This document shows positions 1 through 39,784 of a stretch of 39,784 bases of DNA, piece by piece. How positions within the stretch are numbered: the first letter of the stretch is position 1; each line of letters begins with the position of its first letter. The stretch lies in assembly GCA_007118495.1 (NCBI GenBank), contig SKRM01000038.1:1-39784 (forward strand), read 5' to 3'. The notes under the pieces are model-generated. The model saw only the letters and a list, made by a program, of their open reading frames with translations, did no database searches and had not been told where the DNA came from. The DNA comes from Bacteroidales bacterium (GTDB lineage: Bacteria > Bacteroidota > Bacteroidia > Bacteroidales > UBA7960). Position numbers and translations under genes: made by a program.

Positions 1-1233
1 AAAATATTTATGGGTCAATACCAGGGTGCGGTTAACAAAGTTTCCAAAAACAGCCAACAACTCATTGTTATTTCTTGCCTGAAAATCTTTCCATGTAAAA
101 TCATTGTCTTTTGTTTCAGGAGCAGCTGCACAAAGAACATACCTGAGGACATCCTGCTTTTGCGGGAATTCTTCAAGGTATTCGTGAAGCCATACAGCCC
201 AGTTCCGGCTGGTTGAGATCTTATCACCCTCAAGATTCAGAAACTCATTGGCCGGCACGTTGTCAGGCATAACATATGAACCCTCGGCATGCAGCATACA
301 GGGAAAAATAATACAATGGAAAACAATATTATCCTTGCCAATAAAATGCACCAGCTTGCTATCAGGCGACTTCCAGTATTTTTCCCAATCCTGACCCGTA
401 TTTGCTGCCCACTCTCTTGTGGCCGAAATATAGCCAATGGGGGCATCAAACCATACGTACAACACCTTGCCCTCTGTCCCTTCAATTGGCAACCTGACAC
501 CCCAGTCAAGGTCACGGGTAACGGCTCTGGGTTGCAAGCCCTGATCAATCCATGACTTACACTGCCCATACACATTCGACTTCCAGTCATGCTTGTGCGA
601 TTCAAGAATCCACTTTCGGAGCATGGGCTCATACTGGTCAAGAGGCAAGTACCAGTGCCTCGTCTTCTTCATTACAGGTTTGTTCCCGCTGAGCACCGAT
701 TTTGGGTTAATCAGGTCGTTGGGACTCAAAGACGTACCACAATTTTCACATTGGTCACCATAGGCTTTTTCGTAGCTGCAATGGGGGCAAGTTCCGATTA
801 TATACCTGTCAGCCAAAAACTGCCTGTTTTCTTCATCATAATATTGTTCTGTCTCTTTTTCAATAAAGGCATCTTTGTCATACAAGGTTTTAAAAAAGTC
901 TGAAGCCGTTTCATGATGAATAGGCGCTGAGGTTCGGCTATAAACGTCAAAAGAAATTCCGAAACCGTTGAAAGCATCCTCGATTTGCCGGTGATACTTA
1001 TCTACCACTTGCTGTGGGCTTATATTTTCCTGCCTGGCTTTAATGGTGATAGGCACACCATGCTCGTCGCTTCCGCAGATAAATATCACATCTTCACCCT
1101 TCATGCGCAGGTAACGCACATAAATATCGGCCGGAACATAAACTCCTGCCAGGTGTCCGATATGAACCGGGCCGTTGGCGTATGGCAGGGCAGCTGTGAC
1201 AGTATAACGTTTGTATTTTTGTTTCTCAGGCAT
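1..1233 (-). CDS. metG: Methionyl-tRNA synthetase, N-terminal 411 residues (cut by window edge)
   Basis: MetG charges initiator and elongator tRNA-Met with methionine in the cytoplasm. I translated the minus strand from ATG 1233 to the window edge and found 411 uninterrupted codons, so the gene continues beyond base 1. The class I signature HIGH is at residues 24-27 and the KMSKS-type loop reads KISTS at 338-342. The zinc knuckle is complete: C149-x2-C152 and C162-x2-C165. This is the zinc-binding, E. coli-like MetG subclass. The anticodon-binding domain and any C-terminal tRNA-binding module lie outside the window. A -7 box at 1355-1362 implies a leader of about 115 nt, longer than other leaders here, with two small hairpins. 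The opposite neighbour at 1456 is divergent. Confidence 0.97.
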
Positions 1234-1253
1234 AATGATGGTTGCAAGTTTGG

Positions 1254-1318
1254 CGGCACGCAGTGCCGTGTTGTAAGTTTTGCAGCTTTGTCGCTGTTAA
1301 GCGGCACCCTGTGCTGCC
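1254..1318 (-). other. Two small hairpins in the metG leader
   Basis: The first is a perfect 6-bp stem, CGGCAC (1254-1259) with GTGCCG (1263-1268), closing the triloop GCA. The second, at 1301-1318, pairs GCAC with GTGC around a 3-base loop and extends with one mismatch. Both lie between the likely metG promoter and its start codon. No T-box or SAM-riboswitch features are visible. Function is unknown. Confidence 0.45.
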
Positions 1319-1354
1319 TTGGGGTTTGTTACACAATTTAGATTTAACAGGGGG

Positions 1355-1362
1355 CAAAGTTA
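1355..1362 (-). promoter_or_regulatory. Bacteroidota -7 box for metG
   Basis: CAAAGTTA on the plus strand reads TAACTTTG on the minus strand, a full match to TAnnTTTG. No clear -33 TTG was found upstream. The predicted start site is near 1348. Confidence 0.5.
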
Positions 1363-1396
1363 GTAAATGTTGTTGAGTTATGGTGTAGGGGTCAGC

Positions 1397-1424
1397 TTGT
1401 TCTGCGAATAAAACATTAACTTTG
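1397..1424 (+). promoter_or_regulatory. Bacteroidota promoter for the sigma-54 activator gene
   Basis: TTG at 1397-1399 is followed after 17 bp by TAACTTTG at 1417-1424, matching TTG...TAnnTTTG. The predicted start site near 1431 gives a leader of about 25 nt before ATG 1456. Confidence 0.65.
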
Positions 1425-1455
1425 CATCAATAAACTGACTTTTTGACACGATCTT

Positions 1456-2697
1456 ATGGACATACAATCCATTAAACAACGTTTCGGTATTATTGGGTTC
1501 TCACCCAGTCTTGACCGGGCTATTGATGTTGCCCGGCAGGTGGCCCCCACCGATATAACAGTGCTCATCACGGGCGAGAGCGGAACGGGTAAGGAGGTCT
1601 TTCCAAAGATCATCCACCAGCTCAGCGCCCGTAAGCACGGGCCTTATATTGCTGTAAACTGCGGTGCCATTCCTGAAGGCACCATTGACTCTGAGTTGTT
1701 CGGCCACGAAAAAGGTGCCTTTACCGGAGCCCACGATAACCGCAAAGGTTATTTTGAAGTGGTAAATGGAGGCACCATCTTTCTGGATGAGGTGGCAGAA
1801 CTTCCATTGCTGACACAGGTAAGGCTATTGCGTATTCTTGAAACCGGTGAGTTTATCAAGGTGGGGTCTTCAAAGGTGCTGAAAACCGATGTAAGGGTAG
1901 TTGCGGCAACCAATGTCAATTTGCAGGAAGCAGTGGCCTCAGGCAGATTCAGAGAAGACCTTTTTTACAGGCTTAGCACAGTGCCCATACAAGTTCCTGC
2001 TCTTAGAGAAAGAAAAGAAGACATAGTAATGTTATTCAAAAAATTCTCTGCCGACTTCGCAGAAAAATACCGTATGCCTTCACTTCAGCTTACACTTGAT
2101 GCAGAGCAGCGACTGATCAACCACAGATGGTCTGGAAACGTAAGACAGTTAAAAAACCTGGCAGAGCAAGTATCTGTTATCGAAAAAGAAAGACTGCTCG
2201 ACGGAGAAACCATCGATCGCTACCTGCCACCCAGCCATCACAGTTCTCTGCCCGTTCTTTTCAGAGACTCAAGAAACGACGCATCGGGTATGAACGAAAG
2301 AGAAATACTGTATAAGCTACTCTTTGACATGAAGCGAGACATCACCGACATGAAGAAAATTATCATGCAGATGTTACAAGACGGGCAGCTTTCAGGTAAT
2401 TTTCAGGAAGAGAATGCACACCTTTTGGAAAAACTTTACAAAGACCGTGATCTGCCCCAGGTATATCGGGAACAGGACAGCACACACCCACCAGGGAGCA
2501 GCAGCCACCATGTGGTCGAAAGCTATGAAGACACCCCCCTTGAATATATTGAAGAAAGCCTGTCTATCCAGGATAAAGAAAAAGATCTGATTGAAAAGGC
2601 CCTGCAAAAACACAATGGGCGTCGTAAAAAAGCAGCACGTGAATTGGGCATTTCAGAACGCACCCTTTACCGGAAAATCAAAGAATATGGCATATGA
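1456..2697 (+). CDS. Sigma-54 activator without a receiver domain
   Basis: This is an NtrC-family AAA+ enhancer-binding protein of 413 aa that should remodel sigma-54 RNA polymerase. Walker A GESGTGKE is at 40-47, the sigma-54 contact loop GAFTGA at 87-92, Walker B GGTIFLDE at 105-112, the arginine-finger segment GRFREDLFYRLS at 163-174, sensor II GNVRQL at 227-232, and a Fis-type helix-turn-helix in the last 40 residues. There is no receiver, GAF or PAS domain: the AAA+ module begins about ten residues from the start. Instead, a linker at about 270-370 contains a possible short coiled coil. Activity is therefore probably set by expression or by an unseen partner. It leads a gene string with LptE-like and SecG genes, an order I recall from other Bacteroidota. 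Confidence 0.93.
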   Translation: MDIQSIKQRFGIIGFSPSLDRAIDVARQVAPTDITVLITGESGTGKEVFPKIIHQLSARKHGPYIAVNCGAIPEGTIDSELFGHEKGAFTGAHDNRKGYFEVVNGGTIFLDEVAELPLLTQVRLLRILETGEFIKVGSSKVLKTDVRVVAATNVNLQEAVASGRFREDLFYRLSTVPIQVPALRERKEDIVMLFKKFSADFAEKYRMPSLQLTLDAEQRLINHRWSGNVRQLKNLAEQVSVIEKERLLDGETIDRYLPPSHHSSLPVLFRDSRNDASGMNEREILYKLLFDMKRDITDMKKIIMQMLQDGQLSGNFQEENAHLLEKLYKDRDLPQVYREQDSTHPPGSSSHHVVESYEDTPLEYIEESLSIQDKEKDLIEKALQKHNGRRKKAARELGISERTLYRKIKEYGI

Positions 2698-2715
2698 TTT
2701 TCGGGAGAAATTGCT

Positions 2716-2723
2716 TACTTTTG
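2716..2723 (+). promoter_or_regulatory. Bacteroidota -7 box upstream of lptE
   Basis: TACTTTTG matches TAnnTTTG just after the activator stop codon. No -33 TTG is evident. If used, lptE, the repeat protein and secG can be transcribed separately from the activator gene. Confidence 0.4.
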
Positions 2724-2798
2724 CAGGACGAATCGAGCCATACCAAATTTGTTGACGCACAGGCGAATAATTATGTCATGGCAGCTTCAATATGACCG

Positions 2799-3335
2799 AT
2801 GAAAATCAGATATAACCACATGACCCGAAGAGCATTTCCCCTTATCCTGGTTTTTGGCATCTCTGTCATGACTATGATGCAGGGCTGTGGATCTTATTCA
2901 TTCACAGGAGCGAGCATTCCGCCGCAGGCAAGAACCATTTCGGTGAGTCATTTCCCAAACGATGCACAGCTCATTCAGCCCATGTTGAGTCAGCGCTTTA
3001 CCGATGAGCTACAGGACAAATTCTTGAGACAGACCAACCTGCGGCTCGTGGATGGTGTCGGTGATCTTCATTTTGAAGGGAGCATTACCGGCTACAGCAC
3101 ACAGCCCGTAGCCATCACCGGCGATGACCGGGCCGCCCTGAACAGACTTACAATTACTGTCAGGGTCAGTTTCTTTAACGAATACAATACTGAGGCTGAT
3201 TTTCAGCGTTCATTCTCAAGATATTTTGACTATGACAGTAACCTTAGCCTGTCACAAATTGAAGATGAAGCCATAGAACTTATTGTAAAAGAGCTTGTGG
3301 AAGACATATTCAACCAGGCGGTGGTTAACTGGTAG
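2799..3335 (+). CDS. LptE family outer-membrane lipoprotein
   Basis: LptE plugs the LptD barrel that inserts lipopolysaccharide into the outer membrane. The 178-aa protein has a basic start, a hydrophobic stretch and a lipobox ending at C30 (MMQGC), followed by GSYSFTGASIP, which resembles the start of Bacteroidota LptE-family proteins (GCYSFTGASI type). The remainder is a compact alpha/beta domain with no transmembrane segment. ATG 2820 (seven codons later, MTRRAF) is an equally good start, and its signal peptide is more conventional. An earlier 9-codon ORF (ATG 2773) ends in a TGA overlapping ATG 2799, a possible translational coupling. The assignment rests on the N-terminal motif and on the neighbouring activator and secG. 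Confidence 0.85.
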   Translation: MKIRYNHMTRRAFPLILVFGISVMTMMQGCGSYSFTGASIPPQARTISVSHFPNDAQLIQPMLSQRFTDELQDKFLRQTNLRLVDGVGDLHFEGSITGYSTQPVAITGDDRAALNRLTITVRVSFFNEYNTEADFQRSFSRYFDYDSNLSLSQIEDEAIELIVKELVEDIFNQAVVNW

Positions 3336-3364
3336 CATAAAATGACAAAAACCCCAATACAGGC

Positions 3365-4033
3365 ATGCAAAACAGGCTGACTGAAATAATCACCAACAGT
3401 GAGCACCCTTGCAGAGACGACATACAGTTCTTGCAGAAGACCGTTGAGCAATATCCTTATTGCCAGCCAGCGTGGATGCTATATGCCAAGGCTTTGATGG
3501 AAGCCGGACACCCTGATTTTGAAAAGGTTGCGAACAGGACATCTGCCATCGTGACAGATCGCCGCAGATTCAGGGAATACCTGAAAGATGGGTTGAAGAT
3601 CAGGGACGAACAACCCCCGGCGTGTAACCCCATGCAAGCCGGTAACCCAGAGCAGGCAGGCAAGCCAGAGCAGGCAGGTAACCCAGAGCAGGCCGATAAT
3701 CCGGAGCAGACCGGGCAAAACAATGAACAACCGGTAATATCCCCCCCGAAACAACCTGAGCACAGCAGCGAACACCACGCGATCATCGAAAATTTTCTAC
3801 GGGTTGAACCCCGAATTGGCAGCATAAAAGACCATGTGCCAAAGGGTGAACTTTCGAAGCATAGTATCGAAGATCACCCGGACATTGTGAGTGAAACCCT
3901 GGCCGACATCCTGGCCAAACAGGGTAAAGTAGCCAGGGCCAGCGAGATTTATAAAAAACTAAGTTTGATTTTTCCGGAAAAAAGCAGTTACTTTGCAAAA
4001 AAATTACACAACGTTCAAAAAGAAAACAATTAA
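3365..4033 (+). CDS. Unrecognised cytoplasmic protein with hexapeptide repeat linker
   Basis: This 222-aa protein has three parts. The N-terminal 80 residues are helical and TPR-like (FLQKTVEQYPYCQPAWMLYA resembles a tetratricopeptide helix pair). Residues 88-117 are five copies of a six-residue repeat of the form N/K-P-E-Q-A-G. The C-terminal section (about 175-215) reads LADILAKQGKVARASEIYKKL, another TPR-like helix pair. No signal peptide or membrane segment is seen. It sits between lptE and secG, 12 bp before secG, and probably shares their transcript. Its function is unknown; a scaffold role in envelope biogenesis is only an inference from position. Confidence 0.8.
   Translation: MQNRLTEIITNSEHPCRDDIQFLQKTVEQYPYCQPAWMLYAKALMEAGHPDFEKVANRTSAIVTDRRRFREYLKDGLKIRDEQPPACNPMQAGNPEQAGKPEQAGNPEQADNPEQTGQNNEQPVISPPKQPEHSSEHHAIIENFLRVEPRIGSIKDHVPKGELSKHSIEDHPDIVSETLADILAKQGKVARASEIYKKLSLIFPEKSSYFAKKLHNVQKENN
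3626..3715 (+). repeat. Five 18-bp in-frame tandem repeats
   Basis: The DNA encodes five hexapeptides (NPMQAG, NPEQAG, KPEQAG, NPEQAD, NPEQTG). The middle copies are nearly identical at DNA level, and the outer two have diverged. Copy-number change would stay in frame. Confidence 0.9.
3960..3967 (+). promoter_or_regulatory. Possible internal -7 box before secG
   Basis: TAAGTTTG matches TAnnTTTG inside the 3' end of the preceding gene, about 80 bp before secG. No -33 element is visible. A chance match is possible. Confidence 0.25.
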
Positions 4034-4045
4034 ACAATTATACTA

Positions 4046-4429
4046 ATGGGTGCTTTTGTATTAATATCTGTTTTGATCCTTATAACCTGTATCCTGCTGG
4101 TACTTATCGTATTGGTTCAGAATGCAAAAGGCGGGGGACTGGCCTCAAACTTTTCTTCAAGTAACCAGGTAATGGGTGTAAGAAAAACCACTGACTTTCT
4201 TGAAAAAACCACCTGGACATTGGCCATTATATTGCTGGCACTTACGCTTTCATCAACGTTTGTGATTCCACGCAGCGGAACCCAGCAGGCAACGCAGAGC
4301 GAAATTCGCAATCTGGTTCCTGCTTCAGATGCACCGGCCATTGATTTCACCAGGCCACCGGCACAGACAATTCCTGAAGACATTGATGACATTCAGGGCA
4401 TACTGCCTGTTGAGGAGATCGAAGACTAA
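4046..4429 (+). CDS. secG: Preprotein translocase subunit SecG
   Basis: SecG is the small auxiliary subunit of the SecYEG channel in the inner membrane. The 127-aa protein has two membrane helices, residues about 3-24 and about 55-75. They are separated by the diagnostic loop VLVQNAKGGGLASNF, and the sequence after it (GVRKTTDFLEKTTW) is typical of SecG. The tail of about 50 residues is acidic and proline-rich, a common extension in Bacteroidota. It is the last gene of the string, followed directly by a strong terminator. Confidence 0.95.
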   Translation: MGAFVLISVLILITCILLVLIVLVQNAKGGGLASNFSSSNQVMGVRKTTDFLEKTTWTLAIILLALTLSSTFVIPRSGTQQATQSEIRNLVPASDAPAIDFTRPPAQTIPEDIDDIQGILPVEEIED

Positions 4430-4431
4430 AA

Positions 4432-4491
4432 CAGGAGATCATCTCCTGAAAAAAGTGTCAGAATGGCATAGCCTTCTGACACTTTTTTTTT
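4432..4491 (+). terminator. secG terminator with a preceding small palindrome
   Basis: An inverted repeat CAGGAGAT/ATCTCCTG (4432-4448) is followed by a rho-independent terminator: stem AAAGTGTCAGAA (4452-4463) with its complement (4474-4485), then a run of T to 4491. Confidence 0.9.
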
Positions 4492-4633
4492 ATCCTGCCC
4501 CCAATATGTGAAAATTTGTCTTGTAAGAGCCCTTTTCAGGGTTTTGGCATAAAATGTGACAATAGGCACATAGCATTACAAACTGCACACGTACAAATAA
4601 TCATACATTGTCTAACTAGTAAAACACGAAAAA

Positions 4634-4912
4634 ATGGCAAAAGTAAACATTAAACCCCTGGCTGATCGCGTGGTTGTGGAGCCTGCTCCGGCTGAAGAAA
4701 AGACAGCAGGCGGAATTATCATCCCTGACACTGCAAAGGAGAAACCACAAATGGGAACCATTGTGGCTGCAGGTCCCGGAACAAAGGATGCGCCCATTAC
4801 CCTCAAGGTTGGCGATAAGGTATTGTACGGCAAATACGCCGGAACAGAGCTTTCATTAGACGGAAACGACTATCTGATCATGCGCGAATCAGATATTTAC
4901 GCAATTGTGTAA
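4634..4912 (+). CDS. groES: Co-chaperonin GroES
   Basis: GroES caps the GroEL folding chamber in the cytoplasm. The 92-aa protein has the family start ([17 protein letters not shown]), the mobile-loop region ([16 protein letters not shown]) and the C-terminal segment [15 protein letters not shown]. Length is normal. It lies 37 bp before groEL and is clearly co-transcribed. The 142 bp between the secG terminator and this gene hold no CIRCE inverted repeat and no exact TAnnTTTG box, so heat-shock control is not explained by a recognisable operator. Confidence 0.98.
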
Positions 4913-4937
4913 GGTGCAAAAAATATAACAAACATAA

Positions 4938-6587
<1,650 letters not shown>

Positions 6588-6606
6588 TCAACCCCCCATA
6601 TATACC

Positions 6607-6623
6607 AACGGCTTTAAGCCGTT
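6607..6623. repeat. Short palindrome after groEL
   Basis: AACGGCTT and AAGCCGTT flank a single T, an 8-bp inverted repeat just before the terminator. It may stabilise the groEL transcript end. No other role is visible. Confidence 0.5.
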
Positions 6624-6669
6624 CACAAAAAAACGAGGCTGCTCCTGTTGAGACAGCCTCGTTTTTTGT
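6624..6669. terminator. Bidirectional terminator between groEL and the cyclophilin gene
   Basis: Stem AACGAGGCTG (6632-6641) pairs with CAGCCTCGTT (6654-6663), with an A tract before and a T tract after. It can therefore terminate transcripts from both convergent genes. Confidence 0.93.
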
Positions 6670-6682
6670 GTGTATAAAAGTG

Positions 6683-7120
6683 TTATGACTCAATAATGGT
6701 GACCTGCTCAATTTTATCACCCTGATCAATGGCATCAATAATCTCAAGCCCTTCAACAACCTTTCCAAAACAAGTATGGTTGCGGTCAAGGTGGGCCGTA
6801 TTATCGCGGCTGTGGCAAATAAAAAACTGGGAGCCTCCGGTGTTGCGTCCGGCATGAGCCATAGACAATACACCCCTGTCGTGATATTGGTTGTCTCCAT
6901 CCAGCTCACAGTCAATGGTATATCCCGGGCCGCCCATACCTGTTCCGTTGGGACATCCCCCCTGAATCACAAAATCAGGAATCACACGGTGAAATGTCAA
7001 TCCGTCGTAAAAACCTTTTTTAGAAAGATCCACAAAGTTCTTTACCGTATTGGGTGCATCCTTTTCATAAAAGTCAACCTTCATGGTTCCTTTTTCTGTC
7101 TTAATCTCAGCTTGTAACAT
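6683..7120 (-). CDS. Peptidyl-prolyl cis-trans isomerase, cyclophilin type
   Basis: This is a 145-aa single-domain cyclophilin that isomerises proline peptide bonds. Active-site residues are visible: H44-R45, F50 and Q53 in [13 protein letters not shown], the GSQFFI strand at 96-101, L111 and H115. There is no signal peptide, so it is probably cytoplasmic. A longer reading from TTG 7144 would overlap the upstream gene's stop codon and add a non-conserved leader, so ATG 7120 is preferred. It follows the small lipoprotein gene by 20 bp and is likely its operon partner. Confidence 0.93.
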
Positions 7121-7140
7121 AGTTTTAATATAATGGTTTA

Positions 7141-7554
7141 TCAATCAATTAACTTCATACTCGCAATCAGCTCATCCTGAAAATCAGAATCGTCAATCAC
7201 CGAAACTGCCGTATAATTCAGGTTAATGATGCTTCCGGTCAATTTTCCGTCGCCCTCAAATTCATAAAAGTTTAGGGTTTGTGGTGCAATGGTAATTAAA
7301 TACCCTTCAACGGCTGCCTTTACCTCCACATCCATATTATAAAAATTTGAAATAATGATCATATGGTCGCTGCCAGGGTCTTTCCTGACCTGAATTTCAT
7401 ATTCAGGGCGGAAACCCAAATTTCGCTGGCTGTATTCCTCTACCTCGTAGCGGCCTGTGAAAAGATTCCGGGTATCATCCGGGTCGGCATCACATGCAGA
7501 AAAAAATATCATTCCCGCAAGCAGGAATGTCAGTACCAGGCCATTTTTTTTCAT
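7141..7554 (-). CDS. Small lipoprotein of unknown function
   Basis: The 137-aa protein starts with a type II signal peptide: two lysines, a hydrophobic core, and lipobox FSAC with the lipidated cysteine at residue 21. The acidic DADPDD follows, a pattern compatible with outer-membrane or surface retention in Bacteroidota. The mature part of about 115 residues looks like a beta-rich fold ([11 protein letters not shown]..., [36 protein letters not shown]), reminiscent of small lipocalin-like lipoproteins. I do not recognise the family. ATG 7554 is chosen over a longer reading because it places the signal peptide at the N-terminus. A promoter box lies about 50 bp upstream. Confidence 0.8.
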
Positions 7555-7602
7555 TCTCTGAAATATTGTTACCAATGAGTTGCTCCAGGCAGCCCCATCA
7601 TC

Positions 7603-7610
7603 CAAAATTA
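7603..7610 (-). promoter_or_regulatory. Bacteroidota -7 box for the lipoprotein-cyclophilin pair
   Basis: CAAAATTA on plus reads TAATTTTG on minus. The predicted start near 7596 leaves about 42 nt before ATG 7554. No -33 TTG is obvious. Confidence 0.5.
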
Positions 7611-7657
7611 CGATTTTTATCTTTAACGTTCACCCACGGCAGGGATAAACCAGGTAA

Positions 7658-8467
7658 TCAATTTGGGGGCACAAATGAGGTGATTGGGTTACGCAACCCC
7701 CTGAATTCTGTGAGCTCCAACCTGACAGATCCGACTACCAGTCCTGACTCAACCAAAATGGGCACCTTGTTTTTGTCGTCTGAAATCCACAAGGTCATAG
7801 GATAGGGTTGGCCAAAGACTGCTCCCTCCTGCACCTGGGGCTTAAATTTCAAGGTTTTGAAAGTACCCAGACGGGTTGTGATAAGTTCACGACCCTCAAA
7901 TAAAATCCTTGACACATAAACCGAATCACTCAGGTGAAAGTCAACTTCAAAAGTATCACCGGGTTTCACATCAGTAAGGTCAAAAGTGCGGGCATAATAA
8001 AACGCTGATATGATATCCTGCACATAAGGCGGAATGGGTGTGGCACCCCTGTTGCTGATGGCCAATCCCTGGTTGTGGTCAAATGTAACATCTTCAATAC
8101 GCCTGTACCTTCCCTCTCGTATTTGCCGCGAGAATCGACGGGGCGACATTGATCGCTCATCAATATAGCTATCATATCGGTTCTCAACTTTGAAAAAAAG
8201 ATTGAAAAGCCCACGGCTTTGTACTGTTCCGACAATATGCATGGTAGGTCTTCCACCCACCAGGGCATTCCCGTGCTGCACCTCAAGCGTGGCATCACCT
8301 GCAACCACATTGCCTGTAAGACGGCTATTGTACATAGCCCTGAAAACAAGCAACTCACCGCGATCAAACGCTGTATTGTCAACCTGACGGCCAGATGAGG
8401 CCATGACGTCAACAGTCACCAGCATGGTCATTGTCAGTATGATGTATATGGAAATGTATTTGCTCAT
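7658..8467 (-). CDS. DUF3108 family secreted protein
   Basis: The 269-aa protein has a Sec signal peptide (hydrophobic residues 4-22, cleavage likely after VMA). The mature region matches what I know of DUF3108: an early GE.L.F...YN.L.G segment (GELLVFRAMYNSRLTG), repeated beta strands, VENRYDSYID, FYYARTF and the late GQPYPMTLWISDDKNKVPILVES. The family is periplasmic or outer-membrane associated and of unknown biochemical role. It follows leuS by 98 bp on the same strand, with no clear terminator between, so it may be read from the leuS transcript. Confidence 0.85.
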   Translation of the reverse strand: MSKYISIYIILTMTMLVTVDVMASSGRQVDNTAFDRGELLVFRAMYNSRLTGNVVAGDATLEVQHGNALVGGRPTMHIVGTVQSRGLFNLFFKVENRYDSYIDERSMSPRRFSRQIREGRYRRIEDVTFDHNQGLAISNRGATPIPPYVQDIISAFYYARTFDLTDVKPGDTFEVDFHLSDSVYVSRILFEGRELITTRLGTFKTLKFKPQVQEGAVFGQPYPMTLWISDDKNKVPILVESGLVVGSVRLELTEFRGLRNPITSFVPPN

Positions 8468-8565
8468 AAAAACCTTTGGTAGTATAACGGCAATTTTAAT
8501 GCCATACGCCCAAAAAAAATTATTTGGGGTTACAAAGGTTAAAACGTCATCTTAATGAAATTGTT

Positions 8566-11328
8566 TTAAATCACCACATTGACAATTTTTCCCGGTACAA
8601 CAATGACCTTTTTTGGGTCTTTGCCCTGTAACCATTTTGCCGCTTCAGGTGCACTGAGTGCCGCTCTTTCAACTTCTTCTTTGCTGCTGTTGCTTGGCAA
8701 TTCAAGCTTAAACCGTGTCTTTCCATTAAACGATACCGGATAAACCACAACATCATCGGTCACAAGCTTTTCATCCCAATCAGGAAATGATGACAGGGCA
8801 ACACTTTCTTTGTGTCCAAGAATATGCCACAACTCTTCGCCAATATGTGGGGCAAAAGACGAAATCATCACCGCCAATGGCTCAAGCACCTCACGTTTAC
8901 TACATTGCAGCTCTGTAAGCTCATTTACACACACCATAAAAGCACTTACTGCCGTGTTAAAAGAAAAACGTTCAATGTCACCACTTACTTTCTGAATGGT
9001 CTTGTGCAATATCTTCAGTTCTTTTTCTGAGGCGGGTTCTTCTGATATGTGCACATTATTGCCACGGTCATGGTACAAGCGCCAAAGTTTGCGGATAAAC
9101 CTGAAAACGCCTTCAATGCCTTTGGTGTCCCAGGGTTTGGCCTGTTCAACCGGGCCAAGGAACATTTCATAAAGCCTCAGGGTGTCGGCGCCGTATTTTT
9201 CAATAAGATCGTCGGGATTAACCACATTGTGGAATGATTTTGACATCTTTTCAATTTCCCACCCACAAATGTATTTGCCATCTTCAAGAATGAATTCGGC
9301 ATCACTGAATTCAGGGTTCCATTTCCTGAAAGCTTCCAGATCAAGCACATCTTTATCTACGATGTTCACATCAACATGGATGGGCATGGTATCATACGCC
9401 TCTTTGAGGTTGAGCGAAACGAATGTATTGGTTCCTTTTACGCGATACACAAAATTTGACCTGCCCTGAATCATTCCCTGATTGATCAGCTTTTTAAAGG
9501 GCTCCTCTTTTTTCACCACCCCGATATCATAAAGAAACTTATTCCAGAATCTGGCATAAATCAAATGGCCGGTGGCATGCTCAGAGCCACCCACGTACAG
9601 GTCAACGTCCTGCCAGTATGATACCGCTTCATCTGATACCAGCTGGTTATTGTTGGCAGCATCCATATACCTGATATAATACGCACTTGAACCGGCAAAT
9701 CCAGGCATGGTGTTACACTCAAGGGGATAACCATCTTTGGTCTGCCATTTCTTTGCACGTGCAAGTGGTGGTTCACCTGTTTCGGTAGGCAGGTATTTAT
9801 CAACCGGAGGCAATTCAAGAGGCAAATCCGACTCTGGCAACACGTAGGGCACACCTTCTTTGTAATACACCGGGAATGGTTCGCCCCAATACCTTTGGCG
9901 GCTGAAAATGGCATCTCTGAGCCGGAAGTTCACCTTGCCCTGCCCGATGCCTTTGAATTCAAGTTTACGAATCACTGCCCTGATGGCTTCCTTAACCTCC
10001 ATCCCATCCATAAACCCGCTGTTCATCATCTTTCCTTCTGTGGCGTCATAAGATTCTTCGGCCACATCTCCACCGCTAACCACCTGTACAATGGGCAGCC
10101 CAAAATGCCTGGCAAAAGCATGGTCCCGGCTGTCATGGCCAGGAACAGCCATAATGGCCCCTGTGCCATATCCAGCCAAAACGTATTCAGCAATATAAAT
10201 GGGGATGTCTTGACCAGAAAAGGGATGCACTGCAAATGCCCCCGTAAACTGCCCCGAGACAGTCTTCACCTCAGTCATTCGTTCCCGGTCAGATTTGCTT
10301 CCGGCAACCTTTACATATTCGGCCACCTGCTGCCTGTATGCTTCGGTGGTGATTTTCTCCACAAGTTCGTGTTCTGGTGAAAGCACCATAAAGGTGGCCC
10401 CAAAAACTGTATCCGGCCTTGTGGTAAACACTTCGATAGACTCCTGGTGGTGTTTTACCCCAAAAAATATGGTAGATCCTTCAGAGCGGCCAATCCAGTT
10501 ACGCTGAATTTCCTTGAGCGAATCACTCCAGTCAATCTCCTCCAAACCGGCAAGCAATCGTTCTGCATAAGCAGTAATGCGCAAGAACCACTGCTTCATC
10601 TTTTTTCGCACAACAGGATGACCCCCACGAACCGAAAAACCCTCGCGGACCTCATCGTTGGCAAGTACCGTACCCAACCTGGGACACCAGTTTACCAGGG
10701 TATCGCTAAGGTAGGCGAGACGGTAATGCATCAGCACATCCTGCTTTTCTCCTTCATCCATTTTTAGCCACTCAACAGCGGTAAACTCAGGCACAAAACC
10801 ACAGGCTGCATCCACGTCAACATTTCCGCTGCGGCCGAAAATCTTTGCCAAATCACTGACAGGTTCAGCCCTGGCCGTCTTATTATTGTAATAATGGTTA
10901 AAAAGCTTGATAAATGTCCACTGTGTCCATTTGTAATAGGAAGGATCGCAGGTTCTGACCTCTCTGTCCCAGTCATAGCTAAAACCAATCCTGTCAAGTT
11001 GTTCTCTGTACCTTTTTATATTCTTTTCAGTGGTAACGGCCGGATGCTGACCTGTCTGAATAGCATATTGCTCTGCCGGCAGACCATATGCATCATAGCC
11101 CATGGGATGCAGCACATTAAAACCCTTCTGCCTTTTATAGCGACTGAAAATATCCGAGGCAATATAACCCAGGGGATGTCCAACATGCAAACCCGCGCCT
11201 GATGGATACGGGAACATATCCAGCACATAATACTTGGGCCTGTCATGATCTATGAAAACCCGGTACGTTTTGTTTTCTTTCCAAAACCCCTGCCACTTCT
11301 TTTCAACATCCCTGAAATTATACTCCAT
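8566..11328 (-). CDS. leuS: Leucyl-tRNA synthetase
   Basis: LeuS charges tRNA-Leu. The 920-aa protein has the class I signature HVGH at 48-51 and KMSKS at 694-698. Between them is a complete CP1 editing domain, with [11 protein letters not shown] (threonine-rich) and [19 protein letters not shown] (catalytic Asp region), so mischarged tRNA can be cleared. The C-terminal anticodon-binding and LeuS-specific domains end with [15 protein letters not shown]. Length is usual for Bacteroidota. The start [13 protein letters not shown] is a standard family start. No TAnnTTTG box was found upstream, and the hairpin array lies in its divergent upstream region. Confidence 0.98.
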
Positions 11329-11379
11329 AAAAATTTAGTTTTAAAATAATTACCCCAAAAAAAACTCCAACCTCCAACC

Positions 11380-11557
11380 GCGAAGCCCCTCCGGGGCTGA
11401 GCCAACTGCACGGAGCGCAGCGACGTGCCAACAGCGAGGCGCCCCGCGCCGAGCCTAACAGCCCGAGGCGCAGCCGAGGGCATAACAGCGAGGCACCCCG
11501 CACCGAGCCCAACCGCACGGAGCGCAGCGACGTGCTAACCACGAGGCGCAACGTGCC
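11380..11557 (+). repeat. Array of small GC-rich hairpins, about 27-bp period
   Basis: Six well-formed units begin at 11380, 11408, 11434, 11461, 11488 and 11515, and a degenerate seventh occupies about 11540-11557. Each unit is 21-23 bp: an outer stem arm of 2-5 bp, GA, an inner stem arm of 2-6 bp, a 3-base loop, the inner arm, GA, and the outer arm. Inner cores are AGCCCC-TCC-GGGGCT (unit 1), GC-GCA-GC (units 2 and 6), GGCGC-CCC-GCGCC (3), GGC-GCA-GCC (4) and GGCAC-CCC-GCACC (5, two mismatches). Units 2 and 6 are identical. Linkers of 5-6 bp are CAACT, CAACA, CTAACA, ATAACA and CCAACC. This fills most of the 331-bp gap between leuS and mutA. Confidence 0.9.
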
Positions 11558-11602
11558 AGGCATATTGACCTGCGAATTTACTAAATGTTCCCTTTTTTAT
11601 TG

Positions 11603-11610
11603 TAATTTTG
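11603..11610 (+). promoter_or_regulatory. Bacteroidota -7 box for mutA
   Basis: TAATTTTG is a full TAnnTTTG match. The predicted start near 11617 gives a leader of about 43 nt. The hairpin array therefore lies upstream of, not within, the mutA transcript. Confidence 0.6.
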
Positions 11611-11659
11611 GGGCGTTTTTACCATAATACAAGCCAAGAACTACAAAATACAATACATT

Positions 11660-13510
11660 ATGGACCAAGAAAAAAAGTCCGGATTATTTCAAGACTTTCC
11701 GGCCATTTCTACCAAAGAATGGGAAGAAAAGATCCACGCTGATTTGAAAGGGGCCGACTACGAAAAGCGCCTGGTCTGGAAAACACCCGAAGGCCTGGCC
11801 GTTCAGCCCTATTATCGGAGCGAGCATCTGGAAAATTTGCCCCATATGGGCATCCTGCCGGGTGAAGCACCATATGTCAGGGGCCACAAAATAAAAAATA
11901 ACGACTGGGAGATCCGCCAGGATTTTGAAGAGCCAGATCTGGCCAAAGCCAATGAGCTGGCTACAAATGCCATCTCAAAGGGAGCCGAGTCAGTGGGTAT
12001 TAATGCTTCAGAAGTAGAATCAAAAGACAACCTGAAGAGTTTGCTCAATGGCATCGATCCTGAAAAAACACCCATTCACTTTATCCACGGTAAAAATTAC
12101 CCGGAACTATTCGGTCAACTTTGCGAACTGCACCCGTCAGCAAATGTCAGAGGTTCGCTCAACTTTGATCCCCTGGGCTACTACCTGTTATATGGAAAGT
12201 TTTACGAGACAGCTGATTCAAACATGGAAGATGCAAAAAAACTGATCCATTCAGCAAAAAAAGACAAACCAGGTTTCAGGGTTGTTACTATCAACGGACA
12301 GCATTACCATAATGCAGGCGCAAGCATCGTTCAGGAGTTGGCATTCTCGCTGGCTCAGGCTTCAGAATACCTTGCCGGATTAACCAAAAAAGGATTAAGT
12401 GCTGATGATATTGCTCCGTTTATACAGTTTACCCTGGCCACAGGATCAAACTATTTTATGGAAATTGCCAAGTTCAGGGCCGTTAAATTGCTTTGGGCCT
12501 CTATACTTGAAGCATATGGAATAAGCGACCCAGGCCTGTCTAAGATCAATCTGCATGCGGTAACATCAAACTGGAATAAGTCAGTATATGATCCTTATGT
12601 GAACATGCTGCGCACATCAACCGAAGCCATGGCAGCTGCCATAGGCGGAGTAGAAAGCATGACTGTCAACCCGTTTGATACCAGTTTCAAAAAACCTGAC
12701 AAATTCTCATTGCGTATTGCCCGCAACCAGCAGATTGTCCTTAAGCATGAGGCCTATTTCAACAAGGTTGCTGACCCGGCCGCCGGATCATATTATGTTG
12801 AAAATCTTACGCACTCCATTGCAGAGGCAGCCTGGAAACTATTTGTTGAAGCAGAAGAAATGGGTGGGTTCATCAAAGCCGTCGAAAAGGGATTTATCGG
12901 CCAGCAAATCGAGGCAACCTGCCAGCGCAGAGACATTGACATTGCCATGCGGAAGCAAGTGTTTGTTGGAACAAACCTCTATCCAAACACTTCAGAGCGC
13001 ATGCTTGACAAGGTAACGCCCACCGCCAAACTTACTGACCTGTCAGGATTACGTCAGTACAGAGGGCCACAGGCATTTGAAGCCATCAGGATGGCGGTTG
13101 AGAATCATGAAGCCAAAGGATTTACAACACCCAAAGTATTCATGTTCACCTTTGGAAATCCGGCCATGCGTAAGGCGAGAGCCACTTTCGCATCCAACTT
13201 TTTTGGGGTGGCAGGTTATGAAATTATTGACAATCTCGGATTTACCGATCTGAACAAGGGCGTTGAATCAGCACTTGCTTCAGGAGCACAGATTGTTGTA
13301 CTTTGCAGCAGTGACGAAGAATATGCTGACATGGTCAGTGCCGCCACCAGTATCAAAGAGCAGTCACCTTCTACGCAAGTTGTGGTAGCCGGAAACCCCA
13401 AAGAACTCATTGAAAAGCTTCGTGAAGCGGGCGTTGATGACTTTATCCATATCCGCACCAACGTGCTTGATTCTCTTACCCACTACAACGAGAAGCTGGA
13501 GATTGCCTAA
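11660..13510 (+). CDS. mutA: Methylmalonyl-CoA mutase small (beta) subunit
   Basis: This is the non-catalytic partner of the heterodimeric mutase that interconverts succinyl-CoA and (R)-methylmalonyl-CoA. The 616-aa protein keeps the TIM-barrel half and a degenerate B12-like C-terminal domain. At the position of the cobalamin-ligand motif DxHxxG it reads FTFGNPAMRKARATF and has no histidine, as expected for the small subunit. The start is MDQEKKSGLFQDFPAIS, with the family motif KEWEEKIHADLKGADYEKRLVWKT. The catalytic subunit follows by 33 bp. In Bacteroidota this enzyme feeds propionate production during succinate fermentation, or propionate and amino-acid use; the direction cannot be told from the window. 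Confidence 0.96.
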   Translation: MDQEKKSGLFQDFPAISTKEWEEKIHADLKGADYEKRLVWKTPEGLAVQPYYRSEHLENLPHMGILPGEAPYVRGHKIKNNDWEIRQDFEEPDLAKANELATNAISKGAESVGINASEVESKDNLKSLLNGIDPEKTPIHFIHGKNYPELFGQLCELHPSANVRGSLNFDPLGYYLLYGKFYETADSNMEDAKKLIHSAKKDKPGFRVVTINGQHYHNAGASIVQELAFSLAQASEYLAGLTKKGLSADDIAPFIQFTLATGSNYFMEIAKFRAVKLLWASILEAYGISDPGLSKINLHAVTSNWNKSVYDPYVNMLRTSTEAMAAAIGGVESMTVNPFDTSFKKPDKFSLRIARNQQIVLKHEAYFNKVADPAAGSYYVENLTHSIAEAAWKLFVEAEEMGGFIKAVEKGFIGQQIEATCQRRDIDIAMRKQVFVGTNLYPNTSERMLDKVTPTAKLTDLSGLRQYRGPQAFEAIRMAVENHEAKGFTTPKVFMFTFGNPAMRKARATFASNFFGVAGYEIIDNLGFTDLNKGVESALASGAQIVVLCSSDEEYADMVSAATSIKEQSPSTQVVVAGNPKELIEKLREAGVDDFIHIRTNVLDSLTHYNEKLEIA

Positions 13511-13543
13511 ACCATTATTTCATTGACTTCAAAAAACAAGCAT

Positions 13544-15697
13544 ATGCGACCAGATTTTAAAAATAGTCCATTCAAGCCTAACAAAAAGAAACCAGGAGAT
13601 CATAAGGCATGGGAGGAACAGCAGAAGATCAATTCATGCTGGCAAACGGGCGAAAAAATATCCGTCAAGTCTGTATATGGCCCTGACGACCTGCTTAACA
13701 TGGAACACCTGAATTATGCAGCCGGTCTGGCTCCTTACCTGCGCGGACCTTACAGCACCATGTATGTCATGAAGCCATGGACCATCCGCCAGTACGCCGG
13801 GTTCTCTACCGCCGAAGAATCCAATGCATTTTATCGCCGCAACCTGGCAGCCGGGCAAAAAGGTCTTTCTGTTGCCTTTGACCTGGCTACACACCGTGGT
13901 TATGACTCTGACCATGAAAGAGTAGTCGGTGATGTGGGTAAGGCAGGTGTTGCCATCGACTCCATCCTTGATATGAAGATCCTTTTTGACGATATCCCAC
14001 TTGACAAAATGTCTGTTTCAATGACCATGAACGGGGCTGTCTTGCCCATCATGGCCTTCTATATAGTAGCTGCCGAAGAACAGGGCGTTTCAATGGAACA
14101 ACTCAGCGGGACAATCCAAAATGATATCCTCAAAGAGTTTATGGTCAGGAACACCTACATTTACCCGCCGCTTCCGTCAATGAAGATTATTGCAGACATC
14201 TTTGAGTTCACCTCTAAAAACATGCCCCGCTTCAACTCCATTTCCATTAGCGGATATCATATGCAAGAAGCAGGTGCAACCTGCGACATTGAACTTGCCT
14301 ATACCCTGGCCGACGGACTTGAATACCTGCGCACAGGTGTCAATGCCGGTATGGATATTGATGCGTTCGCTCCCCGTTTATCATTTTTCTGGGCCATTGG
14401 GATGAACCATTTCATGGAAATTGCAAAAATGCGTGCAGCCAGAATGCTCTGGGCCAAATTGGTGAAACAATTCAATCCGAAGAACCCAAAATCGTTGGCA
14501 CTGCGCACCCACTCACAAACATCAGGATGGAGTCTTACGGAACAAGATCCCTTCAACAATGTGACCCGCACTTGCGTAGAAGCCATGGGGGCTGTCCTTG
14601 GCCACACCCAGTCGCTACACACCAATGCCCTTGATGAGGCCATTGCATTGCCAACTGACTTCTCGGCACGTATTGCAAGAAATACCCAGTTGTACATTCA
14701 GGAAGAAACAAATGTGACCAAAGCCATTGATCCATGGGCAGGCTCCTACTATGTTGAAGCCCTCACCCATGAAATCGCACAGCGCGCCTGGGAACATATC
14801 CAGGAAATTGAAAGCCTGGGTGGCATGGCCAAGGCAGTTGAAACCGGTGTGCCCAAAATGCGCATAGAAGAGGCAGCTGCCCGCAAGCAGGCACGTATTG
14901 ACAGTGGTAAAGACATCATTGTCGGCGTAAACAAATACCGCCTTGAAAAAGAAGATCCAATTGACATCCTTGACGTAGACAATACCGCTGTGCGGGCATC
15001 GCAGATCAAACGCCTTGAAAAGCTGCGCGCAGAGCGTAATAATGACGAGGTACAGCAGGCTCTTGACGCCATTACAAAGGCATGTGAAGCCGGAACAGGG
15101 AACCTGTTGGAGCTGGCAGTAGATGCAGCCCGCAAAAGGGCCTCACTGGGAGAAATCTCCCTTGCCTGTGAAAAGGCATTTGGCCGATATCAGGCTGTTA
15201 TACGTTCAATATCAGGAGTATACTCTATGGAAATCGAAAACAATGACAGTTTTGCCAAGGCCAGGGCCATGGCAGACGACTTTGCCAGGTTAGAAGGTCG
15301 CAGACCCCGTATAATGATTGCAAAAATGGGGCAAGACGGCCATGACAGAGGCGCTAAGGTAGTTGCCACAGCCTATGCCGATATTGGTTTTGACGTCGAT
15401 ATGGGGCCATTGTTCCAGACTCCGAAAGAAGCCGCCAGGCAGGCCGTGGAAAATGACGTACATATTGTTGGGGTATCAAGTTTGGCAGCCGGTCACAAAG
15501 TACTGGCTCCCCAGATTATTGAAGAACTCAAAAACCTTAAACGTGATGATATCATGGTTATCGTTGGCGGAGTAATTCCACCGCAAGATTACCAATTTCT
15601 TTACGATGCAGGAGTTGTGGGTGTATTCGGGCCCGGAACCGTCATTGCCGATGCAGCCATTAAAATGTTGTCGATACTTCTTGAGTCAAGAAGTTAA
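13544..15697 (+). CDS. mutB: Methylmalonyl-CoA mutase large (alpha) subunit
   Basis: This is the catalytic, adenosylcobalamin-binding subunit. Starting at ATG 13544 gives 717 aa; an upstream in-frame TTG at 13523 would add only seven residues and is less likely. The N-terminal barrel has [15 protein letters not shown] (CoA-tunnel and active-site Tyr region) and [17 protein letters not shown]. The C-terminal Rossmann-like domain carries the cobalamin motif DGHDRG at 598-603, with H600 as the cobalt ligand, and the later [10 protein letters not shown] and GPGTV segments. No epimerase, MeaB/ArgK chaperone or carboxylase gene is in the window. A bidirectional terminator follows. Confidence 0.98.
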
Positions 15698-15717
15698 CCA
15701 CAACACAAAAACCCTTG

Positions 15718-15737
15718 CTGCGCTGCACAAAGCGCAG
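15718..15737. repeat. Hairpin after mutB resembling an array unit
   Basis: CTGCGCT pairs with AGCGCAG around GCACAA. The 15-mer CTGCACAAAGCGCAG (15723-15737) differs at two positions from CTGCACGGAGCGCAG at 11406-11420 in the hairpin array. It may be a decayed relative or a coincidence. Confidence 0.4.
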
Positions 15738-15746
15738 ACAGCAAAC

Positions 15747-15780
15747 AAAAAAACACCCGGTTAAATGCCGGGTGTTTTTG
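15747..15780. terminator. Bidirectional terminator between mutB and the TonB-C-like gene
   Basis: AACACCCGG pairs with CCGGGTGTT around TTAAATG. An A run precedes it and a T run follows, so it can serve both convergent genes. Confidence 0.93.
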
Positions 15781-15798
15781 TTCTGAAGCAAAAAATTC

Positions 15799-16395
15799 TT
15801 ACTTCATAACCAGCCTGTACCTCAGCGTGGTTTCCCCTTCGGCTGATTGAACAGTTTGGCCGCTGAGCTTATTCAGCCTCGCTTCCAGCTGAGAGACCAA
15901 CTGATTGTTTCTTCCCCATACACGGATATCCTCAATAACTCCGGCCTCATTGGTCTTTACCATCACATTGGCAGTACCCTGAAGGCTGCTTCCTTCAAAA
16001 GACAGCATTTCGTTGCGGATAATCTGGTCAAAAGGTAAGCTTACAGGTTCGCTGTCGCTCATGCGAAAAACCAGTCGATATGCACCATCGGCCGATTCAG
16101 CAGGAATCTCTGACATGCGCCGTGTTTTCAGTTTCAGCTGCCTTTCAACATAAGATGCCAATCTGGGTTCATTACCCCATACTTTTACTCCGGCAACAGA
16201 TCCATTTTCATCCAGATCAAATACAACATTTACTATGCCTTCAAGCCCGCGCTCAATGGCAAAAGCAGGGTACTGAACAGATTCAATCGCAAGCTCCAGT
16301 GGGGATGCGCTTTGGGGTGTGCGGGCAGAAAGTGATCCTGCGCCTGCAATCATAGCAACCAATAAGGTTGCCATCAATAAAAGCCTTGTTTTCAT
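15799..16395 (-). CDS. Secreted protein with two TonB-C-like half-domains (paralog A)
   Basis: The 198-aa protein has a Sec signal peptide (residues 1-24, SLSA) and two related halves. The first runs from about 37 to 113: YPAFAIERGLEGIVNVVFDL, DENGSVAGVKVWG, then YRLVFRM. This follows the P..A...G.EG.V.V.F...G.V..V.V pattern of the TonB C-terminal domain. The second half (about 124-198) repeats it: GTANVMVKTNEAGVIEDIRVWG, then a helix, then LRYRLVMK. It lacks the N-terminal anchor and proline-rich spacer of a real TonB, so energy transduction is unlikely; a periplasmic or secreted binding or structural role is inferred. A close paralog lies upstream at 16642. Confidence 0.8.
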   Translation of the reverse strand: MKTRLLLMATLLVAMIAGAGSLSARTPQSASPLELAIESVQYPAFAIERGLEGIVNVVFDLDENGSVAGVKVWGNEPRLASYVERQLKLKTRRMSEIPAESADGAYRLVFRMSDSEPVSLPFDQIIRNEMLSFEGSSLQGTANVMVKTNEAGVIEDIRVWGRNNQLVSQLEARLNKLSGQTVQSAEGETTLRYRLVMK

Positions 16396-16517
16396 GTTTT
16401 AATCAATTAAGTTCAATTTTCAAGTTTGCAACTGAGCAGTTACCAATAGTGTGCCAATCAACATATCGTACTGTATTTCTGTTTTTTACATATCTCATCA
16501 GAGACATCACATACATT

Positions 16518-16539
16518 ATTGCGTCCGTATTCGGACAAT
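16518..16539. repeat. Short inverted repeat between the paralogs
   Basis: TCCG and CGGA flank TATT, and outer bases ATTG/CAAT extend the dyad with a 2-base bulge. It lies about 125-145 bp upstream of paralog A and might be an operator. No exact -7 box was found in this interval. Confidence 0.3.
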
Positions 16540-16592
16540 GGTGTTCCAGATGCGAACACAATCGGTTGAATGCTTTACTATCAAGTGAGAAA

Positions 16593-16619
16593 GCCCTCCG
16601 GATAAAAAATCCAAAGGGC
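16593..16619 (-). terminator. Terminator of TonB-C-like paralog B
   Basis: Read on the minus strand, GCCCTTTGGAT pairs with ATCCGGAGGGC (11 bp, two G-U pairs) around a 5-base loop, with an A tract before and a short T tract after. Confidence 0.7.
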
Positions 16620-16641
16620 CTTTTTCTGTGCGTGATTGGTT

Positions 16642-17262
16642 TTACTTCACTACCAGGTCATACCTGAAAATCTGCTCTTTACCAGATTGGTCAAGCACTT
16701 TTCCGTTCAAAGCATTCAGGCGGCTCTGCAAGCGAGATACCATTGCCGCATTTTCACCCCATATGCGCACATCTTCAATCATGCCAAAACCATTGGTTTT
16801 GACAACTACTGAAGCTTTTCCGGTCATGAGACTTTCTTCAATTGAGAACAATTCATTGCGAAGCAATTGTTCAAAATTAAAGCGCTGGGTTGACTGCGCC
16901 ATCATTGTTACAGGTTCAGGGCTCTCCATTCTGAAGGCCACGCGAAACGCCTGAACACCGGCTTCAGCCGATACAACATCTACTTTCCGCAAATTACGCT
17001 TCACATGTCTTTTGACAAAATCAGAAAGCATAGGGTCCTGGCTCCAGGCCTCCATGGCAGTAATCTTTCCGGCAGGTGAAATTTCAAAAGCAACAGTTAC
17101 ATCACCTTCTATATGCCACTCACTCCACGAAGCAGGATAAGGAATGGCCTTGACGAGTTGATCCAACTCGGGGGCAGTCTGGCCAAATTGGGCCGAAAGT
17201 TTTTGGGTGGGGGTCAACAGCATGAGCATCATTGCCCCGATAATCATCAATTTTGTTTTCAT
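16642..17262 (-). CDS. Secreted protein with two TonB-C-like half-domains (paralog B)
   Basis: The 206-aa protein is a paralog of the gene at 15799. It has a Sec signal peptide (cleavage likely after LSA, residue 24). Half one (about 38-111): YPASWSEWHIEGDVTVAFEI, SPAGKITAMEAWS, FRVAFRM. Half two (about 130-206): GKASVVVKTNGFGMIEDVRIWG, a helix with SRLQSRLNAL, then FRYDLVVK. Between them is the shared hinge EPVTM / EPVSL followed by (D/E)Q(I/L)(I/L)RNE. The strong match of hinge and second half between A and B shows that internal duplication preceded gene duplication. The start codon is partly inside a stable hairpin (17261-17306). Own terminator downstream, so A and B are probably separate transcripts. 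Confidence 0.8.
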   Translation of the reverse strand: MKTKLMIIGAMMLMLLTPTQKLSAQFGQTAPELDQLVKAIPYPASWSEWHIEGDVTVAFEISPAGKITAMEAWSQDPMLSDFVKRHVKRNLRKVDVVSAEAGVQAFRVAFRMESPEPVTMMAQSTQRFNFEQLLRNELFSIEESLMTGKASVVVKTNGFGMIEDVRIWGENAAMVSRLQSRLNALNGKVLDQSGKEQIFRYDLVVK

Positions 17263-17306
17263 GGTTTATTTGTTTAAGGGTTTATACCCAAGTGTAAACA
17301 AACCAT
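17261..17306 (-). promoter_or_regulatory. Leader hairpin covering the start codon of paralog B
   Basis: On minus-strand RNA the arm AUGGUUUGUUUA (17306-17295) pairs with UAAAC plus AAACCAU (17276-17272 and 17267-17261), interrupted by one 4-base AAAU bulge. Inside it a second stem GGGU/ACCC closes a 4-base loop. The final AU of the right arm belongs to the AUG start codon. Confidence 0.55.
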
Positions 17307-17331
17307 GTGCCATACTGCTGATTTTCTGCTC

Positions 17332-17349
17332 TTTACGTATTTTTACGTA
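17332..17349. promoter_or_regulatory. Two direct repeats of TTTACGTA, one helical turn apart
   Basis: TTTACGTA occurs at 17332-17339 and 17342-17349, a 10-bp period. Each contains the palindrome TACGTA. The site lies about 70-85 bp upstream of paralog B and about 230 bp upstream of the SPOR gene, so it is a candidate operator. The rest of the 315-bp gap (17263-17577) holds only the hairpin above and the -7 box at 17523. Confidence 0.35.
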
Positions 17350-17522
17350 CTGTCTTTGTTGCTGATAATGCACATATTTTAGTCAAAGAGCCATGCAATA
17401 ATAAACCCTGTTGATTCTGCGTTACTGTATGTCATTTTTACCCATAGAAAGTTTGTTATACCGGCCTGGCATTTTTTACAAAATGAACACAAGGGCATAC
17501 TTCCATGTTGATAAAAAAGACG

Positions 17523-17530
17523 TATTTTTG
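17523..17530 (+). promoter_or_regulatory. Bacteroidota -7 box for the SPOR-hutI-rlmL-pfkA-priA operon
   Basis: TATTTTTG matches TAnnTTTG. The predicted start near 17537 gives a leader of about 41 nt. A properly spaced -33 TTG is not seen. Confidence 0.5.
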
Positions 17531-17577
17531 CCCAGTATGAACCCTATACAAACCACAAATTTAAAGCCGCAACTCTT

Positions 17578-18030
17578 ATGAAATACACATTTATTCTGTT
17601 GCTTGCTGTCAGCATGCTGATGGTTGCCTGTAAATCGCAAAAAATGGTCGCCGTTGAAGAGCCCGAGGTAATTGAAGCCGAACCAGTCGCCGAACCAGAA
17701 CCAGAACCCGTTCGCCAGGCTGAACCAGCTCAGATCAGGGTGGTTGAAGAACGATTCACCTTTGACCGCACTGAAGACAGAACAACCCACGATGCAAACA
17801 GGTACTTTATCATTGTCGGTAGTTTTATCAACAAAGACAATGCAGAGCGGTTCATGACCACATTGCGCGGACAGGGTTTCACCCCTGTCATATTATTATC
17901 TGAAACCGGATTTCACCGGGTATCAGTTAATTCATACGAACAGGAAACTCCGGCCAGAACGCGCATCCAGCAAATCAGAACCAGTTTCCCAGACTATCAC
18001 GACACCTGGTTGCTGATCAGAAAGCAATAA
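17578..18030 (+). CDS. SPOR-domain lipoprotein
   Basis: SPOR domains bind denuded peptidoglycan glycan strands, usually at the division site. The 150-aa protein has a lipoprotein signal with lipobox MVAC (C18), then an acidic Pro-Glu-rich spacer (about 27-52) and a C-terminal SPOR domain (about 74-150). The domain starts at RYFIIVGSFINKDNAERFMTTLRGQGF and continues with VILLSETGFHRVSVNSY. The spacer would let the domain reach the cell wall from a membrane anchor. It is first in a plus-strand gene run; hutI follows after 44 bp. Confidence 0.88.
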   Translation: MKYTFILLLAVSMLMVACKSQKMVAVEEPEVIEAEPVAEPEPEPVRQAEPAQIRVVEERFTFDRTEDRTTHDANRYFIIVGSFINKDNAERFMTTLRGQGFTPVILLSETGFHRVSVNSYEQETPARTRIQQIRTSFPDYHDTWLLIRKQ

Positions 18031-18074
18031 GTCGATAACGGATCACCGCGGCCGCAATAAAAAGTATTTATTTT

Positions 18075-19334
18075 ATGAAGATCCTGATCAGAAACATCAA
18101 GGCGTTATTACAGGTTGACTATGAGCACAGAAACCGGGTGAGCGGCAAGGATATGTCGGTTTTGCCCCACATTGAAAATGCCTATGTTTACATTGAAGAT
18201 GGACTGATCAAGGGGTTTGGCAATATGGTTGAATTTGCCGAAAGTGAATTCGTTGGGCTCGCATCAAGAGATGACATAATCCATATTGATGCCACTGGCC
18301 GCATGGTCATGCCCGCATTTTGCGACTCACACACCCACCTGGTCTATGCAGGCAGCCGCGAAATTGAATACATTGATAAAATACGTGGCCTGAGCTACGA
18401 AGAAATTGCCAAAAGAGGAGGCGGCATATTGAATTCAGCTCGCAAGCTTCAGGACGCAAGTGAACTGGAGCTCATAGAGCAGGCCCTGGTCAGACTTGAA
18501 GAAATCAAAAAGCTCGGCACGGGAGCCGTTGAAATTAAGAGCGGTTACGGACTCACCACTGAAAGTGAATTGAAGATGCTTAGGGTTATCCGGAAGCTCA
18601 AAGAGCTCAGTCCGCTGACCATCAAAGCTACATTTCTTGGTGCACATGCTGTACCAGCTGAGTTTAAAGGCAGGCAAGGTGACTATGTAAACCTGATCAT
18701 TGAAGAAATGATCCCGCTGGTAGCAGGTGAAGAGCTCGCAGACTACATTGATGTGTTTTGCGACAGGGGTTTCTTTACAGAAGAAGAAACCGACCGTATT
18801 CTCATGGCTGGAATAAAACATGGCCTCAAACCCAAAATCCACGCCAATGAACTTGATTTTTCAGGAGGCATACAAGTGGGGGTAAAATACGGAGCACTTT
18901 CGGTCGACCACCTTGAGTTTACCGGTAAAGATGACATCAGGGCATTGCTTAACAGCGATACCATGCCCACATTGCTGCCGGGGGCAGCATTCTTTCTTGA
19001 AATGGAGTACCCCCCCGCAAGAGCAATGATTGACAGCGGATTGGCTGTGGCCATGGCCAGTGACTACAACCCGGGGTCATCACCTTCAGGCAATATGCAA
19101 TTGGTCATGTCACTGGGTTGCATCAAGATGAAAATGCTCCCTGAAGAGGTAATTCATGCCGTAACCCTGAACGGCGCTTACGCCATGGGTATAGATGACA
19201 CCCTGGGAAGCATTGCTCAAGGGAAAAAGGCCAACCTGATCATAACCGGCCGCATACCTACTTATGCTTTTCTGCCTTACGCCTACGGAAGCAACAAGGT
19301 TGAGAAAGTAATTATTAACGGTAAATTGCAGTAA
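18075..19334 (+). CDS. hutI: Imidazolonepropionase
   Basis: HutI hydrolyses 4-imidazolone-5-propionate to N-formimino-L-glutamate, the third step of histidine degradation. The 419-aa protein is of the amidohydrolase superfamily. The metal motif HxH is in DSHTHLVYAGSR (H86, H88). Further conserved segments are GTGAVEIKSGYGL, LGAHAVP, HANELD, SVDHLEF and ASDYNPGSSPSGNM. Length is normal. No hutH, hutU or formimino transferase gene is in the window, so the pathway partners are elsewhere or absent. The following methyltransferase gene starts 6 bp after its stop, which points to operon membership. Confidence 0.95.
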   Translation: MKILIRNIKALLQVDYEHRNRVSGKDMSVLPHIENAYVYIEDGLIKGFGNMVEFAESEFVGLASRDDIIHIDATGRMVMPAFCDSHTHLVYAGSREIEYIDKIRGLSYEEIAKRGGGILNSARKLQDASELELIEQALVRLEEIKKLGTGAVEIKSGYGLTTESELKMLRVIRKLKELSPLTIKATFLGAHAVPAEFKGRQGDYVNLIIEEMIPLVAGEELADYIDVFCDRGFFTEEETDRILMAGIKHGLKPKIHANELDFSGGIQVGVKYGALSVDHLEFTGKDDIRALLNSDTMPTLLPGAAFFLEMEYPPARAMIDSGLAVAMASDYNPGSSPSGNMQLVMSLGCIKMKMLPEEVIHAVTLNGAYAMGIDDTLGSIAQGKKANLIITGRIPTYAFLPYAYGSNKVEKVIINGKLQ

Positions 19335-19340
19335 CAGCCA

Positions 19341-20540
19341 TTGGAAAACCAGCAGAATACCTATATCGCCAAAACCTTTGCCGGCCTTGAGCCCGTGCTT
19401 TCAAACGAACTGAAAGAACTGGGGGCTCAAGACGTACAGGTGCTCAGGCGCGCTGTGTCCTTTTCAGGCGACCTGCAGATGCTCTACCGTGTCAACATCT
19501 GGTGCAGAACAGCTATCAGCATCCTGAAGAGCGTGGGTTCATTTGGGTTTGACACAAAAGAGTCGTTTTATGAGCAAGTCAGGCAAATCCCGTGGAACAC
19601 CATGTTTTTGCATGATAAAACAATTTCTGTACATGCCACAGCACATGATTCGAAGGTATTCAACAATACCCTTTTCATGGCCCAGTTGACAAAGGATGCT
19701 ATCGTAGATCTGTTCATTGAAAAATCAGGCGACAGGCCCAATGTTGATACGGCCGAGGCACAAGTGCGTATAACGGTGAATGTATCAAGAGACAGGGCCA
19801 TGGTTTCACTTGACAGCAGTGGAGACCCGCTTTTTAAAAGGGGGTATCGAAAAAATGCGGGTCCGGCACCAATCAATGAAGTGCTGGCTGCAGGCCTGAT
19901 AAGGTTGATGGAATGGGACATGGAATCAGATTTTCTCGACCCCATGTGCGGAAGTGGTACGTTTTCAATAGAGGCTGCCATGATGAGTGCCCGCATGGCA
20001 CCGGGCGCCGACCGAAAGGCCTTTGGTTTCAGCCATTGGACAGGTTATGATGAATCACTTTTCAGGGAGGAGCTGGAGCGGGCCAAATCATTGGCCCAAC
20101 CAGTCAAGGCCAAAATATATGCAAGTGACCTTATGGGTTACATGCTTGACATAACAAGACAAAATGTGATGCAGGCAGGCCTTTTAGGGAGCATAGTAAT
20201 CCAAAAAAATGACTTTTTTTTATACCACCCCCCCGGAAAAGAGGGGTGGATCATTTTAAACCCTCCTTATGGGCATAGAATAAAACACGAAGACTTGCAG
20301 TCTATGCACAAGCAAATCGGCGACACCCTGAAACAAAGATTCGCCGGATACAGAGCCGCCATTATCAGCTCCGATATGACTGCCCTTAAGTTTACAGGGC
20401 TCAAACCTGACAGAAGAACAGAAGTGTATAATGGTCCTTTGAAATGCAGCTTCAACGTATATGACTTGTTTGCAGGCAAAAGGAGTGATTTTGTCAGAGA
20501 AAGGAATACCCGAAAAAAACCGGGTAAACAATCCAGGTAG
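19341..20540 (+). CDS. THUMP-domain rRNA methyltransferase, RlmL N-terminal type
   Basis: This is probably a 23S rRNA guanine-N2 methyltransferase related to the m2G2445-forming half of RlmL (YcbY). The 399-aa protein starts with TTG: the next in-frame ATG would remove the conserved TFAGLEPVLSNELKELGA segment. The THUMP region covers about 40-165. The SAM-binding motif I is FLDPMCGSGTFSIEAA (198-213) and the catalytic motif NPPY is at 307-310. The RlmK half of E. coli RlmL is absent, as is usual in this phylum. Within the gene lie a run of eight T (20214-20221) and one of seven C (20228-20234) close together. Confidence 0.88.
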   Translation: MENQQNTYIAKTFAGLEPVLSNELKELGAQDVQVLRRAVSFSGDLQMLYRVNIWCRTAISILKSVGSFGFDTKESFYEQVRQIPWNTMFLHDKTISVHATAHDSKVFNNTLFMAQLTKDAIVDLFIEKSGDRPNVDTAEAQVRITVNVSRDRAMVSLDSSGDPLFKRGYRKNAGPAPINEVLAAGLIRLMEWDMESDFLDPMCGSGTFSIEAAMMSARMAPGADRKAFGFSHWTGYDESLFREELERAKSLAQPVKAKIYASDLMGYMLDITRQNVMQAGLLGSIVIQKNDFFLYHPPGKEGWIILNPPYGHRIKHEDLQSMHKQIGDTLKQRFAGYRAAIISSDMTALKFTGLKPDRRTEVYNGPLKCSFNVYDLFAGKRSDFVRERNTRKKPGKQSR

Positions 20541-20557
20541 AACTGAAAAAAACATAT

Positions 20558-21655
20558 ATGAGAAAAAGAGTGTTAGTAGCAACGGGTGGTGGAGACTGCC
20601 CGGGGCTCAATGCAGTAATCCGGGCTATCGTAATGAGAGCCGGGCGTGAGAGAGACTGGGAAGTAGTAGGCAGCATCAATGCTTTTGACGGTGTACTGAA
20701 CGAGCCCAATGAAATAGTTGTATTGGGAGAAAAAGAAGTAGCCGGTATCCACATACGCGGTGGCACCATCATAGGCACCACCAATAAGGGAGGTCCCTTT
20801 GCCTGGCCCATTAAAAACCCTGACAACAGCTGGGGAGCAGCAGACCGTTCTGATGAGTTTCTTCGCCGCTTGCAGTACCTGGGCGTTGAAGCCGTCATAA
20901 ACATCGGAGGCGATGGCTCACAGCAAATATCCCAGAAGTTGTTTGAAAAGGGATGCAACATCATTGGAGTACCAAAAACTATAGACAACGATCTTTCGGC
21001 CACCGATTTCACTTTTGGGTTTCAGACAGCAGTACAAGAAGCCACCACAGCGGTAGACAAACTGGTAACGACAGCAGCAAGCCATAACCGTGTTTTTGTG
21101 ATCGAAGTCATGGGTCGCTACGCCGGTTGGATCGGTCTGCACAGCGCCGTAGCCGGCGGTGCCGATGTTTGTCTTATTCCAGAAATACCCTATGATATCA
21201 ACAAGGTGATGGAGAAGATCTATTCAAGGTTCCACCGTGGCAGGGGTTATGCCATTATTGTTGTGGCCGAGGGAGCCAAACCCATTGGAGGAGACGCCCA
21301 TTACGAGCAAAGTAATGAGGTAGGCTACCAAAATGTCCGGCTTGGCGGGGTTGCCTCCAAACTTATCATCGAACTAAAGAAAGCCGGACTTGAAACCGAC
21401 ATCCGTGAAACTGTACTGGGGCACCTGCAGCGGGGCGGTACACCCATTGCCTATGACCGTATTTTGGCCACACAGTTTGGGGTTGAAGCTTTTGAAATGG
21501 TATTGCGTAACGATTTTGGTAAAATGGTCGCCTACCGCCACCCCGACATCGTTAGTGTTCCATTTAAAGAAGCCATCAGCCATTACAACTTTGTCAACCC
21601 TAACTCTGATTTGGTAAAAGCAGCCAGGGGTGTTGGCATTTGTATGGGAGATTAA
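20558..21655 (+). CDS. pfkA: 6-phosphofructokinase with mixed ATP/PPi signature
   Basis: It phosphorylates fructose 6-phosphate in glycolysis. The 365-aa protein has the nucleotide loop GGGDCPGLN (10-18), GGDGS at 117-121 and PKTIDND at 139-145, then MGRYAGWIG and GHLQRGGTP. Two positions predict the phosphoryl donor in this family. The residue equal to E. coli G104 is glycine (G120, ATP-type), whereas that equal to G124 is lysine (K140, PPi-type). This G/K combination belongs to the mixed group, whose characterised actinobacterial members use ATP. ATP use is therefore likely but not certain. The gene lies 17 bp after the methyltransferase and 6 bp before priA. Confidence 0.95.
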   Translation: MRKRVLVATGGGDCPGLNAVIRAIVMRAGRERDWEVVGSINAFDGVLNEPNEIVVLGEKEVAGIHIRGGTIIGTTNKGGPFAWPIKNPDNSWGAADRSDEFLRRLQYLGVEAVINIGGDGSQQISQKLFEKGCNIIGVPKTIDNDLSATDFTFGFQTAVQEATTAVDKLVTTAASHNRVFVIEVMGRYAGWIGLHSAVAGGADVCLIPEIPYDINKVMEKIYSRFHRGRGYAIIVVAEGAKPIGGDAHYEQSNEVGYQNVRLGGVASKLIIELKKAGLETDIRETVLGHLQRGGTPIAYDRILATQFGVEAFEMVLRNDFGKMVAYRHPDIVSVPFKEAISHYNFVNPNSDLVKAARGVGICMGD

Positions 21656-21661
21656 ATAAGG

Positions 21662-24148
21662 GTGACTGACCGGACAATTTTTGCCGAGATACTTCTCCCT
21701 CTGCCGATTGAAGGATGTTTCACCTACAGGGTTCCCCGCCACTTGCAAAACCTTGTAAAAACAGGCCAGCGGGCAGTGGTTCCCTTTGGGCGGAACAAGG
21801 TGTATTCAGGTCTTATCAAGCAACTGCACGAGAATCCGCCATCAGGTTTCCAGGCCAGATATATCCATTCGCTTTTAGATGAAGACGCAGTGGTTACACC
21901 CATGCAGTTTGCGTTTTGGGAGTGGGTTGCAAAATATTACCTCTGCACCGAAGGAGAAGTTATGCAAGCTGCCCTTCCACCGGCCATGAAGCTTTCGGGT
22001 GAAACACGCATAGCCATCAATCCTTTGTACAGGCATGACGGAGAACCTCTTGGAGAGAAAGAACAGGCCCTTCTTCAGGCACTTGAAAACAGGAGACAGC
22101 TAACACTGGGACAGGCTGCTGACATTGCCTCCCTGGCCAGGGTGCTGCCTCTGATAAAAACCATGATGGCCAGGGGGATGGTCATACTCAAAGAAGAGCT
22201 TGAAAATCCATGGCGACCTAAACTTGTCAGGTTTATCAGCCTTACCCCCCTTTTTACTTGTGAAAAAATACTGAAAGACCTTTTTGGCGAACTGGAACGA
22301 AAGGCTCCAAGGCAACTTGAGGTGCTGATGCAATATTTTAGAGAAGCAGGGGTGCCCGGCAATGAAGAAGCACCCGGTCAGGTAGCACAGGAAAAACTCA
22401 CAACCCCCGTAAAGGGAGGTTACGCCGCCTTACAGGCATTGATGAAAAAAGGTGTTTTTCAAACCACAGAAAAGGTTGTCAGCTATTTTGACCACCTTCA
22501 GGCCAACACGCCGACAGTTAGTTTTAACGAACACCAGGAAAAGGCCCACCTTGAAATACGCGCACTGTTTGAAACCAAGCACGTAGTGCTGCTCCATGGT
22601 GTCACATCGAGCGGCAAGACCGAAATATATATAAAGCTCATCCGCGAAGCCATGGAAAGGGGAGAACAGGTTCTTTACCTGCTTCCGGAAATTGCACTGA
22701 CAGCACAGATCATCAGCAGGCTACAGGGCCATTTTGGTGACAAAGCCGGAATATACCACTCACGGTTCAACCCCATGGAAAGAACAGAGGTATGGAATAA
22801 CCTGCTTGGCAGATCGCCCGGCAGTGACGGTTATGGCTTAATACTGGGGCCACGTTCTGCAATGTTTCTCCCATTTCGCAAACTCGGGCTGGTGATCATT
22901 GACGAAGAACACGAGCCAAGTTACAAGCAACATGACCCCGCCCCCCGCTACCATGCACGCGACGCCGCCATCTATCTGGCATCCATGCACGGGGCAAGGG
23001 TGCTCCTCGGCTCGGCAACCCCTTCACTTGAAGTATACTCCCAGGCACAAAAGGGGAAATTTGGCCACGTGCATATTGATAAAAGACATGGAGGGGTACG
23101 CATGCCTGAGATTCTGGTGGCAGATGTCCGCAAAGACACCCGCAGTGGCGCCATGAAATCACATTTTTCACCCCTTTTGCTCAGACAAATGGAAGAGTCT
23201 CTTGCAGCAGGGGAGCAGGTTATGTTGTTTCAGAACCGAAGAGGATTTAGCCTGCGTCTTGAATGTGATATTTGCCAATGGGTACCCGGGTGCCACCAGT
23301 GCGACGTCAGCCTGGTATACCACAAGAAAAACAACAGGCTATGCTGTCATTACTGTGGATATTCAATGCCCCCACCGGGCATTTGCAGCCAATGTGGTTC
23401 AACAGCAGTAAAAATGAAAGGATTTGGCACAGAGAAAATTGAAGAAGAACTTCCATTGTTTTTTCCTGAGGCCCGCATTGGCAGAATGGACCTTGACACA
23501 ACACGTTCAAAAAACGCCTACCGACGTATCATTGAAGACTTTGAACAGCGCAAGATCGACATCCTAGTTGGCACACAAATGATCAGTAAGGGCCTCGACT
23601 TTGACAATGTGGGCGTTGTTGGCATATTAAATGCAGATAATTTATTGAACTTCCCTGATTTTCGCGCCCATGAGCGGGCCTTTCAACTCATGGCCCAGGT
23701 AAGCGGAAGGGCAGGCAGGCACCTGAAAAGAGGAAAGGTCATTATCCAGGCCTATAATGTAGGGCACCCGGTAATAAAACAGGTTATAGCCAATGATTAT
23801 GAGGCCATGTTCAGGCAACAAATGTCTGAACGAAAGCAATTTCACTACCCCCCTTTTACCAGGCTGGTCAGGCTTACAACCCTTCATGGAGACGAAAAGC
23901 TAACCGATCAGGCCTCAGATCAATTGGCCATAAGGCTTAAAAAAGCATTCCCCGGCAAGGTGCTCGGCCCTGAGTATCCGGTTGTGACGCGTATTAAAAA
24001 CCAGTTTATGAAAAACATACTGGTGAAACTTGACCGCAGCACAAAACTGGTCACACATAAAGCACATCTGAATCAAATCATCAGGGAGTTTCAAAAAGAA
24101 AAAGCGTGGAAACAGGTCAGAATCATCTTTAATGTTGACCCGGTATAA
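21662..24148 (+). CDS. priA: Primosomal protein N' (PriA helicase)
   Basis: PriA recognises abandoned replication forks and D-loops and reloads the replicative helicase. The 828-aa protein begins with GTG, six bases after pfkA. The N-terminal 3'-DNA-binding domain (about 1-105) includes the FTYRVP segment. Walker A GVTSSGKT is at 313-320 and the DEEH box at 414-417. Eight zinc cysteines are in four pairs: C535/C538, C544/C547, C562/C565 and C575/C578. The later helicase motifs include QMISKGLDFDNV and VSGRAGR. Its last base abuts the stop codon of the convergent divIC-like gene. Confidence 0.97.
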   Translation: MTDRTIFAEILLPLPIEGCFTYRVPRHLQNLVKTGQRAVVPFGRNKVYSGLIKQLHENPPSGFQARYIHSLLDEDAVVTPMQFAFWEWVAKYYLCTEGEVMQAALPPAMKLSGETRIAINPLYRHDGEPLGEKEQALLQALENRRQLTLGQAADIASLARVLPLIKTMMARGMVILKEELENPWRPKLVRFISLTPLFTCEKILKDLFGELERKAPRQLEVLMQYFREAGVPGNEEAPGQVAQEKLTTPVKGGYAALQALMKKGVFQTTEKVVSYFDHLQANTPTVSFNEHQEKAHLEIRALFETKHVVLLHGVTSSGKTEIYIKLIREAMERGEQVLYLLPEIALTAQIISRLQGHFGDKAGIYHSRFNPMERTEVWNNLLGRSPGSDGYGLILGPRSAMFLPFRKLGLVIIDEEHEPSYKQHDPAPRYHARDAAIYLASMHGARVLLGSATPSLEVYSQAQKGKFGHVHIDKRHGGVRMPEILVADVRKDTRSGAMKSHFSPLLLRQMEESLAAGEQVMLFQNRRGFSLRLECDICQWVPGCHQCDVSLVYHKKNNRLCCHYCGYSMPPPGICSQCGSTAVKMKGFGTEKIEEELPLFFPEARIGRMDLDTTRSKNAYRRIIEDFEQRKIDILVGTQMISKGLDFDNVGVVGILNADNLLNFPDFRAHERAFQLMAQVSGRAGRHLKRGKVIIQAYNVGHPVIKQVIANDYEAMFRQQMSERKQFHYPPFTRLVRLTTLHGDEKLTDQASDQLAIRLKKAFPGKVLGPEYPVVTRIKNQFMKNILVKLDRSTKLVTHKAHLNQIIREFQKEKAWKQVRIIFNVDPV

Positions 24149-24442
24149 TCATTCATCCTCAATAATCACAAAAACATCCTCTCCTTGTTTTTTCATGAGG
24201 TATTGTTCCCTGGCAAACCTTTCCAGCTCTTCAGGGTCGCTTGTCAGTTTGTGCAGTGCAGTGCTGTCACGTTTTATCTCTTCAAGATAAAACTCCCTTT
24301 CTTGCCGAAGTTCTCTGAGCTGACGATTCATTCGCCATTGTTGTATGATGCTGTGGGTATCAAAAAAGATAAGCCAGACCAGCACGATGATGAGGGCCAG
24401 AAAATATTTATTGCGGAATAATGAAGGAATTTTTGACCACAT
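24149..24442 (-). CDS. DivIC/FtsB-like septum formation protein
   Basis: DivIC/FtsB proteins are small bitopic divisome components. The 97-aa protein has a short cytoplasmic start, one membrane helix (about 13-28, YFLALIIVLVWLIFF), a coiled coil (about 33-65) and the conserved C-terminal box ERFAREQYLMKKQGEDVFVI, which corresponds to the ARE.Y.M..PGE box of FtsB. ATG 24442 (MWSKIP) is favoured over an upstream alternative at 24463 that would add a non-conserved peptide. It follows tsaB by 34 bp. Confidence 0.88.
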   Translation of the reverse strand: MWSKIPSLFRNKYFLALIIVLVWLIFFDTHSIIQQWRMNRQLRELRQEREFYLEEIKRDSTALHKLTSDPEELERFAREQYLMKKQGEDVFVIIEDE

Positions 24443-24476
24443 ACAAAGCCAGGCTTTGCACAAAGGTAATGAATTA

Positions 24477-25199
24477 TCAGTACAGCCCTTTTACTTTTGG
24501 CTTACCGGCCACAAAATCCTTAAGGTAAAAAGGTTCATAATAAGCCACATCCACAAATTCATTCTGATGGTATTTTCTGAATGCAGACGGAGCCATTCCT
24601 GTCACCGAGGGGTAAATATCCTCAATAAAAAAGGCATTGTGACTTTGAACGACATCTTTGCACTTGGCTGCACCATCTCCAAAAAAGAACATCTTTTGTG
24701 TTTTAAGTACCTCGCTGAATGCATCACCATCAATAATACGGGCTGAGGTAGGCTTAAAAACTGACAGATCAGCCCTGAAAAGGGCGTGGTAAACCTCCAT
24801 ACGCCTGGCGTCAATCATAGGACACAGTAAGCCTTCAATGGCAACCGGCGAAATGATTTCATCCCTGTCAGAAATTACATGAAGAGCATGGGTAGCCAGG
24901 GCCTCCATGGTGTCAACGGCAATGAGCGGCACATCCAGTGCAAAACAAAACCCTTTTGCCGCCGATACTCCGATGCGCAAGCCTGTGTATGAACCCGGTC
25001 CGCTGCTCACGGCAACAGCTGAAATGTCATCGCGCCCGAGACCAGCCTCACTGATCACTTCATCCATAAAAACAGTAAGCAGTGATGAATGGCTGTACTG
25101 TTCACTATGGTCTTCTCTGATAGCCTTTACACGTCCATTGATGGCCAACCCGACAGAGCAGACCCGTGTAGATGTTTCAATAAGAAGAATAACCGCCAT
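24477..25199 (-). CDS. tsaB: tRNA threonylcarbamoyladenosine biosynthesis protein TsaB
   Basis: TsaB is the scaffold partner of TsaD in forming t6A at position 37 of ANN-decoding tRNAs. The 240-aa protein is of the ASKHA fold. It starts MAVILLIETSTRVCSVGLA and carries the family segment SSGPGSYTGLRIGVSAAKG (65-83). ATG 25199 is chosen because the in-frame extension to 25352 encodes a non-conserved leader overlapping the previous gene. As is usual for TsaB, the metal-binding histidines of TsaD are absent. It lies between the efflux genes and the divIC-like gene in one minus-strand run. Confidence 0.95.
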   Translation of the reverse strand: MAVILLIETSTRVCSVGLAINGRVKAIREDHSEQYSHSSLLTVFMDEVISEAGLGRDDISAVAVSSGPGSYTGLRIGVSAAKGFCFALDVPLIAVDTMEALATHALHVISDRDEIISPVAIEGLLCPMIDARRMEVYHALFRADLSVFKPTSARIIDGDAFSEVLKTQKMFFFGDGAAKCKDVVQSHNAFFIEDIYPSVTGMAPSAFRKYHQNEFVDVAYYEPFYLKDFVAGKPKVKGLY

Positions 25200-25245
25200 A
25201 ATTTTATAGCCTCTCCAGATAATATATACCTGAATATACGAAATA

Positions 25246-26574
25246 TTACCTGAAAAGTTCTTGTCGACCGACACGAACCACCTGATCACCATCGCTGAGT
25301 TCTCTCGATACGATTCTGAATGGACCTGTGATGATTTCCTGCCCTTCTTCAAGGCCCTCCAGTATCTGAATAAACTGTGTATCCTGTATACCTGTCTTTA
25401 CTTTTTGCTGAGTGGCAACACCATCCACAAAAAGAAATACATATTCACCAAGACCCGAAACAGCCGCTGGGGCGTCATCCTCATCCTGGTTGTCAGCACT
25501 TTTTGATCCTGAAGACGATTCTCTGGCAGCTACTGCCTGAATGGGTACAGAAAGGGTTTGATAAGCCTTTTGGGTCTGGATATCAACTGTAGCCGACATC
25601 CCTGGTCTGAAGGGAGATAAATGGGGTCTGTCTTCACGCAACAAATACTCATATGAGTCAGGCAAAATGCGTATACGCACTTCAAAGTTAGTAACCTGGT
25701 CGGCACCAACTGCCTCACCGGCAGCAGAATTTGCAATAGATGTTACTGAGCCTCTGAAGTTTTCACCAAAAAATGCATCTACCTGAATAAAGGCAGTATC
25801 ACCTTCACTTACCCTGACAATATCATTTTCATTCACATTAACCTTTACCTCCATAACATTGAGGTTGGCAATGCGCATAATTTCTGTTCCGGTCATCTGA
25901 GAAGTTCCCACAACGCGCTCACCGATCTCTGAATTCAACCTGGAAACTGTTCCGTCAATAGGGGCAAACAGCGTGGTTTTACTCAGGTTGTCACGTGCTT
26001 CAGCTACGCCTGCCTCGGCGCTTTTCACCTGATATTCACTGGCAATGACACTCTGCTTGCTGGCTTCAACGTCGGCTTCGGCCACCTTAAAGCTAGCCCT
26101 GGCGCTGTCATATTCTGATTCAGAAATGGCATTTTGCTCAAACAAACGCCGGTTTCGCTGGTAGTTGGCCGTGGCGTTTATAAACTGTGCCTCAGCCTGC
26201 AGGGCCCGGGCCCGGGCATTTGCCAGGTTGGCCCTTGATGTATTCAGCGCAGCGACCATCCTGTCAAGAGCCGCTTCATAAATATCCGGGTTAATGCGTG
26301 CCAAAAGTTTACCCCGTTCAACATAGTCACCCTCATCCACATGCAATTCAATGATCTCTCCTGACACATCTGAGCTGATCTTCACCTCTGTAACAGGTCG
26401 TACCCTGCCATTGGCTGTAACAATTTCAACGATGTCGCGTCGCTCAACCTCTTCAACCGTGACGCGCACGCCGTCAGTTCCTCCAACCCATCCGGCCCTG
26501 CGGCCAATGATCATGAAAACAATGAGTACGCCGAATACAATAAGCGCAATTTTTAATATCCTGTTCTTCTTCAT
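25246..26574 (-). CDS. Periplasmic adaptor of a tripartite efflux system (HlyD/MacA-like)
   Basis: The adaptor bridges an inner-membrane pump and a TolC-type channel. The 442-aa protein has an N-terminal membrane helix (about 7-23), a first lipoyl half-motif (about 60-95, ISSDVSGEIIELHVDEGDYVERGK), a long alpha-helical hairpin (about 100-195) and the second lipoyl half (about 203-225, APIDGTVSRLNSEIGERV), then beta-barrel and membrane-proximal domains. The acidic insert EDDAPAA lies near residue 380. The helical hairpin is MacA-like, suggesting an ABC partner, but no MacB or RND gene is in the window. ATG 26574 lies 26 bp downstream of the tolC-like stop. Confidence 0.92.
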   Translation of the reverse strand: MKKNRILKIALIVFGVLIVFMIIGRRAGWVGGTDGVRVTVEEVERRDIVEIVTANGRVRPVTEVKISSDVSGEIIELHVDEGDYVERGKLLARINPDIYEAALDRMVAALNTSRANLANARARALQAEAQFINATANYQRNRRLFEQNAISESEYDSARASFKVAEADVEASKQSVIASEYQVKSAEAGVAEARDNLSKTTLFAPIDGTVSRLNSEIGERVVGTSQMTGTEIMRIANLNVMEVKVNVNENDIVRVSEGDTAFIQVDAFFGENFRGSVTSIANSAAGEAVGADQVTNFEVRIRILPDSYEYLLREDRPHLSPFRPGMSATVDIQTQKAYQTLSVPIQAVAARESSSGSKSADNQDEDDAPAAVSGLGEYVFLFVDGVATQQKVKTGIQDTQFIQILEGLEEGQEIITGPFRIVSRELSDGDQVVRVGRQELFR

Positions 26575-26600
26575 AGTAATCTTGTTTGCTATGGTTGCTA

Positions 26601-28031
26601 TCAAAGTGAAATGGGGTTTCCAATATAAAAATCAAGTATCTGTACCCTGAACACATACTCATATTTAGACTGAAGCAGCTCTGACTGTGCAGCCGTCAGG
26701 CGGTTTTTGGCATCATTATATTCAAGGATGTTGATCATACCAACATTGAACCGTTCTTCGGTGTACCTGAAAGCCTCTTCAAGAGCCTGTACGTTTTTTT
26801 CAGAAGCCTTGTAGCGCTGTAAAGCAGCATGAGCATCCAGATGTGCCTGCTGAATAGTCTTGAACAGCTGATCTCTGACAATCTGCCGTTGCAATTGCAC
26901 GTTATCAAGAGATATTTTTGACCTGTTTATATTGGCCCGAACCTGAAAGTTGTTAAATACCGGTATGCGCAAAAAGAGCCCTACGCTGCGATTCAGGTTG
27001 TCTTCAAGCTGGGTTCTGAAGGGAATAACCTGTGTTTCAGCTCTGAAGTCGGGTGCAAAAACCGCCTCACCTGAAGCTGTCTGACCGATCATCCGCGGAT
27101 CAAGTTCAATGATCTCTGATATTTCAAGCCTTGCTTCAGAGTAACCTGTTCCCATGCTTCCGCTGATGGAAAGCACAGGGCTCCGCCCACCACGTGCAAT
27201 CTGGTAAGCTCTTTCAGCACTAAGCACACGGATTTCGGCCGAGAGGATGTTGGGCTGAATATTTACCGCTGTATTGTAAAGCTGCAAAGGTGAATACTCA
27301 ACTGTTTCACTGGGCGTAATACCAATATCAGGCACTTCAATTTCAAAAGAAGCATCATCCCGCAAATCCAACAATTGGATAAGATCAAGGTAGGCAATAC
27401 GAAGCTGGTTTTCTGAATTAACAAGCTGCAGTTCTTCTGAAGCCTCCTGGGCCTGGATGGTCAGCAAGCTGCCCCTGGCAAGGGTTCCGGCCTCAACCAG
27501 TCTGGCAGTGCGCTCAACCTGTTGCCTGGTTATATCCAGCTGGTTTGTCCTGACTTCCAACAACTCCATATTAAACAGTATCTGCAAATAGGCCGAAGCA
27601 ACCGCCAGTGCAATGTCATTCTCCATCGATTCCACATCATACTGGCTGGCTTCAAGCTCAAGGCGGTCGCGCTGCACATTGTTTCTAACCTGAAAGCCTC
27701 CGAACAATGTCATGCCACTGCTCACGCTAAAATTGTTAGACTGCACCCTTTCGGTGGCAAATTCATTGGTGATCGGATCAAGGGTTCGGCCAAAATTATA
27801 GTTGTGCGATGCGTTGGCATTAAAACTGGGCAACATATTGGCCCTGCTCTGGCTTAGGTTTTGTTTAGATACCTCTACACCAAGCCTTTGCTGCTGTATG
27901 CGCAAATTATTCTGTAAAGCGTGGTTGACACAGTCTTCCAGGCTCCATACCCTGCCTTCCTGCGCCCAGGCCATGGCAGGCAATAGCCAAAGAAACAATA
28001 CAATCAGTTTAAACATTCCGGATAGTTTCAT
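26601..28031 (-). CDS. TolC family outer-membrane channel
   Basis: The protein of 476 aa should form the trimeric exit duct of an efflux or secretion system. The signal peptide ends at AWA-Q (residue 23). WSLEDCVNHALQNN is the typical first helix of the outer-membrane efflux protein repeat. The helical barrel halves contain AYLQILFNMELLEVRTNQLDI-type coiled helices, and the second repeat ends with EERFNVGMINILEYNDAKNRL. ATG 28031 fits the promoter box at 28078; ATG 28016 is an alternative. The adaptor gene follows, so the two proteins probably work together. Confidence 0.93.
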   Translation of the reverse strand: MKLSGMFKLIVLFLWLLPAMAWAQEGRVWSLEDCVNHALQNNLRIQQQRLGVEVSKQNLSQSRANMLPSFNANASHNYNFGRTLDPITNEFATERVQSNNFSVSSGMTLFGGFQVRNNVQRDRLELEASQYDVESMENDIALAVASAYLQILFNMELLEVRTNQLDITRQQVERTARLVEAGTLARGSLLTIQAQEASEELQLVNSENQLRIAYLDLIQLLDLRDDASFEIEVPDIGITPSETVEYSPLQLYNTAVNIQPNILSAEIRVLSAERAYQIARGGRSPVLSISGSMGTGYSEARLEISEIIELDPRMIGQTASGEAVFAPDFRAETQVIPFRTQLEDNLNRSVGLFLRIPVFNNFQVRANINRSKISLDNVQLQRQIVRDQLFKTIQQAHLDAHAALQRYKASEKNVQALEEAFRYTEERFNVGMINILEYNDAKNRLTAAQSELLQSKYEYVFRVQILDFYIGNPISL

Positions 28032-28077
28032 GGTGCAAATACTGGCTTCAAATTGTACTTCATATGAACTTAACCAG

Positions 28078-28085
28078 CAAATGTA
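28078..28085 (-). promoter_or_regulatory. Bacteroidota -7 box for the tolC-hlyD-tsaB-divIC run
   Basis: CAAATGTA on plus reads TACATTTG on minus, a full match. The predicted start near 28071 leaves about 40 nt before ATG 28031. Confidence 0.5.
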
Positions 28086-28158
28086 CAAAAGGTTCTTATT
28101 GCTTAGTCATGTAATCTATGGTATTTTGCCTAATTTTATGATACCTAAACACCCTATT

Positions 28159-29013
28159 ATGAATATTGCCATAAGCGGCTCGGGAGGTTTTGTCGGGAAA
28201 AAACTTTCTGCAAGTCTGATCGGAGCCAGACATGAGGTACTTGCAATACCCAGGCATTGGTTTTCGCTGGATCATTCCACCCTGGCAGACAATCTCAAAG
28301 GCGCCGAATGCGTCATACATCTGGCCGGAGCACCTATTCTCAGGCGATGGACAAAATCGAACCGAAAAGCAATTTACGACAGCCGGATCAACACAACACA
28401 ACAATTAACCAGAGCCATGGCACAAATGAAAGACCCGCCCCATACATTCATCTGTGCATCAGCTGTCGGTATTTACCCTGAAACCGGTGTCCATGATGAG
28501 AACAGCCGTGAAAGAGCCAGTGATTTTCTCGGCGAAGTTTGCACAGATTGGGAGTTGGCAGCCTCAAGGGTTCCATCTTCGTGCCGACAGCTATCTTTTC
28601 GATTTGGCGTTATTCTTGGAAATAACGGTGGCGCACTCGGCCAAATGCTGCTGCCCTTTAAACTAGGCCTGGGAGGCAGAATCAGCCACGGAAAACAAAT
28701 GATGCCCTGGATTCATATGGACGATGTAACCGGAATCTTTCAATTTGTTCTTGACAACTCAGCGATCAAAGGCCCGGTGAATATTACAACCCCCAATCCG
28801 GTATCAAATCTTGCCTTTACCCGAACATTGGCCAAAACCCTCAAACGTCCGGCCTTTATGCCGGTTCCTGAATGGGCACTTAAGCTGGCGTTTGGACAGG
28901 GAGCCACCGTGTTAACCCGCGGACAGACAGTCGTTCCCGGCACACTCACCAAGGCAGGTTATCCATTTCGCTTTCATGAGCTTGAGGCAGCCCTTTGGGA
29001 TTTGATAAAATAA
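28159..29013 (+). CDS. TIGR01777-type NAD-dependent epimerase/dehydratase (SDR)
   Basis: The 284-aa protein belongs to the extended short-chain dehydrogenase family known from YfcH and the plastid SulA-like proteins. The nucleotide-binding glycine motif GSGGFVG is at 7-13. VIHLAGAPI, SRINTTQQL, SAVGIYP, and the C-terminal DUF1731-like part (VPEWALKLAFGQGATVLTRGQ) all match the family. Substrate is unknown. An upstream in-frame extension to 27802 runs antisense through the tolC-like gene and lacks family similarity, so ATG 28159 is used. It is followed by a terminator and appears to be monocistronic. Confidence 0.9.
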   Translation: MNIAISGSGGFVGKKLSASLIGARHEVLAIPRHWFSLDHSTLADNLKGAECVIHLAGAPILRRWTKSNRKAIYDSRINTTQQLTRAMAQMKDPPHTFICASAVGIYPETGVHDENSRERASDFLGEVCTDWELAASRVPSSCRQLSFRFGVILGNNGGALGQMLLPFKLGLGGRISHGKQMMPWIHMDDVTGIFQFVLDNSAIKGPVNITTPNPVSNLAFTRTLAKTLKRPAFMPVPEWALKLAFGQGATVLTRGQTVVPGTLTKAGYPFRFHELEAALWDLIK

Positions 29014-29049
29014 TTGCATATCTTTATACCCTTGTTTTCATGGTTGCAG

Positions 29050-29090
29050 AGGGAAAACCAACACGCTTGTGTGCTGAGGTTTTCCCTTTC
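29050..29090 (+). terminator. Terminator after the SDR gene
   Basis: AGGGAAAACC (29050-29059) pairs with GGTTTTCCCT (29078-29087), with an inner CAC/GTG pairing in the loop and a T-rich tail. Confidence 0.75.
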
Positions 29091-29131
29091 TTTATATCTT
29101 TAGCTCCACGTTCAGAAAACCAACAAAAACC

Positions 29132-30499
29132 ATGGCCAAGGTAAAAACCGCGTTTTTTTGTACCAACTGCGGTGCAGAGTCACCCAAATGGATGGGAAAG
29201 TGTACTTCTTGCGGTGAATGGAACACTTATACCGAAGAAGTCATCAGCAAAGAGAGTGCCGTCAGGGGTGGGAGCAGAAAGAAATCGACCAACACGGTTA
29301 AGCCAAGGTTGATTCATGAGGTTCCCAAAGCCAATGAACAAAGAATAGCCTCTGGAAGTGCAGAACTTGACAGGGTTCTGGGAGGTGGTATTGTCCCCGG
29401 AGCAATCATGCTTGTAGGGGGAGAGCCGGGCATCGGAAAATCGACCCTGATGCTTCAGGTAGCCTTGCAGATGAAAGACCACCAGGTAGTTTACATCTCA
29501 GGTGAAGAAAGTGAGCTTCAGCTCAATATGCGGGCCACCCGGCTTGGGATCAAACACCCCCAATGTTACGTACTCACAGAAACTGACACCTCTGCCCTTT
29601 TCAGGCATCTTGAAACACTAAATCCGGGCCTGGTCATTATTGATTCAATCCAGACACTTACTTCACCCTACATTGAGTCATCAGCCGGCAGCATTTCTCA
29701 GATAAGAGAATGTGCAGCAGAGTTTCAGCGGTATGCCAAAGAAACATCCACCCCCGTCATTCTCATTGGGCATATCACCAAAGAAGGCTCGCTGGCCGGA
29801 CCAAAAATACTTGAACACATGGTCGATACGGTTTTACAGTTTGAGGGTGACCACAGGCATATGTACCGCATATTGAGGGCCATGAAAAACCGTTTTGGAA
29901 GCACCAGCGAACTTGGCATTTATGAAATGCGTGATACCGGCCTGAGAGAAGTTCCAAACCCTTCAGAATTACTGCTGTCGCACCATGAAGAATCACTCAG
30001 TGGTGTCACCGTATCGGCCACCATGGAGGGCGTCCGGCCCATACTCATTGAAACCCAGGCCCTGGTAAGCTCTGCCGCTTACGGCACCCCACAACGTTCA
30101 GCCACAGGTTTTGACCTGCGCAGATTGAATATGTTATTGGCCGTACTTGAAAAACGTTGCGGGTTTCGCATTGCAGCCAAAGACGTATTTCTTAATGTCA
30201 CCGGGGGTATCCGTGTAGATGATCCTGCCATTGATCTTGGCGTGATATGCGCCATTCTCTCATCAGCTGAAGATATCCCCGTAGGCAAAAAAACATGCTT
30301 TGCAGCAGAGGTTGGGCTCACAGGTGAGATCAGGCCAGTGACCCGCATTGAACAGCGTATTTCTGAAGCAGCAAAATTGGGTTTTGAAGAGGTTTTCGTG
30401 TCAAGATATAATTTAAAAGGCCTGGAAAAAAAGAAATTCGGCATACAAATCAACCAGGTAGGACGTATCGACGAAGTATTCAGGCTATTATTTGCCTGA
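29132..30499 (+). CDS. radA: DNA repair protein RadA
   Basis: RadA is a RecA-like, DnaB-type helicase that processes recombination intermediates. The 455-aa protein has an N-terminal zinc finger (C10-x2-C13, C24-x2-C27), Walker A GGEPGIGKST at 96-105, the RadA-specific KNRFG motif at 252-256 and a C-terminal Lon-like domain (ALVSSAAYGTPQRSATGFD onward). Length is standard. A near-match to the -7 box, TATCTTTA at 29095-29102, may drive it with a leader of about 24 nt. The 220-bp gap after it (30500-30719) shows only a short hairpin at 30609-30625. Confidence 0.97.
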   Translation: MAKVKTAFFCTNCGAESPKWMGKCTSCGEWNTYTEEVISKESAVRGGSRKKSTNTVKPRLIHEVPKANEQRIASGSAELDRVLGGGIVPGAIMLVGGEPGIGKSTLMLQVALQMKDHQVVYISGEESELQLNMRATRLGIKHPQCYVLTETDTSALFRHLETLNPGLVIIDSIQTLTSPYIESSAGSISQIRECAAEFQRYAKETSTPVILIGHITKEGSLAGPKILEHMVDTVLQFEGDHRHMYRILRAMKNRFGSTSELGIYEMRDTGLREVPNPSELLLSHHEESLSGVTVSATMEGVRPILIETQALVSSAAYGTPQRSATGFDLRRLNMLLAVLEKRCGFRIAAKDVFLNVTGGIRVDDPAIDLGVICAILSSAEDIPVGKKTCFAAEVGLTGEIRPVTRIEQRISEAAKLGFEEVFVSRYNLKGLEKKKFGIQINQVGRIDEVFRLLFA

Positions 30500-30608
30500 C
30501 CCTGAAAAGGAAGCAAACTGTAGAAAACCCTCCCCGCAAAACCGTGGTCATTTTTCCACATTTTCTGTGTACAACCATGGAGTAGAACCCTGCAGACATA
30601 TTTTTTTG

Positions 30609-30625
30609 TGCCTGACTACCAGGCA
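30609..30625. repeat. Short hairpin in the radA-PfpI gap
   Basis: TGCCTG and CAGGCA flank ACTAC. A T run precedes rather than follows it, so it is not a plus-strand terminator. I see no exact promoter box in this 220-bp gap. Confidence 0.35.
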
Positions 30626-30719
30626 TTATACTTGTTTTTCATAAGAAACGGCAACCCCATTGGCATGGTTTTCCATATGTTAAAACGCCGATGATAGTAA
30701 AACTCAAAACCCGTAAGCT

Positions 30720-31358
30720 ATGAAGAAAATGATTTTGCCCCTGTTGGGGTTGTTACTGATGGTAACAAGTTGTCAAACTGAAATCCAGCAACAAATGGAA
30801 AAAGCAGAAAAAACACAAATTGCAGTTTTGGTGGGAGAAGGCTTTCATGATGGAGAGGCTTATATGCCTATGGGATATCTTACCAACCGTGGAGCAAAGG
30901 TAACGGTTATTGGCCCTGAGCAGGGACTGGTCAAGGCTTATAACAGTGACTTTACCATCATGATTGAAAAAGCCATCCATGAGGTAAGTCCCGATGATTT
31001 TGACGCACTTATCCTACCTGGCGGACAAGCACCTTCACACCTTCGTGAAAATGAACATGTGGTAAGCTTCGTCAGAGACTTCTTCAATTCTGGCAAGACA
31101 GTAGCCGCCATTTGCCATGGCCCACAGATTCTGATTACTGCAGGTGTGATGGACGGAGTAGATGCAACAGGAGTAGGCGGAATCAAAGAAGAGCTTGAAG
31201 AAGCCGGAGTAAACTACATGGATGAATCAGTGGTGATTTACCACAACCTTATCACCTCAAGAACACCCCCTGATTTGTTCGATTTTTCAAACGCCATTGA
31301 GCAGTCGGTGCTCATATCACCAACACTGGATGATATCCCGACACGGCCAGCTGTATAG
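30720..31358 (+). CDS. Lipoprotein of the DJ-1/PfpI family
   Basis: The 212-aa protein has a type II signal peptide with lipobox VTSC (C18), followed by a spacer and a complete DJ-1/PfpI domain (about 33-195). The nucleophile elbow is AAICHGPQ, with C132 and H133, and the conserved acid is probably E46 in HDGEAYMP. Family members are cysteine peptidases, deglycases or chaperones, nearly all cytoplasmic. This one should be anchored in the envelope, which is unusual. The sequence resembles PfpI/YhbO more than DJ-1 in its GLVKAYN, DFDALILPGG and ITSRTPPDLFDF segments. Activity cannot be assigned. Confidence 0.88.
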   Translation: MKKMILPLLGLLLMVTSCQTEIQQQMEKAEKTQIAVLVGEGFHDGEAYMPMGYLTNRGAKVTVIGPEQGLVKAYNSDFTIMIEKAIHEVSPDDFDALILPGGQAPSHLRENEHVVSFVRDFFNSGKTVAAICHGPQILITAGVMDGVDATGVGGIKEELEEAGVNYMDESVVIYHNLITSRTPPDLFDFSNAIEQSVLISPTLDDIPTRPAV

Positions 31359-31395
31359 TACAGGCAGGCATGGTAAAACCACAAACCCTTTTGTT

Positions 31396-32541
31396 ATGCC
31401 TTTAATGACCAGGAAAATTTTCAGAGAACTAGCAGAGGTAAGGCAAAAGCCTTGTATCTCCATGTATATTCCGACAGAACGTACAGGTGACAACCAAAAA
31501 GGGAGGATCCGCCTGAAAAACATGGTGCAGGCTGCTACATCTGAACTTGAAGCCCAGGGTATGCAGGGTAGGCAGATCCTCTCATTATTACGTCCCCTTG
31601 AAATGCTGTACAATGACACCGAGATATGGAGACACTTATCTGACGGACTGGCCGCATTTCTGAGCCCCGGAAAGTTTGCTTACTCCATATTCCCCATTCG
31701 CTTCAACGAATTCGTCGAAGTTGGCAGCAGGTTCCATCTGCTGCCCCTCATACCCGTTTTCAATGGAGACGGCCGCTTTTTTATCCTGGCCCTAAGTCTG
31801 AAAAAAGCACGTTTGTTTGAAGGCAGTCGTGACCACATTTCAGAAATCGGCATTGAAGACCTGGTGCCCCAAACCCTTCAAGATACAGTGGGCTACGACT
31901 ACGAGCCCAAAACCCTTCAGTTCAGAACAGGCCAGAGCGGAACAGGTCAGGGGATGTACCACGGGCAAGGTCGCAGCAAGGATAATAAAAAAGATGAAAT
32001 CTCGCGTCACCTGAGAGAAGTAGACCGGAACCTGTGTGATGTGCTGCAGGGATACGACGCCCCACTGGTGCTGGCCTGCGTTGACTACCTGTTTTCAATC
32101 TATCGTCAGGTAAACACTTACATTAATCTGTTTCCAGAGCATATGGGCGGAAATCCTGACGAAAAACACATGCACGACCTTCATCCTGAAGCCTGGAAAA
32201 TGCTTGAAAAACATTTTGATAAACACAGGTCTGACACCCTGGCACATTTTGATTTTCTGCAGAGTAAAGGCAAAACCACCCACTTTACGGATGACATCAT
32301 ATTTGCTGCCCGCGAAGGACGCATAGATACCCTTTTTGTTCGCAAGAATACCTCAGTTTGGGGAGAGATCAAAGAAGGAAACGGAGGGGTTGATGTCCAG
32401 GAACAGAAAACAACACAAAACTATTGCCTGCTTGACCATACTGCAAAAACGGCCTTTCTCCAGGGATCAAGGGTATACCTGCTTGACGCAGACGATATGC
32501 CCGGTCGGGATGAGCCGATGGTTGCCACACTCAGGTATTGA
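31396..32541 (+). CDS. Probable baeRF (bacterial eRF1-like) family protein
   Basis: The 381-aa cytoplasmic protein has no signal or membrane segment. The central stretch (about 115-145) reads FHLLPLIPVFNGDGRFFILALSLKKARLFEG, the pattern I associate with bacterial proteins related to archaeo-eukaryotic release factor domains (baeRF3 or baeRF7 type). The C-terminal third (DDIIFAAREGRIDTLFVRK ... DHTAKTAFLQGSRVYLLDADDMP) resembles the L7Ae-like portion of eRF1 relatives. Their role is unclear; ribosome-associated or stress functions have been proposed for the superfamily. ATG 31396 removes a leader overlapping the PfpI gene. Its 3' end overlaps the convergent regulator gene by 11 bp. Confidence 0.6.
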   Translation: MPLMTRKIFRELAEVRQKPCISMYIPTERTGDNQKGRIRLKNMVQAATSELEAQGMQGRQILSLLRPLEMLYNDTEIWRHLSDGLAAFLSPGKFAYSIFPIRFNEFVEVGSRFHLLPLIPVFNGDGRFFILALSLKKARLFEGSRDHISEIGIEDLVPQTLQDTVGYDYEPKTLQFRTGQSGTGQGMYHGQGRSKDNKKDEISRHLREVDRNLCDVLQGYDAPLVLACVDYLFSIYRQVNTYINLFPEHMGGNPDEKHMHDLHPEAWKMLEKHFDKHRSDTLAHFDFLQSKGKTTHFTDDIIFAAREGRIDTLFVRKNTSVWGEIKEGNGGVDVQEQKTTQNYCLLDHTAKTAFLQGSRVYLLDADDMPGRDEPMVATLRY

Positions 32542-33886
32542 AACGGATACTGTACTCCTTCATTTTGTTGTACAGGGTCTTCCGGTCGACCCTAAGCAGC
32601 CGTGCTGCTTCTGATCTGTTGTTTCCGGTAGTAAGCAGCGCCGCGAGTATGGCTTCACGTTCCGCTTTCATTGCAACCTGTTTCAGCGATTGAACCTTAT
32701 TTGATTGATGCTGATTCGGGTTATGTATCTCTGACCCGGGTTGAAAGAAACGTATCTCTTCGGGCAGGGTAGACTCATCTATCCTGCTCCCTCTGGTCAG
32801 CAAAACACACCGGGTGACCACGTTTTCAAGTTCACGTATGTTTCCCGGCCAGTTATATGATAAAAAGGCTTTTTTGACTTCCGGTTCAAGATCACTGACC
32901 TCCTTGCCAAACTCTTTACTGGCTCTGCCAATGAAATGCCATACCAAATCAAAAACATCCTCCTTACGCTTTCTGAGTGGGGGAATATGTATGGTAAAGC
33001 CATTTAGCCTGTGGTACAGGTCTTCTCTAAAAGCCTTATTGCGCAGGTTGCTGCTGAGGTCTTCATTGGTTGCAGCAATTATGCGGACATCAACCTTTAT
33101 CGGTTTATTGTCGCCAAGTCTGGTAATGGTTTTCTCCTGAAGGGTCCTTAGAAGCTTCACCTGGTTTTCGTGTGACAGGTTACCGACTTCATCCAGAAAC
33201 AAGGTGCCACCGGCAGCTTCTTCAAAACAACCCCGCTTATCATGAATAGCCCCTGTAAAAGCTCCTTTCACATGGCCAAACAACTCGCTGTTCGCCAGCT
33301 CACCTGGCAAGGCACCACAGTCAAGCGCCACAAAAGGATTATCCCGGCGTTTGCTTTGGTAGTGAATGGCACGGGCAACCACTTCTTTTCCCGAACCCGT
33401 TTCACCCATAATCAACACACTCAGATCAGTGGGAGCAACCACCCTGACATGATTCAATGCATTAATCATCGGATCACTCTTACCTTCAACGTATTGTTTG
33501 AAAAAAACTTCACGCCCTCCGGCCTCCAGTTTCCCCATGGCTTTTTCAACCAACCTTAGTACCTCATCCGACACCAGGGGTTTGACCACATAATCCGCGG
33601 CACCAGCCCTGATGAGGTTTACGGCCGTGCGCACATCAGCATAAGCAGTCATGAAAACAACCGGAATAACCGGATGGAATCGTCTGAGTCGCCTGTAGAG
33701 TTCCTCTCCATCGGCGTCGGGCAGGCGGTTATCGCAAAAAACCATATCTGCACCTTCTGTACGAAGCACTTTCAGCCCATGATTGGCCGTATGGCTCACC
33801 CTTGTTTCATAATCTCTGGCCGCAAACAAATCATGTAATTGTTTGCACACATAAGTGTCATCATCAATAATCAGAATTTTCGGCAT
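32531..33886 (-). CDS. Sigma-54-dependent response regulator, NtrC family
   Basis: The 451-aa protein has the classic three domains. The receiver (about 1-118) has D9-D10, phospho-acceptor D52 in CDNRLPD, T80 and K102. The AAA+ domain has Walker A GETGSGKE at 161-168, the intact sigma-54 loop GAFTGA at 208-213 and Walker B GGTLFLDE at 226-233. A Fis-type helix-turn-helix ([21 protein letters not shown]) lies near the end. No histidine kinase gene is in the window, so its partner is elsewhere. ATG 33886 is chosen because an upstream extension to 33976 precedes the receiver fold and overlaps the promoter. The divergent neighbour has a sigma-54-like promoter. Confidence 0.95.
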
Positions 33887-33923
33887 AGGATGCAGATTGG
33901 AGTGCATGCATAAACAGCAGAAC

Positions 33924-33956
33924 CAAAGATAGTGAAAAAGTAGAAAAGCGTCCAAA
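33924..33956 (-). promoter_or_regulatory. Bacteroidota promoter of the response regulator gene
   Basis: On minus, TTTG (33956-33953) is followed after 21 bp by TATCTTTG (33931-33924). The predicted start near 33917 gives a leader of about 31 nt. Confidence 0.6.
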
Positions 33957-33965
33957 ACCGCATAC

Positions 33966-33989
33966 AAAGTGTTCACATACGTACACTTT
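33966..33989. promoter_or_regulatory. Candidate activator-binding dyad
   Basis: AAAGTGT and ACACTTT are perfect inverted repeats separated by 10 bp. The centre lies about 100 bp upstream of the predicted sigma-54 start site for the gene at 34128, the usual place for an upstream activating sequence. It is also just upstream of the regulator's own -33 box. Confidence 0.4.
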
Positions 33990-34052
33990 TTTGACTAAAA
34001 ACACCTCCGCAACTCCTTTTTAATTGCTTGTTTTATAGTAGTTTACTGTTTT

Positions 34053-34068
34053 TGGCACGGATATAGTT
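34053..34068 (+). promoter_or_regulatory. Sigma-54-like -24/-12 promoter
   Basis: TTGGCACG gives a full -24 box (TGGCAC at 34053-34058). The -12 position, 10 bp after the GG, reads AGTT rather than TTGC, so the -12 box is imperfect. The predicted start is near 34079. Confidence 0.4.
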
Positions 34069-34127
34069 TAACCTTAATCGAAACTGATACTAAAACAAAG
34101 AACATAAAAACATAAAAACAAAACGTC

Positions 34128-34424
34128 ATGAAAGCAAAACTGATTATCACAGCAATGGTCATACTGTTCAGTACCACACTGACCATGGCCAACCCAAGCA
34201 AACGCACACTTACCTTCCGCACTACCCTTGGCAGCGTATTAATCCAGCCAGTTAATGAAGAAGCCACACAAGACAGTCTTCCTCTAGAAATACAAGCCGA
34301 ATTTTTTCGCCTGCGCAAAGAGAAAACTGTAAAAATGATTGACCTGACCGACATGATCAAGCCCGAAAAGGAAGAACCCCTGCCATTCGATCTGAACCAG
34401 GTCTTGAGAACTATCAGGAGATAA
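34128..34424 (+). CDS. Small secreted protein of unknown function
   Basis: The 98-aa protein has a clear Sec signal peptide (residues 1-21, cleavage likely after TMA-N). The 77-residue mature part contains a short beta-like segment (RTLTFRTTLGSVLIQPV), a charged helical region (LEIQAEFFRLRKEKTVKMIDL) and a Pro/Glu-rich tail. No cysteine, lipobox or membrane segment is present in the mature part. I do not recognise the family. The leader is A-rich without a Shine-Dalgarno sequence. It is a single-gene transcript, bounded by the sigma-54-like promoter upstream and a strong terminator. Position and promoter suggest control by the divergent response regulator. Confidence 0.75.
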   Translation: MKAKLIITAMVILFSTTLTMANPSKRTLTFRTTLGSVLIQPVNEEATQDSLPLEIQAEFFRLRKEKTVKMIDLTDMIKPEKEEPLPFDLNQVLRTIRR

Positions 34425-34440
34425 ACACCCCAACATAGTT

Positions 34441-34468
34441 GCCCGCCCCATCCAGGCGGGCTTTTTTT
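34441..34468 (+). terminator. Terminator of the small secreted protein gene
   Basis: GCCCGCC pairs with GGCGGGC around a 7-base loop, followed by seven T. The T run touches the metF stop codon. Confidence 0.93.
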
Positions 34469-35420
34469 ATATTACAGCCCTGACAATGTCTACCATATTA
34501 TCAACTTTACCCATGGTAAAGTAGTGGATCAAAGGCACACCGGCGCCATAGAGTTCGCGCGACTGGTTAATCGCCCACTCAACCCCCAGCTCCCTGACTT
34601 GTTTTGCATCTTTGCATTTCTCAACCTCCCGGGCCAGCTCGTCAGGAATATCTACCTTGAATGTCTGGGGAATGATATGCAGCTGTGACCGGTTACTGAT
34701 GGGTTTGAGGCCCGGTATCACAGGTACCTGAATTCCCACGGCTCTGCAGTCATTGACAAACTCAAAATATTTTCGGTTATCAAAAAACATTTGGGTTACA
34801 ATATAATCAGCGCCTGCATCCACCTTGGCCTTTAACCATAAAAGGTCGCTCTGTTTGTTGGGTGATTCAAAATGCTTTTCGGGATAACCGGCAACACCCA
34901 CCGAAAAATTGGTGCGCGTGGCATTTTTAAGCATTTCATCCAGATAAATTCCCTGGTTCATAGCCTGGATCTGCTTCAATAGTTCGATGGCAAAAACATG
35001 ACCGTCTTTGGCTGGCTGAAACCTCTTTGACATGGGATCACCATCACCCCGCACAGCCAGAATATTGTGAATGCCCAGATAATGCAAATCTATGAGTGCA
35101 TCTTCTGTTTCTTCTTTTGAAAAACCACCACAGATCAAATGGGGAACTACATCAACCTGGTAGCGGTTCTGAATGGCAGCTGAAATGGCAACAGTGCCCG
35201 GCCTTTTGCGAACATGTCGCACCTGCATCAGCCCCTGCGCTCTGGGTACAAACACTGTCTCAGACTGATGATAGGTAATATTGATATAAGGTGGCTCAAA
35301 CTCCATCAAAAGATCCAGGGCGTTGTAAACAGTTTGGATACTGCTGCCCTTGGCCGGAGGAAGTATCTCAAAAGACACCCTGCGCCCCTTTGTGTTCGTT
35401 ATGTGGTCGGTTATGTACAT
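34467..35420 (-). CDS. metF: 5,10-methylenetetrahydrofolate reductase
   Basis: MetF reduces 5,10-methylene-THF to 5-methyl-THF, the methyl donor for MetH. The 317-aa flavoprotein has the conserved start VSFEILPP, the substrate region NITYH, HLICGG and LAVRGDGDP, then AGADYIVTQMFFDN and the C-terminal VPLIHYFTMG. The start ATG lies three bases after the metH stop codon, so the two are almost certainly translated from one message and supply consecutive steps of methionine synthesis. Confidence 0.97.
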   Translation of the reverse strand: MYITDHITNTKGRRVSFEILPPAKGSSIQTVYNALDLLMEFEPPYINITYHQSETVFVPRAQGLMQVRHVRKRPGTVAISAAIQNRYQVDVVPHLICGGFSKEETEDALIDLHYLGIHNILAVRGDGDPMSKRFQPAKDGHVFAIELLKQIQAMNQGIYLDEMLKNATRTNFSVGVAGYPEKHFESPNKQSDLLWLKAKVDAGADYIVTQMFFDNRKYFEFVNDCRAVGIQVPVIPGLKPISNRSQLHIIPQTFKVDIPDELAREVEKCKDAKQVRELGVEWAINQSRELYGAGVPLIHYFTMGKVDNMVDIVRAVI

Positions 35421-35423
35421 TGT

Positions 35424-38400
35424 CTATAGTATATTCAATTTGATAAACCTGGAAGCCTCATGTAGTGAAACCCCCAAACGTGATGCATAGCTTTCAAGTT
35501 GATCCTGACCAATCTTTCCAAGGTTGAAATATCTGGCTTCGGGATGGGCAAAATAAAGTCCGGCAACAGAAGCTCCGGGCACCATCATCAGGCTTTCTGT
35601 CAGGTGAATGTCTGCGTTTTCAGGGGCGTTTAGCAGTGAAAAAATAGTTGTTTTTTCACGGTGATCCGGACAGGCCGGATAGCCTGCAGCCGGGCGGATA
35701 CCGCGGTACTTTTCCTTTAACAGGCCCTCATGGTCAAGCTTTTCATCTGGTGAATACCCCCAGTACTGTGTTCTCACCTTCCAGTGCAGCCACTCCGCAA
35801 AAGCCTCAGCCAGCCTGTCGGCCAGAATCTTGACCATAATGCTTTTGTAATCATCATGCGCCAGCTCCAATTCACGCACAATACCTTCAAGCCCCAGACC
35901 AGAAGTAACAGCAAACAGGCCGATGGTGTCCATTTTGCCTGAATCATGGGGTGCCAAAAAATCAGACAGACAAAGATTTGGTGAAGCATCTGATTTTTTC
36001 TCTTGATTACGCAGGTGATACATAAGCACCGGACTGTTTTTGCCTGGAACCATAACACGTATATCGTCTCCCATTGATTGGGCGGGGAAAAGACCAAACA
36101 CCCCCCTGGCCATCAGGCGGCCGTCAAACACCAGCCAATCAAGAATTTCCCGGGCGTCCTTCCAAAGTTTTGAAGCCTCATCTCCCTTTAGGGGGTCATC
36201 AAAAATGGCCGGATATTTTCCTTTAAGCTCCCATGCATAAAAGAAAAATGTCCAGTCAATAAAGGGGATGAGCTCCTTCAGAGGGGGTTCAACAGAATAA
36301 ACACATCCACCACCATTGTCGCCATTGTAAACACCCGGACGTCGCAAGCATGGTTCATCCAGCCCTTTCAAGGCGGGAACAGGCGGATCATAGGCGTCCC
36401 AGTCGCAAATGAATTTATTCTTTCTGGCCTTTCCAAGGTCAATCAGTGAGACCTTTAGGCGATCAAGCTCGTATTGTCTGCGGATAGTTTCATATTCATC
36501 GCGCAGCTGTGCTGTGTATGCAGGTCGCTTCTCACCTGAAAGCAGGGCGCTGGTCACCCCGGTTGCTTTTGAAGCATCACGTACATATACCACAGGCTGA
36601 TTATATGCCGGGGCGATCCTGATGGCTGTATGCTGTTTTGATGTTGTAGCACCCCCTATGAGCAAGGGGATGGTCATACCGGACTTCTCCATCTCAGAGG
36701 CAACATGAACCATTTCATCTAATGAAGGGGTGATCAGTCCGCTGAGCCCGATAAAATCTGCCTGCATTTCAAGGGCTTTGGCCAGAATCTTATCGGCAGG
36801 CACCATGACACCCAAGTCTTCAACTTCGTAGTTATTGCAGGCAAGGATAACAGCCACAATGTTTTTTCCAATATCATGCACATCACCCTTTACCGTGGCC
36901 AATAAAACTTTGCCGGCCTTTCTGACACCCCTGGCTCCTCCGGCTGCAGCCATTTGTGCATTTATGTGGGGGATGAGGTAGCTCACCGCTTTTTTCATAA
37001 CCCGCGCACTTTTTACCACCTGTGGCAAAAACATTCTTCCTGACCCAAACAAGTCTCCCACAACATTCATCCCGTCCATCAACGGCCCCTCTATGACTTG
37101 TAGAGCCAGTGGGTAATTATTCCGGGCCTCCTCAACGTCAAGCTCGATAAACCCGGTAATGCCTTTCACCAGGGCATGGCCCAACCTTTTTTCAACAGGC
37201 CACGACCTCCATTCACTCGCAGCCACTTCATCTGCTTTTTTTGTTTCAGTTTTGGCGGCAAGCGCCAACAATCGTTCTGTGGCGTCTTTTCGCCTGTTCA
37301 GTACTACATCTTCAGCGTACTTGAGCAAGCCAGGTTCAACTTCGTCATAAATCTCCAACAGTGCCGGATTAACGATGCCCATATCCATGCCAGCCGCAAT
37401 GGCGTGGTACAAAAACACGGCATGCATGGCCTCTCTCACGGCCTGATTACCCCTGAATGAAAAGGACAGATTAGAAACCCCACCAGAAACCCTTGCCGCA
37501 GGCAAATGCTCCTTGATCCATTTCACCGCTCTGATGTAGTCAAGCGCATAATTGTTGTGCTCTTCAATTCCGGTAGCAATAGCCAGAATATTCGGATCAA
37601 TGATGATATCCCTGGCGGGGAACCCCACTTTTTCAACCAGAATACGGTATGACCGCCCGGCAATTTCAATCTTTCGTTCAAATGTATCGGCCTGGCCCCT
37701 CTCATCAAACAACATGATGATGACAGCGGCTCCAAATTTGCGAACCATCTGTGCCTTGCTGATAAAATCATCTTCACCATCTTTCAGGCTGATGGAGTTT
37801 ACCACAGATTTTCCCTGTACACACTTCAAACCTGAAACAATAATGTCCCACCTTGAAGAGTCTATCATCACAGGAACCCTGGCAATATCAGGTTCAGTGC
37901 CAACATGGTTTAAAAACTCTGTCATGGCTTGCACACCATCGAGCATGGCATCGTCCATACAAATGTCTATCATCTGTGCTCCACCCTCAACCTGATGGCG
38001 GGCCACTTCAATGGCCTCCTCATATTTGCCTTCACGTATGAGCCTTGCAAACCTGGTTGAACCAGCCACATTGGTTCGTTCACCAATATTGACAAAATTG
38101 CTTTCAGGGCGCAGAATCAAGGGCTCAAGGCCAGATAGAGTCGTAAGCTTATCGTTCACTTCTCCCAAAGCCTTTGGCAAAACACTATCCTGCGCATGGT
38201 GTCCGGCTAAATGGCCAACCTTCAAACCCCTGGGCTGATATTCTTTTGCAAGAGTCGCTATCAGGGCAATATGCCCAGGTGTGGTTCCACAGCAACCTCC
38301 AATGACATTCACCCACCCATTCTCCAAAAACACCCTCACCTCGTCTGCCATCTGCCTGGCCGACTGGTCGTATTCACCAAATTGATTGGGCATGCCCGCA

Positions 38401-39242
38401 TTGGGGTGGGCACTTGTATAAAATGTTGACAAGCCTGCCAACTCCTGCACATAAGGTTTTAGCAGTTCGGTGCCCAAAGCACAGTTAAACCCAACAACAA
38501 GTGGGTCGGCGTGCTCAACCGAATAATAAAAGGCTTCAAGGGTTTGGCCTGAAAGCGTCCTTCCGCTGGCATCAACAATGGTTCCGGATATAAATACCGG
38601 CCACCTCTGCCCCTTACTCCCAAACAACTCAAGCAATGCAAAAATGGCAGCCTTGGCATTCAAGGTGTCAAAAATAGTTTCAATAAGAAAAGCATCCACT
38701 CCGCCCTCAAGCAACGCCCTGGCTTGCTCCAGGTAAGCCGCAGCCAATGTGTCAAAAGTAATATTGCGGTATCCCGGATTTTCAACATCTGGTGAAAGTG
38801 AACAGGTACGGTTGGTGGGACCCATGGTGCCAAGTACAAAAACACCCTCACCCGCAACCTCCCTGGCAAGTTTGGCAGAAGCCACATTCATTGTATACAC
38901 AAGGTCTTCAGTGGCATAATCCTGCTGCGAAACAGCATTGGCATTAAACGTGTTGGTTTCAATAATATCTGCCCCAGCCTCCACATATGCCCGGTGAATT
39001 TCAGTAATTACATCCGGTCTGCTGATAGATAAAAGATCCATATTCCCCTTCAGGGGCTTTTTTGACGCATCTGAAAATGTGTCGATTAAAGCATGATGAT
39101 AGTCTTCTTCTGTGAGTTTATACCCCTGGATCATGGTACCCATGGCTCCGTCCAGAACAAGGATGCGCTGTTTCAATGCCGCTTCTAAGCGAAGGTATGC
39201 ATCAGACTTGGGTAGTGCCTGTGTTTTATTTTGCACTGACAT
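35424..39242 (-). CDS. metH: Cobalamin-dependent methionine synthase
   Basis: MetH transfers the methyl group of 5-methyl-THF to homocysteine. The 1272-aa protein contains all four modules. The homocysteine domain (about 20-330) has zinc ligands C254, C317 and C318 (GGCCGT). The folate domain covers about 370-640. The cap and cobalamin domain (about 680-920) has the cobalt-ligand motif DVHDIG at 787-792, with H789. The reactivation domain (about 940-1272) has the SAM-binding motif [17 protein letters not shown] 39242 (MSVQNK) is chosen; the extension to 39344 overlaps the promoter and is not conserved. No B12 or SAM riboswitch fits in the 98-bp gap upstream. Confidence 0.98.
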
Positions 39243-39301
39243 ACATGAATATTTAAAGCCAAAAGGCGGAAGATCATGGCAAAATAGCCGGAAATGAAAA
39301 T

Positions 39302-39309
39302 CAAAAGTA
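39302..39309 (-). promoter_or_regulatory. Bacteroidota -7 box for metH-metF
   Basis: CAAAAGTA on plus reads TACTTTTG on minus, a full match. The predicted start near 39295 gives a leader of about 53 nt. No -33 TTG is clear. Confidence 0.5.
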
Positions 39310-39340
39310 CGCAAAAAAGAAAAATATGTACATCTGGCAT

Positions 39341-39784
39341 TCAAACAGGTGTATCAAATAACCCGGTTTGGGTATTGCCCGGCCACCCATATGAAACCGG
39401 GTTCAAGGCATCGGGTGTATTTCTGTCTTCTCTGGGCTTATTAAGTTTTCGGGAAACAGGATAGGCTTCCATTTCTTCATCACCGAAGGGCCGGATCAGG
39501 TCTCTAACAGCAGACTCTTCAAGCGAGGGGTCAATCCAGACCCCTTCCAGTTTCGGTTGAATGACAAGGGGCATCCTTTGTTTCTTATTATGGATATGAC
39601 CCATCAATTTATTTGCGGGGGTGGTGAGAATGCTGAACCCTGTTATGATTTCACCGCTGTCATTATCTGTATAGTAATCATACACACACCCCATCGACAT
39701 CAATGTCATTTGCTTACACTTTATGAAATGTGGCTGCTTGAAACTTCCTTCATCGCGCCACTCATAAAAACCACTTACCGGCAA
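39341..39784 (-). CDS. SOS response-associated peptidase (SRAP/YedK), C-terminal part
   Basis: SRAP proteins (bacterial YedK, human HMCES) form a covalent crosslink with abasic sites in single-stranded DNA through the cysteine at position 2. The 147 visible residues include [10 protein letters not shown], with the conserved catalytic-region glutamate, then [10 protein letters not shown] and [11 protein letters not shown] with the conserved histidine. The reading frame is open at the window edge, so the N-terminus with the reactive cysteine lies outside. The first visible codon is TTG, but it is probably an internal leucine. The metH gene follows after 98 bp with its own promoter box. Confidence 0.93.

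Follow-up and report, generated by a model that had tools for sequence, protein, structure and literature searches.

The genome of a Bacteroidales bacterium (assembly GCA_007118495.1) carries dispersed arrays of short hairpins in which, judging from sequence comparison, the fold and not the letters seems to be what is kept, both in this genome and in its relatives. They are tentatively explained as a REP-like repeat family, maintained via recognition of one folded strand, probably of DNA, with AAC as the joint between units and an enzyme other than a Y1 protein of the host. The unit consists of a hairpin with a tandem G-A block, capped mostly by a C-closed GNA loop (in the sister species also GNNA) and followed by a YAAC joint. 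The array from which the analysis started lies in the window, the whole analysed stretch of 39,784 nucleotides (contig SKRM01000038.1).

The hairpin array of the window

Two classes of hairpin are distinguished by the outer stem, which has 2-3 bp in class S and 4-5 bp in class L. The units of the window array are as follows:

11380..11402, + strand: hairpin unit 1, S class (2 bp outer stem, GA/GA, 6 bp inner stem, loop TCC), linker CAAC, 8/8 pairs
11408..11428, + strand: hairpin unit 2, L class (5 bp outer stem, GA/GA, 2 bp inner stem, loop GCA), linker CAAC, 7/7 pairs
11434..11454, + strand: hairpin unit 3, S class (2 bp outer stem, GA/GA, 5 bp inner stem, loop CCC), linker CTAAC, 7/7 pairs
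11461..11481, + strand: hairpin unit 4, L class (4 bp outer stem, GA/GA, 3 bp inner stem, loop GCA), linker ATAAC, 7/7 pairs
11488..11508, + strand: hairpin unit 5, S class, 2/5 inner-stem pairs broken, linker CCAAC, 5/7 pairs
11515..11535, + strand: hairpin unit 6, identical to unit 2, linker TAAC, 7/7 pairs
about 11540..11557, + strand: degenerate seventh unit, read from the sequence without a pairing plan

GA on each arm, a loop of three bases and an AAC-ended linker are common to all six units. The first-pass annotation described six full units and one degenerate unit at a period of 26-28 bp. This layout stands, with start-to-start spacings of 28, 26, 27, 27 and 27 bp for units 1-6, whereas the number of intact units falls to five because unit 5 pairs at only 5/7 positions. 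The arms of unit 5 read GGCAC and GCACC at the mismatch and look as if drawn from two unit types. The C-GCA-G closure ascribed to units 2, 4 and 6 is confirmed by the sequence of the array. No Rfam model matches the window at its gathering score.

Copies across the genome

A blastn search with the window array gives 38 matches in the 2.63 Mb genome. The expectation that a covariance model would reveal array-like copies elsewhere was borne out: a model of the two-hairpin unit (R1), with which 150 of 742 first-look candidates in this genome were scored, gives at least 70 matches at E up to 0.001 and at least 82 up to E 10. These group into about 37 places (36 if a single array spans the ends of C11 and C57), a number that may be an underestimate since the assembly breaks at arrays. 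Contigs C57 and C11 (loci L011 and L012) both begin inside what seems to be one array.

The stretches fetched for closer reading hold 30 clusters with 138 hairpins, including chance ones without GA/GA (for example at 28895-28954 of the window); the 25 clusters with GA/GA were kept for the analyses of position. Twenty loci were read. They contain few unit types in shuffled order, joined by YAAC, with one strand per array. The polarity that had been proposed for the window array extends to the others, whose units follow one another head to tail on a single strand. A block of 172 bp recurs in the window and contig C32 at 91% identity. At a few places, stretches of opposite orientation are close neighbours (C61 1577-1725; G019 C163 30868-31127; L283 of G159). 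The arrays look clustered, contigs of this genome longer than 100 kb having none or one array match at E up to 0.001. On contig C52 (L249), six same-strand hairpin clusters lie within 21 kb, one of them without GA/GA.

Pattern searches were also applied. A strict finder, for which at least two GA/GA hairpins had to lie within 40 nt, was run on 194 loci, those from L043 onwards (1.48 Mb), and gave two clusters: the copy in the window (L043) and a chance cluster (L118). Scans of genome and viral contigs gave no array among the matches listed when these were passed through the strict finder, save that chance cluster. A pattern with a 3-bp inner stem has 0 matches in the source genome; in 395 genomes of the phylum it matches 21 places in 14 genomes. 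The 20 places read contain no such array; they are stretches of coding sequence, isolated hairpins, palindromes of other kinds and a duplicate spaced at 177 bp. A loose finder accepting any 2x2 mismatch was dropped, as it gave 81 clusters in a sample of the source genome vs 71 after shuffling, and similar results in five relatives.

Unit grammar and stem pairing

A parse that did not require GA, in which each hairpin was taken with its following AAC linker, was applied to 23 regions. One region proved empty; the other 22 hold 108 hairpins, of which 92 have a 2x2 internal loop and 16 are plain stems. The internal loops are GA/GA in 89 cases, GG/GA in two and AA/GA in one, in regions that are not independent of the window because they were found by similarity to it. 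Among the 89 GA/GA units, 48 have a GNA loop and 82 a C-G loop closure. The hairpins are preceded by AACA, AACC or AACT in 94/108 cases. A unit measures about 19-23 nt, after which comes the YAAC joint. Neighbouring hairpins tend to alternate between the S and L classes (50 alternating vs 13 equal pairs); 50 is reached in 1 of 10,000 within-array shuffles (mean 36), counts that are non-independent because of copying between arrays.

The pairing of the stems is best judged from segments that were chosen by their flanks. For class S the pattern was AAC-N-GY-GA ... GA-RC, linker, AAC, with no requirement on the inner stem. A perfect Watson-Crick inner stem is found in 49 of the 56 segments so chosen (34 distinct), with 9 different arms, compared with 10/1120 letter shuffles. 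Of the 287 cells, 3 hold a G-T pair and 7 a mismatch, and the outer pair reads GC/GC in 49 segments, GT/AC in 6 and is mismatched in 1. These counts supersede those from 21 S units (147/147 cells paired, both-sided changes in 5/7 pairs, covariation 0.465 vs 0.199, and 7 further pair types vs a shuffled mean of 7.3), which are partly circular because their parser demands pairing.

Arrays in related genomes

No copy of the window array is found by blastn in 40 relatives. The R1 model, run over 393 genomes of the order, matches 10 genomes. Reading of the nine besides the source genome showed hairpins of the GA/GA type, with other letters, in five: G019 (same genus), G098 and G201 (family f75), and G159 and G332 (family f23). 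The matches in G066, G360 and G393 look coding, and that in G379 is another palindrome. The R1 model matched the GA strand in 6/6 loci checked, and GA/GA in the relatives is partly ascertained because the search models carry GA letters on the matched strand. The stems and linkers of these relatives differ from those of the window. In three segments of family f23, 13/13 internal-loop hairpins are GA/GA with a GNA or GNNA loop, and the linkers are ATTA-like words in place of AAC.

A second model (R2), built from the G019 unit, gives 121 matches in G014, 100 in G019, 67 in G016, two in the source genome and one in G013, with no match in the other 16 of the 21 genus genomes. When applied under stricter filters to all 393 genomes, R2 brings in f75 and a single weak match. 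Across the 3.9 kb mutA loci, G019 shares 91.6% identity with G016 and 85.7% with G014. The unit of these three sister-species genomes reads AAC, GA, stem, loop, stem, GA, AAC, with stems unlike those of the window.

The sister sample comprises 59 stretches, 57 of them chosen for R2 matches, with 62 arrays and 250 hairpins for which AAC on both sides and perfect stems of at least 4 bp were demanded. The flanks of these hairpins are GA/GA in 212, AA/GT in 19, CA/GG in 7 and others in 12. All 250 have a C-G closure, there are 13 stem types, and the loop is GNA in 115/117 triloops and GNNA in 122/133 tetraloops (237/250 together). The C-closed GNA/GNNA cap is weaker in the source genome. The RNA-type GNRA accounts for only 5 of the 122 GNNA loops, and GNYA prevails. 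Segments were also chosen without regard to pairing, as all those of the form AAC-N-GGA...GAC-N-AAC. A perfect stem is present in 232 of these 249 (60 distinct) vs 23/4980 letter shuffles, and 6 of their 1334 cells are G-T and 32 mismatched.

Stems therefore change in pairs in both groups (49/56 and 232/249 perfect), as expected if compensatory changes occur across copies. The claims that the plan of the unit is constant while its letters vary, and that structure rather than sequence has been conserved, accordingly hold genome-wide and in the relatives, where stems differ while GA/GA and the fold stay.

At orthologous loci of the sister species, place and strand are kept and most units differ (ten sets read, some with one flank). 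In all four loci with both flanks the array lies on the same strand. An unselected 136 kb of G019 contains no unit of the sister type; array absences are under-sampled because contigs were picked for arrays.

The leuS-mutA locus and its counterparts

The window array lies between two divergent genes:

8566..11328, - strand: leuS, divergent neighbour (TIGR00396, 944.5 bits, above its cut-off)
11570..11610, + strand: conserved stretch before mutA, probable promoter, present in 8/16 loci of relatives, of which 11 were read
11660..13510, + strand: mutA homologue, downstream neighbour (TIGR00642, 555.5 bits, below the cut-off of 617.25; ORF of 616 aa)

In the comparison with 16 loci of relatives, the stretch before mutA is present in L044, L046, L047, L048, L050, L051, L058 and L059 and differs in L049, L054 and L057; the reading covered 11 of the 16 loci, those taken on the same strand. 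Its reading as a probable promoter refers to the motif TAnnTTTG. In five of the eight loci with the stretch (G014, G019, G008, G004 and G011), leuS and mutA start without any array between them. The window array is therefore taken for an insert beside the conserved stretch, itself read as the mutA promoter. The array sits outside this stretch, upstream of it, in agreement with the placement outside the predicted mutA transcript. In G003 and G018, simple tandem repeats (TTGGCTGTTGGC... and GACATTTAGACATTT...) replace the hairpins at this place (L044 about 1240-1430; L046 1-110).

Position relative to genes and strand

Start codons were counted as the ATG of ORFs of at least 100 aa. In the sister species, 33/67 arrays have a same-strand ATG within 60 nt downstream and 1/67 a divergent start upstream; within 150 nt the figures are 41 vs 8, orthologous arrays being counted more than once. 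For the 25 arrays of the source genome the corresponding counts are 7 vs 6 and 13 vs 7. Part of such a bias is explained by an excess of AAC before starts, although not one of 33 to 1: per 40 nt before start codons, AAC and GTT occur 1.22 vs 0.54 times in the source genome and 0.99 vs 0.60 times in G019, and AAC is 1.3 to 2.9 times as common in four genomes.

The arrays of the source genome occupy tandem, divergent and convergent gaps, with 4/25 between convergent genes. They lie outside ORFs of at least 100 aa in 23/25 cases, and the ORFs around the other two are probably spurious. A replication-strand bias was rejected on GC skew, the array strand being positive in 17 and negative in 13 of the 30 clusters.

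Folding as DNA or RNA

Folded whole as a single DNA strand, the window array has a z-score of -0.95, and 38/200 shuffles fold as well. As RNA its z-score is -2.48. Neither of the predicted minimum folds is a clean row of hairpins. The DNA fold energies of the two strands are similar (-44.6 vs -41.5 kcal/mol), the TC strand being about as good. The extrusion of the phage N4 DNA hairpin requires the same closing pair with a loop G and A, according to passages of PMC4496689. The loop is GNA in 48/89 GA/GA units of the source genome, and GNA or GNNA in 237/250 sister hairpins. DNA is favoured over RNA as the folded strand that would be recognised, because the cap resembles those of N4 and Streptomyces, GNRA loops are scarce and gene polarity is weak in the source genome. 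The start-codon polarity of the sister arrays and the better RNA z-score point towards RNA.

Comparison with known systems

The arrays are, as a kind, REP-like structured repeats lacking the tag, the transposase and the arrangement of GTAG/CGTC REPs. With those elements they share an imperfect palindrome, an intergenic position and many copies. The passages of PMC3733652 used here describe REPs as short palindromes with dispersed copies, complementary stem changes and, in some families, internal mismatches, all of which have counterparts in the present units. Differences lie in the nearly fixed GA/GA, the AAC-joined head-to-tail order and the absence of a foot and, in the four array-rich genomes, of a Y1 gene. 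Head-to-tail order is characterised in the same passages as absent, under-represented or negligible among REPs (PMC3733652), in which inverted HH/TT dimers are favoured; the arrays of the source genome run head to tail. The GTAG/GTGG/CGTC (TGTC, CCTC) foot is absent from 108 hairpins of the source genome.

The suggestion that the array is a substrate of a REP-associated, IS200-like nuclease is not supported, given the missing Y1 gene and these differences of foot and arrangement. A search for a RAYT-type transposase with PF01797 (Y1_Tnp) gave 0 matches in the source genome (98% complete) and in the sister genomes G014, G016 and G019 (77, 82 and 92% complete); the same search found matches in 11/24 entries and in 5/14 control genomes. 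Y1 genes are present in the other two array-bearing families, f75 and f23. Four Y1 loci were scanned with the short-unit finder. Three (L286, L287 and L290) are without a GA/GA hairpin, and in the fourth (L289, G159, f23) about 1.1 kb, including an ORF of 245 aa, separates the Y1 gene from a GA/GA array, so that one of the two Y1 loci examined in f23 has an array nearby. The Y1 gene of G159 is flanked by a palindrome other than the GA/GA unit. In Bacteroidetes, the Y1 transposases of TnpA subclass 2.6 are described with atypical flanking structures in passages of PMC6006769.

Likenesses are also found outside the REPs. The promoter hairpins of the phage N4 virion RNA polymerase have a C-closed G..A triloop with a sheared G-A pair and are extruded from supercoiled DNA (passages of PMC4496689); the present units differ in being tandem and in having an added GA/GA block. 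The Streptomyces telomere is described, in the portion of PMC7205883 drawn on, as a row of palindromes in about 160 nt with mostly GCA caps and sheared purine pairing, whereas the arrays described here are contig-internal, occur at many loci and have short AAC linkers. The repetitive hairpin elements of sponge mitochondria are likewise intergenic, divergent in structure and composition, and scattered across taxa; they belong to an organelle, and no GA/GA grammar is stated in the passages of PMC2800124 used for this comparison.

Two tyrosine recombinases (PF00589) are encoded in the source genome, one above the XerD cut-off and the other matching XerC best, below its cut-off. Integron attC arrays also fold as a single strand, share an AAC joint and keep one orientation, and their core sites are paired as GTTRRRY / RYYYAAC. 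The units described here are without paired core sites or genes, and the GTTRRRY start is absent from those read in the source genome. Models of integron integrase score far below their cut-offs in this genome. The integron reading was rejected on the presence of only XerC/XerD-like recombinases and on the missing GTT start. A CRISPR array was likewise rejected, as the repeats differ, the linkers have only 3-5 nt and there are no near-identical repeats with unique spacers. SbcD (TIGR00619), considered as an explanation for why hairpins are tolerated, is above its cut-off in 0/21 genomes, with weaker matches in 11/21, including three of the four array genomes. The searches for an enzyme covered PF01797, PF00589 (in the source genome) and TIGR00619 and gave no candidate. 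No description of AAC-joined GA/GA hairpin arrays was found in the open-licence literature.

Maintenance of the arrays and competing explanations

Recognition of a folded single strand is favoured because GA/GA is kept amid stem change, the cap is a C-closed GNA or GNNA loop and each array has one polarity. One strand of the unit would be recognised when single-stranded and folded, most likely as DNA. Folding might occur during replication, repair or supercoil-driven extrusion, by analogy with the promoter hairpin of phage N4. Through the AAC joints, units may be gained, lost and copied between arrays. Against this explanation stand the DNA z-score of only -0.95, the TC strand that folds about as well, the GNA loop in only 48/89 units of the source genome, the position of sister arrays before starts (33 vs 1) and the partial ascertainment of GA/GA in the relatives. 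The number of units per locus could also change by slippage and gene conversion. A bolder version is doubtful: that the arrays form a distinct mobile or self-maintaining class of DNA, made of AAC-joined tandem hairpin cassettes, selected as extruded ssDNA (sheared G-A block with a C-GNA-G or C-GNNA-G cap) and moved or homogenised by a putative single-strand enzyme other than Y1 HUH, with different letters in several families of one order.

The arrays might instead be 5' untranslated regions, whose hairpins, set apart by unstructured CAA-rich linkers, protect the message or prepare ribosome binding. The sister arrays upstream of same-strand ATG codons (33/67 vs 1/67 within 60 nt, 41 vs 8 within 150 nt), the RNA z-score of -2.48 and the arrays of the source genome that precede an ATG (7/25 within 60 nt, 13/25 within 150 nt) speak for such leaders. 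They are nevertheless rather unlikely: the source genome has nearly as many divergent starts at 60 nt (7 vs 6; 13 vs 7 at 150 nt), 4/25 of its arrays lie between convergent genes, the window array is upstream of the conserved stretch before mutA, the sister tetraloops are GNYA rather than GNRA, and part of the bias would follow if AAC were the target. It is unlikely, too, that slippage and gene conversion amplify the hairpins passively, without recognition, the fold persisting via block copying. The simple repeats at the same intergenic place in G003 and G018, the 7-8 bp tandem repeats in three (G003, G008 and G013) of the five relatives sampled, the 91% identical block of 172 bp in the window and C32, and the mere 13 stem types of the sister species would all fit such copying. 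It accounts poorly for paired stem changes beside a nearly fixed GA/GA and loop, and for lineages sharing neither stems nor linkers; if template switching corrected the hairpins, GA/GA would be expected to disappear.

Movement by a RAYT (Y1 HUH) transposase of the IS200/IS605 kind is very improbable, and is strongly disfavoured for the source genome. A palindrome with an internal mismatch block, dispersed copies in genome-specific families and two alternating hairpin classes (50 vs 13) would be in keeping with it, as would the Y1 genes of f75 and f23, that of G159 lying within about 1.1 kb of a GA/GA array, and the atypical structures beside subclass 2.6 TnpA (PMC6006769). The absence of PF01797 from G000 (the source genome), G014, G016 and G019, the missing GTAG/GTGG/CGTC foot, the one-strand head-to-tail arrays and the different palindrome at the G159 Y1 gene weigh against it. 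An integron-like cassette array with RYYYAAC joints and a folded single-strand substrate is hardly credible, and already fails in its defining features. The AAC-ended joint, the one orientation and the shuffling of modules are suggestive of it; the two recombinases are only XerC/XerD-like, integrase models score far too low and units of the source genome do not begin with GTTRRRY.

If recognition of a folded strand is the correct explanation, the arrays would offer a natural experiment, with structure retained and sequence left free at tens of loci in several lineages. Tests would become possible of how bacteria recognise hairpins, in DNA (or leader RNA), that carry sheared G-A blocks and GNA caps, and of whether REP-like repeats spread without a RAYT transposase.

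Other repeats near the arrays

In G014, G016 and G019, several arrays are preceded by a second repeat of about 70 bp that ends in CCCATGAGAACCAAC or close variants, at the following places:

L334 2255-2330: second repeat of about 70 bp before an array
L366 4530-4680: the same
L375 7330-7480: the same
L380 3330-3390: the same

GA/GA hairpins also occur within 8-base AAC-rich repeats (AATAACCA-like and AAACCCAT-like) in family f75 (L279 1940-1998 and L280 2060-2131) and in G013 (L318 about 1500), as if these repeats were a landing ground for hairpins or the ancestor of the linkers. In G159 (L289 1405-2060), the Y1 gene is flanked by repeats with GGCCTTCAGGCC palindromes, a candidate separate REP family. 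A different palindrome (GTCATTGCGAGGA...CGACGTGGCAATCTC) is present in G750 (L310 about 1400-1560) as an inverted pair, with GA, stem, GCA or GAA loop, stem and GA; in one copy, two GA/GA layers seem to be nested.
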